Shown: positions 1 through 38,442 of the stretch, in pieces
How positions within the stretch are numbered: the first letter of the stretch is position 1
How the letters are laid out: each line of letters opens with the position of its first letter
NCBI GenBank assembly: GCA_028872955.1
Contig: JAGWNX010000029.1
Coordinates: forward strand, 1-38,442
Origin: Acidobacteriota bacterium
GTDB lineage: Bacteria > Acidobacteriota > Terriglobia > Terriglobales > Acidobacteriaceae
Direction of reading: 5' to 3'
Length of the DNA: 38,442 nt
Made by a program: the position numbers and the translations under genes
Notes under the pieces: generated by a model
The model's input: only the letters and a program-made list of their open reading frames with translations
Database searches by the model: none
What the model was told of the DNA's origin: nothing

Positions 1-4
1 ATTT

Positions 5-31
5 GTTTGGGCAGTTTGGGCAGTTTGGGCT
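5..31. repeat. 9-bp tandem repeat, three copies
   Basis: Three head-to-tail copies of GTTTGGGCA occupy this stretch; the last copy ends in T instead of A. It lies just beyond the kdsA stop codon and has no coding role that I can see. It is too short to call a functional element and may simply be a slippage product. Confidence 0.7.
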
Positions 32-57
32 GAGTGCGGCTATGCGAGCAGGTGCAG

Positions 58-891
58 CTAGGCGAGCGGGTGCGCCTGGACTGCGGCGTGCACGGCCAGC
101 AACTGCTCCAGCACGCCGCGCAGGCGGTCCAGGTGCAGCGCGTTGGCGCCGTCCGACTTAGCCTCTGCCGGATTGTCGTGCACTTCCAGGAAGACTCCGT
201 CCACGCCTGCCGCCACGGCCGCCCGTGCCAGTACCGGGATGAACTCCGGCTGGCCGCCGCTGACACCATCGCCGGCTGAGGGCGTCTGTACGGAGTGCGT
301 GCCGTCAAAGACGACCGGCGCGTAGCCCCGCATCATAGGCAGCGAGCGCATATCCACCACCAGGTTGTGGTAGCCGAAGCTGGCGCCGCGCTCGGTCAGG
401 CAGACGCGTGGATTGCCGCTCTCGCGCACCTTCTGGACGGCGTGGCGCATGTCACCAGGGGCGACGAACTGGCCCTTCTTGACGTTGACCGCGCGGCCGG
501 TCTCCGCGGCGGCAATCAGCAGGTCCGTCTGGCGGCAGAGGAACGCGGGAATCTGCAGAATGTTGACGGACTCCGCCACTACGGCACAGTCCTGCGGGGT
601 GTGAACGTCGGTCAGCACCGGCAAGTGGTTGTGCTCGGCAATCGCCTTCAGGATGCGGCAGCCTTCCACCAGGCCCGGCCCGCGAAAGCTGCGAATGGAG
701 GTGCGATTGGCCTTGTCGTAGCTGGCTTTGAAGATGTAGGGCACGCCCAGATCGCTGGTGATGCGCTGGATTGCGTCGGCCAGTTTGCGGGCGTGGCTCT
801 CAGACTCCAGCACGCAGGGGCCGGCGATGAGGAAGAGTCGATCGCCGCCAACAGCGACGCCGTCAAGGTCAAAGGCAAAGGGATGGCTCAC
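58..891 (-). CDS. kdsA: 3-deoxy-8-phosphooctulonate synthase (KDO-8-P synthase), metal-dependent class
   Basis: Condenses phosphoenolpyruvate with arabinose-5-phosphate to KDO-8-phosphate, the committed cytoplasmic step toward the KDO of lipopolysaccharide. The 277-aa protein shows the family blocks IAGPCVLES (22-30), FKASYDKANRTS (54-65), VNVKKGQF (136-142), LTERGASFGYHNLVVD (165-180), FDGTHSVQ (195-202) and VFLEVHDNP (233-241). Cys26 in IAGPC, with His199, Glu236 and Asp247, matches the four metal ligands of the Aquifex-type metal-dependent enzymes; the E. coli metal-independent type has Asn at the Cys position. The start is GTG at 891, 4 bases past the forE stop, so the gene is probably the last of the forC-forE-kdsA transcript. 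No clear ribosome-binding site precedes it, so the exact start is less sure than the identity. Confidence 0.96.
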   Translation of the reverse strand: MSHPFAFDLDGVAVGGDRLFLIAGPCVLESESHARKLADAIQRITSDLGVPYIFKASYDKANRTSIRSFRGPGLVEGCRILKAIAEHNHLPVLTDVHTPQDCAVVAESVNILQIPAFLCRQTDLLIAAAETGRAVNVKKGQFVAPGDMRHAVQKVRESGNPRVCLTERGASFGYHNLVVDMRSLPMMRGYAPVVFDGTHSVQTPSAGDGVSGGQPEFIPVLARAAVAAGVDGVFLEVHDNPAEAKSDGANALHLDRLRGVLEQLLAVHAAVQAHPLA

Positions 892-895
892 CCTG

Positions 896-1354
896 CTATT
901 TCACCACAGCCTTGCCGCTGGCGGTGAGCAGATGAGTGAGCAGGGAGAGGCCGCGGCGGCCCTGCGGCGAGAGCGCACGACGCAGCAGGGTCAGCATGCC
1001 GGGTGGGTGCGCTTCGGCAGTATGCTCGGCCAGGCCGTCGCGCAGGCCGGTGGTTAGCTGTTCCAGCATCTCCGGCGGCAGTTGCCCCGCCAGCTTGACC
1101 AGGGTCAACAGATTCCGCAGCGCGGCTACGCCCTCGGGTTGACGTGCCATCCGCGCCACGGTGCCGGTGATCTCGTCCTGGGCAGAGAGTACGCCGCGAG
1201 CGGTGTCGATCAGGCCCCGGTCATGCGCTGTCTGCAGCAGCTCGAGGGTGGCCAGCAAGGCCTCGGCGTGCTCGTCCGGGGCGGACTCCAGGCGCTCGCG
1301 CAGCAGCGCTTTGGTGTCGACGGGCCGGGGTTGGAAGGCGATACGTTCTGCCAT
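896..1354 (-). CDS. forE: DUF1641 protein, ForE-type menaquinone-reactive subunit of formate dehydrogenase
   Basis: A 152-aa soluble protein of the DUF1641 family (Bacillus YrhD/YjgD), recognised by the segment with GLIDTARGVLSAQDEI, then ARMARQPEGVAALRNLL, and by its place directly after a ForC-type catalytic subunit. In Bacillus subtilis the DUF1641 partner (ForE) is essential for the ForCE formate dehydrogenase and lets it use menaquinone. It has no cysteines and no transmembrane helix, so it is not a classical iron-sulfur or cytochrome subunit. An in-frame extension upstream of ATG 1354 exists, but it would overlap the end of forC and reads like out-of-frame sequence. The chosen ATG has GCAGGAGAC just upstream. 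It lies 19 bases after the forC stop and 4 bases before kdsA. Function is inferred from family and context. Confidence 0.88.
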   Translation of the reverse strand: MAERIAFQPRPVDTKALLRERLESAPDEHAEALLATLELLQTAHDRGLIDTARGVLSAQDEITGTVARMARQPEGVAALRNLLTLVKLAGQLPPEMLEQLTTGLRDGLAEHTAEAHPPGMLTLLRRALSPQGRRGLSLLTHLLTASGKAVVK

Positions 1355-1373
1355 GTCGGGGTCTCCTGCGGGT

Positions 1374-4300
1374 CTAGGGCTTTGCGGGTTGGATGTGTAC
1401 CAGTGCGGCGTCGCGGCCGGGCAGGCGGTAGTCTGCGCGTCGCCACTTGCGCTCCACCTCGACGCCGGCCTGCGGGGTGCGCTTGCCAAAGCGGAAGTTG
1501 CTGCGCGGCAGCGGGCTCGCGCCGGTCTCAGGCAGCACGGTCATGCGCACGGCCGTCTCCTTGTACGCCGGGGTGTGGGTCTGGCTGTCGGTCTCGCTGC
1601 TGGTCAGGCGGTTGACGGGCTCGGTGACGGAGTTGAGGGACATGTACAGCTGGTGTCCTTTGACACGATCGGACACCAGTACACGCACCCTGGCCTGCCC
1701 GTAGGCAGAGGTCAGCTGTACATAGCGACCCGTTTCCAGACCGCGCTCTGCTGCCAGCTGCGGAGAGACCTCCACGAAGCCAGCCGGGGCGATCTCCGCA
1801 ATGCCTGCCGTGCGATAGGTCATGCTGCCTTGCTCAAAGTGCTCCAGCATGCGGCCGTTGTTCAGGTGTAGATCATACTGCTCGTCAGCGGCTGCAGGCG
1901 CGGTGTGGTGCACGGGGAAGAATCGTGCCTTGCCATCGGGGAAGGGGAAGCCCTGCGTAAACAGGACAGGCGAGTCAGTGCCATCTGCCGCCACTGGCCA
2001 CTGCAGGCTGCGGTAGCCCGCCAGCCGCTCGTAGCTCACACCGGCAAAGAGCGGGGTCAGGCTGGCTGCCTCCGCCATAATCTCGCTGGGGTGCGCGTAC
2101 GTCCAGCCTGCGCCCAGGCGATTCGCAATCTGCTGCAGAATCTCCCAGTCGGGTCGGCTCGCACCGAGCGGCTCCATGGCTTGGTACAGGCGCTGGATGC
2201 GGCGCTCCGTGCTGGTGAAGGTGCCCTCCTTCTCCAGCGAGACAGCGGCGGGCAGCACGACGTCGGCAAACTGCGCAGTCTCAGAGAAGTTGATATCCTG
2301 CACCACCAGAAAGTCCACGCTGCTGAGCGCCTGCGCCACGTAGTTTGCATTCGAGTCCGAGGTGATGGTGTCCTCGCCCTTGATGTAGAGCGACCTCAGC
2401 GTGCCGTCGAGGATGGCGTCCATCATCTGGTGATTATCTTTGCCCGGCCGCGTGGGCAGGTCGACGCCCCAGGCGGCCTCGAACTTCTGCCGGATGGCAT
2501 CGTCGGCCACCAACTGGTAGCCGGGAAAGACGTGGGGCATCGAGCCGAAGTCGCTGGCACCCTGGACGTTGTTGTGTCCGCGCAGAGGGTACGCCCCGGC
2601 CCCGGGACGCATGTAGTTGCCGGTGAGCAGCAGCAGATTGGAGAGCGAGGTGGCCGTGTCGGAACCGCCACAGTGCTGGGTGACTCCCATGGCGAACAGG
2701 ATGCATACGCCATCGGCAAAGGCGATCTCGCGGGCAAGCTGTTGCAGCGTGGCAACCGGCACGCCGGTTACAGCCTCCGCGTGTTGCAGGGTGTAGGGCT
2801 CCAGCGACGCGGCGTACGCGTCAAAATTTGTAACCCATTGAGTAATAAACTCCTGTTTGGCCCAGCCCTGGTGCAGGATCTCTCGCGCGACTGCACAGAG
2901 CCAGACACCGTCTGTGGCGGGGCGCGGGCGGAAGAACAGGTCAGCGCGCTCGGCCATCTCGTGGCGACGCAGGTCGGCGACGATCAATCGCTGGCCACGA
3001 TGCTTGTGCGAGCGCTTGATGCGTGTGGCGAGTACCGGGTGGTTCTCGGCTGGGTTGGCACCCAGGATCAAGACCAGGCCAGCCTGCTCGATGTCGGCGA
3101 TGGAGCCGGAGTCGCCACCATAGCCCACCGTGCGTTGCAGCCCCATGGTGGCAGGGTTCTGGCAGTACCGGGCGCAGTTGTCGATGTTGTTGGTCCCCAC
3201 CACGGCGCGCGCCAGCTTCTGCATCAGGTAGCTCTCCTCGTTGGTGCACTTGGAGGAGGCGATGAAGGCCAGCGCGTCTGGCCCGTGTTCGTAGCGAATC
3301 TGCTTAAAGCGCTTCTCGATCAGGTCGAGTGCTTCGTCCCACGTGGCCTCGCGGAAGCCCTCGCCCGTGCGCAGCAACGGCGTGGTCAGGCGATCGCTGG
3401 AGTTCACATGACCCCAGGCAAACTTGCCCTTGATGCAGGTAGAGATGCCGTTGGCTGGTCCAGGGCCGGGCTCAATCTTCAGGATGTGGCGATCCTTCGT
3501 CCACACGTCAAAGCTGCAGCCGACCGCGCAGTAGGTGCATACGGTCTTGGTCTTGCGAATGCGTATGTCGCGCATGGCGGCTTCCATCTCGGACAACGCC
3601 AGAATCGGTCCGTAGCCGATGGCAGGCTCCACGCCCTTGACCACCTCGATCATGTCGTCAAGCACGGCTGCGGGGGTGCGGGTCAGGTAGCCCGCCTCGC
3701 CCAGCATGGACTTCTCCATCAGCGCATTGCACGGGCACACTGTCACGCAGTGTCCGCAGGAGACGCAGCTGGAGCCTTCGATCTGTTCTCCGCCATCCCA
3801 CAGCACACGCGGCGCGTCGCGCTCCCATGCGATGCTGAGCGTCTCATTCACCTGCACGTTCTGGCAGGCCTCCACGCAGCGCCCGCACAGGATGCACTGG
3901 TCCGGATCGTAGCGGTAGAACGGGTTGGACATATCCACCGCGTAGGGCTTGGGCCGGTAGGGGATGGCCTGGTGCTGTACGTCCAGCAGAGCCGTGGTGT
4001 TATGCACGGTGCAGTTGTGGTTGTTGTTGTCGCACACGGTACAGTACAGCTGGTGGTTCCCCAGGATGCGGTCAAAGGCCTGACGCTGCGCCGCCTGCAC
4101 ATGGGCCGCCTGCGTCACCACTTGCATCCCTTCTGCCACTACCTTGCCGCACGCGCGTGCCAGTGCACCGTCGATCTGCACCAGGCAGGTGTCGCAGCTC
4201 TGGATCGGGCCCATCGACTTCAGGTAGCAGACCTGCGGCGTCTCTGGCATGTTGCCTGCGGCGTGCAACCGGTTGAGCAGATCGATCAGCAGCTCGCCGG

Positions 4301-4391
4301 CCTGTGCTGTGGCCGGTATGCCATCGACCGTGACGGTCACGTTGCCGGAGACGGGAGGGACGAAGTTGAGGTAAGGTCGAGGGAGCGTCAT
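1374..4391 (-). CDS. forC: formate dehydrogenase catalytic subunit, ForC type (Mo-bisPGD, multi Fe-S)
   Basis: 1005-aa molybdenum oxidoreductase predicted to oxidise formate to CO2 and pass electrons through an Fe-S chain. In order: [2Fe-2S] ferredoxin domain (Cys55, 66, 69, 81), His/Cys [4Fe-4S] motif (His113, Cys117, 120, 127), two ferredoxin-type [4Fe-4S] motifs (Cys166/169/172/176 and 209/212/215/219), then the catalytic domain with its [4Fe-4S] (Cys285/288/292/319) and Lys321. The molybdenum ligand is Cys410, in CARYCQNPAT, followed by Gln411 where ordinary formate dehydrogenases have His. That His-to-Gln change is the published hallmark of Bacillus ForC; length and C-terminal half also read like B. 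subtilis YjgC. No Tat or Sec signal, so cytoplasmic. ATG 4391 was chosen because the 30-codon upstream extension is unlike the family. The 159 bases to the next gene hold no other gene. No fdhD is in the window. Confidence 0.93.
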   Translation of the reverse strand: MTLPRPYLNFVPPVSGNVTVTVDGIPATAQAGELLIDLLNRLHAAGNMPETPQVCYLKSMGPIQSCDTCLVQIDGALARACGKVVAEGMQVVTQAAHVQAAQRQAFDRILGNHQLYCTVCDNNNHNCTVHNTTALLDVQHQAIPYRPKPYAVDMSNPFYRYDPDQCILCGRCVEACQNVQVNETLSIAWERDAPRVLWDGGEQIEGSSCVSCGHCVTVCPCNALMEKSMLGEAGYLTRTPAAVLDDMIEVVKGVEPAIGYGPILALSEMEAAMRDIRIRKTKTVCTYCAVGCSFDVWTKDRHILKIEPGPGPANGISTCIKGKFAWGHVNSSDRLTTPLLRTGEGFREATWDEALDLIEKRFKQIRYEHGPDALAFIASSKCTNEESYLMQKLARAVVGTNNIDNCARYCQNPATMGLQRTVGYGGDSGSIADIEQAGLVLILGANPAENHPVLATRIKRSHKHRGQRLIVADLRRHEMAERADLFFRPRPATDGVWLCAVAREILHQGWAKQEFITQWVTNFDAYAASLEPYTLQHAEAVTGVPVATLQQLAREIAFADGVCILFAMGVTQHCGGSDTATSLSNLLLLTGNYMRPGAGAYPLRGHNNVQGASDFGSMPHVFPGYQLVADDAIRQKFEAAWGVDLPTRPGKDNHQMMDAILDGTLRSLYIKGEDTITSDSNANYVAQALSSVDFLVVQDINFSETAQFADVVLPAAVSLEKEGTFTSTERRIQRLYQAMEPLGASRPDWEILQQIANRLGAGWTYAHPSEIMAEAASLTPLFAGVSYERLAGYRSLQWPVAADGTDSPVLFTQGFPFPDGKARFFPVHHTAPAAADEQYDLHLNNGRMLEHFEQGSMTYRTAGIAEIAPAGFVEVSPQLAAERGLETGRYVQLTSAYGQARVRVLVSDRVKGHQLYMSLNSVTEPVNRLTSSETDSQTHTPAYKETAVRMTVLPETGASPLPRSNFRFGKRTPQAGVEVERKWRRADYRLPGRDAALVHIQPAKP

Positions 4392-4451
4392 ACGTGTCTC
4401 TAAGATGCTGCGGCAGGCACGGTGTGGTTGCCTGTGCGGCACTGTGCGTCT

Positions 4452-4457
4452 CTTATA
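4452..4457 (-). promoter_or_regulatory. candidate -10 element for forC-forE-kdsA
   Basis: On the minus strand this reads TATAAG, about 60 bases upstream of the forC start, in the only AT-richer patch of the 159-base gap between forC and cca. No convincing -35 hexamer is present at 16-18 bases. Nearby the gap has a short inverted repeat (CAGGCA / TGCCTG). Weak call. Confidence 0.22.
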
Positions 4458-4550
4458 CACTCTCCGGCGCCAGCCCGGCACCTGGTGGATTCATGGGCAG
4501 ATGCGCCGTGTCGAGGTGTCGTGCGTAGTCTCTCGGTGCGCGGGGCAGAT

Positions 4551-5963
4551 TCAACCGGCCTGGTCGAACTGCTGCTGCACCCATGCCAGCGCCTCGGCAG
4601 TGGTGTGCACCAGTCCCTCCAGCTGTGCGTTTTCGGCGCTCTCGAGCATGGTGCGGAAGCGGGGACCGGGTTTGTAACCGGCAGCGATCAGGTCATCGCC
4701 GCGCAGCAGGAGCGGCGGCCGCATGGCCTCCACCGGCATGCTCTCGTATTGCTGTCTGGCATAGTGGTACAGCCGCAGATCACCGTGGCAGCTGCTGGCA
4801 TCCAGCCAGTGCAGTGCCAGGTGTTCGTCAAAGTGATCCAGTCGCAGGAAGCGCTTCCGTGTGGACTCGCGCATCTCCATCACATCGCCAAAGCGCATGT
4901 GATTTTTCACCAGCGCCACAATCTGCGCAGTCTCCTGGTTTGAGAAGCGCAGCCTTGCCAGCACCAGCTCTGCAATGCGCACACCCACCTCCACGTGGCC
5001 GTTGAAGCGGATGCGGTCACCGGGTATGGCGGGGTCCGGCGCGCGAAAGGTAGCGGGCTTGCCGATGTCGTGCAACAGTGCGCCCCAGGCCAGCGTGGTC
5101 GAGCAGCCGGCGGGTAACTGCTGCAATAGCAGCATGGTGTGGGTCCACACGTCGCCCTCGGGGTGGAACTCCGGTGGCTGCGCCACGCCGTGCAGTCGCA
5201 CCGCCTCCGGCAGCAGGTGCTGCAACAGGCCGGTGCTATCCAGCATCTCCATCCCGCGGCGTGCTCCGCCTTCGGTCAGAATGCGGGTGAGTTCGTCGCG
5301 GACCCGCTCGCAGCTCACCTGGTGGATCTGTGCCGCGGCACGCTGCATCGCCGCGTAGGTCGTGGGCTCCAGAGTAAAGCCCAGCCGCGCGGCAAAGCGA
5401 ACTGCGCGCAGCATGCGGAGCTTGTCCTCAGCAAATCGGTCTTCTGCTTTGCCGATGGCGCGCACGATGCCATGCTCCAGGTCTGCGCGACCACCCACCA
5501 GGTCCAGCGTGGCAGCGGCTGCGTCGCCGCTCGCCTCATACTGCACAGGATCCAGCAGCATGCCGTTGATGGTGAAGTCGCGTCGCTGCACGTCGTCCTC
5601 AGCGCGCGAGGAGAACTGCACCGTGTCTGGCCGTCGCCCATCGCTGTAGCTGCCATCGTGGCGAAAGGTTGCCACCTCGGTGGCAATCTCCACGACAGAC
5701 TCTGAGTCTGCTTCCTGTTCAACAGCGTGCATCACCAGTACCACGCCGAAGTGGGCACCAACGGCAGCCGTCTTGGCGAAGAGTGCCTGCACCTGCTCTG
5801 GGCGAGCGCTGGTGGCTACGTCGTAGTCCTTGGGTACCACGCCCAGCAGCAGGTCGCGCACGCAGCCGCCGGCAAAGTAGGCCTGGTGGCCGTGCTGGCG
5901 CAGTGTCGTCAGCGTGTGGCGTGCTGCGCAGTAGCGTGCGTCGTTGGTTGCCAGGCAAGCCAT
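4551..5963 (-). CDS. cca: CCA tRNA nucleotidyltransferase / poly(A) polymerase family with HD domain
   Basis: 470-aa class II nucleotidyltransferase that adds CCA to tRNA 3' ends (or poly(A) to RNA; the two activities cannot be told apart by eye). The head domain shows [14 protein letters not shown], with the catalytic DYD (Asp46, Asp48), and the nucleotide-selecting [13 protein letters not shown] block near residues 128-139. A C-terminal HD-type segment ([12 protein letters not shown]) is present, as in many bacterial CCA enzymes. Start ATG 5963 is the last in-frame methionine before the conserved head; upstream in-frame sequence would run into tsaD. It diverges from tsaD with only 35 bases between the two start codons, so the promoters must overlap. 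Confidence 0.9.
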
Positions 5964-5986
5964 GCCCCTGTGCCCATCCTTACCCC

Positions 5987-5992
5987 TATGAT
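5987..5992 (+). promoter_or_regulatory. candidate -10 element (TATGAT) for tsaD, possibly leaderless
   Basis: TATGAT lies 6 bases before the proposed GTG start of tsaD. If it is a -10 box, transcription would begin at or within a base or two of the start codon, giving a leaderless message. No good -35 hexamer is seen 17 bases upstream, and no Shine-Dalgarno sequence precedes the GTG. Confidence 0.3.
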
Positions 5993-5998
5993 AGTAAG

Positions 5999-7198
5999 GT
6001 GCAGTATGTCCACACCATCGACGGGCCTTTGATTCTGGGCATCGAGTCCTCCTGCGACGAGACCGCTGCGGCGGTGGTGCGTGGCGGCGCGCAGGCGCTG
6101 TCGAACGTGGTGGCCTCGCAGATGTCACTGCACGCCAACTACGGCGGCGTAGTGCCGGAGCTGGCCTCGCGCGAGCATCTGCGCAACGTGGTGCCGGTGG
6201 TGCGCGAGGCGCTGGGCCGCGCAGGCGTGTCGTTTGCCGACCTGGACGCGATTGCCGTGACGGAGGGCCCGGGCCTGGCTGGTGCCCTGCTGGTCGGCAT
6301 TACCTACGCCAAGGCGCTGGCCTTTGCGCTGGGCAAGCCGCTCATCGCGGTGAACCACCTGGAGGGACACATTCATGCCGTGCTGCTGGAGGCGCGTGCG
6401 AGCGCAGGCGCACCCATGCAACTGCCGTTGCTGGCGCTGGTCGTCTCCGGCGGGCACACCCATCTCTACCTGGCCGAGCATACTGCCGGCGAAGCTGGTG
6501 CCGCGCCGTGGCGCTATCGCAACGTGGGCCGCACCGTAGACGATGCCGCAGGCGAGGCCTATGACAAGGTGGCCAAACTGCTGGGGTTGGGTTACCCCGG
6601 CGGGCCTTGGATCGACGCGCTGGCGAGGCTCGGCAATCCGCGTGCCGTGCCCTTTCACTTCGCGCCCATTCGCACGCGAGATGCCAGCCACGGCAAGGCT
6701 CCGCGCACGGCTGCCGGCGCATCCAGCACGTCGTTGGACTTCTCCTTCAGCGGCATCAAGACTGCGGTGCTGCGCTACACGCAGACGCACCCTGAGCTTG
6801 CCGAGGGCATTGCTGCCCGGCGTCGCGCACTGACCGCGCAGCCCGGCCTCAAACCTGCATCGGACGAGGCTGCAACGCTGTGCGATGCGCAGACGCTGGA
6901 CCTGATCGCCTCGTTTCAGCACGCCGTGGTGGGCAACCTGCTGCGCCAGACGTTTGCCGCGGCGGAGCGATTCGGCGCCCACGGCATTGTGGTCTCGGGC
7001 GGTGTGGCAGCAAACTCGGAGTTGCGCCGCCGCTTCCACGCGGAGGCAGACCGGCGCGGGCTGCCCATCGCCTTTCCGTCGCTCGCCCTCTCCACAGACA
7101 ACGCCGCCATGATTGCTGCGGCCGCCTGGCCCAAGTTTGTAGCCGGTGAGTTTGCCCCGCCCGCCCTGGGTGCCACGCCGCAGCTGCGACTCGGCTAG
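5999..7198 (+). CDS. tsaD: tRNA N6-adenosine threonylcarbamoyltransferase
   Basis: Transfers threonylcarbamoyl from TC-AMP to A37 of ANN-decoding tRNAs (t6A), working with TsaB and TsaE, which are not in this window. Family marks: [15 protein letters not shown] near the N-terminus, NHLEGHIHA with the metal-binding histidines (about 120 and 124), [23 protein letters not shown] and [11 protein letters not shown] near the C-terminus. The reading frame gives 399 aa from GTG 5999, longer than the usual 340-360. The excess is an Ala/Gly/Ser-rich segment before [15 protein letters not shown] and a longer loop after it. GTG 5999 was picked because it is the nearest in-frame start before the conserved region; TTG 6029 is the other option. 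Neither has a good ribosome-binding site. Confidence 0.94.
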
Positions 7199-7293
7199 GC
7201 CAATCGCATCAGCTAAAATAGAGCCTGGCAATCATCTTGAGAGAGTAGTCTGCACCGCGCTTCGCAGCCCGGCTGCGGCAGGGAATCGAACGC

Positions 7294-8784
7294 GTGGCAA
7301 CGTTGCAACTGTTCAATACGCTCACCGGCACCGTGGAGTCGCTTACCCCGCAAGGGACGCCTGAGCTGCGCATGTACTGCTGCGGCCCCACCGTCTACGA
7401 CTACGGCCACATCGGCAACTTCCGCACTTTTCTGCATGTGGACGTGCTGCGCCGCGTGCTGTTGCAGCTGGGTGTGCCCGTACGCCACGTGATGAACATC
7501 ACGGATGTGGACGACAAGATCATCCGTAACGCTACGGCCGCGCAGATTCCGATTGGCCAGTACACAGCCAAGTATGAGCAGGCATTCTTTGAGGACCTGA
7601 ACGCCCTGGGCATTCAGCTGCCAGAGGTGATTGCGCGCGCAACCGAGTGCATTCCGGAGATGGTCGAGCTGATTCAGAAGCTCGCCGCCAAGGACATTGC
7701 CTACCAGGTGGAGGATGGCTCCTGGTACTTCCGCCTGAACCGCGACCCCGAGTACGGCAAGCTCTCCAAGAAGGACTTGGAACACATCGAAGACGGCGCC
7801 CGCGTGGATGTGGACGAGTACGAGAAGGATGCCGCGCGCGACTTTGCGCTGTGGAAGGCCGCCAAGCCACAGGAGACCTCCTGGCAGACCGCGATCGGCG
7901 AAGGGCGCCCGGGCTGGCACATTGAGTGCTCCGCAATGGCCGCAAAGTTTCTCGGCGATACGTTTGATCTGCACGCCGGCGGCGAAGACCTGATGTTTCC
8001 CCACCACGAAAACGAGATTGCGCAATCCGAGTGTGCCAGCGGCAAGACCTTCGCGCGCCACTGGATGCATGTGCGCTTTCTGCTGGTGGAGGGCCGCAAG
8101 ATGTCGAAGTCCGAGGGCAACTTCTACACGCTGCGCGACCTGTTGCTGAAGGGCCAGCGCGCCTCGGCCATCCGCTTTCTGCTGCTCTCAGTGCCCTATC
8201 GCAATCAGATGAACTTCACCCTGGATGGCCTTGTGGAGTCTACCAATGCCGTGGACCGGCTGCGCACGTTTCGGCAGCGACTGCAGAGCCAGGCCTGGCC
8301 CGCGGGCAGCAATGCGGAGCTTGCCGTCACCATCCAGCAGGCAGCAGAGAAGTACACCTCCGCGCTGGCGCACGATCTGAACACGGCGGAGGCTCGCGCG
8401 GCGATCTTTGACATGGTGCGTGCCGCCAACACCGCCGCCGACCACGGACTGCTGCAGGCCGACAACGCCGCCGCCGCGCTCCGGGTGTTGGCCAGCTTTG
8501 ATGCTGTCTTCAACATCCTTGAGGACCGCGACGCTGAGCTGACCAAGGCCGCGCTCGCCTGGGCAGAGGCCGAGGGCCGCATGGCCGAGGTGGCGCCCGA
8601 GGTGCTGGAGAAGTTTGGAGCCAACTCGCTCTCGGACGCGGCGATTGAGGCCCTGGTCGCCGAGCGCACCCAGGCCAAGAAGACCCGCAACTTCGCGCGC
8701 GCCGACGCCATCCGCAACGAGCTGCTGGCCAAAGGCATCCTCCTCGAAGACAGCAAGGACGGGGTGCGCTGGAAGCGCAAGTAG
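7294..8784 (+). CDS. cysS: cysteinyl-tRNA synthetase
   Basis: Class I aminoacyl-tRNA synthetase charging tRNA-Cys in the cytoplasm. The 496-aa protein has the active-site zinc cysteine in MYCCGPTVYD (Cys30), the HIGH-like GHIGN, the zinc ligands in GWHIECSAMA and FPHHENEIAQSE, and KMSKS at 269-273. The C-terminal helical DALR-type domain ends in a lysine/arginine-rich tail, as in E. coli CysRS. The start is GTG 7294, about 10 bases after CAGGGAA. The 95 bases between tsaD and cysS contain a TAAAAT hexamer (7213-7218) that could be a -10 box, with no clear -35. It ends one base before the convergent cupin gene stops. Confidence 0.97.
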   Translation: MATLQLFNTLTGTVESLTPQGTPELRMYCCGPTVYDYGHIGNFRTFLHVDVLRRVLLQLGVPVRHVMNITDVDDKIIRNATAAQIPIGQYTAKYEQAFFEDLNALGIQLPEVIARATECIPEMVELIQKLAAKDIAYQVEDGSWYFRLNRDPEYGKLSKKDLEHIEDGARVDVDEYEKDAARDFALWKAAKPQETSWQTAIGEGRPGWHIECSAMAAKFLGDTFDLHAGGEDLMFPHHENEIAQSECASGKTFARHWMHVRFLLVEGRKMSKSEGNFYTLRDLLLKGQRASAIRFLLLSVPYRNQMNFTLDGLVESTNAVDRLRTFRQRLQSQAWPAGSNAELAVTIQQAAEKYTSALAHDLNTAEARAAIFDMVRAANTAADHGLLQADNAAAALRVLASFDAVFNILEDRDAELTKAALAWAEAEGRMAEVAPEVLEKFGANSLSDAAIEALVAERTQAKKTRNFARADAIRNELLAKGILLEDSKDGVRWKRK

Positions 8785-8785
8785 C

Positions 8786-9421
8786 TTACGGCTGCTTCCA
8801 GTTTGGCCCAATCAGCGTGCGCAGAAACTCCGGCGTTGCCCAGGGCGCGCTGCCTGCCCACTGCTGCACCCATGCGGCACCCTCGCCAATGCGCACGCGG
8901 TCCGGTGTGAACTCCGGCGACAGGGTGTTCACGGTCAGCGCATAGGCTGCGCCTGGCCGCAGTTGCAGCGCCTTCCAGCAGCCACCGGGTACAGCCACAA
9001 TAGGCCGCTCGCCGTGGGCCAGGTCCATGCCCAGCGTCTGCTTGCGCGCAGGCTGGCCGGGGCAGAAGATGAAGTAGTCTACTGGCCCACCCTCCACCAG
9101 AATGTGCGTATCGTCTGGCTCCAGCCAATGCAGGTAGTTGATGGGCAGCTCGCGCGTCAGCATGTAGTAGTTCTGGCTCTGCACGGCCAGGCTGCGTCCA
9201 TGCACCTGCGCCTGCTGCGCGGAGATGCCAACGATACCAAGGTAGCCGGACTCGCGGGGCAGCACGTGAAGTTGTAACTGACGAATGAGCTGCCGCGCGC
9301 GAGTGCTCTCTGCAAGCGGCCGATCGGCACGTGGCCCTTCGGCCCGGCTCACTGCCACGCTGGCGATCGCCAGCACCGCTGCCACTACCACCAGCTGCCT
9401 GCCCACCCTGCTCACTCGCAT
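8786..9421 (-). CDS. exported cupin, DUF985 (Cupin_5) family
   Basis: 211-aa protein with an N-terminal signal peptide or membrane anchor (hydrophobic stretch about residues 9-26, then SRAEG). The rest matches the DUF985/Cupin_5 fold: LIRQLQLHVLPRESGYLGI in place of the usual LxLxPHPEGGYxRE, a metal-site-like LHWLEPDDTH (family WHRvxSDExWH), and the conserved LGMDLAHGERPIVAVPGGCW near the end of the barrel. Family members are mostly cytoplasmic sugar-isomerase-like proteins of unknown substrate; an exported copy with altered ligand positions is less usual. ATG 9421 starts the signal peptide; upstream in-frame sequence is an Arg-rich run unlikely to be translated. No strong ribosome-binding site. 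Substrate unknown. Confidence 0.75.
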   Translation of the reverse strand: MRVSRVGRQLVVVAAVLAIASVAVSRAEGPRADRPLAESTRARQLIRQLQLHVLPRESGYLGIVGISAQQAQVHGRSLAVQSQNYYMLTRELPINYLHWLEPDDTHILVEGGPVDYFIFCPGQPARKQTLGMDLAHGERPIVAVPGGCWKALQLRPGAAYALTVNTLSPEFTPDRVRIGEGAAWVQQWAGSAPWATPEFLRTLIGPNWKQP

Positions 9422-9601
9422 ATGCAGCAAGCCTAGCAAACTCCGGCGTCGTCTCCGCCGTGGTTGGAGTGCAAATTCCACCTCGGGGTTGAGGACTTTC
9501 CTGTGCACGGCACGTACGGTAGAGCAGCTCCGGAATGTGCGTTGACCGATCACCAGCCAGCCGCACGGAGTGTGAGGCCAGTCTTACCGAGGTTCCAAAA
9601 C

Positions 9602-10660
9602 ATGACAACTAGATCCAACATCTTTACCTTGCTTGCTCTTGTCGTCGCCACTACCGTTGCTACCGGCGTTGCCCATGCGCAGGGGTGCGTCGCAGCCCAC
9701 ACCAACCAACGCACCATGGATGAGCTGGTGGTCACCGATGAGGGTGGCGGTCACGACAAGCTCTCGCTGCACAACCTGACCGTCAACATCGGGTACCGCG
9801 TCTTCAACTCCAACAAGTATTTTGTGGGCACCAACCAGATCGCGCGCTCCAACGCGGTGGAGAATCACCAGAACATCTTCGACATCGGTCTGGAGTACCG
9901 CATGTCGCCCCGCTGGAGCCTGATCGCCGATGTCCCCGTGTACAACGGCACCCGCAACCAGATCTATCCGCCGAGCGGTGTCTTCCAGGTGAGCGGCCTG
10001 GGCGATATGACGCTGGGCGCGCAGGCGTGGATCTTCCGTCCACCGACGGAGTCGCACGGCAACGTCGCCGTCAGCCTGGCGTTGAAGGTGCCGACCGGCA
10101 TCGACAACGCGACCGGCTCAGGGCTCTACCACGGCACGGTCATCAAGGCCACGGCAGACCAGTCTCTGCAGCCCGGCGATGGCGCCTGGGGGTTTGTGGT
10201 GGGAGCGCAGGGCTTCAAGTCGCTTTGGCACCGGGCCGACGCATACGGGCAGGGGCAGTACCTGTTCAATCCTGAGGACACCAACGGCGTGCCGACCTTC
10301 CGCAGTCAGCCCGGGCAGAGCGTCATGTCGGTGACGGATCAGTACCTGATGCGCGCCGGCGTCTCGCAGGGCGTGCCACGGCTACGCAACCTGGCGTTCA
10401 GCCTGGGCATTCGCAGTGAGGGCGTGCCGGTGCGCGACCTGATCGGCAACAGCGATGGCTTCCGCCGCCCCGGCTCCATCCTGTCGCTGGACCCCGGCGT
10501 GATGCTGAGTCTGCGCCACACGGTCTTCTCGGTCAACGGTCCCTGGGCCGTACGCCGCAATCGTCCACCCAGCGTGCCGGAGATTCAGAACAACACCACC
10601 AACGGCGACGCATTCTTTGCCGATTACACGGTGATTGCGAGCATCTCACACCACTTCTAA
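9602..10660 (+). CDS. outer-membrane beta-barrel protein of unknown substrate
   Basis: 352-aa exported protein. A signal peptide spans about residues 1-25, cleaved after VAHA. The mature part is rich in alternating aromatic/hydrophobic strands and ends in Phe (SISHHF), typical of an outer-membrane barrel. Patterns such as IGLEYRMSPRWSLIADVPVYNGTR and GLGDMTLGAQAWIF resemble the transporter/MetA-pathway porin-like family seen widely in Acidobacteria and Proteobacteria, but I cannot assign a substrate. ATG 9602 was chosen for the signal peptide. A strong intrinsic terminator follows 14 bases after the stop, so the gene appears to be a single-gene unit at its 3' end. Confidence 0.78.
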   Translation: MTTRSNIFTLLALVVATTVATGVAHAQGCVAAHTNQRTMDELVVTDEGGGHDKLSLHNLTVNIGYRVFNSNKYFVGTNQIARSNAVENHQNIFDIGLEYRMSPRWSLIADVPVYNGTRNQIYPPSGVFQVSGLGDMTLGAQAWIFRPPTESHGNVAVSLALKVPTGIDNATGSGLYHGTVIKATADQSLQPGDGAWGFVVGAQGFKSLWHRADAYGQGQYLFNPEDTNGVPTFRSQPGQSVMSVTDQYLMRAGVSQGVPRLRNLAFSLGIRSEGVPVRDLIGNSDGFRRPGSILSLDPGVMLSLRHTVFSVNGPWAVRRNRPPSVPEIQNNTTNGDAFFADYTVIASISHHF

Positions 10661-10674
10661 ACACTTCCCAAGCA

Positions 10675-10715
10675 GGCAAGGCCCGGAGGGGAGCCCGGGC
10701 CTTGCCCATTTTTTT
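10675..10715 (+). terminator. intrinsic terminator after the barrel-protein gene
   Basis: A perfect 12-bp stem (GGCAAGGCCCGG / CCGGGCCTTGCC, arms 10675-10686 and 10695-10706) with an 8-base loop is followed by CA and seven T residues. It lies between the convergent barrel-protein and TonB-receptor genes. In the minus direction no T-run follows, so it works mainly for the plus strand. Confidence 0.93.
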
Positions 10716-10732
10716 CTGTGCTGGTGAGTGGC

Positions 10733-13393
10733 CTAAAAGTTCAGCGCAACGCTCGCAGTCAGGCTTCGCGGAGGCACATAGTGGGTGCCGCTGAAGGTGG
10801 AGAGGAAGTTGTACAGCGCCACTTTGTCGGTCAGGTTGGTGGCGGAGACGCTCACGTTCATCTTCACGCGATCCCCGGGCACCAGCCGCCGCGCCACATT
10901 GTCCCAGCCCAGCGAGGCGTCCAGCAGGTTGCGGCCGGCGATGCGGGCCGGGTTCTTGTCGTCGTTCTCTGTGCCGGGTGCTGGAATACGCACCAGCCGC
11001 GCCCCCTGCTGCGGGCTGCTGCAGCTACGAATGGGGTTGGAGATGGTCGCCACCTGGCTGCCGCAGTAGAGCTCGATCTGCGCCTGCTGGTCTGGGGTAA
11101 AGCCGAGCGCCGTCTGGTAGTCCGGCACGGCTCCTGCCACCTCGCCGGAGTCAAAGCGCCAGGTCAGCGCCGCCCAGGGGGCAGACTTCTTCGGCTGGTA
11201 CTGCACGTGCGTGGTCTGTTCGAACGCCTGGTCGTGGTCGATGCGGAAGGCTCCCGTGCTGAGCGGCGAGTTGAACAGGATGCCGCCCACCTCCGGCCCA
11301 AAGAACCGTGCCCGCGTGTGACCCAGCACGACGTAGCCCTCCAGCCCGTGGTGTTGGGGGAAGGTGAGTCGCGCATCAAACCCGTCGATCTTGGACTTGG
11401 CCCATTGAATCGGGAAGGTGAGCGGGGTATTGAAGATGACATCGAAGTCAAAGTCACGCTGCGTGTACTTCCAGAAGTAGTCCGCGCTCAGCACCAGCCA
11501 CTTGCCCACGCCCTGCTCCAGCCCTGCGTTGAACTGGTTGCGCTTGCCGGGCTTCAGCGCGTGCTGGCCGTAGGCACCGCCGCTGGCGGCCAGACCGCCG
11601 GCTCCGGTGGAGCTGGAGAGGATCAGGTTCTCGTTATACGGCGTAGGGAAGAGCTTGCTATAGCCGATGCGCAGCACCGTTGCCGTGGGCCGATTGTCGT
11701 AGGTAACGCCCAGGCGGGGCTGCAGCATGGAGCGTGAACTGAGGCCGTTGTAGTTATCCGCTCGCCCGCCGAGCAGGATGCTCCACTGCCGCCAGGCGAT
11801 GGTGTCTTCCAGGTAGGCGGCCTCCTGCTTGATGTCGGTGCGGCCGCGGAACTGGAAGAGTGCGCCGCCGCGCGTCAGGTCAAACGCGGCCAGGCCTGGC
11901 AGGTATCCACTGTTCACCGCATAGCCCGCGCTGCTGCACTGGCTGGTGGCCGTCAGCGAGGAGTCCGCCACTGGAACGCCGTTGCTGTCGACGCAAGGCG
12001 AGTTGTAACCCGGGGCGGTCAGGCCGGTCTGGAACTGTTCGGAGAGGAACGTGTGGTAGAAGTTGGCGCCAGCCTTGAAGGCGTGAATGCCGCGGACGTA
12101 GTTCAGGTCAGCCTTGATGCCGGCGTTGGTCAGGCGGCGGCTCTGCTGCAGCGTGGCAGGCGTATCGGCAAAGGGGTTCGCGCTGGGGAAGTAGCCGACG
12201 CGGTCCTGGCGCACGTACGCGTTCATGTTCAGCACCGTCGCGTCGTTCAGGGTGCGCGTCCACATGGGCGAGACGTTGAAGCTGCGATTCTGCTGGCGCT
12301 GGTCCTGTTGCGGCTGGTCCATTTGGTTAGGCTGCTGGAACCAGCTGCGCGCTGCAGAGAGGTTGAGCTGCAGGCTGTCCTTCTCGTCAGGGTGCCAGTC
12401 GATACGGTCGAAGACGTCCTCGGAGTTGCCGCGGTCGTGCAGCGGGCGAAACTCGGGCGAGTCCAGAAAGCGCCCGCTGCGCATTCCATCGACGGCCAGA
12501 AAGTTGCCCACGCTGTCGCTGCCTGCAGACAACGTAAGCCCGACCGAGGGCGAGCCGAAGCTGCCGTAGGAGCCGGTCAGGCTGCCGTGCACGCCATGCG
12601 AATCCAGGCCGGACTTGGTCGTGGTCTTGGCGACCAGGCTAGCCTTGTCGCCGTACTCGGGTGGTATCACGCCATCCAGCACCTCGACTGAGGCGATGGC
12701 ACTGGTGCCCATCTGGTTGGAGAAGGTCTTGCTCTGCTGGTCGCTGACGGGCTGGCCGTCGATCGAGTAGGTCGTGTCGGAGTGCTCGCCCATGGGGTGA
12801 AACATGCCGTTGGAGTCTGCAGCGACGCCCGGGCTGGCCAGCGTGATCAGTGTGCTGAGGCCGGTGGAGCTCTGCGGCACGGGCATCCGGTCGATCAGCG
12901 CGCTGTCGATATCGGTGTGGGCGCTCGCGTCGGTCTCCACCATGTTGGAGGCGTTGGCCTCCACGTCGACCGTCTGCACGATGGACGAGATGCTGAGCGT
13001 GACGACCGCCGTCACACTGGCCGCCGCGCGCACCTGCACGGGCTGCTCGGCGTTTGCAAAGCCCTGGGCCTGCACGGTCAACTGGTAGGTGTGCTCCGGC
13101 ACATTGGCAAAGGCAAACTGGCCCTTGGCGTCGGAGACGGTGGTCTCCTGCACGTGCCCGATGGAGTCCACCAGTTGCACGCTGGCCCCGGCAACGGCTG
13201 CGCCAGAGGTGTCCAGCACGGTGCCGGCCACGCTGCCGCCCGGGGTTTGCATGGCGCGCACGGCGTGGGGAACCAGCAGCAGCGAGGCGAGCAGAACCGC
13301 TGCCACTCCGTGCCGCATGGGCATTCGATTCTGCAGATACGTTCGATAAAGTTGCTGCAGGGGAGATCGCAGCTTCACACGATGCTGATTCAT
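10733..13393 (-). CDS. TonB-dependent receptor with carboxypeptidase-regulatory-like N-domain
   Basis: 886-aa outer-membrane receptor. After a long n-region a signal peptide ends near residue 47 (VLLASLLLVPHAVRA). Next is a carboxypeptidase-regulatory-like beta-sandwich (GSVAGTVLDTSGAAVAGASVQL ... TVSDAKGQFAFANVPEHTYQLTVQAQGF), then the plug (TTYSIDGQPVSDQ, VEVLDGVIPPEYGDK) and a 22-strand-type barrel ending in ASVALNF. Such receptors take up TonB-energised substrates; this architecture is abundant in Acidobacteria. ATG 13393 has AAAGGG 6-8 bases upstream. The gene lies 61 bases after a small Cys/His-rich membrane protein on the same strand, which hints at metal uptake. The substrate is not readable from sequence: copper is a guess from the neighbour, plant-polymer fragments the alternative. 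Confidence 0.9.
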   Translation of the reverse strand: MNQHRVKLRSPLQQLYRTYLQNRMPMRHGVAAVLLASLLLVPHAVRAMQTPGGSVAGTVLDTSGAAVAGASVQLVDSIGHVQETTVSDAKGQFAFANVPEHTYQLTVQAQGFANAEQPVQVRAAASVTAVVTLSISSIVQTVDVEANASNMVETDASAHTDIDSALIDRMPVPQSSTGLSTLITLASPGVAADSNGMFHPMGEHSDTTYSIDGQPVSDQQSKTFSNQMGTSAIASVEVLDGVIPPEYGDKASLVAKTTTKSGLDSHGVHGSLTGSYGSFGSPSVGLTLSAGSDSVGNFLAVDGMRSGRFLDSPEFRPLHDRGNSEDVFDRIDWHPDEKDSLQLNLSAARSWFQQPNQMDQPQQDQRQQNRSFNVSPMWTRTLNDATVLNMNAYVRQDRVGYFPSANPFADTPATLQQSRRLTNAGIKADLNYVRGIHAFKAGANFYHTFLSEQFQTGLTAPGYNSPCVDSNGVPVADSSLTATSQCSSAGYAVNSGYLPGLAAFDLTRGGALFQFRGRTDIKQEAAYLEDTIAWRQWSILLGGRADNYNGLSSRSMLQPRLGVTYDNRPTATVLRIGYSKLFPTPYNENLILSSSTGAGGLAASGGAYGQHALKPGKRNQFNAGLEQGVGKWLVLSADYFWKYTQRDFDFDVIFNTPLTFPIQWAKSKIDGFDARLTFPQHHGLEGYVVLGHTRARFFGPEVGGILFNSPLSTGAFRIDHDQAFEQTTHVQYQPKKSAPWAALTWRFDSGEVAGAVPDYQTALGFTPDQQAQIELYCGSQVATISNPIRSCSSPQQGARLVRIPAPGTENDDKNPARIAGRNLLDASLGWDNVARRLVPGDRVKMNVSVSATNLTDKVALYNFLSTFSGTHYVPPRSLTASVALNF

Positions 13394-13454
13394 GTAGGGC
13401 CCTTTGTCGCGTCGGCCCAACGTGCGTTGGGCCAGTCCGGTTCCGGGCAGAGCG

Positions 13455-13826
13455 TTACATCACCCTGCCGCTGCCTTGCGTGGACGAAGGCGCGGGAGGC
13501 GGGCGCGATTGCAGCTCAAAGCTCAGCAGGCGGGCTGGTGGAGCCTGCAGGGCAACGCTGGCCACACTCTCGGTCACGACGCTGATCGACTGCACCTGCG
13601 CGGTTGCGGTCGGCATGGCGGAGTGCATGGCAACGCACAACAGACAGTGGTCTGTGGTGGAGTTGCCCTGCCGCGTGTCCTTGAAGGGCGCGGCACCCTC
13701 CGAGTGGTGATGGCAGGCCTGCGCCGTGCTGCCCAGCATCACCAGCAAGATCGACAACAGGGTGACCAGCCGCAGCCAAAGAGGCTGTGGCCGAGCGGTC
13801 GCCGGGCTTGCGGTGCGGTAGGTCAT
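13455..13826 (-). CDS. small Cys/His-rich membrane protein, DUF2946-like
   Basis: 123-aa protein with one hydrophobic segment (about 17-35) followed by CHHH (38-41) and a second cluster, DHCLLCVAMHSA (His60, Cys61, Cys64, His68). The C-terminus is Pro/Ser-rich. The layout (one helix, then a periplasmic Cys/His pattern near HCxxC) resembles DUF2946-type proteins, which in Proteobacteria often sit beside copper TonB receptors; sequence similarity is loose. It lies upstream of the TonB receptor gene on the same strand, 61 bases apart, and they are probably co-transcribed. No strong ribosome-binding site precedes ATG 13826. Metal binding is inferred only. Confidence 0.65.
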   Translation of the reverse strand: MTYRTASPATARPQPLWLRLVTLLSILLVMLGSTAQACHHHSEGAAPFKDTRQGNSTTDHCLLCVAMHSAMPTATAQVQSISVVTESVASVALQAPPARLLSFELQSRPPPAPSSTQGSGRVM

Positions 13827-13958
13827 CGCGTTTGATTGCTACTATCTGTTTAGCACACTCGCCGCGGCCTAAGAACGCGGCGGGCGACGGCTGGATAGGT
13901 CAACCGGCTGCGGGCGCGAGCTGCGGCCGTGCCTCCCACATCTGTTAGGACGGTTGGA

Positions 13959-15020
13959 ATGCAGAGAAAGTATGCAACGGGGCTGATTTTGCTGGCGTCA
14001 CTCCTGGGTGCAACGGCTCAGGCGACGGCACAGTCTGGCCAGCGGCCCCTGGCGACCGAGCCTGCTGCGCCCGCCCACCGTACCCGGCTGATTCTAAAGG
14101 ACGGCTCCTACCAGGTGGTGATGAGCTATCAGGTGGTTGGCAAGGTCGTTCGCTACGTCTCTGCCGAGCGCGGCGGCGAAACCGAAGAGATTCCGCTGGA
14201 GCTGGTGGACCTGCCCGCGACCGAGCGGTGGCAGGCACGCCACGCAACTCCGGACGAGGCCACCGGGCAGCCGCCGGTACTGGACCCCGAGCTAGCGCGC
14301 GAAGAGGCCGACCGCGCCGCGCGCACCCCGGAGGTAGCCCATGACCTGCGTCTGGACACAGACTCCAGTGCCCTGGTGCTGGACACCTATCAGGGCACGC
14401 CCGAGTTGATTCCCCTGACCCAGGCCAGTGGCGACCTGAACCGCCAGACCTCGCACAACGTGCTGCGCGGCCTGGTCAATCCGTTCTCGGCTCCGCACCA
14501 GATTATTGAGATCAACGGCGAGAAGGCGGCGGTGCAGCTACACGTCGACTCGCCCGTCTTTTATCTGCGGGTGGGCGACGACCCGCCGCCAGCCACGGGC
14601 GGTACACCGCTGGTGGTGGATACCCATGGTGCCCGGGGCCAGGCCGAGACGGCACCCTCCGGTGGATCGGCGGAGAGCAGCTACGTGGTGGTGCGGACCG
14701 ATGTGCGCATCGGCCTGCGTGTTGTGCAGAGCTTCCGAATCAGCCTGCTGGGCGTGCGTCCGCAACCAGACGTGGTGGAGTGCACCGTGGAGCCGCTGCC
14801 CGGCAAGCATTGGATGAAGATCACGCCGCAGCACACCCTGGACTTTGGCGAGTACGCGCTGCTGGAGGTTCTCTCGGACCATGAGGTGAATCTCGGAGTG
14901 TGGGACTTTGGCGTGCACCCGGTGGCGCCGGAGAATCGCGACGCTATTCGGCCTCAGCCGCGCCGGCCAGCCAGCCTGGAGCGCCGCCGCAGCCGACCGG
15001 ACGACGACAACCAGCCTTAG
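13959..15020 (+). CDS. exported protein of unknown function
   Basis: 353-aa protein with a signal peptide (about 1-25, ending ATAQATAQS). I do not recognise a named domain. The N-terminal part (LILKDGSYQVVMSYQVVGKVVRYVSAERGGETEEIPLELVDL) reads like a small beta module often found in Acidobacteria exported proteins, with a switch-like pattern of strands. Residues about 140-330 form further beta-rich sequence (FYLRVGDD, SYVVVRTDVRIGLRVVQSF), and the C-terminus is Arg/Pro/Asp-rich and probably disordered. ATG 13959 is preceded by AGGA. It diverges from the DUF2946-like gene and converges with the diguanylate cyclase gene 14 bases downstream. Confidence 0.72.
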   Translation: MQRKYATGLILLASLLGATAQATAQSGQRPLATEPAAPAHRTRLILKDGSYQVVMSYQVVGKVVRYVSAERGGETEEIPLELVDLPATERWQARHATPDEATGQPPVLDPELAREEADRAARTPEVAHDLRLDTDSSALVLDTYQGTPELIPLTQASGDLNRQTSHNVLRGLVNPFSAPHQIIEINGEKAAVQLHVDSPVFYLRVGDDPPPATGGTPLVVDTHGARGQAETAPSGGSAESSYVVVRTDVRIGLRVVQSFRISLLGVRPQPDVVECTVEPLPGKHWMKITPQHTLDFGEYALLEVLSDHEVNLGVWDFGVHPVAPENRDAIRPQPRRPASLERRRSRPDDDNQP

Positions 15021-15034
15021 CCTGCGGCCCGCGC

Positions 15035-16126
15035 CTAGGCCTTGCGGCCCACCCGATAGGCTCCGTCGGTACGGTCCAGCTCCAGCATCAGGCCATGACC
15101 GGCGACGGCCACGTTGTCGCGCGTCTCGTTTTTTGCCTCGTACATCATGGTGTCAGCCGCGCGCAGAATACCGGCCACGGTATCCCCATCTTCCGGGTAG
15201 GTCGCCATGCCAAAGCTGCCCGAGATCTGGAGCGCAAGCCCTGCTCCTTCCAGAAACCGCGCACGGCGCAGGTCGTCACGCAGCTGCATGGCGATCTCCA
15301 TGCCACGGGCTTTGCCGACGCGCGGCATCAGCGCCACAAACTCGTCGCCACCATACCGGAAGGCCTGGATCTCTGGTCCCAGAGAACGCTTCATCAGCCC
15401 GCCCACCTCGGCCAGCAGGCGGCTGCCCACCAGGTGTCCGTGCGTGTCATTCACGCTCTTAAAGTGGTCCAGGTCAAGAAACAGCAGCGTGAACTCGTCA
15501 CGCGACTGCACCTGTTCGTCGAGCAGGCTGTACAGGTGCCGTGCGTTGAAGAGCCCTGTGCAGTCGTCCGTAATGGTCAGCTCCTGGATGAGCGTCATGG
15601 AGCGTGCATTCTGGATCGCGATGGCCGCGTAGTCGCACAGAATGCGCAGAAACGAGATGGAGTACTCGGACATCAGGTCCAGCTTGCTGTTCATCAGCTG
15701 GATAACGCCCAGAGTCCGGTTGAGCGAGCGCACCGGAACGCAGGCGATGGACTGAATGTGCAGCTCAGGAAAGCGCTTGGCGAAGGCCGACCAGTGCTGG
15801 TCCAGCGAGACATCCGGCACCACCAGCGGGTTGCCGGTCTTGGCTACCCAGCCGGCCACACCCTCGCCCATCGGCACCCGCAGGCCCTTCAGGCTTTCGG
15901 CGTTCTCGCCCACGGCAATGGCGTAGTACAGGTCGCCCTCGTGCTCATCGACCATCAGCATGGACCAGCGCTCCGGGCCAAAGAACTGCGCCATCTTTTC
16001 CATGATGGCCTGCAGAATCTCCTCCAGCTCCAGCGACGAGGTGAGCGCCCGCGCAACCTCATGGAACACCCGCAGGTGATCCATCTGGCGGCTCTCGACG
16101 ATCTCGAACTGGCGTTTGCCCTTCAC
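15035..16126 (-). CDS. GAF-GGDEF diguanylate cyclase
   Basis: 363-aa cytoplasmic signalling protein predicted to make cyclic di-GMP from GTP. A GAF sensor domain spans about 20-175 (SLELEEILQAIMEKM, GEGVAGWVAKTGNPLVVPDV, LGVIQLMN). The GGDEF domain spans about 185-350, with the intact active motif RYGGDEF (GGDEF at 259-263), LFLDLDHFKSVNDTHGH metal/GTP residues, and a normal C-terminal end. The position of the inhibitory RxxD site (about 250-253) reads GPEI, so product inhibition at the classical I-site is probably absent. No receiver or membrane segment is present, so the input is likely a small ligand or redox cue at the GAF domain. The start is ATG 16126; 120 bases separate it from the end of moaA upstream on the same strand. 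Confidence 0.93.
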   Translation of the reverse strand: MKGKRQFEIVESRQMDHLRVFHEVARALTSSLELEEILQAIMEKMAQFFGPERWSMLMVDEHEGDLYYAIAVGENAESLKGLRVPMGEGVAGWVAKTGNPLVVPDVSLDQHWSAFAKRFPELHIQSIACVPVRSLNRTLGVIQLMNSKLDLMSEYSISFLRILCDYAAIAIQNARSMTLIQELTITDDCTGLFNARHLYSLLDEQVQSRDEFTLLFLDLDHFKSVNDTHGHLVGSRLLAEVGGLMKRSLGPEIQAFRYGGDEFVALMPRVGKARGMEIAMQLRDDLRRARFLEGAGLALQISGSFGMATYPEDGDTVAGILRAADTMMYEAKNETRDNVAVAGHGLMLELDRTDGAYRVGRKA

Positions 16127-16153
16127 CGACTCACCCGGGTGCGTCCCTTACAG

Positions 16154-16170
16154 GTCCGCGATGCGCGGAC
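16154..16170. repeat. 7-bp inverted repeat upstream of the diguanylate cyclase gene
   Basis: GTCCGCG and CGCGGAC flank a 3-base ATG loop, 28 bases upstream of the GGDEF gene start and downstream of moaA. No T-run follows on either strand, so it is not a standard terminator. It could be a 5' leader hairpin or a protein site; role unknown. Confidence 0.45.
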
Positions 16171-16246
16171 GGTATCTCTCGATGCAGCCAGTGTGTACAG
16201 CTCTTCGCGTTGCCTGACTTCTACAGATTGTCTTCGTCCTGGTGCT

Positions 16247-17323
16247 TCATCCACCGATGTGAACCATGCTGCGGGAGGGTTTCTCAAACCCCGGTTCCCC
16301 GATGTGATGTCGCTCCTCTTTGTGGTGTACAACACGTCGAATATACGCGTCTAACTCCGCATCTGTTCCGCCGCGCCGCATGACACCAAATAAATCGTGA
16401 TCACTTTGTGAGAAGAGACAAGTCCGGAGTTTGCCGTCGGAGGTGAGCCGGACCCGGCTGCAGTGGCCGCAGAAGGGCCGCGAGACGGGAGCAATGATGC
16501 CGATCTCGCCGATTCCGTCGTCAAAGGTGAACCTGCGGGCGGTCTCGCTGCTGTGGTTTGGCGGCAGCTCGCGCAGGGGACGCACGCGCGCCAGCCGGGC
16601 CACAATCTCATCCATGGTGACGACCACATCCGGCCGCCAGGTGCGGTCCTCCTCCAGCGGCATGAACTCGATAAACCGCACAATGACACCCTCGCGACGC
16701 GAGAACTCCGCAAAGCCTTCGATCTGCCCGTCGTTGAATCCGCGCAGCAGCACGCAGTTCACCTTCACGGGTCCCAGGCCCACTGCCTGGGCCTTGCGCA
16801 TGCCGGCCAGCACCCGCTCGTAGCTGCGTGGCACACGCGTCACGGCGGCAAACGTCTGGGCATCGACGGCATCCATGCTGACCGTAACCCGGCTCAGGCC
16901 GGCGTCGTGCAGCGGCTGGGCCAGCTCCTCCAGCAGGTGACCGTTGGTGGTCAGGGCCAGATCCAGCGGGGCGCCGTTGCGGGTGGGGTTGCCGTCCGCG
17001 TCAAACGCGGTGCGCAGGGTAGCCAGCTCGGCGACCATCTCCACCAGGCCCTGCCGCAGCAGCGGCTCGCCGCCCGTCAGCCGTACCTTCTCAATGCCCA
17101 GGGCGACGAAGCGCCGCACCAGCCGCAGGTAGTCTGCGATTGCCAGCTCGGCATACTGTGCGCCGTCGTTGCCTGTCCTGCAGTAGACGCAGCGGTAGTT
17201 GCACCGGTCGGTGACCGAGACCCGCAGATCGGTGATGGCGCGGCCAAAGCGATCGCGCAGGCGTCCTGCGGCTCCTGCCTCTGCCACGGCGGTAGTGCCC
17301 ACCGGGTTAGCTGGCTGCATCAT
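16247..17323 (-). CDS. moaA: GTP 3',8-cyclase (molybdopterin synthesis step 1)
   Basis: Radical SAM enzyme that, with MoaC, converts GTP to cyclic pyranopterin monophosphate for molybdenum cofactor. The 358-aa protein has the radical-SAM CxxxCxxC (Cys41, 45, 48 in TDRCNYRCVYCRT), VRLTGGEPLLR, and the second cluster CGHC...C (Cys285, 288, 302 in PFCGHCSRVRLTSDGKLRTCLF). It ends in the conserved C-terminal GlyGly (MVHIGG) needed for activity in the family. A short acidic loop in the middle (FDADGNPTRNG) is a local insertion. Two adjacent ATGs (17323, 17320) are possible starts. No other moa/moe gene is nearby; the product serves ForC among others. Confidence 0.96.
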   Translation of the reverse strand: MMQPANPVGTTAVAEAGAAGRLRDRFGRAITDLRVSVTDRCNYRCVYCRTGNDGAQYAELAIADYLRLVRRFVALGIEKVRLTGGEPLLRQGLVEMVAELATLRTAFDADGNPTRNGAPLDLALTTNGHLLEELAQPLHDAGLSRVTVSMDAVDAQTFAAVTRVPRSYERVLAGMRKAQAVGLGPVKVNCVLLRGFNDGQIEGFAEFSRREGVIVRFIEFMPLEEDRTWRPDVVVTMDEIVARLARVRPLRELPPNHSSETARRFTFDDGIGEIGIIAPVSRPFCGHCSRVRLTSDGKLRTCLFSQSDHDLFGVMRRGGTDAELDAYIRRVVHHKEERHHIGEPGFEKPSRSMVHIGG

Positions 17324-17500
17324 TCCGTTGCTTCAGTCCTCTCCTTGCCGACGTAGCTAAACCCGCGTCGGCAAGACCTTTAGTATATCGGTCAGGTCTG
17401 GCAGCCGGTCCGGGTCTTTGTGTGCGCAGGCCCATCTTTTGCCGCTGCAGGGCAGGCAAACACGCTTACACTAGCAGTACTACCGAACGGAGCAGCGCAC

Positions 17501-17965
17501 TTGTTCTGGATCGAACGTGTTTTTCTCTGGCTCAGTGAGCATGTCCTGCCGCTCATTCTGGTCCTTTGCCTCACTGTCTTGGCCAGCGTGTTCTACTACC
17601 TCGCATATACGCGCAAGGTCGCCTCGGCCCTGCTGCGTGGCGAGGCTACTCCTGTTCCTGCTGCCGGCGGGTATCCGCCTCCGCACCGCGTGGTTGCATC
17701 GTCTGCCGCAGCGCACGATCTGGATCCCGAAGTACTGCGTGCCGCGCATGTTTATCTGCACCAGACCCGTGGCGTAGGCCAGCTGGTGCCGCCTGCCGCT
17801 CGCCTGACCGAAGAGATCGGCCTGTCGGCCAGCGAGATTCGCGCTGCAGCCGCAGAGCTGGTCCAGAGCTGCGGTCGTAAGGCACCTGCAGCCGACCTGC
17901 CCATCCTGGTAACGCTCGCGGATCTCGTCCGCTATGTGCAGTCAGCTCCGCTACGTCGTAAATAG
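17501..17965 (+). CDS. single-helix membrane protein of unknown function
   Basis: 154-aa protein, not recognised. A hydrophobic helix (about 14-36, [23 protein letters not shown]) follows a short N-terminus. The remainder is soluble, with an Ala/Pro linker and a helical part ([20 protein letters not shown] ... [21 protein letters not shown]). TTG 17501 was chosen because GGAG lies 7-8 bases upstream; a GTG at 17420 would add 27 residues without a ribosome-binding site. It converges with etfA, 3 bases between stop codons. The start and even the function class are uncertain, but the membrane helix and continuous coding pattern make it a likely real gene. Confidence 0.6.
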
Positions 17966-17968
17966 CTG

Positions 17969-18952
17969 CTATCTGGCCGCGCGCACGGCCTTGGTCAGCT
18001 CCGGCACCATCTCAAACAGATCGCCCACGACGCCGAAGTCTGCTACTTCAAAGATCGGCGCGTGCTCATCTTTGTTGATGGCGATCACGCACTTTGAGCC
18101 CTTCATGCCCACCAGGTGCTGGATGGCGCCCGAGATGCCCACCGCCAGATAGAGCTTGGGGGCCACCGTCTGGCCGGAGCTGCCGACCTGTCGCTCCATC
18201 GGCACCCAGCCGCTGTCGCAGATGGGGCGGCTGGCGGCCAGCTCTGCACCCAGGGCATCGGCCAGCTCCTGCACCAGTGGGATGTTGGCCTCTTCTCCGA
18301 TGCCGCGACCGACCGAGACGATGACGGCAGCACTGCCCAGGTCCACCGTGTGTGCCGCCTCTCGGAACCGCTCGCCGGCGCGAGTGCGAATCTGCGCGGC
18401 CTCCAGCACCGGGGCGAAGGCGACGACCTCGGCTGCATCGGTGGCAGCATCCTCTGCCAGGAAGCTGCCCGCCTGCACGGAGACAAAACACGGCCCTGCC
18501 CCGGTTGCGCGGTAGTCCGCATTCAGCTTGCCCTGCAACAACTGGCGCACAAACACCGGCCCGGTCTCCGTATCGTGGATCGCCGTAACGTCGCTGAGCA
18601 GCACCTGACGAAAGCGCGTCGCCAGCGCCGGGGCGTAGTCGCGCACCTGGTAGGTGTGTGGCAGCACCACATGGCTGGGCGTCAGGGTGCGAATCAGCTG
18701 CTCCAGCGCCGCCGTGTAGCCATCGCTGGTGTAGGCAGCCAGCAGCGGATGCTCCACGGCATGCACCCTGCCGGGCACTCCCGTGAGCGCCACCGCCTGG
18801 CCCGGCGCACGCAACAACGCGCACTCCACCCTGCCGCCGACCTTTGCCGCCAACATGCGACCCGCAGCCAACGCCTCGGCACTGAGCCGATGCAACTCGC
18901 CGTCATGCTGCTCCAGAACCACCAGAACTCCGCCTGCCGGACCGTTGCTCAT
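17969..18952 (-). CDS. etfA: electron transfer flavoprotein alpha subunit
   Basis: 327-aa FAD-binding subunit of ETF. The C-terminal FAD domain carries the family signature: VSVGRGIG, then [38 protein letters not shown] and [32 protein letters not shown]. The N-terminal ETF domain is normal length. It takes electrons from acyl-CoA dehydrogenases via EtfB and, here, is expected to hand them to EtfD. ATG 18952 overlaps the etfB stop by 4 bases (ATGA), indicating translational coupling. Last gene of etfD-etfB-etfA. Confidence 0.96.
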
Positions 18953-19713
18953 AGCACCCTCACATCGTTCTTCAGAATCTGCACCAGCTTTGCCGCGACT
19001 TCGGCTGGCGATCCCGTCAGCATCTCGGTGTGCTTCTGCCGCTGGGGCAGGTAGACCCGCTCCAGCCGTGCAGACGGGCTGGCAGCAGCCGCAGCGGCAG
19101 TCTCGGTCTTCAACTCTTTGGCCTTCGCCTTCTTGATGCCCATCAGGGTAGCGTAGCGCAGCTTGTTGCCGCCGCTCTGCATGGTCAGCAGCGCGGGCAG
19201 GGGCATCTCTACATGCTGGAACCAGCCGTCCTCCAACTCCTGCTTCACGCGCAGGCCGCTGGCCGTCACCTCCACCTGCATGATGATGGTGGCGTGCGGC
19301 AGACCCAGCAGCTCCGCCATCACGACTCCGGTCTGGCCAAGACCAAGATCATCGGATTGTAACCCGGTCAGTACCAAATCCGGCGCCTCGGCGGCAATTG
19401 CGTCGGCCAGCACCTGGGCCACGCCCAGAGTGTCGCGTTCGCCCAGGTCCACAGCCTCTACGTGAATCGCGCGGTCTGCGCCTTTGGCTAGCGCCTCGCG
19501 CAGCGTGCTGGTTACGCGCTCTGGCCCGGCACCCACCACCACCACCTCGCCGCCGTGCTTCTCTTTCAACTGCAGCGCCTCTTCCAGCGCGTAAGCATCC
19601 GGCTCGTTGATGGTGTAGCTCAGATCCTCTTCCTCAATCCAGCGTCCGTCCGCACCCACACGGATCGCTGCGTCGCGCTCCGGTACCTGCTTTACTGCCA
19701 CCACAATCTTCAC
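18949..19713 (-). CDS. etfB: electron transfer flavoprotein beta subunit
   Basis: 254-aa ETF beta subunit, starting with VKIVVAVKQVPE (GTG 19713 as Met). Family signatures include INEPDAYALEEALQLKE, the AMP/nucleotide-contact region VGAGPERVTSTLREALAKGADRAIHV, and LVLTGLQSDDLGLGQTGVVMAELLGLP. A helical C-terminal arm (MGIKKAKAKELKT) packs on EtfA. The GTG overlaps the etfD stop (GTGA), so all three genes are coupled. In-frame sequence upstream of the GTG lies in etfD and is not part of the product. Confidence 0.96.
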   Translation of the reverse strand: MKIVVAVKQVPERDAAIRVGADGRWIEEEDLSYTINEPDAYALEEALQLKEKHGGEVVVVGAGPERVTSTLREALAKGADRAIHVEAVDLGERDTLGVAQVLADAIAAEAPDLVLTGLQSDDLGLGQTGVVMAELLGLPHATIIMQVEVTASGLRVKQELEDGWFQHVEMPLPALLTMQSGGNKLRYATLMGIKKAKAKELKTETAAAAAASPSARLERVYLPQRQKHTEMLTGSPAEVAAKLVQILKNDVRVL

Positions 19714-21695
19714 GGTTCGCCTCCTGGCGGTTGAGACGGCAGCGCACGTGCCGTCAACTGGGCAATATCCAGCAACTGCGGCTGCCGCTCGGTCTCGTGC
19801 AGCGCGTCCCGAAACATCGTATTGCAGAACGGGCAGGCCGTGCCCACTACGTCCGCTCCGGTTGCCACCAGCTCCTGGGCGCGCACATGGCTCACGCGTT
19901 CCCCGTGCTCCTCGCCCAGAAAGGCCAGTCCACCACCGGCACCGCAACAGAAGCTGCGTTCGCGGTGCCGCGGAGCCTCAACCAGGGCTCCAGCCTGCTG
20001 CACCACCTGCCGCGGGGCATCGTACTGCTCCCGGTAGCGGCCCAGGTAGCAGGGGTCGTGGTACACGATGCTCTGGCCCTGCTGTTGTGGCAGGCGGTCG
20101 CGGTGCCGCGCCATAAACTCCGAGTGGTGTTCGATCTGCGGAGCGATGCCGTACTCGCGCCAGTCCTCGGCAATGGTGCGCACGCAGTGCGGGCAGATGG
20201 CAACAATCTTCTGCACCTTTGCTGCCTCCAGGCTCTTCAGTCCGGAGTCGGCCAGGGTGCCAAACAGCAGATCGTTGCCTAGCCTGCGGGCCGGGTCGCC
20301 GGTGCAGCGCTCTTTCTTCAGCACGCCGAAGCTGGTGCCAAGAAAATGCATGACGCGGGCAAAGTCGGCGATGATCTCGCGGCCTTTAGGGTCGTAGCCG
20401 CCCATGCAGCCCAGCCACAGGCAGTACTCCTGCGTGCCGTCGAAGATGGGGAAACCTTGTTTGGTTACAAATTTATCGCGCTCGGCGGCGCTCAGGCCCA
20501 GTGCATTGCCGTGCTTCTCCAGCGCCAGAAACAGCTTGGTGCCATAGTCGTCTTCCCAGGTGCCGGTATTCACTGCGCCGCGTCGCAGCCCTACGATCAC
20601 CGGCACGTGCTGGATGCCTACCGGGCACTGGAACTCGCAGCTGCCGCAGGTGGTGCAGCCGAAGACCGCCTCCATGCTGAGCGTTGGGGCATAGGCGGTG
20701 TCTGGTCGCGCCTCGGCCAGCAGGGGCACCTCGCTGGCCGGGCCGACGGTGTTCAGGTAGCTGCGCAGGCCCAGCACCACTTCCTTGGGGTTCAGCACTT
20801 TGCCGGTGGTGGCAGCGGGGCAGTGCTCGGTGCAGCGGCCGCACTCCACACAGCTATAGGTCTGTAACGCGATCAGTTGCGTAACATCCTTGCCTGCTAC
20901 TAAGCCGAAGTCCTCGTCCCCGTGCAGCCTGGGAATCTGCGCAAAGCTGTCACGCTTCAGAAAGACCGTCAGCGGGCTCAGCACCAGGTGCAGGTGCTTG
21001 GTATGCGGAATCAGCGGCAGGAAGACCAGGAGCGCCGCCGTGTGGGACCACCACAGCAGCTTGACGGCGGAGCCGCCGGGCGCAACCGCAAAGGCCCCGA
21101 GGTAACTCACCATCAGCAGGAAGATAAGTCCGGCAATCACTCCGGACTCATACGAGAGGTGCTCGCCCAGCCAGATAGGCCGCACGAAAAAGCGGCGGAC
21201 AAACAGTCCCACGATGGAGACCGCCACGAGCAGCGCCCACACGGCGGCGAAGTCAAAGTAGAAGCGCCCTGCCCAGCTCTGCGGCGGCAGAAAGCCCAGG
21301 CGCAGCCCGGTGGCAACATGGTTGAGGCTGACCAGTGCGAAGGCCAGGAAGCCCCAGAAGACGAAGGCGTGGGCCAGCCCAGGCAGCGGACGCTGGCGGA
21401 TCACCTTGCCCTGCAGCAGTACCTCCCACACAAACGCAGCAGTGCGCCTGCCCAGAGGCCGCAGGTGGAAGTCCTGCTCCGGTTGTGCGTGATGGATGGT
21501 CTGGAGAATGGGCCAGAGGCGCTGCAGGAAGAGTCCTGCAGAGGCCAGCATGGCCAGCAGTAGGAGCGTGATCTCTGTGCCGGAGAAGTGTTCCGGCTCG
21601 GCCAGTATCAGGGTTCCGAGCAGGCAGGCGTCACCCGCCCGTCCCAGAAAACCGATCGCCGTTGCTCCGCCGCAGTGCAGCATTGCCACCCGCAT
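19710..21695 (-). CDS. etfD: ETF:menaquinone oxidoreductase, membrane Fe-S (EtfD/EMO type)
   Basis: 661-aa membrane protein predicted to pass electrons from EtfAB to menaquinone. The N-terminal membrane part has about five helices (about 44-62, 107-125, 148-168, 185-205, 213-232) with histidines that could bind heme b. Then come two [4Fe-4S] motifs (Cys282/285/288/292 and Cys347/350/353/357) and two CCG-type domains (CPHC 501-504, HDPCYLGRY about 547-553, SFCCGAGGG 582-589, CPFC 621-624). This matches EMO of syntrophs and EtfD of mycobacteria. ATG 21695 and ATG 21683 are both possible; the second has GGGTGG nearby. An imperfect palindrome (21696-21723) abuts the gene. The overlap with etfB (GTGA) makes the operon order etfD-etfB-etfA. 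Confidence 0.93.
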   Translation of the reverse strand: MRVAMLHCGGATAIGFLGRAGDACLLGTLILAEPEHFSGTEITLLLLAMLASAGLFLQRLWPILQTIHHAQPEQDFHLRPLGRRTAAFVWEVLLQGKVIRQRPLPGLAHAFVFWGFLAFALVSLNHVATGLRLGFLPPQSWAGRFYFDFAAVWALLVAVSIVGLFVRRFFVRPIWLGEHLSYESGVIAGLIFLLMVSYLGAFAVAPGGSAVKLLWWSHTAALLVFLPLIPHTKHLHLVLSPLTVFLKRDSFAQIPRLHGDEDFGLVAGKDVTQLIALQTYSCVECGRCTEHCPAATTGKVLNPKEVVLGLRSYLNTVGPASEVPLLAEARPDTAYAPTLSMEAVFGCTTCGSCEFQCPVGIQHVPVIVGLRRGAVNTGTWEDDYGTKLFLALEKHGNALGLSAAERDKFVTKQGFPIFDGTQEYCLWLGCMGGYDPKGREIIADFARVMHFLGTSFGVLKKERCTGDPARRLGNDLLFGTLADSGLKSLEAAKVQKIVAICPHCVRTIAEDWREYGIAPQIEHHSEFMARHRDRLPQQQGQSIVYHDPCYLGRYREQYDAPRQVVQQAGALVEAPRHRERSFCCGAGGGLAFLGEEHGERVSHVRAQELVATGADVVGTACPFCNTMFRDALHETERQPQLLDIAQLTARALPSQPPGGEP

Positions 21696-21723
21696 GCGCG
21701 CAGTGTGTTCCTACACTGTGCGC
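21696..21723. promoter_or_regulatory. imperfect palindrome directly upstream of etfD, operator-like
   Basis: Arms GCGCGCAGTGT and ACACTGTGCGC flank a 6-base spacer GTTCCT; ten of eleven arm positions pair. It touches the upstream etfD start codon. The shape fits a dimeric repressor site (for example TetR- or FadR-like), but no regulator gene is adjacent, and a mRNA hairpin over the ribosome-binding region is the other reading. Confidence 0.5.
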
Positions 21724-21777
21724 TTGGTCAAGCCTGTCCGAGGAATCCGAAGGATCGAGCGCGCGGGTTCTTCAGCC

Positions 21778-22062
21778 TTAGTAGCTGATGAACTCGGTGC
21801 TGCCGCGGCGCAGGCGAATCCCGACCAGACCAAAGATCACCGCGCCGAGGAAGGTGATCGCATTCCAGTACGCCATGGGGTGCGCCCAGCCTGGGGAGTA
21901 GGTAAGGTCCTGGCCCGACCACAGGGTCAGCAGCGTCGAGACAATCAGGCACTGGAAGCAGATCACCAGGCAGAGTTGACCGGCGCGGCGACGGCGATCC
22001 AGCTGCTCCACTTCGTCCGGGGTAAGGTTGCGCTCTTCGTACGGCAGCAGTGTGTTGGCCAT
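21778..22062 (-). CDS. small two-helix membrane protein of unknown function
   Basis: 94-aa protein. A charged N-terminal stretch (YEERNLTPDEVEQLDRRRRAGQ) is followed by two hydrophobic helices (about 30-48 and 66-84) and a short charged tail. Not recognised. ATG 22062 is the best start because it opens a plausible cytoplasmic N-terminus; in-frame upstream sequence is atypical. It lies on the same strand, 82 bases before etfD, with the palindrome in between, so it may or may not share the transcript. Confidence 0.65.
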   Translation of the reverse strand: MANTLLPYEERNLTPDEVEQLDRRRRAGQLCLVICFQCLIVSTLLTLWSGQDLTYSPGWAHPMAYWNAITFLGAVIFGLVGIRLRRGSTEFISY

Positions 22063-22224
22063 TGCGTCTCTGTCTCCTGCGTCGTATACCGGTCGTGGCC
22101 CGGCATCCGCCCTGCAAATTCTACTCACCGTAGGGCTTACCGCCCCACGCTTCCACTCCCATTAAACCACAGCCCGGCACCTGTGCGGGGCCCAAGTGCT
22201 GCCGCCTCGCCACGGGGCAGCCCG

Positions 22225-22497
22225 TTACAGGAAAGCCACAGACTGAATACCGACGATCTCAAACCGCTTGCGGCAGCGGACGTTCTTGCAGCCCAGCATG
22301 TCGTCGCGGCGCACCATGTAGCTCTGCGCCTTGGCAAACCGGGCGCGGTCGCGCTCATCGGCTCCGCGCGGCAGCTGGGCGCGCTTCCGCCGCACCAGCC
22401 AGCTGATCTGATACTCTCCCGCCTGCCCGCAGTGCGGACAGGTCAACGTATGGTTCCGCTGCTCCGGTCGCTCGTCGAAGAAATCACGCTCTTCCAT
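22225..22497 (-). CDS. zinc-ribbon-like small protein
   Basis: 90-aa protein with a CxxC (Cys20, Cys23 in TCPHCG) and a later C-x4-C pair (Cys70, Cys75), which together could hold one zinc. The middle is basic (LVRRKRAQLPRG, ERDRARFAKAQ), so nucleic-acid or protein binding is possible. Not assigned to a named family. ATG 22497 has GAGG about 6 bases upstream. It is followed by the small membrane protein gene on the same strand 162 bases later. Confidence 0.62.
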   Translation of the reverse strand: MEERDFFDERPEQRNHTLTCPHCGQAGEYQISWLVRRKRAQLPRGADERDRARFAKAQSYMVRRDDMLGCKNVRCRKRFEIVGIQSVAFL

Positions 22498-22686
22498 CCC
22501 ATACCTCGCGCGCCAAAGGGTTCGGTGAGCCTCGTCACACGAGATCCGTACACGCCTCTGCGAGCATGAGTATTGCATAATTAGTCGGTGCCTCGCAGCC
22601 GTGCGGGCCGTCTAACATTCCAGCAGCGGAGCCTGTGCTGCCGTGGCCTGCACAGGAAGGCCAGCGCGAAAGGCTGGGAAGGCACG

Positions 22687-22866
22687 ATGAAGAAGTCGGG
22701 AACCAAAGGCTTTTCGCTGATCAAGGCCGTCAAGGCCAACGCCCGCCAGCGCGTCGGAACACCGGCGCCCGAGCGGGTGCTGCCAGACCCCAAGCGTCGC
22801 GCCGCCAGCCAGCCTAAACACAAGCAGACATTCGCCGATCTGCTGAGCAAGCCAGCGGACGAGTAG
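22687..22866 (+). CDS. small basic protein of unknown function
   Basis: 59-aa, strongly basic protein beginning MKKSGTKGFSLIKAVKANA with Lys/Arg spread throughout. ATG 22687 is preceded by GGGAAGG at good spacing, which is the main support for a real gene. It is 39 bases before the SIMPL-protein gene on the same strand. An AT-rich patch at 22571-22584 between it and the divergent zinc-ribbon gene may hold promoters, but no clear -35/-10 pair is seen. Confidence 0.6.
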   Translation: MKKSGTKGFSLIKAVKANARQRVGTPAPERVLPDPKRRAASQPKHKQTFADLLSKPADE

Positions 22867-22905
22867 AGCCCACGCCCACCGTCAAGCCAAGGAGTCTTCA
22901 TTCTG

Positions 22906-23646
22906 ATGCGACCCAACTCGTCCCTCATCGCCGTGTCCCTCGCCTACCTGCTGGCTGCGTCGCTCCCCCTGGTGGCAGCCGCGCAGACCATCCAGGTGGG
23001 CAAGGACAACCGCACTCTGGCCATTACGGCGACCGATAGCGTCACCACCATGGCGGATGTCGCTACCGTGCACGTTGGCTTCATCGCCTATGGGCCAGAC
23101 CAGCCCGCAGCGTACGCGGCAGGTTCCACGCTGTCGAACGCCATCGTGCGGGCCATCACGGCCAGCGGCATCCCGGCGGACCAGGTGGAGAGCGAGAACC
23201 AGGCCGTGTCGCCCGTGCCGGAGTATGAGCAGCAGCAGCTCTCTGCCACGGAGCGAGCCCAGCGCCAGTTCCAGGTGGTGCAGAGCTGGACTGTGCGCAC
23301 CACGGCGGACTCTGCCGCGCAGGTGCTGGATCGCGCCGTCCAAGCCGGTGCCAACCAGTCTGGTCAGATTGAATGGTCGCTGAAGGACGCGAACGCCGTG
23401 CAGGCCGAGGCCGCCGGCCATGCCCTGGCCGCCGCCCGCCGCCAGGCCACGGCTATGGCCACCGCGCTGGGCGTTCACCTTGGCCCGCTGCTCTACGCCA
23501 CCAACCAGGTGGAGGAGCAGCCGGTGCGCCCGGTGTTCGCCGCCAAGGCCAGGCTGGGCGCAGCTCCCGCGCCGTTACCCCTGGCCATCAACCCGCGTCG
23601 CATCAACACCTCTGCTACCGTCTATGCTGTATTCGCCATAGAATAA
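22906..23646 (+). CDS. exported SIMPL-domain (DUF541) protein
   Basis: 246-aa protein with a signal peptide (about 1-26, ending PLVAAAQT). The mature part is a SIMPL/DUF541 domain: LAITATDSVTTMADVATVHVGFIA, the central NAIVRAITASGIPADQVESENQAV, and GANQSGQIEWSLKDANAVQAEAAGHALAAARRQATAMATALGV. Family members are periplasmic or secreted oligomers whose roles are poorly known (stress, signalling). AAGGAG lies upstream of ATG 22906 with slightly long spacing. It is probably co-transcribed with the next gene, 36 bases downstream. Confidence 0.88.
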   Translation: MRPNSSLIAVSLAYLLAASLPLVAAAQTIQVGKDNRTLAITATDSVTTMADVATVHVGFIAYGPDQPAAYAAGSTLSNAIVRAITASGIPADQVESENQAVSPVPEYEQQQLSATERAQRQFQVVQSWTVRTTADSAAQVLDRAVQAGANQSGQIEWSLKDANAVQAEAAGHALAAARRQATAMATALGVHLGPLLYATNQVEEQPVRPVFAAKARLGAAPAPLPLAINPRRINTSATVYAVFAIE

Positions 23647-23682
23647 ACACCGCCAGCAATATCAAACGAAGAAAGCAGTCCA

Positions 23683-24477
23683 ATGCCCGTACATGCCTAT
23701 CGAGACCTGAAGCCCACGCCTGAAGCTGAAGCCATCTACCGCCGCTGGCTCTCTAACCTGAACGAAGAGTTCATGCGCCACCAGGGAGTTGATCGTCGGT
23801 CTGAGATTGTGCGCGACGAGCTGACGCAGATCTTTCTGGGACGCACGCATGGCGGCAGGAGGCAGGCAAGCCTGACCAGCGAGCTCGGCACCAATGTGAT
23901 GGCAGAGAGCTTTGATCCGCGCAACGCCACGCTGGAGCCGGAGTACTACGGCGATGTGGATGCCGAACTCTATGCCGTGCGCAAGCCGCTCATCTACTTC
24001 TGGCAGATGTTCGACCGCTCGCCGCTGGGGCTCAACCACTGGCTGGGCTTTCGCTTCCGCTGTATGCTGGGGCGGCATATCTTCCGCCACCTCGGGAAGA
24101 GCGTCAAGATCTTCCACAATGTGGAGTTCACCTTTGGCTACAACCTGACCATCGAAGACAACTGCACCATTCACAAGAATGTGCTGCTGGACGACCGTGG
24201 CGAGATTATTCTGCATGCCAACTCCAGCGTCTCGGACTACGCCAACATCTACTCGCATACGCACGACATCAACCATCAGGCCGATGTGACCAACAAGGTG
24301 ACGGAGATTGGCCCCCGGGCGCGCGTTACCTACCACGCCACGGTTCTGGCTGGTGCCAAAGTGGGCGAGAATGCCATGCTCGGTGCCATGGGCCTGGCTA
24401 CGCGCGATGTGCCCGACGCCACGGTTGCCGTGGGCATTCCGGCGCACGTCAAACGGCACAAGAGTCCCGACCAGTGA
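23683..24477 (+). CDS. left-handed beta-helix (hexapeptide) acyltransferase
   Basis: 264-aa cytoplasmic transferase. After an all-alpha N-terminal part (about 1-140, unusual for small maltose-acetyltransferase types), hexapeptide repeats run from about 140 to 255 (VKIFHNVEFTFGYNLTIEDNCTIHKNVLLD ... VLAGAKVGENAMLGAMGLATRDVPDATVAVGIPA). The loop with SHTHDIN (His192/His194) matches the catalytic-His position of LbH acetyltransferases. The acceptor is unknown; a sugar is most likely. It lies between the SIMPL gene and the protease-like gene on the same strand. Confidence 0.85.
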   Translation: MPVHAYRDLKPTPEAEAIYRRWLSNLNEEFMRHQGVDRRSEIVRDELTQIFLGRTHGGRRQASLTSELGTNVMAESFDPRNATLEPEYYGDVDAELYAVRKPLIYFWQMFDRSPLGLNHWLGFRFRCMLGRHIFRHLGKSVKIFHNVEFTFGYNLTIEDNCTIHKNVLLDDRGEIILHANSSVSDYANIYSHTHDINHQADVTNKVTEIGPRARVTYHATVLAGAKVGENAMLGAMGLATRDVPDATVAVGIPAHVKRHKSPDQ

Positions 24478-24514
24478 GGTGGCGGGGCCGCGCAGCAGCC
24501 GGTAGACTGCTCGC

Positions 24515-25219
24515 ATGAGCATGACCGTCGTTCTCGCCCTGTTTGAGTTTGTTGTCCTGGTGCTGGCCATCTCGGTGCACAACGCCGTGCAGGCCTGGTA
24601 CGCCAATCGCAAAGGCGACCCCACGGCGCGCATGTTGGGCTATGTCTCGCTCAATCCGGTCAAGCATGCGGATGTCTTCGGCACGCTGCTTTGGCCGGCA
24701 ATCTCGATCGTTCTGTTTCACAGCAACCTGTTACTGGGGTGGGGCAAGCCGGTGCCGATTACCACGCGGAACTTCCGGCATCCGGGCCGCGATGAGATGC
24801 AGGTCTACCTCTCCGGGCTGGTAGCGCACCTGCTGGCTGCCGCTGCCTGCCTGTTGCTGCTGGTGGTGCTCAAGCACACGATTCCTGCAGCGGCCAACCA
24901 GCTGGGCGTGGCCTCGTTTCTGGCCCTGGGAGTGACGGATATACCCACCGAGGGGCTCTCTGCGCTGTTTCCCATCATGCTGTTCCTGTATCTCGGCATC
25001 GTAACCAACCTGCTGCTGTTCGTCTTCAACCTGCTGCCGTTGCCCTCAGTCGATGGCGGCAAGGTGCTGCGCTACTACCTGCCCTACAACGCGCAACAGA
25101 CCTTTGACAACCTGGGCATCTATCTGATGTTCGGCTTCTTCTTCCTGGGCTACCGCATCATCATGCTCTTCTTTGTGCCGCTGCTGGTGCTCTTCAACGG
25201 CTTGCTGCATCTGTTGTAG
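24515..25219 (+). CDS. site-2 protease (M50) homologue lacking the HExxH motif, predicted pseudoprotease
   Basis: 234-aa membrane protein with the layout of bacterial Rip/YwhC-type site-2 proteases: an N-terminal helix carrying the metal motif, the conserved GDPTAR, LNPVKHADVFGTLLWP, GWGKPVPI and a late NLLPLPSVDGGKVL segment with Asp180. In active members the first helix has HExxH; here residues 22-26 are H-N-A-V-Q, so both the catalytic Glu and the second zinc-binding His are gone. Loss of two of three essential residues predicts no zinc protease activity, while the fold is kept. It is directly upstream of trpS, the usual acidobacterial place for this gene. The read is unambiguous here, with no frameshift in the surrounding 234 codons. 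Confidence 0.88.
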   Translation: MSMTVVLALFEFVVLVLAISVHNAVQAWYANRKGDPTARMLGYVSLNPVKHADVFGTLLWPAISIVLFHSNLLLGWGKPVPITTRNFRHPGRDEMQVYLSGLVAHLLAAAACLLLLVVLKHTIPAAANQLGVASFLALGVTDIPTEGLSALFPIMLFLYLGIVTNLLLFVFNLLPLPSVDGGKVLRYYLPYNAQQTFDNLGIYLMFGFFFLGYRIIMLFFVPLLVLFNGLLHLL

Positions 25220-25288
25220 CCGCAGCAGTTACGCGGCAGGCGCGATATCCGCCGCCCGGTATCCTGTAACATCGTGATCGGACAGGAA

Positions 25289-26470
25289 ATGAACGATTTG
25301 AATACCAACGCCTCGCGTCCGCGCGTGCTCTCGGGCATGCGTCCCACCGGCCGACTGCACCTGGGCAACTACATGGGCGCCCTGCACAACTGGGTGCAGC
25401 TGCAGCACCAGTACGAGTGCTACTTCTTCATTGCGGACTACCACGCGCTCACCACCGACTACGCTGACACCTCAGCGCTACGCAACAACATCCGCGAGGT
25501 CGCGCTGGACTTTCTGGCCGCAGGCCTGGACCCTGAGCGCTGCACGCTCTTCATCCAGAGTGACGTGCCGGCGCACTTTGAGCTGCACACGCTGCTCAGC
25601 ATGATTACTCCCGTCAGCTGGCTGGAGCGCGTGCCCACCTACAAAGATCAGCAGGAGCAACTGAAGGAGAAGGACCTGGCCACCTACGGCTTTCTCGGCT
25701 ACCCGCTGCTACAGTCTGCCGACATTCTGCTCTATCAGCCGAAGTATGTGCCCGTCGGCAAAGATCAGGAGGCGCACGTCGAGATCACCCGCGAGGTGGC
25801 TCGCCGCTTCAACTCGCTCTACCCCGGCGCCATCCACTTTGGCCCGGAGGCCGCCCCCTGGGAGTTGGAGGCCGTGAAGACCAAGGCCCGCAAGATCGCC
25901 GGCGACCCTGCCCGGCAGAACTTCTCCACCCACGAACTGGTGCAGGCCGCGCACCAGACCAAGCTCAAGTCGCAGTGGTTTGTTGACACCGTGCTGCCGG
26001 AGCCGGATGTGCTGCTGACCCCCTCCCCCAAACTGCCGGGCACCGACGGGCGCAAGATGTCCAAGAGCTACCAGAACACGATTCTGCTCTCGGATCCGGA
26101 GCCCGAGGTTCGCGCCAAGCTGAAGACGATGGTGACGGATCCTGAACGGGTGCGCCGCACCGACGCGGGCAACCCGGACGTCTGCCCGGTGTTCGATCTG
26201 CACCGGGTCTTCTCGCCAGAGGCGGTGCAGCAGCAGGCGCGAGTCGGCTGCACGACGGCAGGCATCGGCTGCATCGAGTGCAAGGGCTGGCTGGCGGACC
26301 ACGTCGTCGCCGAGTTGGCACCGATCCAGCAGAGGCGCCAGCACTTTGCCAACAACCTGGTGGAGGTGGAGGCGATCTTTTCCGCCGGTGCGCGCCGCGC
26401 TGCGCAGCGTGCCGCACAAACCATGCAGCAGGTCCGCGAGGTCGTTGGCCTGCGCCCAGGCAGCCTATGA
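25289..26470 (+). CDS. trpS: tryptophanyl-tRNA synthetase
   Basis: Class I synthetase charging tRNA-Trp. From ATG 25289 the protein is 393 aa, with SGMRPTGRLHLGNYMGAL (HIGH-like), YPLLQSADILLYQ, VPVGKDQEAHVEITREVARRF and KMSKS at 256-260. The C-terminal domain contains an unusual CTTAGIGCIECKGWLADHV block that fits the anticodon-binding part of long bacterial TrpRS. GTG 25274 would add five residues. AGGA lies very close to ATG 25289, so the start is uncertain by a few codons. The stop codon overlaps the scpA start (ATGA). Confidence 0.95.
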   Translation: MNDLNTNASRPRVLSGMRPTGRLHLGNYMGALHNWVQLQHQYECYFFIADYHALTTDYADTSALRNNIREVALDFLAAGLDPERCTLFIQSDVPAHFELHTLLSMITPVSWLERVPTYKDQQEQLKEKDLATYGFLGYPLLQSADILLYQPKYVPVGKDQEAHVEITREVARRFNSLYPGAIHFGPEAAPWELEAVKTKARKIAGDPARQNFSTHELVQAAHQTKLKSQWFVDTVLPEPDVLLTPSPKLPGTDGRKMSKSYQNTILLSDPEPEVRAKLKTMVTDPERVRRTDAGNPDVCPVFDLHRVFSPEAVQQQARVGCTTAGIGCIECKGWLADHVVAELAPIQQRRQHFANNLVEVEAIFSAGARRAAQRAAQTMQQVREVVGLRPGSL

Positions 26471-27396
26471 CCAACGAGCACGAACTGCCACCGCAACCCG
26501 CGCAAGCTGAGGTCTCTGCCGAGCCCTTTGCTCTGGAGCCGAAGCCTGTGCCCCCTGCGCCCGAGGCGAAGCGCCCCTCGCCCGAAAAGCAGGAGGCGTC
26601 GCAGTCGCCGTTCTCCGTCACCGTGGGCCAGGTCTACGATGGCCCGCTCGATCTGCTGCTCGACCTGATCCGCAAGCAGAACATCGACATCTACGACATT
26701 CCCATCGCGCGCATCACCAGTCAGTTCCTGGAGTACACGCATCACCTGAAGCAGAATGATGTGGACTCAGCCGGCGAGTTCATCTACATGGCCTCGCTGC
26801 TCATCCACATCAAGAGCAAGATGCTGCTGCCGCGCGACCCCTCCGACGTGACCGGGACCGACGCGGAAGATCCGCGACGCGAACTGGTGGAGCGTTTGCT
26901 GGAGCATGAGCGCTTCAAGGCCGCAGCGCAGATGCTGCTGCAGAAGCAACAGATTGAAGAAGCCACCTGGACCAACCCGGGCATGCGCTACTTCCGCGCG
27001 GAGACCCAGGCCGCAGGCACAGACGCCGGGTTGGAGCAGGAGATTGCCGCCGATACCGTAGACCTGGTGCGCGTCTTTCGCCAGGTGCTGGACAGGCTGC
27101 GGGCACGGCCCGTGCTGAACGTGGACGAAGAGTCTGTCACCGTGGCGCAGATGATCGACTACGTCAAGCGCAGACTGCTGCTGGAGGACAAGCCTGTCAG
27201 CCTGCGACGCCTGCTGCATAACACCCACACTGAGCGCGCTCTGATCTGCATGTTTCTCGCCCTGCTGGAGCTGGTTCGCCTGCAGGCCGTGCTGCTGCAT
27301 CAGCCCGCCACGCTTGGCGACATCCTCATCAAGAAGACCAACGCCTTCGAGAATGTCTTTACGGAGCAGCAGAGCACGCGCGACGACTGGCGCTAG
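26467..27396 (+). CDS. scpA: segregation and condensation protein A (kleisin)
   Basis: Kleisin subunit that, with ScpB and SMC, condenses and segregates the chromosome. The 309-aa protein opens with a Pro/Glu/Ala-rich disordered extension (about 1-57), then shows the N-terminal SMC-neck-binding block VYDGPLDLLLDLIRKQNIDIYDIPIARITSQFLEY and FIYMASLLIHIKSKMLLPR. The C-terminal winged-helix-like part contains ALICMFLALLELVRLQ. ATG 26467 overlaps the trpS stop. Unlike the usual arrangement, scpB does not follow; two minus-strand genes lie between. Confidence 0.96.
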   Translation: MTNEHELPPQPAQAEVSAEPFALEPKPVPPAPEAKRPSPEKQEASQSPFSVTVGQVYDGPLDLLLDLIRKQNIDIYDIPIARITSQFLEYTHHLKQNDVDSAGEFIYMASLLIHIKSKMLLPRDPSDVTGTDAEDPRRELVERLLEHERFKAAAQMLLQKQQIEEATWTNPGMRYFRAETQAAGTDAGLEQEIAADTVDLVRVFRQVLDRLRARPVLNVDEESVTVAQMIDYVKRRLLLEDKPVSLRRLLHNTHTERALICMFLALLELVRLQAVLLHQPATLGDILIKKTNAFENVFTEQQSTRDDWR

Positions 27397-27420
27397 CGCA
27401 ATTTGTATCTGCAGAATGCA

Positions 27421-27463
27421 CAATGGCCACCCGTTCGGACTGCACGGGTGGCCATTGGTTTCT
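27421..27463 (+). terminator. intrinsic terminator after scpA
   Basis: A perfect 14-bp stem (arms CAATGGCCACCCGT at 27421-27434 and ACGGGTGGCCATTG at 27444-27457) with a 9-base loop is followed by a T-rich tail (GTTTCTCTTC). It lies between the convergent scpA and PEP-CTERM genes and may serve both, although the T-rich side favours the plus strand. Confidence 0.88.
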
Positions 27464-27501
27464 CTTCTGGTTACAAATGAGGACGCAGACTCACGGCAGC
27501 C

Positions 27502-28560
27502 TTACGCGCGCGGGCGAAAGCCTTTGCGGAACAGCGCTGCCATGCTGAGCATGCCGGTGCCCAGCAGCACCAGCGAGCTTGGCTCCGGTGTCACGGTGAT
27601 GCTGGTCGAGCCGCCGGGCAGGTTGCCGTCAAACTCGATGTTGTGCACTTCACCAGTCTGACCGATCTGGGCAGCGATAAAGTTGCCGTCCATCTGACCA
27701 TTGCCGGTCAGCACGGCGAACGGTGCCAGCAGCGAGGCCGAGAACTGCGCATTGATGGCGACATTGGTCGCACTGGCAAAGTTGAACAGGATGTCCTGCG
27801 TGTTGGTGCTGTCGCCCGCATACTGCACGCCGTTGTAGTAGATCCCGGTGCCCAGTGTCAGGTTGCTGCCCAGCACGTTGATGAGGACGGTAGAACCTGT
27901 CGGAGCCTCAATGTCGATGGGGTGATTGGTGTCGGCAAACTGCGCCGCCGTAATGGTGAAGACGTTGAGCGTCGCGCTGTTACCCTGCAGCACCAGCCAG
28001 GAGGGGTTGCCGCCCGATGGCGTGGGTGCTCCGGTAACGCCGTTCGAGGTAAGGCCCGACAGCAGTACACTCTCCGCGTCCAGCGTGGAGCGCAGCGTGG
28101 AGAAGTTGATGCCCGAGGAGCCGGTGGTCACCAGCGAGCCGCCGTTGTTGAAGTTGATGTTGGCGCTGGAGCCCGGCGCGAAGACGTTGCCGCCGCCGTT
28201 GATGTTGAAGCTCTGCCCGGCGGGCAGGCCGTTAGGCGAGACCAGTGCGTAAGTCGCCTGCGAGGCAAATGGATCCGTCACCAGCGCGCTGCCAAGGGTG
28301 GTGCCCAGCAGCACCTGGTCGGCCGCGGCAACGCGACCGCCGATGTCGGCGTTGGTAGCGATGGTTCCGGCAAGCACCGTGTTGCCGTTCGAGTCCACGG
28401 TGCCGAGTGCGACGAGGTTATAGGCGCTAGCCGCACCAAAGGGCACAGCGTCTGCTTTGCTGACTGCGGGCAGCAGGCAAAGCGCGCTCATCAAAATCAA
28501 GGTGTTCTTTAGCTTCATACCAGGAGACGCTGTCAATCGAGCTGCAATTCGTAGCGCCAT
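27502..28560 (-). CDS. choice-of-anchor A domain protein with PEP-CTERM sorting signal
   Basis: Secreted protein, 352 aa from ATG 28560 (an inner ATG at 28518 would give 338 aa). A signal peptide (LKNTLILMSALCLLPAVSKADA) is followed by a beta-rich choice-of-anchor A domain (YNLVALGTVDSNGNTVLAGTIATNADIGGRV, SINFSTLRSTLDAES). The C-terminus is a PEP-CTERM signal: PEP at 325-327, a hydrophobic helix, then Arg-rich FRKGFRPRA. Such proteins are sorted by exosortase, which is not in this window. GAGGAGG precedes ATG 28560 very closely, whereas ATG 28518 has no ribosome-binding site, so the longer form was kept. It lies downstream of the xylanase gene on the same strand, 202 bases apart; the gap holds no gene. 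Confidence 0.9.
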   Translation of the reverse strand: MALRIAARLTASPGMKLKNTLILMSALCLLPAVSKADAVPFGAASAYNLVALGTVDSNGNTVLAGTIATNADIGGRVAAADQVLLGTTLGSALVTDPFASQATYALVSPNGLPAGQSFNINGGGNVFAPGSSANINFNNGGSLVTTGSSGINFSTLRSTLDAESVLLSGLTSNGVTGAPTPSGGNPSWLVLQGNSATLNVFTITAAQFADTNHPIDIEAPTGSTVLINVLGSNLTLGTGIYYNGVQYAGDSTNTQDILFNFASATNVAINAQFSASLLAPFAVLTGNGQMDGNFIAAQIGQTGEVHNIEFDGNLPGGSTSITVTPEPSSLVLLGTGMLSMAALFRKGFRPRA

Positions 28561-28762
28561 TCCTCCTCGTCTTTCGTGCTTTTCTTAAGCCCCTCTCATC
28601 TCACCCCACCGGAGTCGCGAAGCAAAGTGCCTGACTCGATTCCTGCAAGCCTCGACTATGCAATACTTTGCAGTCTGCTCCAGCTGCGGCAAGGCAGCGA
28701 GCAGCATCGAGGCACGCGTCATGAGCGCGCTCTGAGTGAGAGCTGCAGTTGTCTTGTGCTGC

Positions 28763-29923
28763 TTAGCGCTTGCTTGCCTGCCACAGGCTTTGGCGCATCG
28801 CGTAGAAGGCAGGCTTAGGCGCGTCGGCGTCATCTAAGAGCAGCGGGCGCTGCTTGCGCGTGGGGTGCTTCTCGCGGAACCTGGTGCCGCGGTTCAGCCA
28901 GGTATGCGCATCGCTCACGCCCCAGGTCAGCACAGCGTGCGTCGCTTTGGACTGCAGCATGGCATCCAGGTAGGTGCTGTACACGCTTGCGACCGCTGCA
29001 TCGCGGACTGCGATGTTGTCGCTCTCGAGCGAGTCGTCCTTTACATCCATTTCCGTTACAAATAGCTTCAGCCCCAGCTCCTGGGCGCCCTGCGTCAGCT
29101 CGGCAGCGCCTTTGGCATAGCTCGCCGGGGAGCCTGCACGCAGGTGTGACTGCACGCCCAGCGCATGTACCGGCACGCCGGCAGCCTTCAGCCGCTTCAG
29201 CAGTGCCAGGGTGGCGGCGCGCTTGCGGCTCTCGCTGTCGCTGTCTGACTCGATGCCGTATTCGTTGTACGTCAGCAGCGCCTTCGGATCGGTCTCGTGT
29301 GCGGTGCGGAAGGCCAGCGCCAGGTACTGCTCGCCCAGCGTCTGGAACCAGGGCGAAGCGGTGCGCAGTCCATCGGGTCGCCCGTCCTCCAGCCAGATCG
29401 CCTCGTTCACGACGTCCCAGCTATGCACCTTGCCGCGGTAGCGCCCGCCCACGGTGCGGATGTGGTTTGTCAGGATGCTGGCTGCGTTCTCGCGGGTCAG
29501 GGTTGCGTCCAGCCAGGCGGGCTTGGCCTCGTGCCACACAAAGTTGTGTCCGCGGATCTTCATGTGGTTCTCTTCTGCAAAGCGCACCAGCGCATCAGCA
29601 TCGTCAAAGAAGTACGTGCCGGGCTGGGGCTGTGTGGGGCCGAACTTCATGCAGTTCTCGCCCACCACGCAGTTGAACTGCTCGCGCAGGGCTGCCTGGT
29701 AGGCGGCGTCCTGGCGCATCAGCGTCGTGTCTACCGCGCAGCCCAGCAGCAGGCCCCTTGCGGCTGCTACGGCCTTCAGCGCGCCCTTGCCGGTTGTCTC
29801 TGTCGCCACAGGTTCGCCACGCTTGCCGCTGGCGGCCACGGCATGGGCACCGGGCAGTGCAGTGCTGGCCAGGGTGCCCAGGCCAAGTTGGATTCCACGC
29901 TGGATCAGAGTTCTTCGGTTCAT
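28763..29923 (-). CDS. GH10 endo-1,4-beta-xylanase with Tat signal
   Basis: 386-aa glycoside hydrolase family 10 enzyme that cleaves the beta-1,4-xylan backbone. The N-terminus MNRRTLIQRGIQLGLG has the twin-arginine pattern, so export folded through Tat is likely. Family motifs: NFVWHEAKPAWL, the acid/base Glu174 in HSWDVVNEAIW, and the nucleophile Glu291 in LFVTEMDVKD. It ends with a normal barrel C-terminus and has no binding module. ATG 29923 has GGAGGAAG about 10 bases upstream. It diverges from scpB with 75 bases between the start codons. Together with the PEP-CTERM gene it interrupts the scpA-scpB locus. Confidence 0.95.
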   Translation of the reverse strand: MNRRTLIQRGIQLGLGTLASTALPGAHAVAASGKRGEPVATETTGKGALKAVAAARGLLLGCAVDTTLMRQDAAYQAALREQFNCVVGENCMKFGPTQPQPGTYFFDDADALVRFAEENHMKIRGHNFVWHEAKPAWLDATLTRENAASILTNHIRTVGGRYRGKVHSWDVVNEAIWLEDGRPDGLRTASPWFQTLGEQYLALAFRTAHETDPKALLTYNEYGIESDSDSESRKRAATLALLKRLKAAGVPVHALGVQSHLRAGSPASYAKGAAELTQGAQELGLKLFVTEMDVKDDSLESDNIAVRDAAVASVYSTYLDAMLQSKATHAVLTWGVSDAHTWLNRGTRFREKHPTRKQRPLLLDDADAPKPAFYAMRQSLWQASKR

Positions 29924-29947
29924 GGCGCGCAACTTCCTCCACTTCTC

Positions 29948-29965
29948 CCCGCAATCCTATGCGGG
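29948..29965. repeat. 6-bp inverted repeat in the xylanase/scpB divergent region
   Basis: CCCGCA and TGCGGG flank a 6-base spacer in the 75 bases between the divergent xylanase and scpB starts. It could be an operator for either gene or a minor hairpin. Nothing else stands out there except a TATGCT hexamer (29970-29975) without a matching -35. Confidence 0.4.
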
Positions 29966-29998
29966 TTGGTATGCTTAGGGGTACGCCTTTTTGTTTGC

Positions 29999-30934
29999 AT
30001 GAGCCTTAAAGCCAAGATCGAAGCCGTTATCTACGCCGCAGAAGAGCCCGTCACCCTCGCCCAGCTGGTGGGTCTGCTGGGCCAGCAGGCGCAGGCCGAA
30101 CTGGACCAGTTGGCCGCCGCCCAGCAGGTGTTGTTGCCGACAGAGCCCACGGCCGAGGCGGCAGAAGTTGCCACCTCCGCCGAAGCACCCCCAGCCGAAG
30201 CACCCTGCGCGGAGGCAGCCTCAGCCGAAGCACCGGCGGCCGACCAGGACGCTGCTGCCTCCCCGGCTGAGACCGACGCCGCAGCCGCCGAGGCCCGGCA
30301 GGAGAGGGAGCGCGCCCGCAGGTTGCGCGACCACTTCCGCACCTTGCTGGAGGAGCTGATGCGGGAGTATGCCATCGGCGATCGCGGGCTGGAGATTCGC
30401 GAGGTTGCTGGCGGCTATCGCTTTGCCACCAAGCCGGAGTATCACGATGCCGTGCGCGGCTTCGTCAAGTCGCTGAAGCCACCGCTCAAGCTCTCGCTGC
30501 AGGCACTGGAGACGCTGGCCGTGGTTGCCTACAAACAGCCGGTCACAGCGCCGGAGGTCTCTGAGATTCGCGGCGTGGACTCGGCCGGTGTGCTGGGCTC
30601 GCTCATCGCGCGCAAGCTGGTGACGACGGCGGGCCGCAAGCAGGTGATCGGCAGGCCAATCCTGTACAAGACCACCAAGGACTTCCTGCTGCGCTTCGGG
30701 CTCAAGGATATCTCGGAGCTGCCGAGCATCGAGGAGTTCGAGAAGATGGCCAGCGAACTGGCAGACAACGAGCTGGTGCCGGAGGAGGCCGCCGCAGAGC
30801 AGCCCACGCACCACGAGCCGCAGGCCGATGGCAGCCCGGACCCCACCGAGGATCCCATGGACACCGTGGTGGAGGATGCGTTGGAGCAGAATCCGGTGAA
30901 AGAGGATGCCGGCGAAGAACCTATCGCCGACTGA
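29999..30934 (+). CDS. scpB: segregation and condensation protein B with Ala/Pro/Glu-rich insert
   Basis: Two-winged-helix partner of ScpA in the SMC complex. From ATG 29999 the protein is 311 aa, against a usual 190-200. The N-terminal winged helix begins normally (LKAKIEAVIYAAEEPVTLAQLVGLLG) and resumes at GLEIREVAGGYRFATKPEYHDAV. Between them is an Ala/Pro/Glu-rich insert of about 65 residues (about 45-110), coded in part by a 15-bp tandem repeat. The second winged helix has ALETLAVVAYKQPVTAPEVSEIRGVDSAGVL and GRPILYKTTKDFLLRFGLKDISELP. An acidic tail follows. No ribosome-binding site lies close to the ATG (AGGGG is about 20 bases upstream). Confidence 0.95.
   Translation: MSLKAKIEAVIYAAEEPVTLAQLVGLLGQQAQAELDQLAAAQQVLLPTEPTAEAAEVATSAEAPPAEAPCAEAASAEAPAADQDAAASPAETDAAAAEARQERERARRLRDHFRTLLEELMREYAIGDRGLEIREVAGGYRFATKPEYHDAVRGFVKSLKPPLKLSLQALETLAVVAYKQPVTAPEVSEIRGVDSAGVLGSLIARKLVTTAGRKQVIGRPILYKTTKDFLLRFGLKDISELPSIEEFEKMASELADNELVPEEAAAEQPTHHEPQADGSPDPTEDPMDTVVEDALEQNPVKEDAGEEPIAD
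30176..30235 (+). repeat. 15-bp tandem repeat, four units, inside scpB
   Basis: Four units of pattern (TCC/CCA/TGC/TCA)GCCGAAGCACCC code for SAEAP, PAEAP, CAEAA and SAEAP (residues about 60-79). The third unit has diverged most. The in-frame length makes copy-number change tolerable, and it explains part of the ScpB insert. Confidence 0.9.
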
Positions 30935-31013
30935 GGTACACCCCGGTACGTGACCACACCGTGCCCGAACCCGACCGCGACGAGCTGTTCCGCAGTCAGA
31001 AAGACGAGCCATC

Positions 31014-31964
31014 ATGACCACCAAGCCCGACCCCAGGAGCAACCCTAAGCCCAGCCCCGCCGCAGATCCGCAGCCCACCGGCGACCGTCTGCAGAAGATT
31101 CTTGCCCAGGCCGGTATCGCCTCGCGCCGCAAGGCGGAGGAGCTGATCCTCGAAGGCCGGGTGCAGGTGAATGGCACCACGATCACCACGCTGGGTACCC
31201 GCCACGACGCCGCCCGCGACCACATCCGGGTCGATGGCAAGCTGCTGCACGGGCCGGAGCCGCATCGCTACTTCATGCTCAACAAGCCGCGCGGCTATGT
31301 CACCACCCTGGACGATCCGCAGAACCGCCCTACCGTGGCCAAACTGCTGGCTGAGGCGACGCAGAAGAAGGTGACCGGTGTGCACGGCAAGCTGCCCCGG
31401 CTCTACCCTGTAGGCCGATTGGACTATCTCTCCGAAGGTTTGCTGCTGATGACCAACGATGGAGAGCTGGCCAACTCGCTCTCCAAGGCTGCCGCCGGGG
31501 TGGAGAAGACCTACCTGGTGAAGGTCAGCGGGGTGCCCCCGGCCTCTGGCCTGGAGCAGATCCGCAACGGCATCATGATCGATCGCGGCCGGCTGAACGA
31601 GGTACGCTCTGGGCGTCGCGACCGCGTGATTACCGCGCCAGCCAAGGTGGAGCTGGTGCGTGGCGGCGATAACCCATGGTACGAGGTGACGCTGATCGAG
31701 GGCCGCAACCGCCAGCTGCGCAAGATGTTTGAGGAGATTGGCCACCACGTGGAGAAGATTCGCCGCATTGGCTACGGCGCGTTGCGGCTGGACGTGCCGC
31801 CGGGCGAGTTTCGCGAGCTGACGACGGGTGAGGTGACGGCGCTGGGCCGCGCTGCGCAGGGCAAGAAGGTGGTGCCAAAGGCCAAGCTTCCGGAGTTTGC
31901 CCAGCTCAAATCGCCGGCCAAAAAGAAGCCTTCGCTGCCCCGGCGGCCACGGTCGCCGCGCTAG
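31014..31964 (+). CDS. rluB: 23S rRNA pseudouridine synthase, RluB/RsuA family
   Basis: 316-aa pseudouridine synthase. An S4 RNA-binding domain (about 24-72, DRLQKILAQAGIASRRKAEELILEGRVQVNG) precedes the catalytic domain, with LNKPRGYVTT, the active Asp137 in YPVGRLDYLSEGLLLMTNDG and LIEGRNRQLRKMFEEIGHHV. The N-terminal 23 residues and the C-terminal Lys/Arg/Pro tail are extra RNA-binding-like extensions. By family it most likely modifies U2605 of 23S rRNA (E. coli numbering); RluF/RsuA-type alternatives cannot be excluded. It follows scpB by 79 bases, the common bacterial scpA-scpB-rluB order. Confidence 0.93.
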   Translation: MTTKPDPRSNPKPSPAADPQPTGDRLQKILAQAGIASRRKAEELILEGRVQVNGTTITTLGTRHDAARDHIRVDGKLLHGPEPHRYFMLNKPRGYVTTLDDPQNRPTVAKLLAEATQKKVTGVHGKLPRLYPVGRLDYLSEGLLLMTNDGELANSLSKAAAGVEKTYLVKVSGVPPASGLEQIRNGIMIDRGRLNEVRSGRRDRVITAPAKVELVRGGDNPWYEVTLIEGRNRQLRKMFEEIGHHVEKIRRIGYGALRLDVPPGEFRELTTGEVTALGRAAQGKKVVPKAKLPEFAQLKSPAKKKPSLPRRPRSPR

Positions 31965-32092
31965 GCCTGCCGCGCCAGACGGGTAACGGCCAAGCATGTT
32001 GTAGTTGCAACAAACAAAAGCAGTTGAGCGCTCTCTGCTGCGCCCGTCGTCACTCCGCCGCTTCCCGCCTACAACTTCCGGGGTGCGGCCCC

Positions 32093-32122
32093 TTGACACC
32101 CCTGAAACCAAGGTCCAAAAAT
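32093..32122 (+). promoter_or_regulatory. candidate promoter for msrA
   Basis: TTGACA (32093-32098) is a perfect -35 hexamer; AAAAAT (32117-32122) 18 bases later is a four-of-six -10. It lies 76 bases before the msrA start in a gene-free 233-base gap after rluB. The -35 is good and the -10 only moderate. Confidence 0.45.
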
Positions 32123-32197
32123 ACTCCGGCAATTCATATTGCGCCGATGACACTTTCTTCTGCGGCGCATCCAATGAAGTGCATAAGGAGCAACATC

Positions 32198-32674
32198 GTG
32201 GCATTGGAAAAGGCGATCTTCGGAGCAGGTTGTTTTTGGGGCGTCGAGGCCCGGTTCAACGAACTGATCGGAGTTTTAGATACCCAGGTTGGGTACGCCG
32301 GCGGCAGCCTGGAGCACCCCACCTACAAAGAGGTGTGTACGGACCGCACCGGCCATGCCGAGGTGGTGGAGGTGACCTATGACAACAGCCGCCTCTCGTA
32401 TGAGACGCTGCTGGACACCTTCTTTGCCATGCACGATCCCACCCAGGTCAATCGGCAGGGCCCTGACTGGGGCACGCAGTACCGCACCGTCATCTTTACG
32501 ACGACGGACGCGCAGTTCACCCAGGCCCGCGCCAAGATTGCGGAGTTGAACGCCTCCGGCACCTACCGGCTTCCGATTGCCACCCAGGTACAGCCTGCGC
32601 CAACCTTCTGGCGTGCCGAGGAGTATCACCAGCGCTATCTGGAGAAGCGCGGCATGGTGAGCTGCCATATCTAA
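32198..32674 (+). CDS. msrA: peptide-methionine (S)-S-oxide reductase
   Basis: Repairs oxidised methionine in proteins. The 158-aa protein starts at GTG 32198, with AAGGAG 7 bases upstream; a longer in-frame reading from 32024 is not supported. It carries GAGCFWG (catalytic Cys11), RFNELIGVLDTQVGYAGG, YKEVCTDRTGHAEVVEV and the C-terminal Cys156 (MVSCHI) that can resolve the disulfide. No MsrB fusion is present. A strong terminator follows about 50 bases after the stop, so the gene is probably monocistronic. Confidence 0.95.
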   Translation: MALEKAIFGAGCFWGVEARFNELIGVLDTQVGYAGGSLEHPTYKEVCTDRTGHAEVVEVTYDNSRLSYETLLDTFFAMHDPTQVNRQGPDWGTQYRTVIFTTTDAQFTQARAKIAELNASGTYRLPIATQVQPAPTFWRAEEYHQRYLEKRGMVSCHI

Positions 32675-32726
32675 GCGGCAGGACGATGGCAGGGAAGCCG
32701 CCTTCCACCGCCCCATCCGCCACCAG

Positions 32727-32750
32727 GGCACCGGTCTCCGGTGCCTTTTT
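32727..32750 (+). terminator. intrinsic terminator after msrA
   Basis: GGCACCGG and CCGGTGCC form a perfect 8-bp stem with a TCT loop, followed directly by five T residues. It lies 52 bases after the msrA stop. Confidence 0.92.
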
Positions 32751-33128
32751 CCATGCGCGCGCACCACGACGGGCAACCTTTGGGGAGCCGCGCAGCGCTA
32801 CCGGCAGGCAACGGCTGCTTGACGACTGTGCTACTCTAAAGGAGCGTGGGCTGAACAAGACTACGCAGGTACCGCAGGCAAGGGCTCACCGGCAGCACAT
32901 GGAGCCTGGCCAGAGACTGCGGCTCACCTTATATCCACCGCCTACCTTCCCTGTTTGAAGTCGCGCTGGTTGCTCTGGCTGGATGGCACGTCAACGGACG
33001 AGCCTCGCCGCGCAGCAGCAGCGCTTCGGTCTCCGACAGCAATGCTGAATAAAACTTAGTGTCTTGTTGGTGCGAAGGCACCCCTGCATGCATACGTCGC
33101 TGGATCAACACCCAAAGGAATCGACCTC
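32751..33128. other. 378-base gene-free stretch before the RNA helicase
   Basis: No convincing gene. It holds a TTGACG hexamer (32819-32824) with no properly spaced -10, a TACTCT (32832-32837), a small hairpin GGTGC-GAAG-GCACC (33069-33082) and, just before the helicase start, AAAGGA (33114-33119). A long 5' leader for the helicase is plausible, as is common for cold-regulated DEAD-box genes, but nothing here proves it. Confidence 0.5.
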
Positions 33129-34637
33129 TTGAATACGCTTACCCTCGAGCCTCAGGCTCCCACGTCCTCCCCAGAATCCACACCGCAGACCACCCAGGTG
33201 GACGGTCTGCCAATCGTCGCCGACGTTCAGTTTGCCGACTTTGACATCTCGGAGTCGCTCAAGCAGCGGCTGCACGCCTCCCGCTTTCTGCACCCTACGC
33301 CGGTACAGGCCAAGGCGATTCCCCCGGCCCTGGAGGGCTTTGACATTCTTGCGACGGCCTCCACGGGCACAGGCAAGACGCTGAGCTTTCTGGTGCCCAT
33401 CATCGATCAGTTGGAGGCGATCTCCGCCCCCAGCACCAAGGGCAAGCGCAGCCCCATCCTGGCGCTGATTCTACTGCCCACGCGCGAGCTGGCCATGCAG
33501 GTGCTGGAGGTGTACCACAAGCTGGTTCCGCACGCGAAGAACGATGCCGTGCTGGTCTGTGGTGGTCTGTCAGAGAACGGCCAGCTGGACCAGTTGCAGC
33601 GCGGACCGCGCCTGGTGGTCGCCACCCCGGGCCGCCTGGAGGACTTTCTGCGCCGCCGTGCCATCAGCCTGGCCAACGTAGACATGCTGGTGCTGGATGA
33701 GGTCGACCGCATGCTGGACATGGGCTTTCTGCCGGCGATCCGCCGCATTGTGGCCGCGCTGCCCGCAGATCGCCAGACCATGTGCTACTCCGCAACGCTC
33801 GACGCCAACATCCAGGAGATTGTGCGCGACTACGTCTATGAGCCGGTGCGCATCGAGATCGGCCAGACCTCGCGCCCCTCGGACCGCGTGGAACTGCGCG
33901 TCTACACCGTGATGCAGGATCAGAAGCTTGGCCTGCTGGACAAGATGCTGAAGGAGGAGCAGGGTACGTTCCTCGTCTTCTGCCGCACCAAGCACGGCTC
34001 CGACCGTGTGGCCAAGAAGCTGGAGAAGCTGGGCCACCAGGCAGATGCCATCCACGGTGACCGCTCGCAGTCGCAGCGCACGGCAGCGCTGAAGGGCTTT
34101 GCCACCGGCAAGCACCGCATCCTGGTCGCGACCGACGTTGCGGCCCGCGGTATCGACATCAACGACATTGCGCACGTCGTCAACTACGACCTGCCCAACG
34201 CCAGCGAAGACTTTGTGCATCGCATCGGCCGCACCGGTCGCGCGGGCAAGCAGGGCGTGGCAACTACCTTTGTCATGCCGCAGGAGCGCAGCGATGCCCG
34301 CAAGATGGAGCGCGAGCTGCGCATCAAGTTCGACTGGCGCGAGGCGGACAAGAACATCGAGAAGGAGCAGCGCAATCAGCCGCTCGACGTGGGCACGCTG
34401 GACCCCGACTCGCTGCTGTCGCTGGAGAGCCGCTCGTGGAAGGCTGGCGACGCGCCTGCCGAGACGGACCGCTCGGCTGAGCCGCGCCGCAAGAGTGGCT
34501 TCCGCGGCCGCAGCAACTCCGGATCGCGCAGTGGGAGCGGGCAGCCGGCTGGCAGGCGCAGCAGCCCCGCGCGCGGCTCTGGCTTCCGTGGTGGCAACTC
34601 CGGCTCCCGGCCCAACCGCGGCTCGCGCGGCCACTAG
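33129..34637 (+). CDS. DEAD-box family ATP-dependent RNA helicase (DEVD variant)
   Basis: 502-aa RNA helicase of the RhlE/DeaD group. Motifs in order: Q-motif PTPVQAKAIP (57-66), Walker A ASTGTGKT (77-84), PTRELA, TPGR, the Walker B box as DEVD (190-193) instead of DEAD, SAT, ARGIDI and HRIGRTGRAG. The second RecA domain continues to about residue 390. The C-terminus (about 440-502) is Arg/Gly/Ser-rich and disordered, typical of RNA-binding tails. The start is TTG 33129, with AAAGGA about 9 bases upstream; no ATG is available before the Q-motif. A 378-base leader precedes it. RNA substrate unknown; ribosome assembly or mRNA decay are the usual roles. Confidence 0.94.
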   Translation: MNTLTLEPQAPTSSPESTPQTTQVDGLPIVADVQFADFDISESLKQRLHASRFLHPTPVQAKAIPPALEGFDILATASTGTGKTLSFLVPIIDQLEAISAPSTKGKRSPILALILLPTRELAMQVLEVYHKLVPHAKNDAVLVCGGLSENGQLDQLQRGPRLVVATPGRLEDFLRRRAISLANVDMLVLDEVDRMLDMGFLPAIRRIVAALPADRQTMCYSATLDANIQEIVRDYVYEPVRIEIGQTSRPSDRVELRVYTVMQDQKLGLLDKMLKEEQGTFLVFCRTKHGSDRVAKKLEKLGHQADAIHGDRSQSQRTAALKGFATGKHRILVATDVAARGIDINDIAHVVNYDLPNASEDFVHRIGRTGRAGKQGVATTFVMPQERSDARKMERELRIKFDWREADKNIEKEQRNQPLDVGTLDPDSLLSLESRSWKAGDAPAETDRSAEPRRKSGFRGRSNSGSRSGSGQPAGRRSSPARGSGFRGGNSGSRPNRGSRGH

Positions 34638-34653
34638 AACCAGGGCGACTTGG

Positions 34654-34682
34654 GCTGTCGGGGGCACAGGTCCCCCGACAGC
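34654..34682. terminator. strong hairpin after the helicase gene
   Basis: An 11-bp perfect stem (GCTGTCGGGGG / CCCCCGACAGC) with a 7-base loop lies 16 bases after the helicase stop. No T-run follows on either strand, so if it terminates transcription it does so without the usual U-tract. The 193 bases to the next gene contain no other gene. Confidence 0.6.
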
Positions 34683-34830
34683 TATCGCCTGTCGTTGCTG
34701 TATCCGGTAAGCTTGGGCTTGCCATGCCAACAGGCTCCCAGATGCTAAGTCCGATGTTCGTGACTCCGCCGGGCCTCACCCGGTTGCGGCCGGTGGGGCG
34801 ATCTGCTGCTTGCCTCCTGGGGAGCACGCG

Positions 34831-36039
34831 ATGAGCAATCCAGGCATCCACCTCGACTCGCCTGATTCTCCCACCACCCTTCGCCCGGTTCGCTTTGCCG
34901 ACTCTACTGCCTCGGTCCTGCTCGATCTGTTGCGCGGGCTGGCGGCGCTCACGGTCTTTGCGGAGCATGCGCGGAACCTCTTCTTGGTGGACTTTCCGCA
35001 GATCATCTCGCATCGACTGTTGCTTGCAGCGCCCTATGTGCTTACCAGCGCCGGGCATCAGGCGGTCATCGTCTTTTTCATCCTCAGCGGCTACTTCATC
35101 AGCGGCGCTATCTTCCGCGCCGTGGAGCGCGGGCAGTGGCTGTGGAGCGATTACCTTATGCGTCGCCTGGTGCGGCTGTGGGTGGTGCTGGTGCCTGCGC
35201 TGCTGTTGGGCGTCCTGTGGGATCGGTTGGGGCTCGCCCTGGGGCGTGCGCCGGGCCTGTATGGCGGCATGGTTGCCAACCACATGCTGCACGATGTAGC
35301 GCAGCAGCTCTCGCCGCATATCTTCCTGGGCAACCTCTTCTTTGTGCAGACCATTCTGGTGCCCACGCTAGGCTCTAACGGTGCGCTGTGGAGTCTTGCC
35401 AACGAGTTCTGGTACTACCTCCTGTTTCCGCTGGGCTACTTTGCGCTGCGCCCGTCTACCTGCCCGCGTCAGCGCTGGCTGTATGGCATGTCGTTTCTTG
35501 CGCTGGCGTGGTTTGTTCGCGGCGGCGTGCTGGGCATGTTTCCTATCTGGCTGGCGGGTACGCTGCTGTGTGTGCTGCCCGCGCCTCGGCTCTCGCCTGG
35601 CCGGGCGCGCTGGGCGCGCATGCTGGCGGCGGCTGTGTATGCGCTGCTCTTCTTCAGTATCGCGAAACTGACCTGGCTGCAGGGCGTGGCCAGCGACTAT
35701 CTGCTGACGGCAGTGACCTTTCCGCTGCTGTGGTTGCTGTTGACTGCTCGCCAGCCGGCACAGCCGCAGGCGGTGTATGTGCGCGCGTCACGCGAGGCCG
35801 CGCGGTTCTCATACACCTTGTATGCGGTGCACACGCCAGTTCTGGTGTTTCTGGTCTCGTTGAAGTTGGGCGATACGCGCCTGACGCCCACCCTGCAGCA
35901 TGTGCTGTTGGCCTGCGGCATCTGCCTGGGGGTACTGTTGTATGCGTGGGGCCTGGCGTATCTGACTGAGTTCCGGACAGATACGTTGCGGCGATGGCTA
36001 CAGCGGCGACTGCACCTGCCCGCTCCGCCAGCTGCGTAG
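34831..36039 (+). CDS. membrane acyltransferase family 3 (OafA/YrhL type)
   Basis: 402-aa integral membrane O-acyltransferase. The N-terminal R-x10-H active-site pattern is present (Arg35...His46 in LLRGLAALTVFAEHARNL), followed by about ten hydrophobic helices and the family's SANEFWYYLLFPLG block (SLANEFWYYLLF). Such enzymes acetylate or succinylate surface sugars or antibiotics; the substrate is unknown. ATG 34831 has GGGGAG about 7 bases upstream; a TTG at 34810 would add seven residues. The next gene is separated by 118 bases. Confidence 0.9.
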   Translation: MSNPGIHLDSPDSPTTLRPVRFADSTASVLLDLLRGLAALTVFAEHARNLFLVDFPQIISHRLLLAAPYVLTSAGHQAVIVFFILSGYFISGAIFRAVERGQWLWSDYLMRRLVRLWVVLVPALLLGVLWDRLGLALGRAPGLYGGMVANHMLHDVAQQLSPHIFLGNLFFVQTILVPTLGSNGALWSLANEFWYYLLFPLGYFALRPSTCPRQRWLYGMSFLALAWFVRGGVLGMFPIWLAGTLLCVLPAPRLSPGRARWARMLAAAVYALLFFSIAKLTWLQGVASDYLLTAVTFPLLWLLLTARQPAQPQAVYVRASREAARFSYTLYAVHTPVLVFLVSLKLGDTRLTPTLQHVLLACGICLGVLLYAWGLAYLTEFRTDTLRRWLQRRLHLPAPPAA

Positions 36040-36157
36040 CGCGTCGGACCCCCGGCGCGCCCAGCGGGCAGACACTCAGTCCGTCGCCTGCGTCGTAGCG
36101 AGTGTTTTGTGCGCAAATGCAGGGATATTCGCAGCGGGTCGTGCGAGAATAGAGTGG

Positions 36158-37798
36158 ATGATTTCTGTCTCCAATGTCACCATGCGCTACGGCTCGAAGC
36201 TGCTCTTCGAGGATGTCTCTGTCACCTTTACCTCGGGTCGTCGATACGGCCTGACCGGCCCGAACGGTGCCGGCAAGTCGACCTTTATGAAGTGTCTGAC
36301 CGGCGAGATTGACCCGCAGAAGGGCAATGTCGTGCGGCCAAAGAAGATCGGCGTGCTGAAGCAGGACCAGTACGCCTACGACGCCTATCGCGTCATCGAC
36401 ACGGTCATTATGGGCAATGCCGCGCTGTGGGCCGCGCTGGAAGAGCGCGAGGTGATCTACGCCAAGCCGGAGATGACCGACGAAGATGGTTCGCGGCTGG
36501 GCGAGCTGGAGGGCATCGTCGGCGATGAGGACGGCTACGAGGCCGAGGCCAACGCCGCCGTGCTGCTGCAGGGCCTCGATATTCCCGACGAGCTGCACGA
36601 GCGCAAGATGAGCGAGCTGCAGGGCGGCCAGAAGGTGCGCGTGCTGCTGGCCCAGGCGCTGTTTGGCAATCCGCAGGCGCTGCTGCTGGACGAGCCCACC
36701 AACTATCTGGACCTTGACTCCATCCACTGGCTCGAGGACTTCCTGAACCGCTACAACGGCACGGTCATCACCATCTCGCACGATCGGCACTTCCTCAACA
36801 ATGTGTGCACGCACACCGCCGATATCGACTACGAGACCATCATCGTCTACACCGGCGGCTACGACGACATGGTGCTGCAGAAGACCCAGGTGCGTGCCCG
36901 CATTGAGAGCCAGAACGAGCAGCGCGAGAAGAAGATTGCGCAGCTCAACGACTTTATCGCGCGCTTCTCCGCCGGTACGCGCAGCTCGCAGGTGAACTCC
37001 CGTAAGAAGGAGGTCGAGCGCCTGCAGACCACCGAGCTGGCGCGGTCCAACATTCAGCGCCCCTACATCCGGTTTGAGCAGGTGCGCCCCTCGGGCAAGC
37101 ACGTGCTGGAGTTTGAGAGCATCCACCGCTCCTACACGCAGAAGGATGGCAAGGTCGAGCACGTCATCCGCAACTTCTCCTCAGCCGTGCAGCGCGGGGA
37201 GAAGGTGGTGCTGATTGGCCGCAACGGCCAGGGCAAGACCACGCTGCTTAAGGCTCTGCTGGCCAACGCGCCTAACCTGGAGGAGAGCGACGCAACCGCC
37301 ATCGACTCCGGCACGGTGAAGTGGGGCCACGAGGTCTCCATCGGCTACTTCGCGCAGGACCACACCTCCTCGATCCCCAAAGGCACCACGGCGGCCGAGT
37401 GGCTGCACACCTTTGATCCGAAGGCGACCAAGGAAGACATCCGCGGCATTCTGGGCCAGATGCTCTTCCGCGGGGAAGAGGGCATGAAGAAGACGGAGGC
37501 GCTCTCAGGCGGTGAGGCCGCGCGTCTGCTGTTCTGCAAGATCATGCTGATGAAGCCCAACGTGCTGGTGCTGGACGAGCCCACCAATCACCTGGATCTG
37601 GAGAGCATCAACGCACTCAACCAGGCGATTCAGAAGTACGAGGGCACGGTCTTTCTGGTCACGCACGACGAGGACCTGATCGACGAGGCGGGCACACGCA
37701 TCTGGCACTTCGAGGGTGGCCCCACCGACTTCCGCATCACCGACCACAAGGGCCCGTACGAGGAGTACCAGCAGCAACTGGCCATGGCGGCGAAGTAG
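36158..37798 (+). CDS. ybiT: ABC-F family ATPase, YbiT type
   Basis: 546-aa soluble protein with two ABC ATPase domains and no membrane part, as in translation-acting ABC-F proteins. Domain 1: Walker A GPNGAGKST (34-42), signature LQGGQKVRVLLAQAL, Walker B LLLDEPTNYLDL. Domain 2: GRNGQGKTT (about 352-360), LSGGEAARLLFCK, VLDEPTNHLDLESI (about 470). The linker (about 240-310) is Arg/Lys/Gln-rich, matching the P-site-tRNA interaction motif of the family. Overall order and length match E. coli YbiT. ATG 36158 is preceded by a weak AGAGTGG. A ribosome rescue or antibiotic-protection role is inferred from family only. Confidence 0.93.
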   Translation: MISVSNVTMRYGSKLLFEDVSVTFTSGRRYGLTGPNGAGKSTFMKCLTGEIDPQKGNVVRPKKIGVLKQDQYAYDAYRVIDTVIMGNAALWAALEEREVIYAKPEMTDEDGSRLGELEGIVGDEDGYEAEANAAVLLQGLDIPDELHERKMSELQGGQKVRVLLAQALFGNPQALLLDEPTNYLDLDSIHWLEDFLNRYNGTVITISHDRHFLNNVCTHTADIDYETIIVYTGGYDDMVLQKTQVRARIESQNEQREKKIAQLNDFIARFSAGTRSSQVNSRKKEVERLQTTELARSNIQRPYIRFEQVRPSGKHVLEFESIHRSYTQKDGKVEHVIRNFSSAVQRGEKVVLIGRNGQGKTTLLKALLANAPNLEESDATAIDSGTVKWGHEVSIGYFAQDHTSSIPKGTTAAEWLHTFDPKATKEDIRGILGQMLFRGEEGMKKTEALSGGEAARLLFCKIMLMKPNVLVLDEPTNHLDLESINALNQAIQKYEGTVFLVTHDEDLIDEAGTRIWHFEGGPTDFRITDHKGPYEEYQQQLAMAAK

Positions 37799-37827
37799 GC
37801 CCGTCTCCCAAGTCACGTGTGACGCAT

Positions 37828-37867
37828 ACTGGCCGCCGCTCCAGCAGGGAGCGGCGGCCAGTTTCGT
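37828..37867 (+). terminator. intrinsic-like terminator between ybiT and the epimerase gene
   Basis: A perfect 15-bp stem (ACTGGCCGCCGCTCC / GGAGCGGCGGCCAGT, arms 37828-37842 and 37848-37862) with a 5-base loop is followed by TTCGTT. It lies between convergent genes, and the T-rich side is on the plus strand. Confidence 0.82.
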
Positions 37868-37873
37868 TGCAGG

Positions 37874-38442
37874 CTACTTTGCTTTTTCGGGATGGTTCCG
37901 CATGGCAGCAAACGCCTGCATCAGGCCATCGCGCGTGCTTACCAGCGGCTTCCAGCCCAGCGCCTTCAGCTTCGCGTTGCTGAAGCGGTTGCCGCCCCAC
38001 ATGGCGCGGGTCTTATAGGGTGTGAAGATGGCGGGCAGCTGCCCCTTGGAGCGCGTGCTGTAGCGCTCGACCTGCTTCGATCCCCACAGCAGCAGCCAGT
38101 AGGGAATGCGCACGCTGCGCAGGGGACGCACGTTGCGCTTGTACAGCGCCAGGTACTGCGCGGCACCGGGCAGGTCGTCGTCCACCACGTTGTACACCTC
38201 GCCGCTGGCCTGCGGAGCCAGCGCTGCCACCACGATGGCCTCGGCACAGTTCTCTGCCAGGGTGAGCGGCAACAGGTTCTTGCCGCCCAGATGGGCGAAG
38301 ACGCCAAAGAGGCTGAGGCCCACCCGGTTGGAGAAGTGGCCGCCGCCGGGGCCGGAGCTGCCTGGACCCCAGTTTCCGGGGCCGTAGATGACACCCGGCC
38401 GCAGCACCACTAGGTCAAAGCCGTACTGTGCGCGGAACTCCC
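37874..38442 (-). CDS. NAD-dependent epimerase/dehydratase (extended SDR), C-terminal part
   Basis: The gene runs off the right edge of the window; about 190 C-terminal residues are visible. The upstream part reads EFRAQYGFDLVVLRPGVIYGPG, the conserved Y...LRPxxxYGP segment of extended short-chain dehydrogenases. Then come NRVGLSLFGVFAHLGGKNLLPL, VYNVVDDDLPGAAQYLALYKR and the C-terminal FSNAKLKALGWKPLVSTRDGLMQAF typical of sugar-nucleotide epimerases/dehydratases. The N-terminal Rossmann glycine motif and the catalytic YxxxK lie outside the window, so the substrate class cannot be set. A GTG at 38410 could look like a start but the reading frame clearly continues past it. Confidence 0.88.
   Translation of the reverse strand, partial: EFRAQYGFDLVVLRPGVIYGPGNWGPGSSGPGGGHFSNRVGLSLFGVFAHLGGKNLLPLTLAENCAEAIVVAALAPQASGEVYNVVDDDLPGAAQYLALYKRNVRPLRSVRIPYWLLLWGSKQVERYSTRSKGQLPAIFTPYKTRAMWGGNRFSNAKLKALGWKPLVSTRDGLMQAFAAMRNHPEKAK

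Follow-up and report, generated by a model that had tools for sequence, protein, structure and literature searches.

The gene at positions 24515 to 25219 raises the question of what becomes of a site-2 protease (S2P) when the residues with which it should cut are replaced and the rest of the protein is kept: is the gene decaying, has its product a task that requires no cutting, or has the active site been rebuilt? The gene lies in the window, by which we mean the whole stretch of DNA analysed (38,442 nucleotides, from an Acidobacteriota bacterium). A sequence-only reading had described the product as an S2P homologue carrying HNAVQ instead of HExxH and retaining the fold-specific segments. Both descriptions are accurate. 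The open reading frame runs on the plus strand from the ATG at 24515 to the stop at 25219 (234 aa), its residues 22-26 are exactly HNAVQ, HExxH with the catalytic Glu and the two Zn-binding His is absent, and GDPTAR, LNPVKHADVFGT, GWGKPVP and NLLPLPSVDGG are all found as quoted. The HNAVQ observation is real, and it is part of a broader pattern than the single gene then considered. The features discussed below are as follows.

23683..24477, strand +: hexapeptide-repeat acyltransferase-like gene, immediate upstream neighbour (ORF, Pfam)
24515..25219, strand +: S2P-fold membrane protein gene (PF02163; HDxxQ clade), predicted to be non-proteolytic (ORF, Pfam, tree, model)
24578..24592, strand +: HNAVQ replacing HExxH, aa 22-26 (translation, alignment)
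24614..24631, strand +: GDPTAR, aa 34-39, retained family segment (translation, alignment)
24650..24685, strand +: LNPVKHADVFGT, aa 46-57, retained family segment (translation, alignment)
24737..24757, strand +: GWGKPVP, aa 75-81, retained segment (translation, alignment)
24815..24829, strand +: GLVAH, aa 101-105 (alignment)
25028..25060, strand +: NLLPLPSVDGG, aa 172-182, with the retained Asn172 and the third metal-ligand Asp180 (translation, alignment)
25274..26470, strand +: trpS, immediate downstream neighbour (ORF, Pfam)
26467..27396, strand +: scpA-like gene, overlapping the trpS stop (ORF)

The trpS gene starts 55-70 bases past the S2P stop, depending on the start codon chosen, and the gene at 26467..27396 is one that we take to be scpA-like from the common S2P-trpS-scpA gene order.

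Family membership and fold

The profile PF02163 (Peptidase_M50; MEROPS family M50) matches the window protein with 30.6 bits against a cut-off of 27.2; this alignment spans aa 92-209 only, with the HExxH part outside the matched stretch, and the profile matches all 129 members of the homologue alignment (E <= 0.001). An AlphaFold2 model of the window protein, built with this 129-sequence alignment, has a mean pLDDT of 94.8 and a pTM of 0.90. The nine entries that match it best all belong to S2Ps (Z 8.4-11.0), eight of them being structures determined by experiment and one an integrative model; the next match is an unrelated chain with Z 5.7. Foldseek gave no match to the model at E <= 0.001, with the S2P of M. 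jannaschii (3b4r) ranked at the top.

The window protein shares with the canonical S2Ps (M. jannaschii 3b4r, E. coli RseP 7w6x and B. subtilis SpoIVFB 8vjl/8vjm) the fold, the first Zn-binding His, the Asp of the LDG motif and the Asn of NxxPxP, but differs from them in that the catalytic Glu and the second Zn-binding His are replaced, and consists of 234 aa without a second Pfam domain above the cut-off. The third Zn ligand, the Asp of the LDG motif, is present in the window as VDG (D180) and does not vary across the 129 aligned sequences. Further M50 matches in the same genome are a gene resembling RseP, which has HEFGH and LDGG, one gene with HELGH and one with RELAR; the HEFGH and HELGH genes indicate that canonical S2Ps are present besides the HNAVQ protein.

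Two motif classes at one locus

A match to the window protein was found in 58 of the 62 genomes of its own genus (g1), including 46 of the 47 good ones, with one match per genome, and a wider search of the family gave a match in 236 of 299 genomes. We read 125 loci, namely those of all 58 matched genomes of g1, all 26 of genus g70, 17 of the 18 of genus g38, a single locus for each of 20 further genera of the family and four loci from the neighbouring family; most family matches outside g1, g38 and g70 thus lie beyond the loci read, and the remaining g38 gene was left out as it is in two pieces and looks like one split gene.

Among the 121 family loci, 35 have HDxxQ, two HDxxE, one HNxxQ (the window), 82 HExxH and one QExxH, and the four outgroup loci are all HExxH. 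The 38 loci with Asp or Asn at residue 23, referred to here as the D/N class, account for 11/58 loci of g1, 1/17 of g38, 26/26 of g70 and 0/20 of the other genera. Within the 125 loci the HN state is confined to the window, members of its clade commonly having HDxxQ instead. In the QExxH copy, a same-slot orthologue (L105, G330:C1:2462680-2463372), the motif reads QECAH, the first zinc His being changed to Gln and the Glu and second His being kept.

These counts refine the view that the catalytic Glu and the second Zn-binding His are simply gone. Both, which make up two of the four catalytic residues, are indeed replaced, and the 38 orthologues of the D/N class share this change as a conserved, inherited trait; however, what stands in their place is a nearly fixed Asp (Asn in the window) and Gln, and the first His and the LDG Asp are kept. 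Relatives with HExxH at the same locus, which had been named, together with accelerated, neutral change, as a sign of decay, do occur (82/121), but they belong to a separate gene lineage. The HExxH orthologue of a sister species shares the gene slot, is of similar length and is 38-50% identical to the window protein; it differs in having HExxH and, mostly, GPxSN and PPLDGS.

The position before trpS, which had been called the usual one, is usual but not universal, and insertions occur. Within 500 bases downstream, trpS is found on the same strand in 21/38 D/N-class loci and 71/83 other family loci; it lies at 660-1137 bases in five D/N loci and four others, and was not found within the flanks of 0.4-1.6 kb in 12 D/N loci and eight others. 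Four D/N loci without a near trpS (L030, L031, L032 and L048), when read further, have it at 2.3-5.2 kb, followed by the scpA-like gene, and no trpS was seen over 10 kb in two HExxH loci (L014 and L019). In all four loci of the outgroup, the scpA-like gene directly follows the S2P gene.

Two other explanations for the HDxxQ gene were considered and set aside. No extra paralogue beside an HExxH copy was seen in g1, g38 and g70, where every genome that gave a match gave just one (g1 58/62, g38 18/19 and g70 26/28 with a match); some genomes of other family genera have two. A plasmid-borne gene is likewise unsupported, matches among plasmids being scarce and remote (18 among 72,556 records, none reaching 60% identity).

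The D/N class has a remodelled site

Twenty alignment columns are nearly disjoint between the 38 D/N members and the 83 others, 18 of them besides residues 23 and 26 (23, 26, 52, 64, 69, 70, 71, 73, 77, 80, 91, 94, 104, 105, 155, 178, 182, 204, 213 and 217). The pair at residues 23/26 is DQ in 35 members, DE in two and NQ in one. N105 corresponds in the class to Q (27), H (10) or N (1), P178 to F (25), S (6), A (3) or others, and S182 to G in 38/38; the PPLDGS of the HExxH forms is x-x-DGG in the class. The region of GLVAH in the window is mostly GPxSN in HExxH forms and mostly GPxA[QH] in the clade, P102L being private to the window within the clade; G77 of GWGKPVP is typical of the clade, most HExxH forms having A, and in LNPVKHADVFGT the window has A52 against F/Y in 36/38 clade members. 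At the same time, 32 columns are invariant in 38/38, including H22, G34, D35, T37, N47 and P48 as well as N172, P175, P177, D180 and G181. As judged from the alignment, the D/N class has a remodelled site rather than one showing scattered decay.

Gene history: one clade, probable replacement in place

In the S2P tree, in which 34 rows represent the D/N class (38 less four near-copies), the class forms one clade with an SH-aLRT support of 98 without the motif columns and of 99 when 31 motif and co-changed columns are dropped. The window belongs to this clade (34 rows, support 99), but with Asn where the other 37 of 38 have Asp. In the rpoB tree, for which 26 of the 30 genomes asked for were available, the D/N class is scattered: holding it together is rejected (p-AU 7e-45), and at least three changes of class are forced, six by parsimony, with 35 of 500 shuffles being as low. 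The tree of the adjacent trpS (81 rows) forces at least seven class changes, 12 by parsimony.

Two close genomes, G234 (HDxxE) and G157 (HExxH), illustrate this discordance. They are sisters on rpoB (support 100), and their trpS genes are 91% identical, their S2P proteins 50%. Their flanks (loci L302 and L303) have the same block order. Nucleotide identity is 73-82% on the upstream side, up to a point 115 bases short of the S2P start, 85-86% from about 50 bases after the S2P end, and 65% in the S2P block itself; beyond trpS, a stretch of 2.5 versus 4.4 kb cannot be aligned. The comparison suggests that the S2P difference between them apparently results from a near-exact gene replacement in place. 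A tree in which the G234 S2P is made to group with the HExxH copies of two relatives from g38 is rejected (p-AU 0.008). The window itself has a trpS that groups with those of three HExxH genomes (support 99; about 81% identical), the S2P proteins being 47-50% identical.

The simplest reading of these sequence comparisons would be repeated in-place gene replacement by transfer and recombination; it is also possible that one of two ancient copies was lost, but no genome with both forms was found in g1, g38 or g70. The HExxH copies, compared with each other, have an S2P identity of 0.5-0.6 at a trpS identity of 0.81-0.93. They thus look exchanged among themselves, suggesting that the slot itself is prone to replacement. 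That two forms swap at one locus could mean that they do the same job, which would speak against a non-proteolytic role of one of them.

Selection on the clade and on the window copy

The sequence-only reading had proposed that purifying selection combined with conserved loss of the catalytic pair would support a pseudoenzyme, and for the clade this combination is found, its close pairs having low dN/dS. In pairs chosen by hand, NG86 dN/dS was 0.047, 0.053, 0.056, 0.065, 0.081, 0.114 and 0.167 for seven HDxxQ pairs and 0.012, 0.043, 0.053 and 0.064 for four HExxH pairs; three more pairs, with the window or its closest copy L007, gave 0.146, 0.150 and one undefined value. When binned by trpS identity, S2P identity was similar in both classes except in the 0.75-0.80 bin (HDxxQ 0.584 vs 0.689); trpS was usable in 20/38 D/N loci and 58/87 others and is itself exchanged, which makes it a rough yardstick.

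The statement that the gene is not decaying fares well for the clade, but it is less secure for the window copy, which changes faster than its closest copy. Three private changes in the window (D23N, R43Y and P102L) are at positions invariant in the other 37 members, and it also departs from the clade at A52, S64 and N71; another member, L093, has five private changes, all conservative (among Leu/Ile/Met and Gly/Ala). In Tajima tests of the window against L007 with a consensus outgroup, unique changes numbered 21 to 6 in the S2P (chi-square 8.3) and 13 to 7 in trpS (1.8). Non-synonymous changes in the S2P were 15 to 3 and synonymous ones 6 to 14 (Fisher p 0.0013), and the same count was 7 to 5 in trpS and 5 to 7 in the upstream hexapeptide gene, the latter showing no non-synonymous excess. 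Such figures are what would be expected if the HDxxQ clade were functional and the window copy were under relaxed constraint and being lost, HN having no function of its own.

Several observations speak against this explanation, which we regard as rather improbable. The frame is intact, and dN/dS against L007 is 0.146, at a dS of 1.46 that is near saturation; the Tajima statistics obtained with seven single outgroups vary widely (S2P 1.3-15.2; trpS 0.03-9.3, in mixed direction); and, of the good genomes in the genus, 46/47 carry the gene. Genome-wide change may, moreover, account for much of the speed, since rpoB of the window genome is also fast: non-synonymous changes were 29 to 5 and synonymous ones 134 to 60 (p 0.06), or 27 to 3 and 145 to 66 with more outgroups (p 0.017), in a comparison in which the window and G014 are not sisters on rpoB. 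The window gene is a fast-changing member of its clade, possibly under relaxed constraint. As HNxxQ was read in only 1/125 loci and Asn and Asp are one base change apart, the HN codon might also be an artefact of sequencing or assembly, the true gene being an ordinary HDxxQ one. We consider this very improbable, because the clade as a whole has the Gln half of the change, HNxxQ also occurs in other phyla, and the window copy carries additional private changes.

H[DN]xxQ outside the family

A degenerate scan of 84,980 species genomes for H[DN]xxQA(x6)GDxTA returned at least 80 loci, and 46 among the 80 matches listed are S2P-like by a profile of the homologue alignment: 23 from the clade described above, 15 of the Massilia/Telluria/Herbaspirillum type, four from Paenibacillus and four from Deinococcales. 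It should be noted that the scan preselects H[DN]xxQ, which means that neither the frequency of other HExxH losses nor a preference for [DN]xxQ can be read from it. One of the 23 clade members (L208) is on a contig titled Verrucomicrobia bacterium Tous-C9LFEB, and its first 60 S2P residues read as L052 (G309) of Acidobacteriaceae; a wrong title or a binning error may be involved.

The Massilia group (HDAAQAF, HNAAQAY) forms its own clade (support 99) among HExxH copies of Burkholderiales. The 37 loci read from that family, which exclude 112 further matched genomes, divide into eight DQ, two NQ and 27 EH. In this group, trpS lies directly downstream in 5/9 loci; no match to trpS or scpA was found in L139, L147 and L169, each read for more than 3 kb downstream, and one more locus ends too close. 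None of 8/8 Massilia-group genomes has a second S2P copy of this kind, so that an extra paralogue is unsupported here too. The idea does hold for Paenibacillus, where an HExxH copy is also present in 4/4 genomes; there, a scpA-like gene is directly downstream in 2/2 informative loci, the other two of the four ending too close. Neither trpS nor a scpA-like gene was found in 4/4 Deinococcales loci.

In two of the four Deinococcales genomes, the HNxxQ homologue lies directly beside an S2P with HEYGH (L227/L235, G378:C76:88911-90091, and L230/L238, G377:C5:13720-14743), and by their sequences these neighbours are possibly an inactive/active pair. In the HN copy of G377 (L207), the LDG Asp is also lost (LSG). 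Asn instead of Asp is thus seen in two Massilia and four Deinococcales copies as well as in the window, which suggests that an acid at the Glu position is not always needed. The tree shows two separate origins of H[DN]xxQ, and those of Paenibacillus and Deinococcales would probably be separate as well.

Pseudoprotease or re-tuned enzyme

Our best reading is that the members of the HDxxQ clade are non-proteolytic membrane proteins with the S2P fold, that is, pseudoproteases, a functional assignment that we favor with some reservation. The altered form is an old, conserved lineage in the slot of the normal protease, and its members probably have a function there that involves no cutting. The occurrence of a trpS or scpA-like neighbour in 5/9 Massilia-group and 2/2 informative Paenibacillus loci speaks for this reading, and the inconstant neighbourhood outside the family, seen in three of the nine Massilia-group loci and in 4/4 Deinococcales loci, speaks against it. 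In SpoIVFB, according to the consulted excerpt of PMC11486902, zinc is bound by H43, H47 and D137, and the E44Q mutant is without proteolytic activity; the matching window positions are H22, Q26, D180 and, for E44, N23. The buried site of the clade would hold, instead of a catalytic zinc, a polar cluster of H22, D/N23, Q26, H/Q105, N172 and D180; in the window protein, the additional change from Asp to Asn would leave no general base. The substrate cleft might still bind a transmembrane helix or a stretch resembling a signal peptide without cutting it, and the HDxxQ protein could then act as an adaptor that holds clients or as a competitor for other membrane proteases. The regulatory or scaffolding role raised in the sequence-only reading would likewise be a putative one.

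Such a working logic would be comparable to that of rhomboid pseudoproteases. In the consulted excerpt of PMC7231995, the adaptor role of YqgP, a B. subtilis rhomboid that serves FtsH, is said to need an open active site rather than activity, and the principle proposed to be common to YqgP and the iRhoms/Derlins, to which our protein is likened by analogy, is a membrane protease fold that holds clients uncut; these proteins differ in being rhomboids, a serine protease family, and YqgP itself is active. Within the S2P family, EGY3, a chloroplast homologue, is classed as a pseudoprotease and is highly conserved in plants, as stated in an excerpt of PMC9355673. EGY3 is a plant thylakoid protein, whereas the window gene is bacterial, has the HDxxQ signature and lies upstream of trpS; for the window protein, it is the motif replacement that is shown.

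However, Asp in 37/38 members and Gln or Glu in 38/38 is more than a dead site obviously needs, and could mean that some chemistry is retained. HDxxQ might then be a re-tuned active site in which His, Gln/Glu, Asp and perhaps H/Q105 hold a metal and Asp serves as the general base. The protein would then be an intramembrane protease that is slow or limited in its substrates, and the window copy, with Asn, a member that lost activity. Agreeing with this are the conservation of H22 and D180 in 38/38, the presence in two members of Glu, which could bind a metal, in place of the second His, the change of the Asn of GPxxN to H or Q in 37/38, and the exchange of the two forms at one locus. It speaks against a re-tuned site that metals are seldom bound by Gln and that Asn replaces Asp in the window, the two Massilia and the four Deinococcales copies, L207 of Deinococcales also being without the LDG Asp. 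Mutations in HExxH and LDG reduce S2P activity, according to the part of a review consulted (PMC10202637). On balance, we regard a re-tuned site as unlikely, and retain the pseudoprotease as the preferred reading.

A wider and more tentative proposal is that the main job of the trpS/scpA-linked S2P does not depend on HExxH chemistry: several phyla would have converted separately to H-[D/N]-x-x-Q, and the two forms would trade places like alternative alleles. The pattern would then reflect either an S2P pseudoprotease that recurs in bacteria or a second type of active site that has gone unrecognised. In the open-licence literature, judged mostly from the opening lines of abstracts, we found no bacterial S2P pseudoprotease described, and the terms M50, S2P and site-2 are absent from the text of a 2024 review of inactive metallopeptidase homologues (PMC11266112). 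The sharing of a slot by the conserved HDxxQ lineage and the active form, together with its recurrence in other phyla, provides natural pairs of close genomes with either form, with which one could test whether proteolysis is how this S2P class acts in the first place.

The window genome contains, outside the window, a second M50 homologue (L002/L312, G000:C115:1-1005) in which [VIA]RE[LVITG]AR replaces HExxH. The copy is cut by the contig end; the homologue has a longer C-terminal part that, like that of SpoIVFB, appears to resemble CBS. The best matches in the neighbouring family have HEL[AGS]H in 10/10 genomes; they are distant (21-29%) and may be another paralogue. The RExxR form is present in 15/15 same-genus matches read, the own copy included, and by its sequence this homologue is a candidate for a second, independent pseudoprotease.
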